A stretch of DNA of 41,215 nt from Thermoleophilia bacterium (GTDB lineage Bacteria; Actinomycetota; Thermoleophilia; BMS3ABIN01): contig JACWAM010000027.1 in assembly GCA_014874265.1 (NCBI GenBank), positions 1 through 41,215 of the forward strand. The letters run 5' to 3'. A program made the translations under genes and the position numbers. Positions 1-41,215 of this stretch are shown here, piece by piece. Positions within the stretch are counted from its first letter, which is position 1. Each line of letters opens with the position of its first letter. Below the pieces are notes generated by a model. That model saw nothing but the letters and a program-made list of their open reading frames with translations. It had not been told where the DNA came from and ran no database searches.

Positions 1-75
1 GGCGTAACATGGTTCCACACAAGCGTCACCGCGAGCGCCCAGGATGAGTGCGGAAACTCGTATACGTATCCCTAG
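1..75 (+). CDS. C-terminal fragment of a probable secreted/surface protein
   Basis: Frame 1 is open from the window edge to a TAG at 73-75 and encodes 24 residues ending in an Ala/Ser/Thr-rich stretch with the core QDECGNS. That core resembles the end of extracellular Ig-like or HYR-type beta-sandwich repeats, which often carry a D-x-C-G-N motif. A strong hairpin follows 45 bases later, as expected at the end of a transcription unit. The fragment is too short for a family assignment; the surface-protein reading is an inference. Confidence 0.4.
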   Translation, partial: GVTWFHTSVTASAQDECGNSYTYP

Positions 76-119
76 GCACTGAACCAGGAAAATGGCAATT
101 AAGGCAAAGAAACGGGAGC

Positions 120-147
120 AGAGGGCGGCCCGTATGGGCCGCCCTCT
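120..147 (+). terminator. Strong GC hairpin, probable terminator
   Basis: A perfect 12-bp inverted repeat (120-131 with 136-147) closes a 4-base GTAT loop. There is no long T run after it. It lies just downstream of the partial gene at the window edge and most likely ends that transcript. Confidence 0.6.
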
Positions 148-230
148 CGCTTGGAATCATAGACTCCCCGAATCAGGTTCACCGCTAAATCTCCCTTTTT
201 AACAGCGTCAAGGCAAAAACTAAGTATTCA

Positions 231-323
231 TCCCGCCAATGCCGATAACGCTACCAAAGGCTGGGTGGGACGGACCAAAGTCCGCGCCGCCGGCATAACT
301 TTTAGGGCGAGACGTGAAGTCTC
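231..323 (+). other. Candidate structured leader RNA
   Basis: This stretch lies upstream of the gene at 360 and has several possible helices: 231-237 with 264-270 (one G-U pair), 239-244 with 291-296 (ATGCCG/CGGCAT), a hairpin CGGAC-CAAA-GTCCG at 271-284, and GAGAC-GTGAA-GTCTC at 309-323. The first two helices cross, so they would form a pseudoknot or be mutually exclusive. GATAACG and GGGACG recall words found in GEMM-I (c-di-GMP) riboswitches, but the GGCAAA...GCAAAGCC core is not present in order, so no class is assigned. The rest of 148-359 shows nothing recognisable. Confidence 0.25.
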
Positions 324-359
324 TGATGGGCTGATGAAAACAACAAAAGCAGCTGATTC

Positions 360-800
360 GTGCATAAAAGCAACAACGCAAATAGTGATTTTTATATCCA
401 GAGAGTGGTTCTTGCCCAGGGGCAGGTAATTGATCTCATTTGTTTCGACGACGTAGAAGCCGTTGATAAGGTGATCGAAGAAATCATGGCCGAGCTACAG
501 AAAAAACAAACAGAGTTACAGACTTGCCCACTTTGTAAGTCGAAACTTGTTTACCCGGTAGAGCGCTTCCAGGTCAATGACTTGGAGTGGAAAGTAATGC
601 TGCTCTGCCCGAACTGCCTGTGCAAGCGCGAGCTCGTTGTCGACCGGGAGACGGTCCGCGAGTTGCTGAAGAACGCTCGGGTCGGCCGAGAAGCGCTGAT
701 GAAAGAGCTTGACGGCATGCAGAAAAAGAACATGGAAGAAGAAGCCGACAAATTCATCATCGCGCTCAACAAAGATCATATCCTTCCAATCGACTTTTAG
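360..800 (+). CDS. Conserved hypothetical protein with zinc ribbon
   Basis: A 146-residue soluble protein that I do not recognise as a named family. Residues about 1-50 form an alpha/beta start. A CxxC...CxxC pair follows (CPLC near residue 56 and CPNC near residue 83), which is a typical zinc ribbon. The C-terminal third is a charged helix rich in Glu and Lys. The start is GTG at 360; no convincing Shine-Dalgarno sequence precedes it. An ATG at 334 opens only a 31-codon ORF in another frame. The gene stands alone, converging on rho, with a hairpin terminator after it and a possibly structured leader before it. Function unknown; nucleic-acid binding is possible but not shown. Confidence 0.7.
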   Translation: MHKSNNANSDFYIQRVVLAQGQVIDLICFDDVEAVDKVIEEIMAELQKKQTELQTCPLCKSKLVYPVERFQVNDLEWKVMLLCPNCLCKRELVVDRETVRELLKNARVGREALMKELDGMQKKNMEEEADKFIIALNKDHILPIDF

Positions 801-872
801 AGCATTCAGGGAACAATAGCGGAACTGACGAGTAAATTCCAGGCTTGACCAGCTCCTCAGCCGCTGCAAATT

Positions 873-910
873 GGGACACGGACCGGACTTATGAATCCTG
901 ACCGTGTCCC
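873..910. terminator. Bidirectional hairpin terminator between convergent genes
   Basis: GGGACACGG (873-881) pairs with CCGTGTCCC (902-910) around a 20-base loop, followed on the plus strand by TATTTTCT. It lies between the zinc-ribbon gene (ends 800) and rho (ends 996, opposite strand), so it can serve both. Confidence 0.6.
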
Positions 911-940
911 TATTTTCTGGCCTGATTAAACCGATGAGAT

Positions 941-991
941 GCAGATGCTAAACGCAAGATCCTTCAGCTTCGCTCCGGGGATGACAGGGAG
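941..991 (-). repeat. Dispersed palindrome-like repeat, copy 1
   Basis: Contains CTTCAGCTTCGCTCCGGGGA followed by TGACAG. The same motif recurs at 13289-13319 and 15383-15412, and its reverse complement at 13230-13267 and 38575-38612. It is just downstream of the rho stop codon. Confidence 0.6.
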
Positions 992-995
992 GTGT

Positions 996-2300
<1,305 letters not shown>

Positions 2301-2355
2301 GATGTTGTCACTTTGATTGACCTTTATCTTTGTGGTTTATAAAGGAGTTTTGATA

Positions 2356-2460
2356 GGTTTATTGTCTATAGTTTATGGTTTTCTAGGTTTTATTTTTGGG
2401 TTTATCCAGAATCCAGCGGTCCACCATCCACCATCTGCTATTTAGCATCCACCATCTGCT
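2356..2460. repeat. Degenerate 7-bp-phased repeat tracts at the tal 3' end
   Basis: Six consecutive heptads run from 2419 to 2460, for example ATCCACC ATCTGCT. The block 2447-2460 repeats 2426-2439 exactly. A looser T-rich heptad run (GGTTTAT-like) occupies 2356-2383. The tract overlaps the tal stop codon (2438-2440) and encodes the last residues of the protein. Confidence 0.8.
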
Positions 2461-3100
2461 TTCCCGCCTTCTCCCAGTCTTTCTTGAACAAATCTATGCC
2501 AATGTCCGTCAGCGGATGTTTGAGCATTTTGCGAAACACTGCGGGAGGAATGGTAGCGACATCGCATCCCAGTAAAGCGGCCTGGGTGACGTGCATAGGA
2601 TTTCGGATGCTAGCTGCAATAACTTTAGTAGAAATTTCGTTGACGGAAAAGATTTCGACTATGTCAGACAGGACGGCTTCCGAATCATGGCCAATGTCAT
2701 CCAGGCGCCCGACAAACGGACTAACGTAAGTCGCCCCCGCGGCCGCCGCCAACAGCGCCTGGTTGGCGGAAAAGACCAGCGTCACGTTGGTCTTGATGTT
2801 ACGCTTGGCCAGCTCCGAGGCGGCTCTCAAGCCCGCTGCCGACATCGGCACCTTGATAACAATGTTGTCATGCAGGCTGGCCAGTTCCACCGCTTCTGAC
2901 ACCATACCCTCGGCGTCATCGGATAAAACCTCGGCGCTCACGGGACCGCCCACCAGCTCGCAGATTCCCTGCAGGATCTTGTTATAGTCGCCGGTTTCGC
3001 GCGACAGTAGCGTCGGGTTGGTCGTGCATCCCTTGAGGATGCCCCAGCGGGCAATCTCCCGGATGTCATCCATGTTGGCGGTATCGACGAAGAAGTCCAT
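2438..3100 (-). CDS. tal: Transaldolase (small MipB/TalC type)
   Basis: A 220-residue TIM-barrel enzyme that moves a dihydroxyacetone unit between sugar phosphates in the pentose phosphate pathway. It has the family start MDFFVDTANM, the TNPTLL motif and the Schiff-base lysine in NIVIKVPMS. Glu in SAEVLS and Phe in YVSPFVGRLDD match transaldolase rather than fructose-6-phosphate aldolase, which has Gln and Tyr there (family knowledge). Start: ATG 3100, with GAGGTGA five bases upstream; its A overlaps the TGA of the upstream kinase gene, so the two are translationally coupled. A longer start at 3127 is less likely. The last codons (KQMVDAK) lie inside a heptad repeat tract. Confidence 0.93.
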   Translation of the reverse strand: MDFFVDTANMDDIREIARWGILKGCTTNPTLLSRETGDYNKILQGICELVGGPVSAEVLSDDAEGMVSEAVELASLHDNIVIKVPMSAAGLRAASELAKRNIKTNVTLVFSANQALLAAAAGATYVSPFVGRLDDIGHDSEAVLSDIVEIFSVNEISTKVIAASIRNPMHVTQAALLGCDVATIPPAVFRKMLKHPLTDIGIDLFKKDWEKAGKQMVDAK

Positions 3101-4059
3101 CAATTCACCTCGATTTTCAAGTTGCAAGACTTTTGATACTGATTCACCGCATCGAGCACAATGCCCATCGCGATCTTGACAGCATCGTCAATGCTGTGAT
3201 TGTCGATCACCGGCACGCCGGCGGCCTTGGCCCGATCGATCAGGAAGCTCTGCACCCGCCTGATCTTTTCCAGATTCTCGACATATTTTTCCAGCGACCG
3301 GACTCCTTCTGTCTCCTGGTCGCGCACGACAAAATGGCTCCGGTGACTTTCCTTATTCTCCACGACCATGAGCAGCTGGATGACGAGGGCATCCTTCCAT
3401 TGCTTCTCATTTAAAAAGCCCGGCACCACATGAGCGCCCTCGACGACCATCCACATCCCTTCTTTGATAGTGCGCTCGATGATGGCATTGACGCCCACGC
3501 AAACTTTCTCGATCTGCGACACGAAGCCGCTGATGTCCCGGTCGGCGCCACGCTTGTCCGCCGCCCGAACCACCTTCCCGGCCTCGAACGAAGAGTAATG
3601 GATCGACGGCATCAGGTCCTTGGAAAAACAGGCCCGCATAACCTGCCGGATCGCATCCGTCGAGGTCAGCCGCGTCACGCCCAGCCGGTGCGCCACCTGC
3701 GTTGCCAGCGTGCTCTTGCCGACCCCGGTGGCGCCGCCGATGAGAATGATCAGCGGCCTCTCCAGCTGCCGCAACTGGCTCCAGAGGCGGTACCGCTCGG
3801 TAAAACTTTGGCCTTCCTCCTCTCCGAGAACCTGCTGCGCGATCTCCCGCAACCTCAACATGGTGATGCTCGATTCGCCGCTCTCGATCAGATGCCGCTC
3901 GATCTCCCGGGCGACGTGATAGGCGCGCTCCGGCGGCAAACCGGTGGCCATAATCGACTGGGCCATCAGGCCCTTCGAATAGGGCACGCCAAAGTCCCTG
4001 CTGACAATCTGCAAATCCGGATGATCCCGGTATGATTCTTCCTTTGGCTTTTCAGACAT
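3100..4059 (-). CDS. 2-phosphoglycerate kinase
   Basis: A 319-residue kinase predicted to make 2,3-bisphosphoglycerate from 2-phosphoglycerate and ATP, the first step to cyclic 2,3-diphosphoglycerate in methanogens. Residues about 20-100 resemble an ATP-cone-like regulatory domain (VPYSKGLMAQSIM). A P-loop GGATGVGKST follows near residue 110, and the remainder is a P-loop kinase fold with the MVVEGAHVVPGF segment typical of this family. Start: ATG 4059, which overlaps the end of the cDPG synthetase gene by eight bases; an in-frame extension to 4206 is a shadow inside that gene. The neighbour acting on its product supports the call. Confidence 0.88.
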   Translation of the reverse strand: MSEKPKEESYRDHPDLQIVSRDFGVPYSKGLMAQSIMATGLPPERAYHVAREIERHLIESGESSITMLRLREIAQQVLGEEEGQSFTERYRLWSQLRQLERPLIILIGGATGVGKSTLATQVAHRLGVTRLTSTDAIRQVMRACFSKDLMPSIHYSSFEAGKVVRAADKRGADRDISGFVSQIEKVCVGVNAIIERTIKEGMWMVVEGAHVVPGFLNEKQWKDALVIQLLMVVENKESHRSHFVVRDQETEGVRSLEKYVENLEKIRRVQSFLIDRAKAAGVPVIDNHSIDDAVKIAMGIVLDAVNQYQKSCNLKIEVN

Positions 4060-5428
4060 CGGTTCCGCCAAATTCTGCCATAGCCTGCCTGGCCAGCTCT
4101 GCGGGAAGCGGCGCCAGCAGCCCGCCGCCGCCAGCCTCCACGGGAATATTGTCACAAAAAACAACCCGGATGCCGCGGCGATCTGCTTCCTCGGCAACGA
4201 TATCAACCGCCGCTGCTTTGATCTCCGTCAGAAAGATATCGGCGTCGTCCTGCTTCAGCTCCGCCAGCTGGGCGCGGAGCCTGCCGCGATTCGCCAGCTC
4301 GCTGGAGGCAAACTTTACCAAGCACCCGTAAGTGTCCGCGAGATAAGCGGCGATGCGCTCGCTGACAGCAGGCTGAGCTGTAGTAAAATACGCCACTCGG
4401 GCGCCGCGGATGTCTGCCGCGGGCTTCGGCCGCAGCACTACCGGAACCACCGTCGCCCCGGAGTTAATCTTTTTAATGCCGGTGATGAGGCGCTCTACCT
4501 TGGCCGGACTGGCCAGCGGCTCCTCGCACATCGTCAGCAGCACCGCGTCGGAAATCAGCATTCGGTAAGTACCGAGCAGCCCCAGCAAATACTCTTCCGG
4601 CTGGTCCGCCCCGGCGACGCAGAGAATCCTATTTGCCTTGACCGGCGGCAGGGCCGAGCCACTGCCTTCAAAAATTATCAGCGACGCCGGCAAGGTCTCG
4701 GCCAGCTCCGCCCCCTGCACCACATTGGACACAAACGGCATCCCTGCCAACCCACCGCCGCAACGGCGGCAGCCAATTGTGGTAACAAGGCTCAGCGCTG
4801 CGTCTTCGAGGTAATCGGAAGCTGCGTGCTTCCCCTGCCTGCTTAAAGATAGAAGATCGGCGACCCCGAGACGGCGCTCGTCGCCTGTGATTAACTCGGG
4901 ATCGGGCGGTCCTCCCCTGCCCATCGCCACAACGGCGACGCTGCCGCGCCCGCCGCCGGCGAACGATTCATTGATTGCTCTTGCCAGAAAACCGCTAACC
5001 GCTGTTTTACCAATTCTTTTTCCTGTGCCAATAACGGAAATGGAGGGCTTCCGGGAAAGCTTATGGAATGACGGCGGAAGAAGAGTAAAATCAGCGCCCT
5101 GATACCGGGCTCCGGCCGCAAGTGCATGACTGGCATACCAGAATCGCTCCCTGTAGCCTAGCACAGGCTCATCGCTTAAGTCAACGACCACTTCCGGATC
5201 GAGTTTTCGCAGGGCTTCGGTAAACGCCTCCAGCGGGTCCGGATCCAAAAACACCGGCACGCCATATTCGTTCTGCCCAGCGTCTCCCGCCAGCGATGTG
5301 TCAATCTTCTCCGTCCCTCCCAGGAAGACGGCGGCACGCAGATCGTAAACGGCGGCAACCTCTTCCAGAGCCTCTCTGACAACATTGGGATAATGCTCCC
5401 CGTCAATCAACGCGATGGCCCGCTTCAA
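4052..5428 (-). CDS. cpgS: Cyclic 2,3-diphosphoglycerate synthetase
   Basis: A 458-residue protein predicted to close 2,3-bisphosphoglycerate to the cyclic pyrophosphate cDPG using ATP. The N-terminal domain begins MKRAIALIDGEHYP, as in the archaeal enzyme. A P-loop GTGKRIGKTAVSG lies near residue 135, followed by RYQGADF-type and VGADQPEEYLLG-like conserved segments. Known mainly from thermophilic methanogens, where cDPG reaches high concentration as a thermoprotectant or phosphate and energy store; bacterial copies are rare. Start: TTG 5428, overlapping the stop of the upstream phosphoesterase by two bases, so the genes are tightly coupled. It in turn overlaps 2-phosphoglycerate kinase. Confidence 0.88.
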   Translation of the reverse strand: MKRAIALIDGEHYPNVVREALEEVAAVYDLRAAVFLGGTEKIDTSLAGDAGQNEYGVPVFLDPDPLEAFTEALRKLDPEVVVDLSDEPVLGYRERFWYASHALAAGARYQGADFTLLPPSFHKLSRKPSISVIGTGKRIGKTAVSGFLARAINESFAGGGRGSVAVVAMGRGGPPDPELITGDERRLGVADLLSLSRQGKHAASDYLEDAALSLVTTIGCRRCGGGLAGMPFVSNVVQGAELAETLPASLIIFEGSGSALPPVKANRILCVAGADQPEEYLLGLLGTYRMLISDAVLLTMCEEPLASPAKVERLITGIKKINSGATVVPVVLRPKPAADIRGARVAYFTTAQPAVSERIAAYLADTYGCLVKFASSELANRGRLRAQLAELKQDDADIFLTEIKAAAVDIVAEEADRRGIRVVFCDNIPVEAGGGGLLAPLPAELARQAMAEFGGTDV

Positions 5429-6276
5429 CTGGCGCCCCCGGGCTTGTCAGGCAAAGATTTCTCGTAGGCGAACGTGGAAGAGGAAAACTTGATGATCTGA
5501 TCGGCGTCGTGGAATGGATACTTGCGCCAAATGGTGACCTCGCCGGCGGCAATCTCGATCACGTTATAGCAGGGACGCACCCGGCCTCGCAGCCTCAGGG
5601 TGCAGACGGTGCCGGCGTTAACGGCAAAAATGTTCTCCAGCCGCCAGGCGTGGGGCACATGCTTGTGGCCGCTGAGCACAAGATTGACGCCGCATTCCTG
5701 CAGCACCTCCAGCGTATCACCAGCATCGTAAACCATGTTGCGCTCACGGCCAGTTCCTGGCACCGGCAGCAGGTGATGATGCAGAACGAAAACGCGGAAC
5801 ATCGCGGGAGTTGAAAATTGATCCCGCAGCCAGCTGTAACGGTGGCGGCCGATGGTGCCGTAGTCCAGGTCAGGCTCCGTCGAATCGACGCCGACGATGC
5901 TGATGCCACTTTTATGGATGACACTCTGCCGGGAGCCAAACATCTCTTCGAAATGGATATAGCCCACGTTGCGAGCGTCGTGATTCCCCGGCACCACAAC
6001 CATGTCACGGCACTGGATCTTGTCAAGATAGCTCTTCATCAGGAGATATTCCTGCTTGTAGCCCTGGTCAGTGAGATCTCCGGTCACGACGACGATATCA
6101 GGCTTCAGGTCGTTGAGCTCGATGATGGCCCGGTCCATCAGGTTGGGAACGAAATACTGCGATCCCGCGTGTATATCGGAGATGTGGGCGATCGTTAACG
6201 GCTTGGCGCCGCTGTCAAGCCTGAATTTATCCGATTCCGAGAGTGTCGCCTCGGGATTCAAATCCATGTTCTCCAA
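5425..6276 (-). CDS. Calcineurin-like metallophosphoesterase, candidate cDPG hydrolase
   Basis: A 283-residue class III (CpdA-like) dimetal phosphoesterase. All five metal motifs are present in order: DIHAG, GDLTDQG, GNHD, HHHLLP and GHKH. No signal peptide or membrane segment is seen, so it should act in the cytoplasm. Start: TTG 6276 or ATG 6267; GGAGA precedes the ATG very closely. It is the first gene after the promoter at 6298-6326 and overlaps the cDPG synthetase gene. Enzymes of this fold cleave cyclic phosphodiesters and also pyrophosphate bonds (LpxH, ADP-ribose pyrophosphatases). The context suggests hydrolysis of cDPG; that is an inference, and cAMP or another nucleotide remain possible substrates. 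Confidence 0.88.
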   Translation of the reverse strand: MENMDLNPEATLSESDKFRLDSGAKPLTIAHISDIHAGSQYFVPNLMDRAIIELNDLKPDIVVVTGDLTDQGYKQEYLLMKSYLDKIQCRDMVVVPGNHDARNVGYIHFEEMFGSRQSVIHKSGISIVGVDSTEPDLDYGTIGRHRYSWLRDQFSTPAMFRVFVLHHHLLPVPGTGRERNMVYDAGDTLEVLQECGVNLVLSGHKHVPHAWRLENIFAVNAGTVCTLRLRGRVRPCYNVIEIAAGEVTIWRKYPFHDADQIIKFSSSTFAYEKSLPDKPGGAS

Positions 6277-6297
6277 TTTACTAAAGGGCCTGATTCG

Positions 6298-6326
6298 AAA
6301 TTAAACCTTAAAAAATATTTTGACAA
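6298..6326 (-). promoter_or_regulatory. Sigma70-type promoter for the cDPG operon
   Basis: Read on the minus strand: TTGTCA (6326-6321), a 17-base spacer and TAATTT (6303-6298). The predicted start of transcription is about 15-25 bases before the phosphoesterase start codon. Confidence 0.5.
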
Positions 6327-6442
6327 TCCCGCGAAGTCGTTTTCGGGATAATGCGCGGCAGGTGGCACTCACATCGGCGCGTCGGCGGCAAATGTTTAAC
6401 CGGATATTAGTTTTTGGAAAAAACAATTCCTCCAGCTTTGTT

Positions 6443-6470
6443 GATTCCAAAGTCCAAAATCTAATGTCCT
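6443..6470. repeat. Weak heptad-phased tract downstream of coaX
   Basis: Four loosely matching 7-base units (GATTCCA, AAGTCCA and two poorer ones) in the gap between coaX and the cDPG operon promoter. Weaker than the other heptad tracts of the window. Confidence 0.35.
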
Positions 6471-6487
6471 GCGACCGGTTTTATGCG

Positions 6488-6508
6488 CCGTGACTGGTCC
6501 AATCACGG
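6488..6508 (-). terminator. Hairpin after coaX
   Basis: CCGTGA (6488-6493) pairs with TCACGG (6503-6508) about 20 bases after the coaX stop codon. There is no clear T run, so this is a weak or Rho-assisted terminator at best. Confidence 0.35.
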
Positions 6509-6526
6509 AATCGGTTCCTGGAAAAG

Positions 6527-7309
6527 CTATTTCTTTTGGTTCCTCTCATGAATCAGTTTCAAACCCTTGAGCGTCAACAGGGGATCGATCAGGCTGAGCG
6601 TTTGCGTATGGGGCACGATCAGCCCGGCAAAGCCGCCAGTGGCGATCGTCGCCACTTCTGGCTCGCCCAGTTCCAACTTGAACCTGGTGACAAGCCCGTC
6701 CACAAGGCCGGCAAAGCCAAAAATCACTCCGGACCGGAGCGAGCCGGCCGTCGTCCTGCCAATCACCGCCTCCGGCTCGAACAGCTCGACGCGGGAAAGC
6801 CGCGCCGCTCTGGCGGTAAGCGCCTCCAGCGACACCTCCACACCGGGCGCAATGGCGCCCCCCATGTATTCGCCGGCGCCGGAAATAGCGCAAAAGGTCG
6901 TCGCCGTGCCAAAATCGACCACAACACACGGACCGCCAAGAATGTCAATTGCGGCCACAGCGTTCACGACCCGGTCCGCCCCCACCTCATGGGGATTGTT
7001 TATCATAACCGGCAGTCCGGTCTTCGTGCCAGGACCCACGATCAGCGCTTCCGATCCAAAGTAGCGGCGCGCCAGCAGTTGATACTCGGAAGCAAGCGGC
7101 GGCACCACCGAGGAAACGATTATCTCGCCGACGCCGCTAAGTGACAGCCCCTGGAACGACAGCAGCGATGAATACGCCACCGCCAACTGATCGGCAGTCG
7201 TGTGCGATTCGGTAGCCAGCCGCCAGTGGTTTTCCAAATTCGCGTCAGCATATAATCCGGCAACCGTATGCGAGTTGCCGACATCGACGGCAAGCAAGAG
7301 AGCTGTCAT
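6527..7309 (-). CDS. coaX: Type III pantothenate kinase
   Basis: A 260-residue ASKHA-fold kinase that phosphorylates pantothenate, the first step of coenzyme A synthesis. The N-terminal LLLAVDVGNSHTVAGL is the phosphate-binding loop. GADRVVNAVAA carries the catalytic region, and VVDFGTATTF and GGAIAPGV are the other type III signatures. Length is normal. Start: ATG 7309; no clear ribosome-binding site. It is the last gene of the biotin-NAD cofactor block on this strand, 81 bases after the DUF1284 gene. Confidence 0.93.
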   Translation of the reverse strand: MTALLLAVDVGNSHTVAGLYADANLENHWRLATESHTTADQLAVAYSSLLSFQGLSLSGVGEIIVSSVVPPLASEYQLLARRYFGSEALIVGPGTKTGLPVMINNPHEVGADRVVNAVAAIDILGGPCVVVDFGTATTFCAISGAGEYMGGAIAPGVEVSLEALTARAARLSRVELFEPEAVIGRTTAGSLRSGVIFGFAGLVDGLVTRFKLELGEPEVATIATGGFAGLIVPHTQTLSLIDPLLTLKGLKLIHERNQKK

Positions 7310-7390
7310 GGCAAGGTTTTGCTGGTTATCAGATTATATCGGGCCCCAGAGCCGGCTGATTGGAGCGGGATGCTTTCAGGCTTCCGAGCT

Positions 7391-7786
7391 TCAGTCTTCT
7401 TTTAACGCCGCCAGGCCCTCGGAACAATAATTCAGTTCCCGCCACCGGCATTCACCGCAAAGATGACTGAGATCTTCTGGCTGGACCGCCGTCGTCTTTT
7501 TAAGCAGCGACCGCCACTCAAGCCGGTCCCCCTCTTCGAGCCCCAGCCATCCCATCACGCGCCGGTCGGCGGCGTTTATCTCCTCTCCCGACCGGGCGCA
7601 GATCCCGGCATCCAGATGCGGGCAGGAAAGGCATATGTCATCGGCGCCCATGATTATCTTCACATCGGTGCCGCCATCTGATTTAAGGCGGTCAACGACG
7701 CGGGCGAGATTGGCAACAAAGACGGGCGAATAACCTTGGCCTCTAAAACCGTGAATGCACAGAAGATGATGTGCCCGTAAACGAAT
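7391..7786 (-). CDS. DUF1284 family protein with non-standard (ATT) start
   Basis: The conserved DUF1284 N-terminus (RLRAHHLLCIHGFRGQGYS) is fully encoded from 7783 downward, but between the bioY stop and this motif the frame has no ATG, GTG or TTG. The best candidate start is ATT at 7786-7784, next to a run of six Gs, giving 131 residues. An ATG start at 7663 would remove the conserved N-terminal third. The C-terminal part has CLSCPHLDAGIC and LCGECRWRELNYC, seven Cys in metal-binding spacing. Molecular function of the family is unknown. The frame is continuous with bioY, separated only by the bioY TGA. Rare initiation, UGA readthrough or loss of the start by mutation are all possible. Confidence 0.75.
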   Translation of the reverse strand: MRLRAHHLLCIHGFRGQGYSPVFVANLARVVDRLKSDGGTDVKIIMGADDICLSCPHLDAGICARSGEEINAADRRVMGWLGLEEGDRLEWRSLLKKTTAVQPEDLSHLCGECRWRELNYCSEGLAALKED

Positions 7787-7801
7787 GCCCCCCGTTTTAA
7801 A

Positions 7802-8392
7802 TCACTCCATTTCAGCGTGCCGGACAATTCCCTTTCCGGCCAACGACCCCCATAACTGTGGAACCTGCATGAGACTCCGGCACAGAACTACTGCAACTAT
7901 AATCTTCAGGGCGTCGCCTGGCAAGTAATAATAAAAGCCTTGCGCCAGCGCCGTCTGCAGGTTAACTCCGAGAGAATGCGCCAGCCAGGCAATGCCGGGC
8001 AGATAGATAATTACCGCGCCGGCGGCGAGGCTTACCGCCAGCCGCGGCAGCGGCGGCAGCCGCCGCGGCAGATGCTCCACCAGAGCACCGGTAATGAAGG
8101 CTGCCAGCAGGTAACCAACCAGATAACCGCCAGAGGGGCCGGCAAGCGCGGCCGGGCCGGAGGTAAACTGGGCGAAGACGGGCGCCCCGGCCAGGCCGAG
8201 AAGCAAGTATACCAGTTGGCTGATTACCCCCAATTTCTTGCCCAGGATGGCACCGGAGAGAATGACAAACAGGTTGGCCAGAACAATTGGCACCTGGCTG
8301 AACGGCAGTGGAAAAGATATCCAGGCGCCCACGGCGGTAAGGGCGGCAAAAAATGCCGCTAACACCATTTCACGAAGAGTTAATCCACTCAC
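7802..8392 (-). CDS. bioY: Biotin transporter BioY (ECF substrate-binding component)
   Basis: A 196-residue membrane protein with about six hydrophobic segments that takes up biotin, alone or with a shared EcfAAT energising module (not in this window). The GGYLVGYLLAAFITGAL segment with the preceding AGPSGG is the BioY signature. Start: GTG 8392, with AAAGGGAG eight bases upstream. It follows birA by 91 bases, with a BirA operator in the gap, so it should be repressed when biotin is plentiful. No biotin-synthesis genes are present here. Confidence 0.93.
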   Translation of the reverse strand: MSGLTLREMVLAAFFAALTAVGAWISFPLPFSQVPIVLANLFVILSGAILGKKLGVISQLVYLLLGLAGAPVFAQFTSGPAALAGPSGGYLVGYLLAAFITGALVEHLPRRLPPLPRLAVSLAAGAVIIYLPGIAWLAHSLGVNLQTALAQGFYYYLPGDALKIIVAVVLCRSLMQVPQLWGSLAGKGIVRHAEME

Positions 8393-8456
8393 TGTATTGG
8401 CTCCCTTTCACTCATTTCTTTTTCTCGCAAAAAGAGATTAATACAGGAGCCCGGAC

Positions 8457-8490
8457 TTCGTCAACTTAAATCAGTCTTCAAGTTTACATT
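8457..8490 (-). promoter_or_regulatory. BirA operator overlapping the bioY promoter
   Basis: On the minus strand TGTAAACT, 14 bases, AGTTGACG forms an imperfect dyad matching the bacterial BirA consensus TTGTAAACC-N14/15-GGTTTACAA. The right half-site contains TTGACG, which with TATTAA 15 bases further on could be the bioY promoter. The operator overlaps the birA stop codon (8484-8486). Confidence 0.7.
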
Positions 8491-9464
8491 GTTTCGCTCC
8501 AGCCCGACAGGGTCGCCTCGCCGCTGGCAAGCACGTGGCGGCGTCCGTGCTCGTCGTCAACGAGCAGCCTGCCGATACCGTCGATGCCCCCGGCGACCCC
8601 GGATATTTCTCCCTCGGGAGCATTTACCGTTACCTGGAGCCCGCGAAGCATGTCCATTCGGTGAAAATCAGCCGCAAGCGGCGCAAATTCTTCGTTACTT
8701 GCTTCAGCATAGATCCGGTCAAGCTCGTTGATCACCGCCGCCGCCAGCCGCGCCCGGGATATCCTCCGGCCCAGCTTTTCAGCCAGCGATGTCGCCTTTA
8801 TCTGCAGCCCGGTGCGCGCAAAACTGTTGTTGACATTAATTCCAATGCTGTCCACAACCCACCTGATCTGGTCCAGCTCAGCCGCCATCTCTACCAGAAT
8901 TCCGCCGAGCTTCCGGCCATCCAGATAAATATCATTGGGCCATTTTATCAGCGGGCTCACCGGCGCCACCGATTTCACCGCGCGCACCACAGCCACTCCT
9001 GTAGCGAGGCTTAAGAGCGGCGCTTGCGCCGGCGCAAAATGCGGATAAAGAATCACGGACATGGAGATGGCCTGCCCTGCCGGCGTCTCCCAGGACCGTC
9101 CCAGGCGGCCGCGAGCCGCCGTCTGGCGCTCCGCCAGAATCACCGTTCCCTCGGGTTCGCCCTCCCGGATCAGGTCCCGCGCCAGAAGGGTGGTAGAATT
9201 CACCTCTTCCCGGTGGACAATGCGCCTGCCAATAACGGCGGTTTTGACGAGAGGCAGGATCTCCTCCCCAAGCAGTTTGTCGGGACGGCCCTCGAGAAGG
9301 TAACCGCGCCGGGGCGCCGCTTTGATGCGGTAGCCGAGGCTGCGCAGTTTGACAATGTGCTTCCAGACAGCCGAGCGAGTCATATGAAGCTTCTGGCTGA
9401 TCTCCTCGCCAGATGCGTAGCGGTCCCCCGAAAGCTCCTGAAGAATCTTTAATTCGGTACTCAC
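8484..9464 (-). CDS. birA: Bifunctional biotin-protein ligase / biotin repressor
   Basis: A 326-residue group II BirA. Residues 1-60 form a winged helix-turn-helix (SGEEISQKLHMTRSAVWKHI), so it can bind DNA. The catalytic domain has the biotinyl-AMP loop (ARGRLGRSWETP) and KWPNDIYLDGRKLGGIL, with a C-terminal SH3-like domain. It makes biotinyl-5'-AMP and transfers biotin to carboxylase carrier proteins; the same intermediate drives repression. Start: GTG 9464, overlapping the nadC stop by four bases (GTGA). The operator just after it indicates control of bioY. Confidence 0.95.
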   Translation of the reverse strand: MSTELKILQELSGDRYASGEEISQKLHMTRSAVWKHIVKLRSLGYRIKAAPRRGYLLEGRPDKLLGEEILPLVKTAVIGRRIVHREEVNSTTLLARDLIREGEPEGTVILAERQTAARGRLGRSWETPAGQAISMSVILYPHFAPAQAPLLSLATGVAVVRAVKSVAPVSPLIKWPNDIYLDGRKLGGILVEMAAELDQIRWVVDSIGINVNNSFARTGLQIKATSLAEKLGRRISRARLAAAVINELDRIYAEASNEEFAPLAADFHRMDMLRGLQVTVNAPEGEISGVAGGIDGIGRLLVDDEHGRRHVLASGEATLSGWSETM

Positions 9465-10321
9465 TGCGCCATCTCCAGGGAAAAGTCGATTCCAGGAGCG
9501 GATCGGGTGATCCCGCCGGCAGAGATGATGTCCGCCCCGGCCTCGGCATAAGCGCGGGCGCTACCCGTGTCGATCCCCCCGGATGCCTCGATCTCGGCCT
9601 TTCCGGCCGCAATCCGGACACACGACGCGGCCGCTTCCGGGGTCATGTTATCCAGCAGCACCCTGTCCACGCCGGCCGCCAGCGCCGCTTGCAGCTGCTC
9701 GACGGACTCGACCTCAACCTCAACTGGCGTCTTCCGGCCGAGCTCAGCGCGGACCCTGGCGATCGCCGGGACAATTCCCCCGGCGGCGGCGATATGATTG
9801 TCCTTGATGAGAACCGCGTCGAATAGTCCGGCCCGGTGCGGCTCGCCGCCTCCATGAATTACCGCCTGCTTCTCGAGCATCCTTAAACCCGGGGTTGTTT
9901 TGCGAGTAGCGGCGATGCGGGCGCCGGTGCCGCTAACCGCCGCCACAAAATCCGCGGCCGCGGAGGCCACTCCGGAAAGCACCGACAGGAAATTAAGCAG
10001 GGTGCGCTCGGCCATCAGGATGGAGATAACCCGCCCCTCCAGCCGGGCCGCCTCGGCGGCCGCCGGCACCCTATCCCCGTCCGCCACCAGTGGCAGCCAT
10101 TTGAGGTCAGGATCCACCTGGAGGCAGACCTCGGCGGCGGCCTCCATTCCAGAAACAGTTGCCTCCTCCCAGACGATGACACGGCCGGCGCCGGCGTCAT
10201 CCCGGCTAAAAATCGCCTTCGAAGTTATGTCGCCGGCGACATCGAGGTCTTCCTCCAACGCGAGGCTGACAATCCGGCGGATCTGCGCCATACCAACATT
10301 ATTATGATGAAAATCAATCAT
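9461..10321 (-). CDS. nadC: Nicotinate-nucleotide pyrophosphorylase (carboxylating)
   Basis: About 286 residues. Converts quinolinate and PRPP to nicotinate mononucleotide in de novo NAD synthesis. The signature run is complete: RKTTPGLRMLEKQAV, GGGEPHRAGLFDAVLIKDNH, VEVESVEQ and EASGGI. Start uncertain: ATG 10321 or ATG 10291 (MAQIRRIV); a TTG at 10351 would translate a heptad repeat tract and is unlikely. No good ribosome-binding site precedes either ATG. Third gene of nadA-nadB-nadC, overlapping birA downstream. Confidence 0.94.
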   Translation of the reverse strand: MIDFHHNNVGMAQIRRIVSLALEEDLDVAGDITSKAIFSRDDAGAGRVIVWEEATVSGMEAAAEVCLQVDPDLKWLPLVADGDRVPAAAEAARLEGRVISILMAERTLLNFLSVLSGVASAAADFVAAVSGTGARIAATRKTTPGLRMLEKQAVIHGGGEPHRAGLFDAVLIKDNHIAAAGGIVPAIARVRAELGRKTPVEVEVESVEQLQAALAAGVDRVLLDNMTPEAAASCVRIAAGKAEIEASGGIDTGSARAYAEAGADIISAGGITRSAPGIDFSLEMAQ

Positions 10322-10330
10322 GCAAACTAA

Positions 10331-10405
10331 GTTTCTAGTTTCTGGTTTCAAGTTTAAAGTTGACCAGTAAGAATGTTTTTAACAAAAAACTTGAAACCAG
10401 AAACT
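10331..10405. repeat. Inverted pair of heptad tracts between nadB and nadC
   Basis: Five in-phase heptads run from 10331 to 10365 (GTTTCTA GTTTCTG and so on), and three on the other arm from 10384 to 10404. Bases 10337-10355 are a perfect 19-base inverted repeat of 10387-10405, so the intercistronic RNA can fold into a long hairpin with a 31-base loop. The tract starts four bases after the nadB stop codon. Confidence 0.85.
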
Positions 10406-10408
10406 GTC

Positions 10409-12010
10409 TTATCCTTTAAGCCGGAAGTTGATGTGCCGCTTCCAGTTGATATCGTCTGTTTCCGGATGGTCTTCCCGTTGATGCGCTCCCCGGCTCTCTT
10501 CCCGGAGCAGGGCCGCCTTGGCGATATGTGTCGCAACCGTGAGCAGGTTGAAAAGCTCGTATTCTTCCAGATCGGCGCGTGGCGCTTTCAGAGACCCCAG
10601 CAGCAGCCCCAGCTCCCGGACTGCGTTCATCAGGCCGTCTTCGCTGCGAACCATGCCCACGTCCGAGGTCATGATCTGCTGCAGTTTCTTTCTGCCACTC
10701 GCCACTCCGCCAGCCTGGTTTCCCTTGCGGCTAGGCCCGGGCAACAAGATGCTCAGCCGCCGCGCTGACTCCTCCCGCGAGGAAATATAGCGGTCAAGAT
10801 CGCGCACGATCCTGTCACTGAAGACAAGCCCCTCCAGCAGCGAATTGCTCGCGAGCCTGTTGGCTCCGTGCACGCCTGTATTGGCAACTTCACCGCTGGC
10901 GTAAAGGCCCGGAAGCGTCGTTCGGCCCCAGAGATCAGTCGCGACGCCACCCATCATGTAGTGGCACACGGGAGTTACCGGAATCCGTTCATGGCAAAGA
11001 TTATATCCACGGTTAAGCAAGGTGTCATGGACGGTGGGAAAACGCTCTTTCAGCATGCCGCAGTCGAGGTGAGTTGCGTCAAGGAAGAGATATTCCTGGT
11101 TTTCGGCCTGCATCTGCCGCACCATCTCCTTGACGACGACGTCGCGCGGGCCGAGTTCCGCCTGCGGATGCACCCCCACCATGAACCGCTCACCCGCGTG
11201 ATTGAGCAGATAGGCGCCCTCGCCCCTGAGCGCCTCCGTGATCAGAAACAGCGGCGACTTGCCGGAGTAGAGGCCAGTGGGATGGAACTGGACAAATTCC
11301 ATATCGCCAATGGTGGCCCCGGCCCGGAAGGCCATCGCCATCCCATCGCCGGTGGCGACGACGGGATTGGTCGTCATCGTATAAACCTGCCCGCACCCGC
11401 CGGTGGCAAGCACGGTCACTGTCGCGTAGTTGAGCGTGAAAACGCCGGTTTTAAGGTTGAGCGAGACGGCGCCGATGCAGTGGCCGCCGTTGGTGAACAG
11501 GTCGATCACGAACTCGTGCTCCAGTACCTGCACGCGGCTGCCCTGCTTCATCGCCTCGGTCAGGGCGCTGGCGACTTCCGAGCCGGTAGCGTCGCCGCCG
11601 GCATGGACGATCCGGGGGACCGTATGAGCGCCCTCGCTGGCCAGCACCAGGTCCCCCCCGGCGCGGTCGAACTTGGGACAGATCTCCATCAGCTCGCGCA
11701 CGCGAGCCGGGCCTTCATTGACCAGGATCCGGACTGCTTCCTCCTTGCAGAGGCCGGCGCCGGCGCGAATCGTATCCTCAAAATGGAGCTGCGGCGAATC
11801 CTGATCGCTCAAGGCAGCGGCGATCCCTCCCTGGGCCAGAAAGGTGGTTGTGTCCCTGAGCACGCTTTTACTGATCAGAGCCACCTTCCATTTTCGGGCG
11901 GAGCCGACCGCCGCGGTCAGGCCGGCGATGCCGCTGCCAATGACGATGACATCGTAAAAACGCTTGACCGGTTCGCTGTCTGTGGACGCAAGCAGGTACG
12001 GACGGGTCAT
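10409..12010 (-). CDS. nadB: L-aspartate oxidase
   Basis: A 533-residue FAD enzyme oxidising L-aspartate to iminoaspartate for quinolinate synthesis. The N-terminal dinucleotide-binding motif is VIVIGSGIAGLTAAV. TTFLAQGGIAAAL and FVQFHPTG are family signatures, and the C-terminal RGAHQREDHPETDD matches the conserved end of the succinate dehydrogenase-like flavoproteins. Length is normal. Start: ATG 12010; the ribosome-binding site is weak. Lies between nadA and nadC, each gap holding heptad repeats. Confidence 0.95.
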   Translation of the reverse strand: MTRPYLLASTDSEPVKRFYDVIVIGSGIAGLTAAVGSARKWKVALISKSVLRDTTTFLAQGGIAAALSDQDSPQLHFEDTIRAGAGLCKEEAVRILVNEGPARVRELMEICPKFDRAGGDLVLASEGAHTVPRIVHAGGDATGSEVASALTEAMKQGSRVQVLEHEFVIDLFTNGGHCIGAVSLNLKTGVFTLNYATVTVLATGGCGQVYTMTTNPVVATGDGMAMAFRAGATIGDMEFVQFHPTGLYSGKSPLFLITEALRGEGAYLLNHAGERFMVGVHPQAELGPRDVVVKEMVRQMQAENQEYLFLDATHLDCGMLKERFPTVHDTLLNRGYNLCHERIPVTPVCHYMMGGVATDLWGRTTLPGLYASGEVANTGVHGANRLASNSLLEGLVFSDRIVRDLDRYISSREESARRLSILLPGPSRKGNQAGGVASGRKKLQQIMTSDVGMVRSEDGLMNAVRELGLLLGSLKAPRADLEEYELFNLLTVATHIAKAALLREESRGAHQREDHPETDDINWKRHINFRLKG

Positions 12011-12090
12011 TTCGCCAATATATATCCGGTGAATGTCATGCGTGGATTATATCCCTGCTCGGGCTCTGAAACCATTTGCCATATAGCTCC

Positions 12091-12132
12091 AGTCCAAAGT
12101 TCAAAGTTATTTAACTTCATTTAACTTGACCC
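12091..12132. repeat. Heptad tract upstream of nadB
   Basis: Six heptad-spaced units beginning AGTCCAA AGTTCAA. It is roughly the inverted complement of the tract at 12254-12288; together they bracket the nadA-nadB gap. Confidence 0.7.
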
Positions 12133-12253
12133 AATCCGGATTCATTACAGCGAGACCCGCGGGCCGCTAATAAAGAATTAACTGATCACCCTATTCGCCA
12201 GGCAACTGCCGTCCTGGGGCGCGCGGAATGACTGATCTTTAAAAAATAAATGG

Positions 12254-12288
12254 CTTTCAACTTTGAACTTTAAACTTTGAACTTTCAA
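12254..12288. repeat. Heptad tract abutting the nadA stop codon
   Basis: Five exact-phase heptads of the form CTTTNAA (CTTTCAA CTTTGAA ...). The tract ends one base from the nadA stop codon (12290-12292). Confidence 0.85.
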
Positions 12289-12289
12289 A

Positions 12290-13204
12290 CTACGTGTACC
12301 GGACCATCGCTTCCACCGCTGCCAGCGCTTTAATGCGGATCTCTTCGGGGAGCCTGATTTCGTAACGCTCTTCACGAAGCGTCTGGATCGCCTTTGGCAG
12401 CGTCGTCATTTTCATATTGGGGCAGATGGCTTTCTTGGTCGGCGAGAAGAAGTGTTTGCCCGGATTCTCTTTTTGCAGCCTGTGATTGAGGCCCATCTCG
12501 GTGGCGATGATGAATTCCCTGGCCGGCGAGTCGCTGGCGTAACGAATCATACCGGAGGTGCTCTCCAGCGAGTCGGCCATATCCTGAACCTCCGGCAGGC
12601 ACTCCGGGTGCGCCAGCACCACAGCCTCGGGATGTCCCTTTTTCGCCGCGGTGATGTCGGCCGCTGTAATGTATTCGTGGGTGGGACAGAAACCTTCCCA
12701 CTTGATCAGCTCGCGGCCGCTCTGCTTTTCCACATACAGCGCCAGGTTGCGATCAGGAATAAAAATGATCTTCTTATCCGGAGGAATATTGGCCACGACC
12801 CTGGCGGCGTTGGCGCTGGTGCAGCAGATGTCAGTCTCGGCCTTGACAGCGGCCGAAGTGTTTACGTAAGCGACGACCAGCGCCCCCCGATGCTCGGCTT
12901 TCAGCGCCCGCACATCCTCGGCGGTGATCATCTCGGCCATGGGACAGCCGGCGCGCTCCTCGGCGATCAGCACTTTCTTTTCCGGTGAAAGGATGTGCGC
13001 TGTCTCCGCCATGAAATGGACGCCACAAAAGAGGATGACGCCGGCGTCGGTGCCGGCTGCCGTGCGCGACAGCTCGAGCGAGTCGCCGGTAAAATCAGCG
13101 GCGTCCTGGACCTCCGGCCGCTGGTAATTGTGCGCGATAATGATCGCGTTCTTTTCCCGGGCCAGCGCCCGAAGCTCTTCCTGCATTGGGGCGTAATCAA
13201 CCAC
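12290..13204 (-). CDS. nadA: Quinolinate synthase
   Basis: A 304-residue [4Fe-4S] enzyme joining iminoaspartate and dihydroxyacetone phosphate to give quinolinate. The start IIAHNYQRPEVQDAADFTGDS is diagnostic. Cluster cysteines lie in TDICCTSANA, AHPECLPEV and KAICPNMKMTTL. Start: GTG 13204; AAGGAG lies eleven bases upstream, rather far. First gene of the NAD set; folK precedes it by 158 bases filled with a dispersed inverted repeat. Confidence 0.95.
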   Translation of the reverse strand: MVDYAPMQEELRALAREKNAIIIAHNYQRPEVQDAADFTGDSLELSRTAAGTDAGVILFCGVHFMAETAHILSPEKKVLIAEERAGCPMAEMITAEDVRALKAEHRGALVVAYVNTSAAVKAETDICCTSANAARVVANIPPDKKIIFIPDRNLALYVEKQSGRELIKWEGFCPTHEYITAADITAAKKGHPEAVVLAHPECLPEVQDMADSLESTSGMIRYASDSPAREFIIATEMGLNHRLQKENPGKHFFSPTKKAICPNMKMTTLPKAIQTLREERYEIRLPEEIRIKALAAVEAMVRYT

Positions 13205-13229
13205 TACGTCAAGTTCTCCTTTCCTGATC

Positions 13230-13319
13230 TGTCATCCCGGGGGGCGCAGCGACCGAGGAATCTGCTTATTTAAAAAAACAGATCCTTCAAGCAGATCCTC
13301 CGCTTCGCTCAGGAAGACA
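13230..13319. repeat. Inverted pair of the dispersed repeat between folK and nadA
   Basis: The arm at 13230-13267 begins TGTCATCCCGG and contains GCGACCGAGGAATCTGCTT. The opposite arm at 13289-13319 is AAGCAGATCCTCCGCTTCGC followed by TCAGGAAGACA. The arms are approximately complementary and would fold into a long imperfect hairpin. Members of the same family occur at 941, 15383 and 38575. Confidence 0.75.
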
Positions 13320-13362
13320 AATGTCGATAAACAAAAATATTCTCTTTATCACTATTCGCCAT

Positions 13363-13857
13363 TCAATTCAATTGATCCAATTTCTCAATCTTGTGCGAGT
13401 CGGTGAGCGCCGCCGCCGCCTCCGCCACAGTGCGCCCACCCGGCAATTCCTGTCCCGGAGCTATCTCCACAAGTGGCACCATCATAAACGCGCGCTCAAG
13501 CATGCGCGGATGCGGTATCGTCAGCTCCGCATCCGCCATTTCTATTTGATCATACAGGAGTATGTCAAGATCGATCGTACGCGGTCCATGGGGAACGCCG
13601 CGGTCGGCGCCACCCAGTTCTTCCTCGACGCGGTGGCAGACATCCAGCAACACTTTCGGTGACAGGTCTGTGACGACCTCAGCTGACATGTTAAGAAAAT
13701 CCGGCTGATCAATCTCTCCCACAGCCTCTGTCCGGTAGACCGATGATATCCGGCCCACCCTGATCATGGGATGCGCCTGAAGCAGGCCGATCGCCTGCTC
13801 CAGGTAAGCGTGGCAATTGCCCAGATTGCACCCAAGCGAGAGGAAGGCGGTTGGCAT
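13363..13857 (-). CDS. folK: 6-hydroxymethyl-7,8-dihydropterin pyrophosphokinase
   Basis: A 164-residue HPPK that transfers pyrophosphate from ATP to hydroxymethyldihydropterin in folate synthesis. Motifs: SLGCNLG at the start, GPRTIDLDILLYD carrying the two catalytic aspartates, and IPHPRMLERAFMMVPLVEIAP. Start: ATG 13857, whose A overlaps the TGA of folB, so the pair is coupled. Length is normal. Confidence 0.95.
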   Translation of the reverse strand: MPTAFLSLGCNLGNCHAYLEQAIGLLQAHPMIRVGRISSVYRTEAVGEIDQPDFLNMSAEVVTDLSPKVLLDVCHRVEEELGGADRGVPHGPRTIDLDILLYDQIEMADAELTIPHPRMLERAFMMVPLVEIAPGQELPGGRTVAEAAAALTDSHKIEKLDQLN

Positions 13858-14237
13858 CAGGCGCGGGTCTGCTTGAACATGACCGCCACCTGATCGACCG
13901 GATGCGGGATCGGTGGCGACTTCTTGGCGATCCGGACTTTTACCCGGTGCACGGCCGGAAAGCGGTCGAGGAGAGCGGCGGCCGTGATCGCGGCCAGCTT
14001 CTCCAGCAGGTTGTACGAGGCGGCGGTCGCCACCTCCTCCACCAGGTCACAGACAGCCGCATAGTCAACCGAGTCGTTGATGTCGTCGGTTTCAGGCGCA
14101 GCCGTTTGCTTGAGCGAAAGACCGATATCGAACAAGAAGGATTGCCCCAACTCCCGCTCCTGCGGCAGCAGCCCATGATGGGCAAAAACTTCCAGGCCCT
14201 TGATCGTTATTCTGAGTGGATGCTGTTTTTCAGCCAT
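13857..14237 (-). CDS. folB: Dihydroneopterin aldolase
   Basis: A 126-residue aldolase converting dihydroneopterin to hydroxymethyldihydropterin and glycolaldehyde. Motifs: FAHHGLLPQERELGQ, SVDYAAV, YNLLEKLA and the lysine region VRIAKKSPPIPH. Start: ATG 14237 after a purine-rich CAGGAAAAAG. A 260-base gap separates it from folP; it is AT-rich and may hold the promoter for folB-folK, but I could not identify one hexamer pair with confidence. Confidence 0.94.
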   Translation of the reverse strand: MAEKQHPLRITIKGLEVFAHHGLLPQERELGQSFLFDIGLSLKQTAAPETDDINDSVDYAAVCDLVEEVATAASYNLLEKLAAITAAALLDRFPAVHRVKVRIAKKSPPIPHPVDQVAVMFKQTRA

Positions 14238-14497
14238 CTTTTTCCTGCTTGCCAGATCCCTCGCTGTGCATGAGATGACAATTCTGCGTACCCCGATTTA
14301 AATGTATGATCAGTATTATCAAACAGACCAATTTAGCAATATGACGAACGCCTAAGAATTAAAGTGCTTATCATGTTATCACGCCCGCGCATTTTACCCT
14401 CTGCCATAGCCGCAGGGCGCTATTGAATCATTGACAATCATTCTGGAAAGGTACTTTAATGTGGCGCTGGGTCGTGAGATGGGCTCCGTTTATCCCG

Positions 14498-15322
14498 TTA
14501 CAAGTGAGACTTTTTTATCGCTTCCGCCACTTTGAGCGCCTGGACGTTCTCAGCCACATCGTGTACGCGGAAAATGCCGGCGCCCCCGGCCCGGGCAAGA
14601 ACGTTCGCGGCGATTGTGCCCGGTAGCCGCCCGGCCGTGTCATTCTCACCCGCGACCGCCCCGATGAAGCGCTTGCGCGAGACGCCGATCATTAGTGGCA
14701 ACGCCAGCGCGGCAAATTCATCCAGATTGCCAAGAATGGTCAGATTGTGCTCGACCGTCTTGCCAAAGCCGATGCCGGGATCAAGGATGATATTTTCTCG
14801 TTTAATCCCCTGCGAAACCGCAAAGCTGATGCGTTCCTGAAAGAATTCCTCGATCTGGACCACCACGTCTTCATAAAGGGGATTGTCCTGCATGGTGCGC
14901 GGCTCTCCCAACATGTGCATCAGGCAGACCGGGCAGCCCGCCTCGGCAGCTATCGCCGCCATCCGCGGATCCCCCCTGAGGGCGGTAACGTCGTTGATCA
15001 TGACCGCCCCCGCTTTAAGTGCTTGCGCCGCCACCTTGGCCTTGCTGGTGTCGATCGATACCGGTGTCTCCAGCTCAGCGGCAACTGCTTCAATCGCCGG
15101 AATAACACGTTTTATCTCATCATCAACGTCGACCGCGGCCGCGCCGGGACGGGTTGACTCGCCGCCAATATCGATGATGCCGGCGCCGTCGGCGGCCATG
15201 GCGCGGGCCTGCGCCATGGCCGCTTCCAGAGACGCGTAGCGCCCGCCGTCATGGAAGGAGTCCGGTGTCACGTTCAGGATGCCCATCACCAGCCAGGGCC
15301 GGCTTGCGAGCAATTGTGTCAA
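14498..15322 (-). CDS. folP: Dihydropteroate synthase
   Basis: A 274-residue TIM-barrel enzyme joining hydroxymethyldihydropterin pyrophosphate and p-aminobenzoate; the sulfonamide target. Motifs: MGILNVTPDSFHDGG, DIGGESTRPGA, INDVTALRGD, LMHMLGEPRTMQ, DPGIGFGKT, VSRKRFIG and the end IFRVHDVAENVQALKV. Start: TTG 15322; no good ribosome-binding site, and a start at the ATG within LVMGILN would cut the N-terminal strand. Divergent from the exporter gene at 15598. Confidence 0.95.
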   Translation of the reverse strand: MTQLLASRPWLVMGILNVTPDSFHDGGRYASLEAAMAQARAMAADGAGIIDIGGESTRPGAAAVDVDDEIKRVIPAIEAVAAELETPVSIDTSKAKVAAQALKAGAVMINDVTALRGDPRMAAIAAEAGCPVCLMHMLGEPRTMQDNPLYEDVVVQIEEFFQERISFAVSQGIKRENIILDPGIGFGKTVEHNLTILGNLDEFAALALPLMIGVSRKRFIGAVAGENDTAGRLPGTIAANVLARAGGAGIFRVHDVAENVQALKVAEAIKKSHL

Positions 15323-15382
15323 GGAGATCGTGGCGATTGTGGCAACTTCGTTTTTTGTGTTTCTCGCTTAGGCTATAACCTG

Positions 15383-15412
15383 ATATCCTTCGGCTTCGCC
15401 TCAGGATGACAG
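15383..15412 (-). repeat. Dispersed repeat, further copy
   Basis: CCTTCGGCTTCGCCTCAGGA followed by TGACAG, closely matching the copies at 941-991 and 13289-13319. It lies between folP and the exporter gene. Confidence 0.65.
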
Positions 15413-15527
15413 CTGACCAAATGAAGCGAATTGAATATTCATATATATATTTTATGTTATTTGGAAGTGAAGCGGCAGCCGCGGACAAATAATCTCATAA
15501 CCTGGCTTCTCCCTCCCCGATAATTAT

Positions 15528-15547
15528 GTTACGATACGGTAACGTTA
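15528..15547 (+). promoter_or_regulatory. Candidate TetR operator upstream of the exporter
   Basis: GTTAC-GATACG-GTAAC (15528-15543) is a dyad, followed by the overlapping palindrome TAACGTTA (15540-15547). It lies 50 bases before the exporter start, next to a possible -10 (TATGTT, 15525-15530). The coupled TetR gene makes it a likely autoregulatory site; this is an inference. Confidence 0.4.
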
Positions 15548-15597
15548 TTTAATTGTTTATGAAGGCGGGCTTAAGCCGTAAGTTGGAAGGAGAATGA

Positions 15598-17319
15598 ATG
15601 TCTGTGACTGCGAAGCACGAGGAAGGCTATGAGCGCCGCTGGTGGATCCTGGTAGTTCTCTGCATGAGCCTGCTGGTCATCGGCCTTGACAACACTGTTC
15701 TAAATGTTGCCATCCCGACACTGGTGCGCGACCTGGGAGCCTCCAACAGCGAGCTTCAATGGATCGTTGACGCCTACATTCTTGTTTTCGCCGGTTTGCT
15801 TCTCACCGCCGGCAGCATCTCGGACCGTTTCGGCCGGCGGTCGGTGCTCAGCATCGGCCTGGGGATCTTTGGCATTGGCTCGATCGCGTCCGCCTTTGCC
15901 GTTTCGGCCACGATGCTAATCGCAACCCGCGCGATGATGGGCATCGGGGGCGCCATGATCATGCCGTCCACTCTTTCAATTCTAACCAACATCTTCCCGC
16001 AGGAAGAGCGCGGCCGCGCCATCGGCATCTGGGCCGGGGTGTCCGGGATGGGCATTGGCATCGGCCCGCTGATCGGCGGCGCGCTGCTTGATAATTTCTG
16101 GTGGGGCTCTGTTTTCCTCATCAACGTGCCGATTGTGATTATCGCGATCACCGCGGGACGGCTGATCGTTCCCAATTCAAAAGCTCCAAACGCGCCCAAG
16201 ATTGACCCGGTCGGCGCCGGCCTGTCGATAGCGGGCCTGGTGTCGCTGGTGTTCTCGATCATCGAAGCCCCCACACGGGGGTGGACAGACCCAGTCATCC
16301 TCGCCGGTTTCGCGGTGGCGGCAGTAATCCTGTCGATCTTTGTCTGGTGGGAGAGTCGCTCTGAGCATCCGATGCTGAACGTGCGCTTCTTCGAGAATCC
16401 GCGCTTTACCGCGGCCAGCCTGTCGATTACGCTGGTTTTCTTCGCTATGTTCGGTTCGATGTTCTTCATGAGTCAGTATCTTCAGTTCCTGCTTAAGTAC
16501 ACGCCGCTGCAGGCGGGCATCCGCCAGATGCCGGTGGCTCTGGTGATGATAATCGTGGCGCCGATGGCGGGTCTGCTCGTGAATAAGCTGGGAAACAAGT
16601 TCCTCGTCTGCGCCGGGATGGTTGTGGCAGCCACAGGCCTTTTCATGCTGTCGCGGACCACCGTCGGTTCTGACTACTGGAACATGCTGCCATCGATAAT
16701 CGTGCTCGTGATCGGTATGTCCCTGACGATGACGCCAGCCACCGAATCGATCATGGGATCGCTGCCAAAGGAAAAAGCAGGCGTCGGGTCGGCGATGAAT
16801 GACACCACCAGGCAAATCGGCGGCGCCCTGGGCGTTGCCATCCTGGGAAGCGTCTTCAGCTCGACTTACGCCTCCGGCTTTAATTCCGCCGCTTTTTCCA
16901 GGCTGCCGGCGGGTGTGTCCGGCCAGATTAAAAGCTCTGTCGGCGGCGCCCTGGAGGTTGCCGCCCGCATCGGCGGCGTCGCCGGGAAGGTCCTGTACCA
17001 CACGGCGGCCTCCTCCTTCATCACGGGGATGGACCGCGCCCTGGTGATCGGCTCGCTCATCGCACTTTCCGGAGCCCTGATTGCCCTCATCTGGCTGCCG
17101 AACAGGCCGGAGCCGGACAAGGCCGAGCAGGAACGGGTAGAGGAGCTCTATGCAGGGCATCAGCGCCAACTGGGCACGATGGAATCCCCAGCCGTGGTTC
17201 AACTAATTGATGGCTGCGCACCACCTGAAGACCCGCCGTTTGCGGAGGCGGAATCCGCGAGGGAGCGCCGGCCTGCCGAAGCCAGGATTGAAGCCGATTT
17301 CGAGGCAGCTGAATCTTGA
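15598..17319 (+). CDS. MFS multidrug exporter, EmrB/QacA (DHA2, 14-TM) family
   Basis: A 573-residue proton-driven drug exporter. Family motifs: LDNTVLNVAIP in TM1, GSISDRFGRR (motif A) in the first cytoplasmic loop, RAMMGIGGAMIMP in TM4 and GIGPLIGGALL (motif C, antiporter signature) in TM5. About 14 hydrophobic segments end near residue 505, followed by a hydrophilic Glu/Ala-rich tail. Start: ATG 15598, with GGAAGGAG five bases upstream. Its stop overlaps the start of a TetR gene. Substrate cannot be read from sequence. Confidence 0.92.
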   Translation: MSVTAKHEEGYERRWWILVVLCMSLLVIGLDNTVLNVAIPTLVRDLGASNSELQWIVDAYILVFAGLLLTAGSISDRFGRRSVLSIGLGIFGIGSIASAFAVSATMLIATRAMMGIGGAMIMPSTLSILTNIFPQEERGRAIGIWAGVSGMGIGIGPLIGGALLDNFWWGSVFLINVPIVIIAITAGRLIVPNSKAPNAPKIDPVGAGLSIAGLVSLVFSIIEAPTRGWTDPVILAGFAVAAVILSIFVWWESRSEHPMLNVRFFENPRFTAASLSITLVFFAMFGSMFFMSQYLQFLLKYTPLQAGIRQMPVALVMIIVAPMAGLLVNKLGNKFLVCAGMVVAATGLFMLSRTTVGSDYWNMLPSIIVLVIGMSLTMTPATESIMGSLPKEKAGVGSAMNDTTRQIGGALGVAILGSVFSSTYASGFNSAAFSRLPAGVSGQIKSSVGGALEVAARIGGVAGKVLYHTAASSFITGMDRALVIGSLIALSGALIALIWLPNRPEPDKAEQERVEELYAGHQRQLGTMESPAVVQLIDGCAPPEDPPFAEAESARERRPAEARIEADFEAAES

Positions 17320-18029
17320 TGAAATCGCTTGAACGGCACTGTCACGGTCGTGACCGCGGCAGGAACAGGTCACATGGCCGTCTTGCCGACCGCATCGCCG
17401 ACATCCACAGCGCCGTCCATTCGGGGCGCCCGCGCGATCCTGCGGTTGATCAGGCGATCCTGCAAGCCGCCAAGGAAATTCTGGCCGAGACAGGCTTTGA
17501 AGGCATGACCATCGAAGCCGTTGCTCACCGCGCCGGCGTTGGCAAACCGGCCATTTACCGCCGCTGGCCTTCGAAGCGCGATCTGGTTGTCAGGCTGCTG
17601 GAGCAGATCGCCGACCGGCCGGAAATGCCGGGTGCAGGCACCGTCCGGGAACGCCTGGCTGCCTTCTTAAGCGACTGGTGCCAGCGCATGAAGGCCGGCA
17701 ACGCCGTGCAGTCCTTCTCTTCTCTGATCGGCGAGATGCACCGCGACCCCGAACTTCGAGAAAGCGTCATGAAAGCGTTTGTGACTGTCCGCAAGCGAAA
17801 AATGGTGGCGGTCCTGCGAGAAGGCATCGCCAGCGGCGAGATCCAGGCCGGTGTTGATGTGGAGATGATCGTTGACATGTTGTTTGGCGCCGTTATCTCG
17901 CGGAGCCTGATAACCAACCGGCTGCTCACACCCGCTTTTGGCCGGCAGATCGTCGACATGGTTTTCAGCGGTTGCTGCGGTCAGGACGTCGAAGCCCCTC
18001 ACTCCGAGGACGGTTTTTCACCACCATAA
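17319..18029 (+). CDS. TetR/AcrR-family repressor
   Basis: A 236-residue regulator. A basic, Arg/His-rich leader (about 1-40) precedes the TetR helix-turn-helix (GMTIEAVAHRAGVGKPAIYRRWPSKRDLV split across residues 67-95). The C-terminal helical domain should bind the ligand. Start: ATG 17319, overlapping the exporter stop by one base; TTG 17316 is an alternative. Translational coupling implies it controls the exporter, probably at the dyad at 15528-15547. Confidence 0.9.
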   Translation: MKSLERHCHGRDRGRNRSHGRLADRIADIHSAVHSGRPRDPAVDQAILQAAKEILAETGFEGMTIEAVAHRAGVGKPAIYRRWPSKRDLVVRLLEQIADRPEMPGAGTVRERLAAFLSDWCQRMKAGNAVQSFSSLIGEMHRDPELRESVMKAFVTVRKRKMVAVLREGIASGEIQAGVDVEMIVDMLFGAVISRSLITNRLLTPAFGRQIVDMVFSGCCGQDVEAPHSEDGFSPP

Positions 18030-18092
18030 GCTTTTCTCCGACCTCGATGCCGCCAAAAAGATCCGCAGAAATAGGTGAACACCGGCCATGAA

Positions 18093-18200
18093 TTAATGGA
18101 CTCCACCAGCCTCGCCGTCGGTGAGCACCACAACATCCGCCAGGTCCATACGTTTGACCGCCTGCGTTTCCGAGGCCTGCGAGTCGACATTAACGGACAT
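18093..18200 (-). pseudogene. Short ORF resembling a VWA-domain fragment
   Basis: A 35-residue frame from ATG 18200 with the core LADVVVLTDGEAGG, similar to the strand-loop of von Willebrand A domains (VVVLTDGE). No ribosome-binding site was found. It lies alone between tetR and folE and is likely a gene remnant or chance match. Confidence 0.2.
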
Positions 18201-18254
18201 TCACGGAAAGCCTGGAAAAAAGGTTAGCAACTGCTGCTGAGGAAGTTAATCAGT

Positions 18255-18818
18255 CTACCCCGCGTTGATCAGCCCCAGCGCTTCGGCGCGGGTGGCGGCG
18301 TTGGTGCGGAAGATGCCGCGAACGGCTGAGGTCACCGTCTTGGCCGGCATGCGGATGCCGCGCATGGCCATGCAGAGGTGGTCGGCCTCAACCAGCACGA
18401 GCACGCCGCGAGGGTCGAGCGCCTGCTCCATGGCATCGGCGATCGTGGAAGTCATCCGCTCCTGCAGCTGTGGCCGGCGGGCAACAACCTGAACAAGCTT
18501 CGTCAGTTTCGACAAACCCGTGATCTTGCCGCCTTTACTGGGAATGTAAGCCAAGTGCGCCTGGCCGAAGAACGGCAGCAGGTGATGCTCGCACATGGAA
18601 AAGAAGTTGATGCCCTTGAGCAGAACCATCTCCTGATGCCGGTCGGCAGGCATCGTGGTGATGACGGCGGCGGGGTCTCCCGCCTCAAGACCGGAAAAGA
18701 CATCGGCGAACATTTCCGCGACCCGCCGGGGAGTCTCCTTAAGCCCCTCGCGCCCGGCATCCTCGCCGATGCCCTCCAGGATTAAATGAACGCCCTTGCT
18801 GATCTTTTCCCGATCCAT
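18255..18818 (-). CDS. folE: GTP cyclohydrolase I
   Basis: A 187-residue enzyme making 7,8-dihydroneopterin triphosphate from GTP, the first step of folate synthesis. Zinc ligands lie in [10 protein letters not shown] and [22 protein letters not shown] and the C-terminal [13 protein letters not shown] are typical. Start: ATG 18818, 18 bases after the ftsH stop, so it belongs to the tilS-hpt-ftsH-folE run. The other folate genes (folP, folB, folK) lie about 3 kb away beyond the exporter/TetR unit on the same strand. Confidence 0.95.
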
Positions 18819-18836
18819 GGGCCGGCCGAACCTCGG

Positions 18837-20894
18837 CTAGAACTGGGGTCCGTTCAATCTCCCGCTGCCGCCCGGGCCGTCTTCAGAGGCCACGCTGTCC
18901 GGCCTCTTCCTCTTCCCGCCTTTAGCGGACTGCATGTAAGAGGGCTCCAGCGGCGGTTCGTTCCCGATGCCCGGCCCTTCGGTAGGCCCTTTCTCTCGCT
19001 TCTTCAGGCCGCCGAGCCGCTTGTGTTCCTCGAGTTTTTCCTTGGCGGCGCGCTCGGCGTCTTTCTTGGAGAATACTTCCGCCTCGCTCTTGCCTTCCAG
19101 CAGTTGGTCGAATTCTTCCTTCTCCAGCGTTTCACGCTCGACGAGGATATGCGTAATCGTGTCCAGCTGATCGTGGTGCGACACAAGGATTTCCTTGGCG
19201 CGCTCGTGGGCGTCTTCGATGATCGTCCGGATCTCTTCATCGATCTCCTGCGCGATCTCGTTACTGTAATCAGGCTCCTGCGAAAACTCGCGGCCCAGGA
19301 ACGGCTGCGCGTGATTGTGCCCGAACGTGCGCGGACCCAGCCGCTCGCTCATGCCGTAGCGCATGATCATCTGCTTGGCGATCTCGGTCGCCTGCTGCAG
19401 ATCATTGGCGGCGCCAGATGTAACCTCGTTAAACTGGATCTCTTCCGCGGCGCGCCCGCCCAGCGTGCTCGCCAACCGGTCCAGCAGTTCCGACTTGGAA
19501 ACCAGAAAGCGGTCTTCCTGCGGCAGCGAGATCGTGTATCCCAGCGCCTGACCCCGGCTGATGACCGAGACCTTATGAATCGGATCGGCGAACGGCAGGA
19601 AATGCCCCACCATCGCATGCCCGACCTCATGATAGGCGGTGATCAGTTTTTCCTTGCCACTAAGGATGCGGCTCTTCTTTTCCGGTCCGGCCACGACCCG
19701 CATGATGCCTTCCTCCAACTCCTCCATGCCAATCTCTTTCTTGCCGTGGCGGGCGGCAAGCAGGGCCGCCTCATTCACCAGGTTGGCCAGGTCGGCGCCG
19801 GTAAAGCCGGGCGTCTGTCCCGCCAGCGGACCAAGCTTGATGTCCTTGCCCAGCGGCTTGCCGCGCGAATGCACCTTGAGGATCGCTTCACGGCCCTTGC
19901 GGTCGGGTCGGTCGACGACAATCTGCCGGTCGAAGCGGCCGGGCCTAAGCAGCGCCGGATCAAGGATGTCGGGCCGGTTCGTGGCCGCTATCATGATCAC
20001 GTTGTCTTTCATCTCGAAGCCGTCCATCTCCACCAGCAGTTGGTTCAGCGTCTGCTCCCGCTCGTCGTGGCCGCCACCCAGGCCGGCGCCGCGGTGGCGC
20101 CCGACGGCATCGATCTCATCGATGAAGATGATGCAGGGGGAATTTTGCTTTGCCTGCTCGAACAGGTCGCGCACGCGGGAAGCACCCACGCCGACGAACA
20201 TCTCGACAAAGTCAGAGCCGCTAATGGAAAAGAAGGGCACGCCCGCCTCGCCGGCAACGGCGCGGGCCAGCAGCGTCTTGCCAGTGCCCGGAGGCCCGTA
20301 AAGCAAAACGCCCTTGGGAATCTTGGCGCCCAGATTCTGGAACTTGCGCGGATTCTCCAAAAATTCCTTTATTTCCTGTAATTCCTCCACCGCCTCGTCA
20401 ACGCCGGCGACATCGGTAAAAGTAACTTTTGGCTGATCTACGCTCATCCGTTTGGCGCGGCTCTTGCCGAACGACATCACCTTGTTGCCGCCTCCCTGCA
20501 TCTGGTTCATCATGAACAGCCAAAAGATGACAATTATCACGATCGGCAGCGCCGAGACCAGCAGCGATGACCAGATCGACGAGCCAGTCCCTTCAATGGT
20601 GGTAGAAACATTATTATCGATGAGAAGTTGTGTGAGCGGGTAATCGTCCGTGTAGCCGACATTGTATTTGTGTCCGGTGTTGCCAACGAGAACGACGGTG
20701 AGATTATGGTCATTCTGGTTTACGTCGACCGACTTGACATCGTGCGCCTGCACTTTCCCGACGAATTCCCCAAACGACATATCACTGCTGCCGGAATCCC
20801 GGTTATTGATAATCTGCATGACGAAAAACGCCAGCAGCACAACGATCAAAATCGGGAAAGCGGCGCTTCGTAAAAACTTGGCCAACTTATTCAT
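18837..20894 (-). CDS. ftsH: ATP-dependent zinc metalloprotease FtsH
   Basis: About 685 residues, a hexameric membrane AAA+ protease. TM1 spans about 11-29, an extracytoplasmic domain 30-105 and TM2 109-128. Walker A is GPPGTGKT (200-207), Walker [13 protein letters not shown] (254-265) and the second region of homology [20 protein letters not shown] (304-323). The zinc site is HEVGH (422-426). The C-terminal tail is hydrophilic and rich in Gly, Pro and Lys. Start: ATG 20894 ([10 protein letters not shown]), with GGAAAGGAT close upstream. An in-frame ATG at 20948 lies inside a hairpin and is less likely. Confidence 0.95.
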
Positions 20895-20943
20895 ATCCTT
20901 TCCGCGTGTAAGCGGCCTGCCGGCCGCCCCTATATATTTATCA

Positions 20944-21041
20944 GGCAAGCGCCCCGCTTGCCGTCCGCGCCCTTGTTATCCGGCGACGGTTCGCACATCG
21001 GTTGCCTGCCACATGCACGCCGGCTTTAGAGCCGGCAGGCA
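20944..21041 (-). other. Nested hairpins in the ftsH leader
   Basis: GGCAAGC (20944-20950) pairs with GCTTGCC (20956-20962). Further upstream on the transcript GCCGGCT-TTAG-AGCCGGC (21019-21036) competes with TGCCTGCC (21003-21010) pairing with GGCAGGCA (21034-21041). These alternative folds lie between hpt and ftsH; no T run follows. Rest of the 210-base gap: nothing recognised. Confidence 0.35.
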
Positions 21042-21104
21042 TACCAGTTTATTATCTCACATTACGCCATTTAGCGGCAGCTTTTCAGCCCCTCAGCCGC
21101 CCGC

Positions 21105-21641
21105 TTATCCTAGCTCTTCCTCGGGAAGGGCGGCGATAAACCTGAGATTTCGATAATGCTCGTTAAAATCCAGGCCGTAACCGACCACATACCGGTCGGG
21201 AACTTCAAAGCCGACGTACTTACACTTTATATCGACCTTTTGGCGTGCAGGCTTCGTCAGCAGCGTTGCCACCTCCACGGAGGCCGGATTACGCGCCGTA
21301 AGGTTCTTTCGCAGGTAGCTGAGCGTCAGGCCAGAATCGACGATATCCTCGACAATGATGACATGCCGGTCTGTAATATATGCGTCAAGATCTTTCAGAA
21401 TCCTGACGACCCCCGAGGAGTCCGCCGCCGAACCATAGCTAGAAACTGCCATAAAGTCAAGCTCACACGGGATGGATATCTGCCGGACGAGATCGGCCGT
21501 AAAAAAAACAGCTCCCTTAAGAACACAAACCAGCAGCGGCTCCTTGTCCCGGTAATCAGCGGTAATTTTCGCCGCAATTTCCAGGACACGCCTGCGGATA
21601 TCCTCTTCCCCGACGATGACTTCATCAAACTTTGTTATCAA
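21105..21641 (-). CDS. hpt: Hypoxanthine-guanine phosphoribosyltransferase
   Basis: A 178-residue purine salvage enzyme joining hypoxanthine or guanine to PRPP. The PRPP loop is VIIVEDIVDSGLTL, LVCVLKGAVFFTADLVR is the N-terminal loop, and VGYGLDFNEHYRNL is the C-terminal signature. Start: the second of two tandem TTG codons (21641), four bases after AGGAGG; the first (21644) is too close to it. The gene starts inside the end of tilS. tilS-hpt-ftsH is a very widespread bacterial order. Confidence 0.95.
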   Translation of the reverse strand: MITKFDEVIVGEEDIRRRVLEIAAKITADYRDKEPLLVCVLKGAVFFTADLVRQISIPCELDFMAVSSYGSAADSSGVVRILKDLDAYITDRHVIIVEDIVDSGLTLSYLRKNLTARNPASVEVATLLTKPARQKVDIKCKYVGFEVPDRYVVGYGLDFNEHYRNLRFIAALPEEELG

Positions 21642-23070
21642 CAATCCTCCTGGTTGCCCTAAGTCCTACTAAACGCTCACTTCTGGAAGTGACGCGAAAA
21701 TCCTCTGCGATCTTAAGACCGCAGACCCAGGCGATCTCTGACCCGCAGGTTACCACCGGAATGCGCTCCCGCTCACTCCGGGCAATCTTGGCGTCGACGA
21801 AAATATCCTGAAGGCTCTTGTGGCCCTTGAGACCCAGCGGCCGGAACCTGTCACCCGCCCGCCAGGGACGCACCTTGAGGTCCGAATCAAGCCCGGAGCC
21901 GTCAATTGTGACCATCAGCGGATCGGATGAGACCACCCCCCACCAGGGTGACTCAACTGCCTCGATCTCAAAATCCCCAAAGACGGCCTTGCCCGGAACA
22001 GGCAGATCCACTTGCCCGGGCGCAGCGCCGCCATCCTGGCCGGCCGGCGGCGTCCGTAAAAGCAGTTTATCGTACTGGCGCTCCACCCGCAGTTCACCCG
22101 GCAACGACAGGCCGCTGCTTCCGTTCGTATTTTGACAAATATCAATGATACCATCAATGAGACTGCGCGAAAGCCGGACCGGAGCCGCTGCTTCGGCAAG
22201 CCAGCGGCGAACCAGCAGCCTTGCCTTAGCCTTTGGCAAATCTGCCAATTGATCAACTTGCAGAATGATCTGGCCGCCCTCGTCGGCGGCAACCCGGTTC
22301 CAGAGAGCATCTGTGAGCTCGCTGAGAACGGCATCTTCATCCTCGAGGAGCGCTAACGTACTCAAGATCCGGTCCCGGAAGTCGGGTCTGATCGCCTCCA
22401 GCTCCGGCAGTACCTGACGCCGGATGCGATTTCGTGTATAGTCCGGCGACCGGTTGGACGCGTCCTCCCGGAAGGTGATTCCCTGGCGCCGGCAGAAATC
22501 CCTGATCTGCCGAGACTCGAGAAACAGGAGCGGCCGGATGACGCGGCCACGGCGGGGCGGCATTACCACCAGCGAGCGGCGTCCCGCGTAAGTGATCAAC
22601 CGGTAAATGAATGTTTCAATGCGGTCGTCCTGGTTGTGACCAACGGCTATTCGGGTGTATCCCTGCCAGCGGCTGAGGTTCTGCGCCGCCAGGTAACGGA
22701 AGTCCCGCGCCCATGCCTGGAAATTGGCGCCGCCGTGCACCGGCGCCTTGACCGTGTGGACGGTTACGCCCAGACGCTTCCCGAGCGCGCGGACAAACTC
22801 TTCGTCGGCTTCGCTGTCGGCGCCCCGGCGGCCGTAATTGACGTGCAAGACGCCAACTGAGAAAGAGCCGGCAAAGGCAGGCTCGTCCGGCCGGGACAGC
22901 TGCTCAAGCACCCGGAGCAATAATACGGAGTCGGCGCCACCGGAAACCAGGCAAAGCACCCTGTCGCCACTCCGGATCAGCCCCTTTGTGGTGACAAATC
23001 CGGCCACGTCCCGCATCAGCTGCGGTGGAAGGGAAGCTGCGTCTGATTCTGAGATGGAGAGACTCGACAT
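21625..23070 (-). CDS. tilS: tRNA(Ile)-lysidine synthase
   Basis: About 481 residues. Modifies C34 of tRNA-Ile(CAU) with lysine so it reads AUA. PP-loop SGGADSVLLL lies near residue 41, with HVNYGRRGADSEADEEFV, VGHNQDDRIETF and the DASNRSPDYTRNRIR segment following. The C-terminal third is the TilS substrate-binding region (RPWRAGDRFRPLGLKGHKSLQDIF). Start: ATG 23070 (MSSLSISESD). Longer in-frame starts at 23127 and 23214 fall at the promoter and in a terminator hairpin. Confidence 0.94.
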   Translation of the reverse strand: MSSLSISESDAASLPPQLMRDVAGFVTTKGLIRSGDRVLCLVSGGADSVLLLRVLEQLSRPDEPAFAGSFSVGVLHVNYGRRGADSEADEEFVRALGKRLGVTVHTVKAPVHGGANFQAWARDFRYLAAQNLSRWQGYTRIAVGHNQDDRIETFIYRLITYAGRRSLVVMPPRRGRVIRPLLFLESRQIRDFCRRQGITFREDASNRSPDYTRNRIRRQVLPELEAIRPDFRDRILSTLALLEDEDAVLSELTDALWNRVAADEGGQIILQVDQLADLPKAKARLLVRRWLAEAAAPVRLSRSLIDGIIDICQNTNGSSGLSLPGELRVERQYDKLLLRTPPAGQDGGAAPGQVDLPVPGKAVFGDFEIEAVESPWWGVVSSDPLMVTIDGSGLDSDLKVRPWRAGDRFRPLGLKGHKSLQDIFVDAKIARSERERIPVVTCGSEIAWVCGLKIAEDFRVTSRSERLVGLRATRRIVDNKV

Positions 23071-23127
23071 TGCGGAAAAGGTCAGCCCCGGAGGTAGCCA
23101 GCGCCCCTGGGCGGTAGACGTGTGCAT

Positions 23128-23136
23128 ATTATAACA
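23128..23136 (-). promoter_or_regulatory. Extended -10 promoter of tilS-hpt-ftsH-folE
   Basis: On the minus strand TGTTATAAT, a perfect extended -10 (TGnTATAAT). No good -35 is seen. The transcript would start near 23120, about 50 bases before the tilS ATG. Confidence 0.55.
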
Positions 23137-23181
23137 GGAAGCCACGAACATCTTCCTGCCAAGCGTATTTGCCGAAATAAA

Positions 23182-23205
23182 GCCAGCCCGCTTGAGCGGG
23201 CTGGC
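23182..23205 (-). terminator. Intrinsic terminator after the zinc-ribbon gene
   Basis: GCCAGCCCGC-TTGA-GCGGGCTGGC, a perfect 10-bp stem, followed on the minus strand by TTTATTT. It separates the gene at 23241 from the tilS promoter. Confidence 0.85.
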
Positions 23206-23240
23206 GATAAGCATTTGTGCTGCTTGAGAGGTCCGCCGGT

Positions 23241-23510
23241 TCAGGCGGCCTTTTCCAGGCTTTCCTCAGCCGGCGCTGCGGGCGGCTGCAGCGCGGCGAG
23301 CTGATTCTTTTTCACCCGTGTAGCTTTACCACATTTCGGACACCTTAGAAAATAATTAATCCTGTACGGAAATACGGGGATGAAAAAGAGGGTAAACCAG
23401 GTGCCAACCTTAATCAGGCGCGCCTCGACCTGGTTATCGCAATGGGCGCATAGAAGAGCATACTTCCCTCCCAGATCATGAACCCTCCTTCTCCAGCCAA
23501 AAATAATCAT
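23241..23510 (-). CDS. Small zinc-ribbon protein
   Basis: An 89-residue protein starting MIIFGWRRR, with CAHC near residue 21 and CPKC near residue 57, and between them a hydrophobic stretch (WFTLFFIPVFP). This matches the common 'zinc-ribbon domain-containing' small proteins with an FFGWG-like start. Function is unknown; the hydrophobic segment suggests membrane association. Start: ATG 23510, about 16 bases after the predicted transcription start; ATG 23534 lies inside the -10 box. Single-gene unit with its own terminator. Confidence 0.8.
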   Translation of the reverse strand: MIIFGWRRRVHDLGGKYALLCAHCDNQVEARLIKVGTWFTLFFIPVFPYRINYFLRCPKCGKATRVKKNQLAALQPPAAPAEESLEKAA

Positions 23511-23532
23511 GAGGTCACCGCCTTCACGAAAC

Positions 23533-23538
23533 ATTATA
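23533..23538 (-). promoter_or_regulatory. -10 element of the small zinc-ribbon gene
   Basis: TATAAT on the minus strand, with ATTGCC 16 bases upstream as a poor -35. It fixes the start codon at 23510 rather than 23534. Confidence 0.45.
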
Positions 23539-23740
23539 AGATAACTAATTTATCGGCAATCCGCGGGGGTCAAAAAGCAGAAGCAGATATTCAGGTGAAC
23601 CGATTGAGGCGGTCCCGCTTAAAGGATGGCACCAGCGCTTCATCAAAGCAGCCCTTCCACAGGGGAGCTAGGCGGCCAGTTCCGGAACGATGGCAGACCT
23701 GGGATATCTTTTCTTCACAAACAAAACTACGGCTTTGGGA

Positions 23741-23746
23741 TAGAAT
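23741..23746 (+). promoter_or_regulatory. -10 element giving a leaderless transcript
   Basis: TAGAAT ends six bases before the ATG at 23753, so the expected first base of RNA is the start codon itself. No Shine-Dalgarno sequence is present, consistent with leaderless translation common in Actinobacteria and Deinococcus. Confidence 0.5.
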
Positions 23747-23752
23747 GGCCTC

Positions 23753-24448
23753 ATGAACGATCAGGACAGGACCCGCAAGGAATTCCTGCGCAAGACGCCG
23801 ATCTTTTCGGCGCTCAGCGAAGCCGAGCTGGATGATGTCCTGCCGCTGCTAATTAGCCGGCGGCTGAAGAAGGACACCGTCGTGTTTCACGAAGGCGATC
23901 CGGCGTCGGCTTTTTATCTGGTCAGAAGCGGGCAGGTAAAAATCTTCAAGAATTCCCGGGACGGCCGGGAGCAGGTGTTCTCGATCCTCGGCGACGGCCA
24001 GATTTTCGGCGATGTCCCTTCCTTTGACGGCGGGCCTTATCCCGCCTCGGCGGCCACCATGACCGGCGCGGAGATCTATCTCATCCGGCGCGACGATTTC
24101 CAGGAGCTGGTGCGGCGCCATCCGGAGATCGCGCTCAGGGTCATCCAGGTCCTGGGATCGCGCCTGAGGCAGGCGCTGGAGCTGGTGCGCGATCTCTCCT
24201 TCAAACAGGTTCCTCACCGGTTGGCCGGGCTGCTGCTGAAGCTGGGCGAGGAGTACGGCCAGGAAACCGAGCCGGGGCTACTGATCAGCCTCTCCCTCTC
24301 CCGCCAGGATCTGGCTGATATCGCCGGCACTTCCCGCGAGACCGTCACCCGGGAGCTGAAAAAGATGGAGCGCGCCGGGCTGATCGCCATTAATCGGCGC
24401 CGGATAACCATCGTCGACAGAGCTGCACTTAAGGCGTGGGCTCGCTAG
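23753..24448 (+). CDS. Crp/Fnr-family transcription regulator
   Basis: A 231-residue regulator. Residues about 15-125 form the cyclic-nucleotide-binding jelly roll (FHEGDPASAFYLVRSGQVKIF, DGQIFGDVPSFDGG). The C-terminal winged helix has the recognition helix LSRQDLADIAGTSRETVTRELKK. The Fnr-type N-terminal cysteine cluster is absent. The phosphate-binding cassette (FGDVPSFDGGPYPASA) has lost the usual RxA(S/T) arginine, so cAMP binding in the classical way is doubtful. Apparently leaderless. Heptad repeats begin two bases after its stop codon; a small zinc protein and an oxidase-like protein follow on the same strand. Confidence 0.9.
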   Translation: MNDQDRTRKEFLRKTPIFSALSEAELDDVLPLLISRRLKKDTVVFHEGDPASAFYLVRSGQVKIFKNSRDGREQVFSILGDGQIFGDVPSFDGGPYPASAATMTGAEIYLIRRDDFQELVRRHPEIALRVIQVLGSRLRQALELVRDLSFKQVPHRLAGLLLKLGEEYGQETEPGLLISLSLSRQDLADIAGTSRETVTRELKKMERAGLIAINRRRITIVDRAALKAWAR

Positions 24449-24450
24449 AC

Positions 24451-24478
24451 AGTTTCCTGTTTCCGGTTTCCGGTGAAA
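24451..24478. repeat. Heptad tract at the crp-like 3' end
   Basis: Four in-phase heptads (AGTTTCC TGTTTCC and two more) begin two bases after the stop codon. The tract at 24572-24606 is its approximate inverted complement. Confidence 0.8.
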
Positions 24479-24571
24479 GATGATGAAGATCACATTCGTA
24501 ACTGATTGCCCTCAATTTTAAGTAATGTTTAAACGGTTATCCTTCATGCAGGGTTAACAATTAATGGGTTT

Positions 24572-24606
24572 AACAGGAAACCGGAAAGCGTAAACCGAAA
24601 ACTTCT
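24572..24606. repeat. Heptad tract, inverted partner
   Basis: Five in-phase heptads beginning AACAGGA AACCGGA. They end just before the AAGGAG ribosome-binding site of the gene at 24619. Confidence 0.8.
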
Positions 24607-24618
24607 CAAGGAGACCAC

Positions 24619-24762
24619 ATGACTGACGCAGCCAAAACCCCGGTGTGCATGCAATGCGGCGCCACGAGCAACGATAACGTTTTAATCCAGTGCCTCAAGA
24701 ATGGGGACGAAGACTGGGTATGCGTCAGCTGCCTGCCAATCCTGATCCACGGCGGACACTGA
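24619..24762 (+). CDS. Small zinc-binding protein (47 residues)
   Basis: ATG 24619 is preceded by AAGGAG with a five-base spacer. The product has CMQC near residue 10 and CVSC near residue 36, plus a further Cys and a C-terminal His, so it probably folds around one zinc. Family not recognised. Followed directly by heptad repeats. Confidence 0.65.
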   Translation: MTDAAKTPVCMQCGATSNDNVLIQCLKNGDEDWVCVSCLPILIHGGH

Positions 24763-24766
24763 TAAA

Positions 24767-24842
24767 GCTGATGCTGGATACTGCATCCTTGATGCTGGAT
24801 TAAAACGTTTGCAAGCAGATGCTAAATGGTGGATGGTGGACA
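24767..24842. repeat. Two heptad tracts of the GATGCTG family
   Basis: Five in-phase units at 24767-24801 (GCTGATG CTGGATA ...) and four at 24815-24842 (GCAGATG CTAAATG ...). The first starts four bases after the stop codon of the 47-residue gene. The second is nearly the reverse complement of the tract at the tal 3' end. Confidence 0.8.
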
Positions 24843-24863
24843 AACCCCGTGTAAGGAGGAAGC

Positions 24864-25313
24864 GTGAGCCCGACGGTTATTGGATTTATTCGAATCAGCC
24901 TGTTGTCGCTGTTTGTGGGCGTCATCATGGGGATCCTGATCGCGGTGGGCGTTTTTCGGAACGTCACTAATCCTTCGTTGATCACTTCCGCCCATGCTCA
25001 CATCAACCTCCTGGGCGGCGTGATGATGTTGATATTCGGGGTTGGTTATCACATATTGCCGCGCTTTAGCGGCCGGCCCCTTTTCAGTGAGGGTATCGCC
25101 AGGGTGCAGCTCTGGCTGAGCGGCGCCGGCCTCATCGGGATGTTCATCTTGTTTTTTGCCGGCGGATACTCTTCGTCTGACTTCCTGCGCTATGGAGTAG
25201 CCCCGTTCGGCGCTCTCTACGGCGCCGGAGCGATTCTGTTTGTCTATAACATGTGGCGCACCCTGGCGGGCGCCACGCCCGCGCCGCCGCCGCTCCGGCC
25301 AGCGAAAAAGTAG
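24864..25313 (+). CDS. Short heme-copper-oxidase subunit I-like membrane protein
   Basis: A 149-residue protein with about four membrane segments (residues 7-29, 45-64, 77-101 and 108-127) and a Pro-rich tail. SAHAHINLLGGVMMLIFGVGYHILPRF resembles, in pieces, the HAHxxLxG helix of cytochrome oxidase/nitric oxide reductase subunit I, and the histidines could bind heme. At this length it cannot be a full catalytic subunit; similar stand-alone proteins are usually annotated 'cytochrome c oxidase subunit I-like'. Start: GTG 24864, with AAGGAGG four bases upstream. It follows a Crp-family gene and a zinc protein, suggesting redox-responsive control (inference). Confidence 0.6.
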   Translation: MSPTVIGFIRISLLSLFVGVIMGILIAVGVFRNVTNPSLITSAHAHINLLGGVMMLIFGVGYHILPRFSGRPLFSEGIARVQLWLSGAGLIGMFILFFAGGYSSSDFLRYGVAPFGALYGAGAILFVYNMWRTLAGATPAPPPLRPAKK

Positions 25314-25350
25314 CTTCAGAACTTTCGTTTTGTTTGTTTTGTTTTATCAA

Positions 25351-25383
25351 CGCCGCGGCCGGCTCAATGAGCCGGCCGCGGCG
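25351..25383. terminator. Very stable bidirectional hairpin
   Basis: A perfect 15-bp stem (25351-25365 with 25369-25383, all but one or two pairs G-C) closes a 3-base AAT loop between two convergent genes. No T run follows on either side. Confidence 0.7.
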
Positions 25384-25427
25384 CTTGCAACCTGGAAAGT
25401 CAGTCGTTGGTCAGTTGGCTTTTAATA

Positions 25428-26321
25428 TTATGGCCGCGCTCCGCTAACAGAGCCGCACTGGACCGAAGCATCCCCGACCTTGGAGCAGCGCTCGCCCGTT
25501 CCAGCACCTGCATTTGCGGGAGGTTTAGCCATTGCCTGTCCCCAGGCCTCACCTTCATTAGGAGCACTGACTGCGCCGTTGACAGCGCCGACGCCATCGA
25601 TAGTCATCGTCAGCACGGGATCGTTGTCCGGACCGATCCCCAGGAGGACTTTTTGGCCTTGACTACCGGTAAACAGCAGGAATTTCATATTGCTGAGATC
25701 GGGGAAGGCGGGCGCCGGACCGGCCTGCGGCTGGCCGCAGTGGACCGGAACCTGAGCTTTATCGCCTGAAAGCGGCTGAGTCTTATTGCCGCTTGTGACT
25801 GGGCCAGACACGCCCGCTTGGGCGTCTTTGCAGCTGGCTCTTACCACAGCGCCCGCGGGCCGCCTGTTGTTGGGCAACATGGCAAATATATCGGCATGAG
25901 CAGTCTTTAGCTGGTCGTATGTGAGCATGGTCAGGTCACTTGCCTGCTGGGCTTCGCGTAACAGTTGCTGCGGGTCGGCATGATATTCAGCGCTAAATTT
26001 CTGGAGTAGCTGGGCCTTGCCTCCGGGGCTAAACCCGGAAACATAACTGGAGCTTTGCTTTGCCAGCAACTGGGCCGCCGACGCCTGGCCGCCAGGCGTC
26101 AGAATGACGATCGAAACCGCGATGGCAATCAGGCCGGCCAGACCTACGGCGACGCTGGCGAAAATTTTTCGGCGCATGGTGAAGAATCCTTTCTCGCGCG
26201 TTTTCATTTCCGTGTAGAAAATATCAACCAGAACGCTCTTCAAATCCTGCTGATGAGCACTGTTTGCTGCTTGTGGCACCTCCATACCTGTTAACATTTT
26301 TTCGAACTGTTCATCTTTCAT
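25428..26321 (-). CDS. Putative membrane-bound anti-sigma factor
   Basis: A 297-residue protein with a cytoplasmic N-terminus (1-50), one transmembrane helix (about 53-74) and a long extracytoplasmic domain rich in Gly, Ala and Pro with four cysteines (in ASCKD, VHCGQ, ERCSK and VQCGS), possibly disulfide-forming. No named domain recognised. Start: ATG 26321, with AAGGAGGG seven bases upstream and a four-base overlap with the sigma factor stop. Topology and coupling are typical of anti-sigma factors, which is the basis for the call. Confidence 0.7.
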   Translation of the reverse strand: MKDEQFEKMLTGMEVPQAANSAHQQDLKSVLVDIFYTEMKTREKGFFTMRRKIFASVAVGLAGLIAIAVSIVILTPGGQASAAQLLAKQSSSYVSGFSPGGKAQLLQKFSAEYHADPQQLLREAQQASDLTMLTYDQLKTAHADIFAMLPNNRRPAGAVVRASCKDAQAGVSGPVTSGNKTQPLSGDKAQVPVHCGQPQAGPAPAFPDLSNMKFLLFTGSQGQKVLLGIGPDNDPVLTMTIDGVGAVNGAVSAPNEGEAWGQAMAKPPANAGAGTGERCSKVGDASVQCGSVSGARP

Positions 26322-26992
26322 GGTTGATCCCTCCTTACATCCGGTAAAACGCCGAGACATTCAAAGGGTTGCACTTTTTTGTTATCCGTCACATCATGCG
26401 ACGCTTCGTACTCCGTTTTGAGCTTCCGGGTGGCCCGGGACAGCAGCGACTTTACCGTGCCCAGGTTTTTCCCGGTAATCTCGCTGATCTCCGCCAGCTT
26501 TTTCTTTTCAAAGTAACGAAGCGCCAGCACAGTCTGGTATTTGACCGGCAGCGCCTGCATTAATTTGATGATTGTCTGATACGTATCTTGGTCTTCGAGC
26601 TGCTGTTCGTCGGCAATCATTTGCTGCTCAAGACTGCCTGAAGGGTCGATTAGCTTCGCCATGTTCTTTTCCGGGAGAAAATCAAATGGGAGTATCCGGA
26701 ATCTGCGGCGGCGGAAATAGCTGTCCGTTTCGTTGGTGGCGATCCGGTAGACCCAGGCGGAAAACGGGGCATCCCGCCACTGGAAGCGCGGCAGCGTCTT
26801 TATCACCTTCAGGAAAGTGTTAGCTGTAATGTCCTGCGCATCCTGGGTGTGGCCGACGCGGCGCAAGATGTAGCCGGCAATGCGAGGATAGTAAAGATCG
26901 TAAAGCTTGCCAAAGGCTTCCGGGTCTGTCCGGGCCCGCTCCACAAGAAGCTTCTCTTCGCTTGCCGGACTGCTTGGCGCATGGTTATCCAT
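26318..26992 (-). CDS. ECF-type RNA polymerase sigma factor
   Basis: About 224 residues. Region 2 runs from FGKLYDLYYPRIAGYIL to FSAWVYRIATNETDSYFRRRR, and region 4 is LPVKYQTVLALRYFEKKKLAEI with a helix-turn-helix (NLGTVKSLLSRATRKLK). There is no region 3. Start: ATG 26992 (MDNHAPSSP); an in-frame extension to 27064 is possible. The downstream overlapping gene is its likely anti-sigma factor. A 30-residue membrane peptide gene lies just upstream on the same strand. Confidence 0.92.
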   Translation of the reverse strand: MDNHAPSSPASEEKLLVERARTDPEAFGKLYDLYYPRIAGYILRRVGHTQDAQDITANTFLKVIKTLPRFQWRDAPFSAWVYRIATNETDSYFRRRRFRILPFDFLPEKNMAKLIDPSGSLEQQMIADEQQLEDQDTYQTIIKLMQALPVKYQTVLALRYFEKKKLAEISEITGKNLGTVKSLLSRATRKLKTEYEASHDVTDNKKVQPFECLGVLPDVRRDQP

Positions 26993-27096
26993 AACCATAA
27001 AAACGCAGGTTTCTGAAAAGGTTGCAGAGGACCGGGCAGACCTTTGCCGCATATCAAAAACCACGGCGGCAATCCCGGGCGATCCTAAAAATAACC

Positions 27097-27189
27097 TTAC
27101 CCGATCGTAATATGATACGTCAAAAAAGCCAAAAGCGCAAAGAGAAAAAGGACTCTCTCCAGCCTCGTGACCTTGCGGATAAAATCCAT
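27097..27189 (-). CDS. Small single-TM membrane protein (30 residues)
   Basis: ATG 27189 has GGAGA five bases upstream. The product has a basic N-terminus (MDFIRKVTRLERV) and one hydrophobic helix (LFLFALLAFLTYHI). It lies about 100 bases upstream of the sigma factor gene and could be its first cistron. A possible -10 (TATAAA) lies near 27240. No family recognised; length and topology are its main support. Confidence 0.5.
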   Translation of the reverse strand: MDFIRKVTRLERVLFLFALLAFLTYHITIG

Positions 27190-27292
27190 CTTGTCTCCAA
27201 CCAGCCGGCCATTCCCGTATGCCGGCAAATACGGTGCTTTATTTATAGGCCAGCGGCGTTAGAGACATGTGAGTTCGATGTAATTATTGTGT

Positions 27293-27318
27293 AAAAAACG
27301 GCGCAGCAATGCTGTGCC
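27293..27318 (-). terminator. Intrinsic terminator after the DUF1858 gene
   Basis: On the minus strand GGCACAGC-ATT-GCTGCGCC followed by GTTTTTT. An 8-bp stem with one G-U pair and a clear T run. Confidence 0.85.
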
Positions 27319-27368
27319 TTGTATTGTAAGTCAATGCATCGCCAATAATGACGCCGGCGCCGGCAGGA

Positions 27369-27400
27369 TTTCCCAGAAATCGTTTTTCCCAGAAATCGTT
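27369..27400. repeat. Exact tandem duplication of a 16-mer
   Basis: TTTCCCAGAAATCGTT occurs twice without a gap, between the DUF1858 stop codon and its terminator. Looks like a recent slippage duplication. Confidence 0.9.
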
Positions 27401-27404
27401 CCGG

Positions 27405-27623
27405 CTATTGTTCCAGCAGCGCCTGCAGGTCCGCAACCACATCTTCGGCGTTTACTCCATGCATGGTGGCGCCGAAATTAATTGACTCCATCCGGATGCC
27501 GGGGCAGGTGAAGCAGCCGTTGCCGAAGTACTTCTCGATGACGTCCGCCGCGCCCGGGATTTGCTCGATGACGTCGCCGATAATGCTCTCGCCGCTGACG
27601 GTGATGCCGGTTGTCTCAGTCAT
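27405..27623 (-). CDS. DUF1858 domain protein
   Basis: A 72-residue stand-alone DUF1858 domain, with the core IGDVIEQIPGAADVIEKYF followed by GCFTCPGIRMESI. The Cys-x-x-Cys-Pro and the preceding Gly match the family, which is often found with hybrid-cluster or redox proteins and in ScdA/RIC N-termini. Function is not established. Start: ATG 27623, five bases after GGAGGAAAAA; the longer frame to 27725 is not needed. Confidence 0.85.
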   Translation of the reverse strand: MTETTGITVSGESIIGDVIEQIPGAADVIEKYFGNGCFTCPGIRMESINFGATMHGVNAEDVVADLQALLEQ

Positions 27624-27730
27624 TTTTTCCTCCGGGATAAATAGCAAAAATTCAACAATCATAGAATACCCGCCCCACCCGGCAATCAAATGACAGCGCT
27701 CACCCGAAAACGTGATTTGCGTCACCGCGG

Positions 27731-28216
27731 TCAGGACATCCTGGCAAACCTTTTCGCAATCTCTCCAAAAACGGCCGGAAGGCGGATCACTCCAATCACT
27801 TTTTTATCCTCGCCGGCTACCGGCACCAACGGGATTCGCCCGCTCGCTATCGCCAGCATGATTTCCGGCAGGCGGCTGTCTTCGCGAACCGTGCCAACGG
27901 TTTCATGCATCACATCCTCCACTTTCATGCGGGCGCCTCCCTCGATGCATTCCGCGAACAGTCCTTCCCAGGCCGCCGGCCCCAGATGCGGCGATTCCTT
28001 CATGAACTCCGGCGTTACCGCCTCGATGATGGTGATCATCGATACTGCTCCCGCAAAAGCGCCGTCTTCATCAAGTACGACCAAGGACCTCGCCTCGGCG
28101 CCATCCAGCTCGCGGGCAGCCTGCAGCAGCAGGGCGGCGTCGCGTAGCAGAGCCGACCGCGACAGGCTGGCAAAATTTTTGTCCATTAAATCCCGGGCCA
28201 GGAGCTCATCATCCAT
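27731..28216 (-). CDS. CBS-domain pair protein
   Basis: A 161-residue protein made of two CBS motifs in tandem (first about 5-75, second about 98-155 with VEDVMHETVGTVREDSRLPEI and RIPLVPVAGEDKKVIGVIRL). CBS pairs bind adenosine nucleotides and regulate partner proteins. Start: ATG 28216 after AAAGGA. It lies just downstream of the ArsB/NhaD-type transporter on the same strand and could regulate it (inference). Confidence 0.88.
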   Translation of the reverse strand: MDDELLARDLMDKNFASLSRSALLRDAALLLQAARELDGAEARSLVVLDEDGAFAGAVSMITIIEAVTPEFMKESPHLGPAAWEGLFAECIEGGARMKVEDVMHETVGTVREDSRLPEIMLAIASGRIPLVPVAGEDKKVIGVIRLPAVFGEIAKRFARMS

Positions 28217-28294
28217 GACAATCCTTTCTTTGTATTGCCGGCGCCGGCTTACATATTCAAACCTGGAAATCTCTTGATGCTTGAAATACCGGAC

Positions 28295-29623
28295 CTAGCC
28301 GGCGCCTCCAATCAGAAAATACCTGACATAAACATAAACCATGGATATGATAATCGATTCAATCATTAGCGGCATGCCATACAGCGTAAACCGCTTGAAG
28401 GAAACGGGGAAACCATTCTTGCCGCCGATCTGGGCCGCCACCATGTTGGCGCTCGCTCCCACGAGGGTGCCGTTGCCGCCGAGGCATCCGCCCAGCGCCA
28501 GCGCCCACCAGACCGGCAGGATCCCCTGCTGATGCAGCTGGTCGATCAGGGCGCCCGCGTGCGGATAAGTGCCGCGGGCGACATCGACGATCATCGGGTT
28601 CATCGTAGCAATGAACGGAATATTATTAACAAACGCCGAAATAATCGACGAAGACCAGAGCACGATCATCGAAGTTGCCAGCATGCTGCCGCCGGTCAGG
28701 CTGATCAGCCGGCCGGCCAGATCAGACACCACCCCGGATTGGACCAGCCCGCCAACAAGGATAAACAATCCGATAAAGAAAAAGATTGTTTCCCAGTCAA
28801 TGGCGCGGAGCAGCTCGCCGGTCCGCCGCTGAGAGACGAGCAGCAGCAGCGTAGCGGCTCCCATGGAGACCGTTGCCGGCTGAAGATGCGTAAGTCCGGG
28901 AAAGAAAAAACCAAACAGCATCAGCACGATGACCGCCAGAGCCAGGTATAAAAGCCGGCGGTTTGTGATCGCCGCTGATTCGTCCATCTCTTTCACTCTT
29001 TCCCGGGACTCCGGCAAACACACCATTTTTTTTCTCCAGATAAAAAACGCGCTAATGATAAATGCAACAAAGACAACTATGATCACCGGCGTCAAGTTAG
29101 AGATAAAGTCAAGGAAGCCAAGGGAAGCCTTGCTGCCGATCATGATGTTGGGCGGGTCGCCAATCAGCGTGGCCGTACCGCCGATGTTGGAGGCAATCGC
29201 CACACTGACAAGGTAGGGAATAGCATCAATCTCAAGCACCCGCGCCACCATCACCGCCACCGGCGCCACCAGCATTACCGTCGTCAGGTTGTTGAGAAAC
29301 GCCGAGGCGACGGCGGTCACGGCCGCGAGCAGGATCAGCATGCGGAACGGTTGGCCGCCTCCCAGTTTGATCGTCTTGATTGACATCCACTCGAAAACGC
29401 CAGTCTGCTCCAGCACATTAACGACAATCATCAGTCCAATCAACAGGAAGATTACCGAGTAATCGATACCGTCGCTTCGTGAGAAGAAAGCCTGCTGCTC
29501 GTTGATCAAGCCCAGGACCAGCATCGCCATGCCACCGGCCAGCGCGATGGCGGTAATATGGAACCGCTCCCAGACGATGGCGGCGATAGTTACCACAAAT
29601 ATGACAATTGCTACAAATTCCAA
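28295..29623 (-). CDS. ArsB/NhaD-type (ion transporter superfamily) permease
   Basis: A 442-residue protein with about 11-12 membrane segments. The signature ASNIGGTATLIGDPPNIMIG and a second GGNGTLVGASANMV are the paired re-entrant motifs of the IT superfamily (ArsB, NhaD, CitM, P protein). The substrate may be Na+/H+, arsenite or an anion; there are no ars genes nearby and the K+ genes follow, so a cation/proton antiporter is the better guess. Start: TTG 29623, six bases after AAAGGA. A 12-bp hairpin sits immediately upstream of the ribosome-binding site. Confidence 0.85.
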   Translation of the reverse strand: MEFVAIVIFVVTIAAIVWERFHITAIALAGGMAMLVLGLINEQQAFFSRSDGIDYSVIFLLIGLMIVVNVLEQTGVFEWMSIKTIKLGGGQPFRMLILLAAVTAVASAFLNNLTTVMLVAPVAVMVARVLEIDAIPYLVSVAIASNIGGTATLIGDPPNIMIGSKASLGFLDFISNLTPVIIVVFVAFIISAFFIWRKKMVCLPESRERVKEMDESAAITNRRLLYLALAVIVLMLFGFFFPGLTHLQPATVSMGAATLLLLVSQRRTGELLRAIDWETIFFFIGLFILVGGLVQSGVVSDLAGRLISLTGGSMLATSMIVLWSSSIISAFVNNIPFIATMNPMIVDVARGTYPHAGALIDQLHQQGILPVWWALALGGCLGGNGTLVGASANMVAAQIGGKNGFPVSFKRFTLYGMPLMIESIIISMVYVYVRYFLIGGAG

Positions 29624-29640
29624 AGAAATCCTTTCCTTCT

Positions 29641-29680
29641 AGACGGCTTTTCTTAAAGTGGTAAGGGAGAAAAGCCGTCT
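29641..29680 (-). promoter_or_regulatory. Long hairpin in the leader of the ArsB/NhaD-type gene
   Basis: AGACGGCTTTTC (29641-29652) is perfectly complementary to GAAAAGCCGTCT (29669-29680), with a 16-base loop. It ends at the start of the AGAAGGAAAGGA ribosome-binding site. The loop (CTCCCTTACC on the transcript) is pyrimidine-rich and could touch the purine-rich site. No T run, so not a simple terminator. Confidence 0.55.
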
Positions 29681-29813
29681 GGACAGATTTCCGCGCCGTT
29701 TGTCCGCTCATTTTGTTTAATCTTATTCCATCCACCCGGCAATCTCATTTTGCCAGTTGCGGAATCACACGCCCGTTCTTTTATCCATACTGATAAAATA
29801 CGTTGCCCTCGGC

Positions 29814-29842
29814 TTGACAACGGGTACCGCCGGGAGTAAATA
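29814..29842 (+). promoter_or_regulatory. Promoter of the KimA-like gene
   Basis: TTGACA (29814-29819), 17-base spacer, TAAATA (29837-29842); transcription should start near 29849. The -10 region (GGGAGTAAATAA) closely matches that of the kdp promoter at 31712-31740. Confidence 0.75.
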
Positions 29843-29870
29843 AAACTAGCTCAGTAAGGAAAACAGTCAA

Positions 29871-31688
29871 TTGTCGCTTAAGAGTTTTTTAATCGGCCAG
29901 CCGATCGAGACGCACAGGGAGAAGCACGAGCGCCTCTCCAAGTTCACCGGCTTGGCTATTTTTGCTTCCGATAACCTCTCCTCGGTCGCGTATGCCACCG
30001 AGGAAATTTTGCTGGCCCTCGTCGTGGCCGGCTCGGCGCTGCTTAACTTTGCCCTGCCTATCGCAATTGCCATCTCGGCGCTGCTGGCGATCATCGCCAT
30101 CTCATATTTTCAGACTATCCATGCTTATCCTTCCGGCGGCGGGTCATACATTGTGGCCAAAGACAATCTGGGCGATAACGCCGGCCTTGTCTCCGGAGCG
30201 GCGCTGCTGATCGATTACGTCCTCACCGTTTCCGTCAGCATCACCGCCGGCGTTGCCGCCATCACCTCAGCCATTCCCTCACTGGCTTCTCACACGGTGC
30301 TCCTGTGCCTGATCGCAATTGGCGTCCTCATGCTGGGCAACCTGAGAGGCGTCCGCGAAGCCGGCCGCATTTTCTCGATACCTACCTATTTCTTTATTTT
30401 CAGCCTGTTCACACTCATCGGCCTCGGCCTGTTCAAGGTGGTCACCGGCGCCCCGGCGCCGCCGCCCGGCCCGCCGCTAGTGGCAACGGAGAGCTACTTC
30501 GCTCTGTTTGTCATCCTCCGCGCCTTTGCCTCCGGCTGCGCGGCCGTCACCGGCATCGAAGCGGTCTCCAACGGGGTAAAAGCATTCAAAGCGCCGGAGG
30601 CGCGCAATGCCAGCCAGACGCTGCTCATCATGGCTTCGATCCTGGGAATATCGTTTGTCGGCACCTCATTCCTGGCGGACCATTTTCACATCCTGCCGGT
30701 AGCCAACCAGACGGTTCTGTCGCAGCTGGCGGCGATTGTTTTTGGCGGCCGCGGCGTTCCGTACTATCTGCTGCAGGCGGCAACGGCGCTGATCCTGATT
30801 CTCGCGGCCAACACATCTTTCCAGGATTTCCCACGCCTGTCTTCCGTAATGGCCGCCGATGGCTTCATGCCGCGGCAGTTCGGTAGCCGCGGCGACCGGC
30901 TTGTTTTTTCCAACGGGATCCTCATCCTGGGACTTTTTGCTGCGATTCTGGTCGTTGCGTTTGGCGGCGATACCCATAGACTGATTCCGCTTTACGCGCT
31001 CGGCGTCTTTCTGGCAATCACGCTGTCGCAGGCAGGGATGGTCAGGCACTGGCTCAGGACCAGGGAAAGAAAATGGCTGCGCAACATGTTCATCAACGGA
31101 TTCGGCGCCATCACTACCGCGGTCGTTGTTGCCATATTTGCGATCACCAAATTTACTGAAGGCGGCTGGATCGTGGTTATTGCCATTCCGGTGATCGTCT
31201 ATCTCACTCATCAGGTCAAAAAGCATTACGATTCCATCGCGCGGCAGCTTTCTTTGGAAGGCGCGGCGCCGGAGGTCGAGTTCAAGCACCACTCGGTGAT
31301 CGTACCCGTTTCCGGCGTGCAACGGGCAGTGATCCAGGCGATCAAGTATGCCAAGGTGCTCTCTGACGATGTAGTGGCCGTTTACGTTTGCTTTGACGAG
31401 GAAGAGATGGAAAAAGTCAGGCAGAAATGGGAGGAATTCGGCATGGGTGTGCCGCTCCGGGTGCTGGACTCGCCATACCGCTCGGTGATAGAGCCGCTGA
31501 TGGATTACATCGAGGACGTCCGGGTCCTGCACCCGGACGGCGTCATCACGGTGGTGCTGCCGGAGTTCGTCCCCCAAAAATGGTGGCACCACCTGCTGCA
31601 TAACCAGACGGCCCTTTTGATAAAAGGAATACTTTTATTCAAGCGGGGCGTCGTCTCCACCAGTGTGCCCATGCATCTGGAATCGTAG
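29871..31688 (+). CDS. kimA: KimA-like potassium importer (APC superfamily)
   Basis: A 605-residue protein with about 12 membrane segments (to residue about 445) and a soluble C-terminal domain of about 150 residues with an alpha/beta fold (HHSVIVPVSGVQRAV...). LSKFTGLAIFASDNLSSVAYATEEI and SGGGSYIVAKDNLG are typical of the KimA/YdaO K+:H+ symporters, and length matches. In Bacillus and Listeria KimA is inhibited by c-di-AMP at the C-terminal domain (established). Start: TTG 29871, with AAGGA ten bases upstream. The kdp operon with a c-di-AMP riboswitch follows. Confidence 0.85.
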   Translation: MSLKSFLIGQPIETHREKHERLSKFTGLAIFASDNLSSVAYATEEILLALVVAGSALLNFALPIAIAISALLAIIAISYFQTIHAYPSGGGSYIVAKDNLGDNAGLVSGAALLIDYVLTVSVSITAGVAAITSAIPSLASHTVLLCLIAIGVLMLGNLRGVREAGRIFSIPTYFFIFSLFTLIGLGLFKVVTGAPAPPPGPPLVATESYFALFVILRAFASGCAAVTGIEAVSNGVKAFKAPEARNASQTLLIMASILGISFVGTSFLADHFHILPVANQTVLSQLAAIVFGGRGVPYYLLQAATALILILAANTSFQDFPRLSSVMAADGFMPRQFGSRGDRLVFSNGILILGLFAAILVVAFGGDTHRLIPLYALGVFLAITLSQAGMVRHWLRTRERKWLRNMFINGFGAITTAVVVAIFAITKFTEGGWIVVIAIPVIVYLTHQVKKHYDSIARQLSLEGAAPEVEFKHHSVIVPVSGVQRAVIQAIKYAKVLSDDVVAVYVCFDEEEMEKVRQKWEEFGMGVPLRVLDSPYRSVIEPLMDYIEDVRVLHPDGVITVVLPEFVPQKWWHHLLHNQTALLIKGILLFKRGVVSTSVPMHLES

Positions 31689-31711
31689 CAAAACGGCAAT
31701 TCTGAATCCGC

Positions 31712-31740
31712 TTGACTTTCGCTTCCGACAGGAGTAAATA
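31712..31740 (+). promoter_or_regulatory. kdp promoter
   Basis: TTGACT (31712-31717), 17-base spacer, TAAATA (31735-31740). The predicted start near 31747 falls just before the riboswitch. Confidence 0.75.
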
Positions 31741-31748
31741 ACTATCCG

Positions 31749-31888
31749 AACATAATCACCGTAGCCGAAATCCATCCGGCGGATGGATGCGGGGGACCCA
31801 ACTTTCCGGGGCGTATTCCGACAGGATAGGGCACTTCCAGGCCCGAGCCCGACAGCTAACCTCGCAGGCGTTTGGAAGGACATGAGCA
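31749..31888 (+). promoter_or_regulatory. ydaO/yuaA-type c-di-AMP riboswitch
   Basis: Contains the conserved landmarks in order: GCCGAAATCC, GGGGGACCCA, a central variable hairpin region, CCCGACAGCTAACCTCGCAG and GCGTTTGGAAGGA. A terminator follows directly. In this class c-di-AMP binding favours termination, so kdp should be shut off when c-di-AMP (and K+) is high. This regulation of K+ uptake genes is established for other bacteria. Confidence 0.92.
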
Positions 31889-31893
31889 GGCTT

Positions 31894-31924
31894 AAAGTCG
31901 CTGGCTCCTGTCGGCGGCTTTTTT
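31894..31924 (+). terminator. Riboswitch expression-platform terminator
   Basis: AAAGTCGC (31894-31901) pairs with GCGGCTTT (31914-31921), followed by T residues to 31924. It is the off-state element of the c-di-AMP riboswitch, 80 bases before kdpA. No kdpF-like ORF is found in 31925-32003. Confidence 0.85.
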
Positions 31925-32003
31925 CATGCCCGGATATGCTTGTTTATCGCGGCCGCCGGGCAGGAATGGTCCAGACTCGAGGCAGTCAAAGGCATGAGGC
32001 AAG

Positions 32004-33731
32004 ATGCAGAATTTTGAGATATACGACCTGATCGAGATCGCGGCGCTGCTGGCCGTGCTCCTGCTGCTGGTCAAGCCGCTGGGCTCCTACATGGCCAGAG
32101 TCTACCAGGGCGAGAAGAACCTGCTCAGCCCGGTGCTGCGGCCGCTGGAGCGGCTGGTCTACCGCTTTGCCGGCATCGACGAGCAGAAGGAAAGCGGCTG
32201 GAAGCAGTATGCTTTTGCCTTCCTGCTGTTCAACGGCCTGGGCATCGTCTTCCTCTTTCTCGTGCTCGTCTTCCAGGGCGTGCTGCCGCTCAATCCCCAG
32301 GGTTTGCCCGGTTTCCCGCTGACGCTGGCGTTCAACACCGCCGTGAGCTTCATTACCAACACCAACTGGCAGAACTACGCAGGTGAATCAACTGCCAGCT
32401 ATTTTACCCAGACGGTGCCGCTGACGCTGAGCCACTTTGTATCCGCGGCCGCCGGCATGGCCGTCGTCATCGCCCTCATCCGCGGCATCGCCCGCCGCAC
32501 GGCCGAGCAGATCGGCAACTTCTGGGTCGATCTCACCCGCGGCGTACTCTACATCCTGCTGCCGATCGCGCTGATCGCCGGCATCTTCCTGGTGTCGCAG
32601 GGAGTAATCCAGAATTTCAGCGGCTACCAGCAGGCCCGTCTGGTACAGGCGCAAAACCGGAACGGCGCCGTCACCACGCAGGTTCTGCCGATGGGACCGG
32701 TGGCCTCGTTCGAGTCGATCAAGCTGCTGGGCACCAACGGCGGCGGCTTTTTCAACGCCAATTCGGCGCATCCTTATGAAAACCCGTCACCGCTGACCAA
32801 CTTTGTCGAGATTGCGCTGTTTTTGATGATCCCGCTGGCGCTTACCCATACGTTTGGCCGCATGGTGGGCAACACGCGCCAGGGGTGGGCCATCCTCACG
32901 GCGATGCTGATCATCCTGGTCGTCTCGCTGGGAGCGATGTACTGGTCGGAGCGTGCCGGAAATCCCCTGATTCACCGGCAGGGCATTGCCGGTCCCAACA
33001 TGGAAGGCAAAGAAGTCAGATTTGGCATTGGCGGTTCGACCCTGTTTTCCGCCGGCACCACCGCCACCTCCGACGGCGCTGTAAACTCCATGCTTGACTC
33101 GTATACGCCGCTGGGCGGCGGCGTCAACATGTTCCTGATGCTGCTGGGCGAGGTGGTGCCCGGCGGCGTCGGCTCCGGGCTTTACACGATGCTGGGATTT
33201 GTCATCATCGCCGTCTTTGTCGCCGGCCTGATGATCGGCCGCACGCCGGAATATCTGGGCAAGAAGATCGAGGTGCGCGAGATGTGGATGTCCGTGATCA
33301 TAGTTTTGACATCTGGCATTTCTGTACTGATATTCTCGGGGATGGCGCTGCTGCTCCCGGCCGGTACGGGCGCCATTCTCAACCCGGGGCCGCACGGCCT
33401 CAGCGAGGTGCTGTACGCCTATGCGTCAGCGTCCAACAACAACGGCAGCGCCTTTGCCGGCATCTCCGCCAACACATCTTTTTATAACCTGACCCTGGGC
33501 TTTGCGATGCTGCTGGGCCGCTTCCTGCCGGCTGTGGCGGCGCTGGCGATGTCAGGCTCGCTGGCGGCGAAAAAATACGTGCCGCCCAGCCTGGGCACGC
33601 TGCCAACCAATAACCTGACGTTCATCGGCTGGCTGATCGTGGTCGTGCTCATCGTCGGGGCGCTCACCTTCCTGCCGGCGCTCGGCCTGGGGCCGATAGT
33701 CGAGCATCTGATCATGATCGGGAGAAAATAG
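32004..33731 (+). CDS. kdpA: Potassium-transporting ATPase subunit KdpA
   Basis: A 575-residue polytopic membrane subunit that binds and channels K+ in the high-affinity KdpFABC pump. It has the selectivity-filter segments [14 protein letters not shown] and [17 protein letters not shown], and the family end [14 protein letters not shown]. Length is normal. Start: ATG 32004, with GAGG four bases upstream. Its stop overlaps the kdpB start. Confidence 0.97.
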
Positions 33732-35797
33732 TGACGTCTGTTGACAAGAAACAGGATTCAATCTTTAGCAAGAAACTGATGTGGCCGGCGCTGAGAGGCA
33801 CCTTCTCCAAGCTGAACCCGGTGACGCTCTGGCGCAATCCGGTGATGTTTTTCGTCGAGATCGGGGGCATCATCACTGCTCTGAACTTTGTCTACAATAT
33901 CATCACCGGCAAAGGAGATCCCGCCTGGTTTACCGGCGCCGTCTCAATGCTTCTCTGGCTGACGGTCATGTTCGCCACATTTGCTGAATCACTGGCGGAG
34001 GGCCGCGGCAAGGCGCGGGCCGAGTCCCTCCGAAAATCGCGCACCGAGATCATTGCTAAAAAGGTAAAGCAGCCGGACCCCTCCGGACCCGCCACGGAGA
34101 TTAACGCCAACGACCTCCGCAAGGGAGACCTGGTGCTGGTCGGCGCCAATGAACTGATCCCCGGCGACGGCGACGTCGTCTTCGGGGCGGCGCTGGTGGA
34201 TGAATCCGCCATCACCGGCGAGTCTGCCCCCGTGGTGCGCGAGTCCGGCGGCGACCGCAGCGCAGTCACCGGCGGCACCCGCGTCACGGCCACCGAGAAC
34301 ATCATCGTGCAGATCACCGCCGACCCCGGCGAGACCTTCATCGACAAGATGGTTTCGCTGGTGGAAGGCGCCAAGCGGCGCAAGACGCCCAATGAGATCG
34401 CGCTCAACATCCTGCTGATCGCGCTGACGATCATCTTCCTGCTGGTGGTGTTCAACCTCAACTCGCTGTCGAGCTATAGCGTCAAGGCTGCCGGTCAGGG
34501 CACGGTCGTCAGCCTGGTGGTGCTGATCGCGCTGTTCGTCTGTCTGGCGCCGACCACAATCGCCGCGCTGCTGCCGGCCATCGGCATCGCCGGCATGGAC
34601 CGGCTCTTCTCGCGCAACGTGATGGCGCTGTCGGGGCGCGCCATCGAGGCCGCCGGCGACGTCAACACGCTGCTGCTGGACAAGACCGGCACCATCACCC
34701 TGGGCAACCGCGAGGCGGTGGAGTTCATCGCCATCGGGGGGCATTCCGGGGAAGAGGTCGTTGACGCGGCGCTGATGTCCTCCTTCACCGACGAAACGCC
34801 GGAGGGGCGCAGCATCATCGTGCTGGCCAAGCAGATGGGCTCGCGGCTTCAGGAGTTGCCCGATCACGCCGCTCCGGTGCCGTTCAGGGCTGAGACCAGG
34901 ATCAGCGGTGTTGACTTGGAGGATCATTCGTACCGGAAGGGCGCGCCGGATTCGATCGTCAGGTATATCGAGCAGCGGGGCGGCTCGGTCCCGGCCGAGC
35001 TCGAACAGAAAGTCACCGAGATCGCCAGGGCCGGCTCGACGCCGCTGGCGGTCACGCGTGACAATGAGGTGCTCGGCGTCATCAATTTGAAGGACATCAT
35101 CAAGGGCGGCATCCAGGAGCGCTTTGCGCAGCTGAGGAAGATGGGCATCAAGACAGTGATGATCACCGGCGACAACCCGCTGACCGCCGCGGCCATCGCC
35201 GCCGAGGCCAATGTGGACGATTTCCTCGCCGAAGCGAAGCCGGAGGACAAGCTGAAGCTCATCCGCGACTACCAGGCTGACGGCTACATGGTGGCCATGA
35301 CCGGCGACGGCACCAACGACGCGCCGGCGCTGGCGCAGGCCGACGTGGCCGTGGCGATGAACACCGGCACGCAGCCGGCCCGCGATGCGGCCAATATCAT
35401 CGATCTGGACTCCAATCCCACGAAGCTGCTGGACATCGTCGAGATCGGCAAGCAGATCCTGATGACGCGCGGCAATCTGACCACGTTCTCGATCGCCAAC
35501 GACATCGCCAAGTATTTCGCCATCATCCCGGCGGCGCTGACCTCGGTCTATCCGCAGCTTCAGACGCTGAACCTGATGCACCTGGCAAATCCGCACAGCG
35601 CCATCCTGTCAGCGGTGATCTTCAACGCCCTCGTCATCCCGTTCCTGATCCCGCTGGCGCTCAAAGGCACGCGCTACCGGCCGATGCCGGCGCAGAAGCT
35701 GCTGGTGTACAACCTGTTCATCTACGGTCTGGGCGGGGTGATCGCGCCGTTTATCGGCATCAAACTCATCGACATGCTGGTGACCTTTTCGATATGA
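33731..35797 (+). CDS. kdpB: Potassium-transporting ATPase ATP-binding subunit KdpB
   Basis: A 688-residue type IA P-type ATPase. Actuator motif [12 protein letters not shown] (the TGES serine is the known inhibitory phosphorylation site in E. coli), phosphorylation motif DKTGTIT, nucleotide-binding KGAPDSI and hinge [21 protein letters not shown] are all intact. Seven or so membrane helices. Start: GTG 33731, overlapping the kdpA stop by one base; stop overlaps kdpC by four (ATGA). Confidence 0.97.
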
Positions 35798-36393
35798 AAC
35801 TGGCGGAGATAAAAAGAGCGCTGTTGTTGCTCGTCATATTCATGGTACTATTGACCGTCATCTATCCGGCGGTGGTGACGCTGGCGGGCCGGGTTGCCTT
35901 TCCCGGCAAGGCAGGTGGCAGCCTGATTCAGCAGAACGGCGTCGTGGTGGGCTCCAGCCTCATCGGCCAGCCGTTCTCGGAGGCAAAATATTTCTGGCCG
36001 CGGCCGTCGGCGACGGCTTCTGACGGCGGCAGCATGCCGTATGATCCCCTGGCCTCGGGCGGCTCCAACCTGGGCCCCACCAATCCGAAGCTGGTTAGCC
36101 CCGATCCCGGGACCGGCGAGGTCAGCGGCGCCGCCAAGGCGCTGAGAGACTCGGGTGTCACCGGCCCGCTGCCGATCGACCTGGTGACGTCCTCAGGAAG
36201 CGGTCTGGACCCGGATATCACTATTGAAGCGGCAAACGTACAGGTCGCGCGCGTTGCCGCAGCCAGGAACATGCCCGCGCCAAAGGTGCAGCAGATCGTC
36301 GACGATCACATCGAGGGCCGCTGGCTCGGGTTCATGGGAACGGAGCGGGTGAACGTGCTGGAGCTTAACATGGCGCTGGACCGGGCAGGTTAA
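35794..36393 (+). CDS. kdpC: Potassium-transporting ATPase subunit KdpC
   Basis: A 199-residue subunit with one N-terminal membrane helix (about 10-32) and a periplasmic/extracytoplasmic domain. [27 protein letters not shown] and the end [13 protein letters not shown] are typical. Start: ATG 35794 within the kdpB stop. Last gene of kdpABC; a terminator follows 100 bases later. Confidence 0.96.
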
Positions 36394-36428
36394 TCGCGGC
36401 CCGGCTTCGAATTTAGAAAGTGAATCCG

Positions 36429-36545
36429 ATGGCATCGACTCAGGACCGATACATACGGCGCAAGCGGAAATCCCGAGACGGTTATCCTCAACTATTAAAA
36501 AAGTCCGGAAGCAGCCGGGCTTTTTTCCATCACGCCAATGGCTGA
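36429..36545 (+). CDS. Possible 38-codon leader ORF spanning the kdpC-kdpD terminator
   Basis: ATG 36429 opens a basic 38-residue frame that runs through the terminator hairpin and ends at a TGA overlapping the kdpD start (36538). Ribosomes translating it would open the hairpin and reach kdpD. No good ribosome-binding site is seen, so it may be chance. Confidence 0.25.
   Translation: MASTQDRYIRRKRKSRDGYPQLLKKSGSSRAFFHHANG
36497..36526 (+). terminator. Intrinsic terminator between kdpC and kdpD
   Basis: AAAAAAGTCCGG (36497-36508) pairs with CCGGGCTTTTTT (36515-36526) with one G-U pair and a six-base loop, ending in six Ts. The kdpD ATG is only 12 bases further on, leaving no room for a ribosome-binding site outside the hairpin. 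Confidence 0.85.
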
Positions 36546-38487
36546 CAAGGAAAAACCCAGGCCCGAACCAGATGAGCTGCTCAAGCTGGCGCAGCGCGAA
36601 GAAGCCGCGAAAAAGCGGGGCAAGCTGACTGTCTATCTGGGGGCGGCTCCCGGAGTGGGCAAGACCTACGCCATGCTCAGCGACGGCCGCCAGCGGAAAC
36701 AGGAAGGGATCGACGTCGTCGTTGGCTACGCGGAGACGCACGGCCGCGCCGAGACTGACGCCCTGCTTGAAGGGCTTGAGATACTTCCACCGCTGGCGCT
36801 CGAATACCGTGGCTTCACCCTGCGTGACTTTGACCTGGAGGGGGCGCTCGAACGCCGGCCGCGGCTGATCCTCGTCGACGAGCTGGCTCACACGAACGCC
36901 CCGGGGATGCGGCACCGCAAACGCTACCAGGACGTCGAAGAGCTGCTCGACGCCGGCATCGATGTTTACACCACGGTCAACGTCCAGCACCTGGAAAGCC
37001 TCAATGATGTCGTCAGCCAGATCGTCGAGATCCGGGTGAAGGAGACGGTCCCGGACACGATTGTCGACAGGGCCGAGGAGGTCAAGCTGATCGACCTGCC
37101 GCCGGAGGAGCTGATCAAGCGGCTTCACGACGGCAAGGTGTACGTCAAGGATATAGTCGGCATCGCGGTGGAAAAATATTTCCGTCCCGGCAACCTGCTG
37201 GCGCTACGGGAGCTGGCTCTCAGGGTGGTCGCCGGCACCGTCGACGACCGCATGCGCAGCTACATGCGCCAGTATGCCATCTCCGGCATCTGGCCAACCA
37301 AGGAGCGCGTCCTGGCGGCGATCTTTGCCAGCCCCTACGCGGAAAAGCTGATCCGCTCCGCCTATCGCCTGGCATCGGAGATCGACGCGGAACTGATTGC
37401 CTTCCACGTGGAAACGGAAAAGAACCAGGGCTTCTCCGATCAGGAGAACATCTGGCTCAACAACGCCCTGGACCTGGCCAAGAAGCTGGGCGCCCGCATC
37501 GTCTGGGTCAAAGGCTCCGACGTGGCGGCGGCGATCGCCGACTACGCCCAGAAGAACAACATCACAAAAGTCATTATCGGTAAACCGAGACGGCACCGGC
37601 TGCTGCCCTCGCTTTCCAGCAGCATCCTCATCAATACCCCCAACATCGACATTTATCTGATGGATTCGGGCGCGCCGGCTGGCCCGCCCGTAAAAACCGG
37701 GCGCCGCCTGTCTTTTCCGGTCGACTATCTGGCCGGCTTTGCCGCTGTCGTGGCAATCGCGGCCTTCACCTTCGTCCTGCGCGACGTCATGAACCAGGTC
37801 GACCTGCTGTTCCTTTTTCTCCTGCCTCCGATTCTGAGCGCCATCTATCTGGGCCGGGGACCGTCCATACTCACATCGATCGTGGGGATCCTGGCTTTCG
37901 ACTACCTGTTCGTGCCGCCCCTCTACAGCTTCTGGATCTCTGATCTTTCTTACTTCTTCTCGTTCGTCATCTACTTTGGCATCGTCGTCATCGTGGCTCA
38001 CCTGGCGCTGGGCCGCCGCAGCAAGATCAACCTGCTCAAGGAGAGCGAATCGAAAAGTATCGCCCTGTACGGGCTCAGCCGCGACCTGATCGCCGCCAGA
38101 AATCTGGAGCAGGTGCTGTCGATCCTGCTCAGGCACACGCGCCAGCTGTTTGACTGCGAGCTGGCTGTATTCATGCCTGAGGCGGGACACCTGGAGGTAA
38201 AAGCAAAGTCAGACCGGTTCGAAATCGATTCTGAAGTCACCGGCGTAGCTGCCTGGGTGCTGGCAAACCGGCAGATGGCCGGACGCGGCACGGGGACTTT
38301 GCCGGAATCGCCGGCGCTCTACGTGCCCATGGCTTATGAGCAGATTATTGTCGGCGTTATGGGGATTAAAGGCGAGAAGAACCTGCTGGCCAGCCACGAA
38401 CAGCAGGTAGTGCTTGACACAATTGCCGGCCTTGGTGCCATGGCTCTAATGAGAGTTTCCGGTTTCCAGTTGCCAGTTTACAGTTAA
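36538..38487 (+). CDS. kdpD: KdpD sensor lacking the histidine-kinase domains
   Basis: A 649-residue protein with the KdpD N-terminal domain (Walker A GAAPGVGKT, 35-43; LVDELAHTNAPG Walker B), a universal-stress domain (about 260-380), the four-helix DUF4118 membrane region (about 395-500) and a GAF domain (about 505-638). It stops there; full KdpD has about 890 residues, with a DHp helix pair and HATPase domain that are absent. The final residues RVSGFQLPVYS are encoded by heptad repeats. No kdpE is present. Short KdpD forms are known in cyanobacteria; this one may be a regulator without kinase activity or a decayed gene. Start: ATG 36538, without a visible ribosome-binding site. Confidence 0.9.
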   Translation: MADKEKPRPEPDELLKLAQREEAAKKRGKLTVYLGAAPGVGKTYAMLSDGRQRKQEGIDVVVGYAETHGRAETDALLEGLEILPPLALEYRGFTLRDFDLEGALERRPRLILVDELAHTNAPGMRHRKRYQDVEELLDAGIDVYTTVNVQHLESLNDVVSQIVEIRVKETVPDTIVDRAEEVKLIDLPPEELIKRLHDGKVYVKDIVGIAVEKYFRPGNLLALRELALRVVAGTVDDRMRSYMRQYAISGIWPTKERVLAAIFASPYAEKLIRSAYRLASEIDAELIAFHVETEKNQGFSDQENIWLNNALDLAKKLGARIVWVKGSDVAAAIADYAQKNNITKVIIGKPRRHRLLPSLSSSILINTPNIDIYLMDSGAPAGPPVKTGRRLSFPVDYLAGFAAVVAIAAFTFVLRDVMNQVDLLFLFLLPPILSAIYLGRGPSILTSIVGILAFDYLFVPPLYSFWISDLSYFFSFVIYFGIVVIVAHLALGRRSKINLLKESESKSIALYGLSRDLIAARNLEQVLSILLRHTRQLFDCELAVFMPEAGHLEVKAKSDRFEIDSEVTGVAAWVLANRQMAGRGTGTLPESPALYVPMAYEQIIVGVMGIKGEKNLLASHEQQVVLDTIAGLGAMALMRVSGFQLPVYS

Positions 38488-38537
38488 AACCCTCTTACGA
38501 TCAACCAGAAACTCGAGGCCCGAAACCGGAATTAAAA
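38455..38537. repeat. Inverted pair of heptad tracts at the kdpD 3' end
   Basis: Five in-phase heptads at 38455-38489 (GTTTCCG GTTTCCA ...) and five at 38503-38537 in the inverse sense (AACCAGA, AACCGGA). The first arm is coding: it supplies the last eleven codons and the stop of the truncated kdpD. Confidence 0.9.
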
Positions 38538-38574
38538 AAACTGATCATGCAATTAGCGCCGGAAACTTTAGAAT

Positions 38575-38639
38575 TGTCATTCCAGGAGAGCCTTGGCGAC
38601 CGGGGATCTGCTCTTTATTCGCGGCAGCAAAAGCAGATA
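38575..38639 (+). repeat. Dispersed repeat, copy near kdpD
   Basis: Begins TGTCATTCCAGG and contains GGCGACCGGGGATCTGCT, matching the arm at 13230-13267; AAAGCAGAT at 38630 begins a decayed opposite arm. The gap 38488-38800 holds only heptads, this repeat and a terminator. Confidence 0.65.
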
Positions 38640-38722
38640 ATCGCGCAGTTGATGCTATGCGCAGCAAAGTGCTTGAAATACGATTTTAGTGTTCATCTGG
38701 ATGAATTGAAGGATCGGCAACT

Positions 38723-38758
38723 AAAAAGAGTGGCACCAACTTGGTTGATGCCACTCTT
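38723..38758 (-). terminator. Intrinsic terminator of hppA
   Basis: AAGAGTGGCA (38726-38735) pairs with TGCCACTCTT (38749-38758). On the minus strand the stem is followed by a T run (38727-38723), about 45 bases after the hppA stop. Confidence 0.88.
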
Positions 38759-38800
38759 GTTTATTGATATTGATGCCGCCGTCCGGCGGCGATTTGCTTG

Positions 38801-40924
38801 CTACTTCGCCAGGAACGGGACGATCAGCAGGGCGACGATGTTAACCACCTTGATCATCGGGTTGATGGCCGGGCCGGCGGTATCCTTGTAGGGATCGCCG
38901 ACGGTGTCGCCGGTGACCGCGGCTGCGTGGGCGTCGGAGCCCTTGCCGCCGTACTCGCCGTCCTCGATCAGCTTCTTGGCGTTATCCCAGGCGCCGCCGC
39001 CGCTGGTCATCGAGATGGCCAGGAACAGGCCGGTAACGATGGTACCGACCAGCAGGCCGCCGAGCATCTCGTAGCCGTAATAGCCATAGCCAAAGATGCG
39101 CGGGCCGATGCCGATGACGATTGGTGACAGGATCGGGATCAGGGCGGGCACCATCATCTGCCGCAGAGCGGACTTGGTGACGATATCAACGCACTTGCCG
39201 TACTCAGGCTTTGCGGTGCCCTCCATGATGCCGGGGATTTCCCGGAACTGCCGTCGGACTTCCTCGACCACCTGGCCGCCGGCGGTGCCGACCGCTTCCA
39301 TGCAAAGGGAGGCGAAGATAAACGGCAGCAGGCCGCCGATGAAGAGGCCGACGATGATGGCCGGGGAGTGCAGATCAAAGCTAAGGACAGCGTTGGCCCC
39401 CAGGGAGCCTACATCCCGGAGGTGATTCACCAGATCCTGGTAATAGGAAGAGAACAGCACGATGGCTGCCAGCGCCGCGGAACCAATAGCGTAACCCTTC
39501 GTGACCGCTTTGGTGGTGTTGCCAACCGCGTCCAGCGGATCGGTGACGCCGCGCACCTCTTCCGGCAGCTCGGCCATCTCGGCGATGCCGCCGGCATTGT
39601 CCGTGATCGGTCCGTAGGAATCAATGGCGACGATGATGCCGGTCATCGACAGCTGCGCCATAACGGCGACAGCAACACCGTAAAGGCCCGCCGCCCAGTT
39701 GGCCGCCACGATGCCGGCGGCGATCATGATCACTGGCAGCGCCGTTGACCTCATGCTCACCGCCAGGCCGGCGATAATGTTGGTCGCGTGCCCGGTCTGC
39801 GACGCGGCGGCAATGTGCTTGACGGGATTATACCTGGCCGCCGTGAAGTATTCGGTGATAACAACGATGGCGCCGGTGACAATCAAGCCGATAATCGAAC
39901 AGAGAAACAGCTTGTTAACTGACGAGTCGATGGTGAATGCGGCATCTTTCATCATATAGTTGGTGATCGGGTAAAAAGCGATTGCGGCCAGGATGCCGGC
40001 GGCTGCCAGCCCTTTGTACAGGGCGGCCATAATGCCCTCACTCTTGCCGACACGGACAAAGAAAGTGCCGATGATGGAAGCGATAATGGAAACGCCGCCC
40101 AGCACCAGCGGGTAGAGCAGCGCCCGCTGCTGCACCGGGCCGGTGGCGCCGCTGAAAACCAGCGAGCCCAGCAGCATGACAGCGACCGCCGTTACGGCGT
40201 AGGTCTCGAACAGGTCGGCGGCCATGCCGGCGCAGTCACCGACGTTGTCGCCAACGTTATCGGCGATCACGGCCGGGTTGCGCGGGTCATCCTCCGGGAT
40301 GCCCGCCTCCACCTTGCCGACCAGGTCGGCGCCGACGTCGGCGCCCTTGGTGTAGATGCCGCCGCCCAGCCGGGCGAAGACGCTGATGAGGCTGCCGCCG
40401 AAGCCGAGGCCGACCAGGTTAATCACATTCGAGGCTTCGCTGCCCATGGCCCAGAAGTAACCGGCGACGCCGAGGAGCGCCAGGCCGACCACCAGGAGCC
40501 CGGTTACGGAGCCGCCCCGAAACGCCACCAGCATGGCCGACTTGAGGCCGCCCCGGGCGGCTTCCGCGGTGCGCACGTTGGCGCGCACAGAAACCATCAT
40601 CCCGATGTAACCGGTGGCGCCGGAAAGAACCGCGCCGATCAGAAACCCGATGGCTGTTCTTTCGCCTTCACCCCAGCTTTTCACCAGGCCCGTGAAGACC
40701 AGCAGCGCGGCGAAAACCACTATTCCTACCATAGCGATCGTCCGGTACTGCCTGTTCAGGTAAGCCTTGGCGCCCTCCTGGATCGCAGCCGCGATCTCCC
40801 TCATCTTCTCGTTCCCGGCAGGCAGTTTCAGCACCCACCAGATCAGGATGGCGCTGTAGACGATTGCCGCCAGGGCGCACACGATCGCGATCACCACCCC
40901 GTGATTGTATAAAAATTCAGACAA
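38801..40924 (-). CDS. hppA: K+-independent proton-pumping membrane pyrophosphatase
   Basis: About 707 residues with some 16 membrane helices. Hydrolyses pyrophosphate and pumps H+ outward. The catalytic motif [20 protein letters not shown] and the Asp-rich [19 protein letters not shown] are intact. [10 protein letters not shown] has Lys where K+-dependent enzymes have Ala, and Thr three positions later, the marks of the K+-independent H+-PPases (family knowledge). Start: TTG 40924, 12 bases after GGAGAGG; a TTG at 40987 lies within a palindrome and lacks a site. Monocistronic. Confidence 0.94.
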
Positions 40925-41093
40925 AATTAACTGATCCTCTCCTTCCTTTGCGGGGATTCCCGGTTGTGGGTTAGGAATCCAGCTCAAAATTTGAGATGGA
41001 TTCTAAACGCGCCCCGCCGCCTCCCCGGGGAGCGTGTAATAAAAATTACAAACCGGCGAAATTTATATCAGATTGTTAAAAAAAGATAAAGAA

Positions 41094-41156
41094 GCAGATG
41101 CCGGATGCTCGATGCTGGATTCTGGATAAATCAATCAGAGATGCTGATAGCTGAAG
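41094..41156. repeat. Heptad tract of the GATGCTG family upstream of hppA
   Basis: Nine in-phase units, the first five strongly alike (GCAGATG CCGGATG ... CTGGATT CTGGATA). Related to the tracts at 2401-2460 (inverse) and 24767-24842. Confidence 0.8.
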
Positions 41157-41177
41157 AAGCAAAATTTAATTTTGCTT
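41157..41177. terminator. AT-rich hairpin at the window end
   Basis: AAGCAAAAT-TTA-ATTTTGCTT, a perfect 9-bp stem. It may end a gene lying beyond the window. The remaining bases to 41215 are AT-rich with nothing recognised; GTAAT-AAAA-ATTAC (41036-41049) and CTCCCCGGGGAG near 41021 are further small palindromes in the hppA upstream region. Confidence 0.35.
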
Positions 41178-41215
41178 ATATGTAAAATTATTATTATGTT
41201 AAAAATCTCTTTAGA

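What the first reader, a model, noticed from the sequence alone, without database searches (positions are those of the whole stretch)
38100..38537. KdpD truncated exactly at a heptad repeat tract, with no KdpE
KdpD keeps its KdpD, USP, four-TM and GAF domains, then the reading frame enters heptads at 38455 and stops. DHp and HATPase domains and a response regulator are missing. The join suggests the tract arose at, or caused, the deletion. Control of kdp may have passed to the c-di-AMP riboswitch, with the remnant kept as a K+ or c-di-AMP sensor. The S. aureus SxS...FTAxY c-di-AMP motif is not evident here.
Basis: partly seen in the sequence, partly recalled or inferred. Interest (0 to 1): 0.58.

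Follow-up and report, generated by a model that had tools for sequence, protein, structure and literature searches.

The report
Kinase-less KdpD on riboswitch-controlled potassium pump
A bacterial potassium-pump regulator lacks its signalling half, but that state is old and shared with distant relatives, a nearby DNA repeat did not cause it, and the part that remains probably still switches the pump off while an RNA switch controls its genes.

Summary
kdpD (36538-38487, 649 aa) has KdpD, Usp, DUF4118/TM and a complete GAF domain, then stops without DHp/CA; its last codons run into a heptad tract at 38455. I found no KdpE and no orphan KdpD kinase half in this 97%-complete assembly. The heptads are one arm of a dispersed gene-edge repeat that replaced the last few codons. 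The remnant is best read as a KdpB-inhibiting atypical serine kinase, as shown for E. coli KdpD (PMC11018627), which also describes kinase-less KdpDs in species without KdpE. Passing of transcription control to the c-di-AMP riboswitch (31753-31885, plus terminator hairpin) is supported. Known parts are combined in a less usual way: published riboswitch-kdp systems (12 species, Bacillales) have N-terminal-only KdpD, whereas here the TM/GAF domains stay; similar loci occur in Nitrospirota, Desulfurella and a delta MAG.

The parts
31753..31885 (+). c-di-AMP riboswitch aptamer ahead of kdpA
   Evidence: RF00379, 84.1 bits, gathering score 38
31894..31925 (+). terminator hairpin and T run behind the aptamer (likely expression platform)
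   Evidence: fold of 31886-31930: -21.7 kcal/mol, z -4.02, 0 of 200 shuffles as good; missed by the simple scan
32004..33731 (+). kdpA, 575 aa
   Evidence: ORF; full-length matches across relatives
33731..35797 (+). kdpB, 688 aa; TGES serine is residue 165 (34223-34225), the position of E. coli S162
   Evidence: ORF; alignment column
35794..36393 (+). kdpC, 199 aa
   Evidence: ORF; matches in relatives
36538..38487 (+). kinase-less kdpD, 649 aa: KdpD 26-235, Usp 256-360, DUF4118/TM 397-491, GAF 522-637, no DHp/CA
   Evidence: serine-kinase residues intact; dN/dS 0.05-0.22
38455..38482 (+). first heptad arm; codes for the last 10 residues and supplies the stop context
   Evidence: absent in 4 of 5 same-family relatives with kdpD
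38506..38533 (-). second, convergent heptad arm
   Evidence: 16 of 20 in the scan

Best explanation
kdpABCD here is a K+-pump operon with two separate brakes. (1) Transcription: a c-di-AMP riboswitch with a terminator ahead of kdpA turns the operon off when c-di-AMP, and so K+, is high; it stands in for KdpDE. (2) Activity: the kinase-less KdpD is an atypical serine kinase that phosphorylates the TGES serine of KdpB at high K+ and stops pumps already made, with the retained TM/GAF part as the likely K+ input. The histidine-kinase half was lost, or was never joined, long before this family arose. The heptad tract is a later dispersed repeat that replaced only the last few codons. Shown here: architecture, motifs, riboswitch, lack of KdpE, age of the truncation. 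Inferred: kinase activity, its stimulus, and the direction of the riboswitch.
For: Same truncation in 5 of 5 same-family relatives with kdpD, 4 without heptads; all-truncated clade of 19 in a 77-row tree and the same grouping for KdpB. Walker A, Walker B and Arg190 positions invariant in 77 of 77 rows, position 39 aromatic; KdpB Glu-Ser in 67 of 67. dN/dS 0.05-0.22 in every domain. E. coli KdpD without DHp/CA still phosphorylates KdpB, and kinase-less versions go with lack of KdpE (PMC11018627). Riboswitch and hairpin, a diadenylate cyclase domain in the genome, KdpE absent.
Against: No activity was measured. TGES is general to P-type ATPases (recalled), so its conservation says little. G004 keeps the truncated KdpD but has lost a recognisable aptamer, and the archaeal members never show it, so riboswitch and truncation are not tied one to one. 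The Usp domain lacks the S. aureus c-di-AMP motif, so c-di-AMP input to KdpD itself is open.
Confidence: 0.72

Rival explanations
1. The heptad tract arose at, or caused, the deletion of DHp/CA.
For: The frame does enter the tract and stop; the nearest relative G005 has the tract too.
Against: G004, G003, G013 and G011 stop at the same point without it; so do relatives in other phyla; the repeat occurs all over the genome and at other gene edges.
Confidence: 0.02
2. The truncated KdpD is a decaying pseudogene left after the loss of KdpE.
For: It lacks the histidine-kinase half and sits at an operon end; 13 of 18 same-family relatives show no kdpD at all.
Against: Open frame in all members, dN/dS 0.05-0.22 in all domains including GAF, invariant catalytic positions, and the same end kept across phyla.
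Confidence: 0.04
3. KdpD still acts in a two-component way by handing its signal to an unlinked histidine kinase or regulator of another family.
For: The genome has 15 HisKA kinases and 5 OmpR-type regulators, and split kinase/KdpD systems exist in the class.
Against: No kinase or regulator scores like a Kdp member, and none lies by the operon.
Confidence: 0.1
4. KdpD is a c-di-AMP-stimulated serine kinase, as in D. geothermalis, so that c-di-AMP controls both layers and TM/GAF is a passive anchor.
For: Usp is kept, a diadenylate cyclase domain is present, and D. geothermalis short KdpD is stimulated by c-di-AMP.
Against: The S. aureus-type motif is missing (weak, since 0 of 77 rows have it exactly), and TM/GAF, where the suggested E. 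coli K+ sites lie, is kept under selection.
Confidence: 0.2

Closest known systems
KdpD versions with truncated DHpCA in species without KdpE (PMC11018627)
   Same: KdpD-Usp-TM-GAF kept, histidine-kinase part gone, KdpE gone, serine-kinase residues intact
   Different: A riboswitch controls the operon here; the paper discusses riboswitches for some Bacillota only (passages read)
c-di-AMP riboswitch-controlled kdpFABC of Bacillus thuringiensis (PMC6488665)
   Same: RF00379 leader with terminator ahead of kdp, truncated KdpD downstream, no KdpE
   Different: There KdpD is 365 aa, N-terminal only, and the arrangement was reported from 12 species restricted to Bacillales (passages read); here KdpD keeps TM and GAF and the host is an actinomycete family
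NCBIfam NF038185 KdpD-like non-kinase potassium sensor
   Same: KdpD and Usp domains without a kinase
   Different: Model of 373 aa; the window scores 377 bits against a cut-off of 550 and has TM and GAF besides
E. coli KdpD tandem serine/histidine kinase
   Same: Same domain order up to GAF; serine-kinase residues shared except W39, here Tyr
   Different: No histidine-kinase half and no KdpE

Membership tests
KdpD sensor histidine kinase (full length) | DHp and CA domains behind GAF | tested here: not met
   No HisKA or HATPase in the 649-aa ORF
KdpD sensor histidine kinase (full length) | Partner response regulator KdpE | tested here: not met
   Own regulators at most 233.8 bits; members 301 or more, held-out 258-299
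Kinase-less KdpD (DHpCA-truncated, serine kinase only) | KdpD domain with G-X5-GKT, Walker B DE and the adenine-contacting Arg | tested here: met
   Alignment with E. coli KdpD, 77 rows
Kinase-less KdpD (DHpCA-truncated, serine kinase only) | Species lacks KdpE | tested here: met
   within a 97.37%-complete assembly
Kinase-less KdpD (DHpCA-truncated, serine kinase only) | Phosphorylates the KdpB TGES serine | not testable with these tools
   Target serine is present; activity needs an assay
c-di-AMP riboswitch RF00379 | Sequence and structure reach the gathering score | tested here: met
   84.1 bits against 38
S. aureus-type c-di-AMP-binding KdpD | SXS-X20-FTAXY in the Usp domain | tested here: not met
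   Motif absent; F and S at the SXS slot, LIAFH at the FTAXY slot
NF038185 KdpD_non_kinase | Score over the curated cut-off of 550 | tested here: not met
   377.1 bits
   4 of 5 same-family relatives are truncated without the tract

The most novel reading that the evidence does not exclude
A third wiring of the Kdp pump that spread between phyla as one operon: c-di-AMP controls transcription through a riboswitch while K+ controls activity through a dedicated membrane serine kinase (KdpD-Usp-TM-GAF), with no two-component step. The published designs use K+ for both layers (E. coli) or c-di-AMP for both (short KdpD, with a riboswitch in some Bacillota).
Probability: 0.4. Interest if true: 0.55.

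Novelty: new variant of a known kind. Interest (0 to 1): 0.36.

Why it matters
It removes a false lead (repeat-driven gene truncation) and fits the gene to a recent model in which the serine-kinase half is the conserved core of KdpD. It extends riboswitch-controlled kdp from Bacillales to an actinomycete family, Nitrospirota, Desulfurella and a delta MAG. It also offers natural kinase-less KdpDs that keep TM/GAF, in which the K+ input of the serine kinase can be tested without histidine-kinase activity in the way.

Tried and rejected
Heptads as cause of the truncation: rejected. Orphan kinase half elsewhere: rejected on profile scores, but the margin is thinner than for KdpE: held-out split kinases covering most of the profile score 195-224 against an own maximum of 183, and shorter held-out fragments score below 183. 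The NCBIfam KdpE cut-off in 5 relatives: 0 of 5 over it, but only 1 of 14 control genomes passes it, so it is too strict to prove absence. The simple terminator scan missed the riboswitch hairpin; folding found it. A first KdpB serine regex was too strict and was replaced by an alignment column. A riboswitch seemingly straight before kdpD in L081 looked like a new arrangement, but the stretch between reads by eye as the tail of kdpC, and that assembly has no true KdpB (best match 29% identical); deletion or chimera, so it was left out of the counts. AlphaFold model: mean pLDDT 69.3, pTM 0.33, used only for the GAF region and the loose tail; no fold search was run.

Rows dropped before counts: of 80 loci, 5 with kdpD open at a contig end and L126 (broken frame) were left out of the truncated/full split. 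L179, L118 and L105 were left out of the KdpB tree. In the class draw G380 (743-aa frame) was not fetched.

Full report
Observation. kdpD at 36538-38487 encodes 649 aa with KdpD, Usp, DUF4118 and a complete GAF_3 domain (profile 1-127 of 129) and no kinase domains. From 38455 the frame reads V-S-G-F-Q-L-P-V-Y-S-stop through a heptad tract. A 4-unit scan finds 7 such tracts in the window against 0.05 per mononucleotide shuffle. The structure model gives block means of 74-90 pLDDT for residues 521-640 and under 50 for 644-649 (overall quality modest), so the heptads code only for a loose tail behind a finished GAF domain.

The truncation is older than the heptads. Of 18 same-family relatives searched, 5 carry kdpD. 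All 5 stop just after GAF: G005 ...LGAMALTRVSSF, G004 ...LGAMALARIGR, G003 ...GKVGAARRTAPTV, G013 ...LGAVALERIARK, and G011, whose gene is split over two contig ends...LERIRKRKAGAP. Only G005, the nearest, has the heptads; scans of G004, G003 and G013 find none, and the G011 end shows none by eye. Of 80 named loci, 35 were truncated, 39 full length, 5 open at a contig end and 1 broken. A KdpE match of at least 170 bits lies in 37 of 39 full-length loci (L113 ends at the contig edge; L120 has only a 38-bit match) and in 2 of 35 truncated ones (L118, L148), both with a separate kinase match beside it. In a 77-row tree of residues 1-640 the window lies in an all-truncated clade of 19 rows (SH-aLRT 99) from Actinomycetota, Nitrospirota, a delta MAG, Thermotogota, Campylobacterota, Aquificota and Methanosarcinales-type archaea; at least 4 changes between the two states are needed (quick search, sample chosen by similarity to the window, root unknown, so loss and late fusion cannot be told apart). 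A KdpB tree gives a matching grouping (16 rows, support 100): window KdpB is 66-74% identical to the six clade members outside its family that I printed but 58-61% to the four class-mates printed, which suggests that the operon moved between phyla. In the class draw (399 genomes), the 9 non-family loci with long frames that I fetched encode a short KdpD (380-402 aa, one 458) and not this form.

What the heptads are. The pattern occurs 156 times in the genome against 74 for its reversed control (up to 2 mismatches). In the window it forms three convergent arm pairs at 10331/10377, 24452/24575 and 38455/38506, all at gene edges. At kdpD it replaced the last few codons and moved the stop. The RNA hairpin across it is only modestly stable (z -1.57).

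No KdpE, no orphan half. The genome has 1 PF02702 match, 15 HisKA and 5 Trans_reg_C regulators. With a KdpE profile the regulators reach 233.8 bits, against 301 or more for members, 258-299 for held-out KdpEs and 269 as the lowest leave-cluster-out score. NCBIfam places the three of five regulators scanned nearest MtrA, YycF and CseB; E. coli KdpE as control scores 487.6 with the KdpE model. The kinases reach 183 bits with a KdpD kinase-half profile, against 290 or more for members.

What the remnant probably does. In E. coli the N-terminal KdpD domain is an atypical serine kinase that phosphorylates KdpB S162 and shuts the pump; removing DHp/CA does not stop it (PMC11018627; passages and section 8 read). 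The same paper reports versions with truncated DHpCA, mostly in species without KdpE. In the window the named residues are present except that W39 is Tyr; over 77 rows the Gly, GKT, DE and Arg positions are invariant and position 39 is Y, F or W. The KdpB target is present in 67 of 67, though TGES is general to P-type ATPases (recalled). dN/dS by NG86 is 0.05-0.22 in every domain against G005, G004, G003 and G013; dS is high and YN00 often failed, so these are rough, but they fit purifying selection on GAF and TM too. The paper places all K+ sensing sites suggested for E. coli KdpD in TM/GAF, so a K+ input is likely kept.

Transcription control. RF00379 matches 31753-31885 at 84.1 bits, followed by a strong terminator hairpin, 119 bases before kdpA. 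Among clade members whose kdp leader could be scanned, the riboswitch is present before kdp in 8 of 10 bacterial ones (window, G005, G003, G013, L079, L080, L085 cut by the contig end, L087); the misses are G004 and L088. It is in 0 of 4 archaeal ones (L083, L084, L094, L097). L080 is binned as Methanoperedens but I count it as bacterial because its kdp is Nitrospirota-like; by its title the counts are 7 of 9 and 1 of 5. L081 is left out. Among truncated loci outside the clade with a scanned leader, 0 of 8 have it (L099, L104, L109, L115, L117, L118, L140, L148). Among full-length loci, 0 of 10 scanned have one in sense before kdp; L102 has one on the opposite strand. G004 keeps the 3' half and terminator but scores 16.9 bits. 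Wang et al. 2019 (PMC6488665, passages read) reported 12 riboswitch-kdp species, all with N-terminal-only KdpD, seemingly restricted to Bacillales. I found no report of the combination seen here in searches, which cover open-licence papers only.

Model. High K+ raises c-di-AMP (as cited in PMC11018627), which stops kdp transcription at the riboswitch, and KdpD, reading K+ through TM/GAF, phosphorylates KdpB on pumps already made. The S. aureus c-di-AMP motif in Usp is missing here: F and S at the SXS slot and LIAFH at the FTAXY slot (motif from PMC4686210, passages). No row of 77 has that exact motif, so its absence is weak evidence. The genome has one diadenylate cyclase domain, and a KimA-type K+ importer sits directly upstream.

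Verdict. The causal story about the heptads is wrong. The regulatory story is largely right and mostly known, with a modestly new combination and host range.

Noticed in passing
window 10331-10404, 24452-24602, 38455-38533; genome-wide: A dispersed element of two convergent degenerate GTTTCNN tracts some 20-120 bases apart, at gene edges; 156 arm hits in the genome against 74 for the reversed control. Its nature was not worked out.
   Followed up: partly
window 29871-31688: A gene for a KimA-type potassium importer (6s3k, 545.6 bits) lies directly upstream of the riboswitch and kdp, so this is a double K+-uptake locus.
   Followed up: partly
L081 1-298: In a Nitrospiraceae MAG the riboswitch runs straight into the tail of kdpC and then kdpD, and the assembly has no true KdpB: a deletion of kdpABC or an assembly chimera.
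   Followed up: partly
L077 2290-2403: The kdp leader of G004 keeps the 3' half of the riboswitch and its terminator while the 5' half has diverged (16.9 bits): a natural riboswitch loss with truncated KdpD kept.
   Followed up: partly
L080: A contig binned as Candidatus Methanoperedens carries a c-di-AMP riboswitch and a Nitrospirota-like kdp operon; possible mis-binning.
   Followed up: no
L169-L174: Class-mates outside the family use a split system: a kinase-half match and KdpE before kdpA, and a short KdpD (385-402 aa) after kdpB.
   Followed up: no
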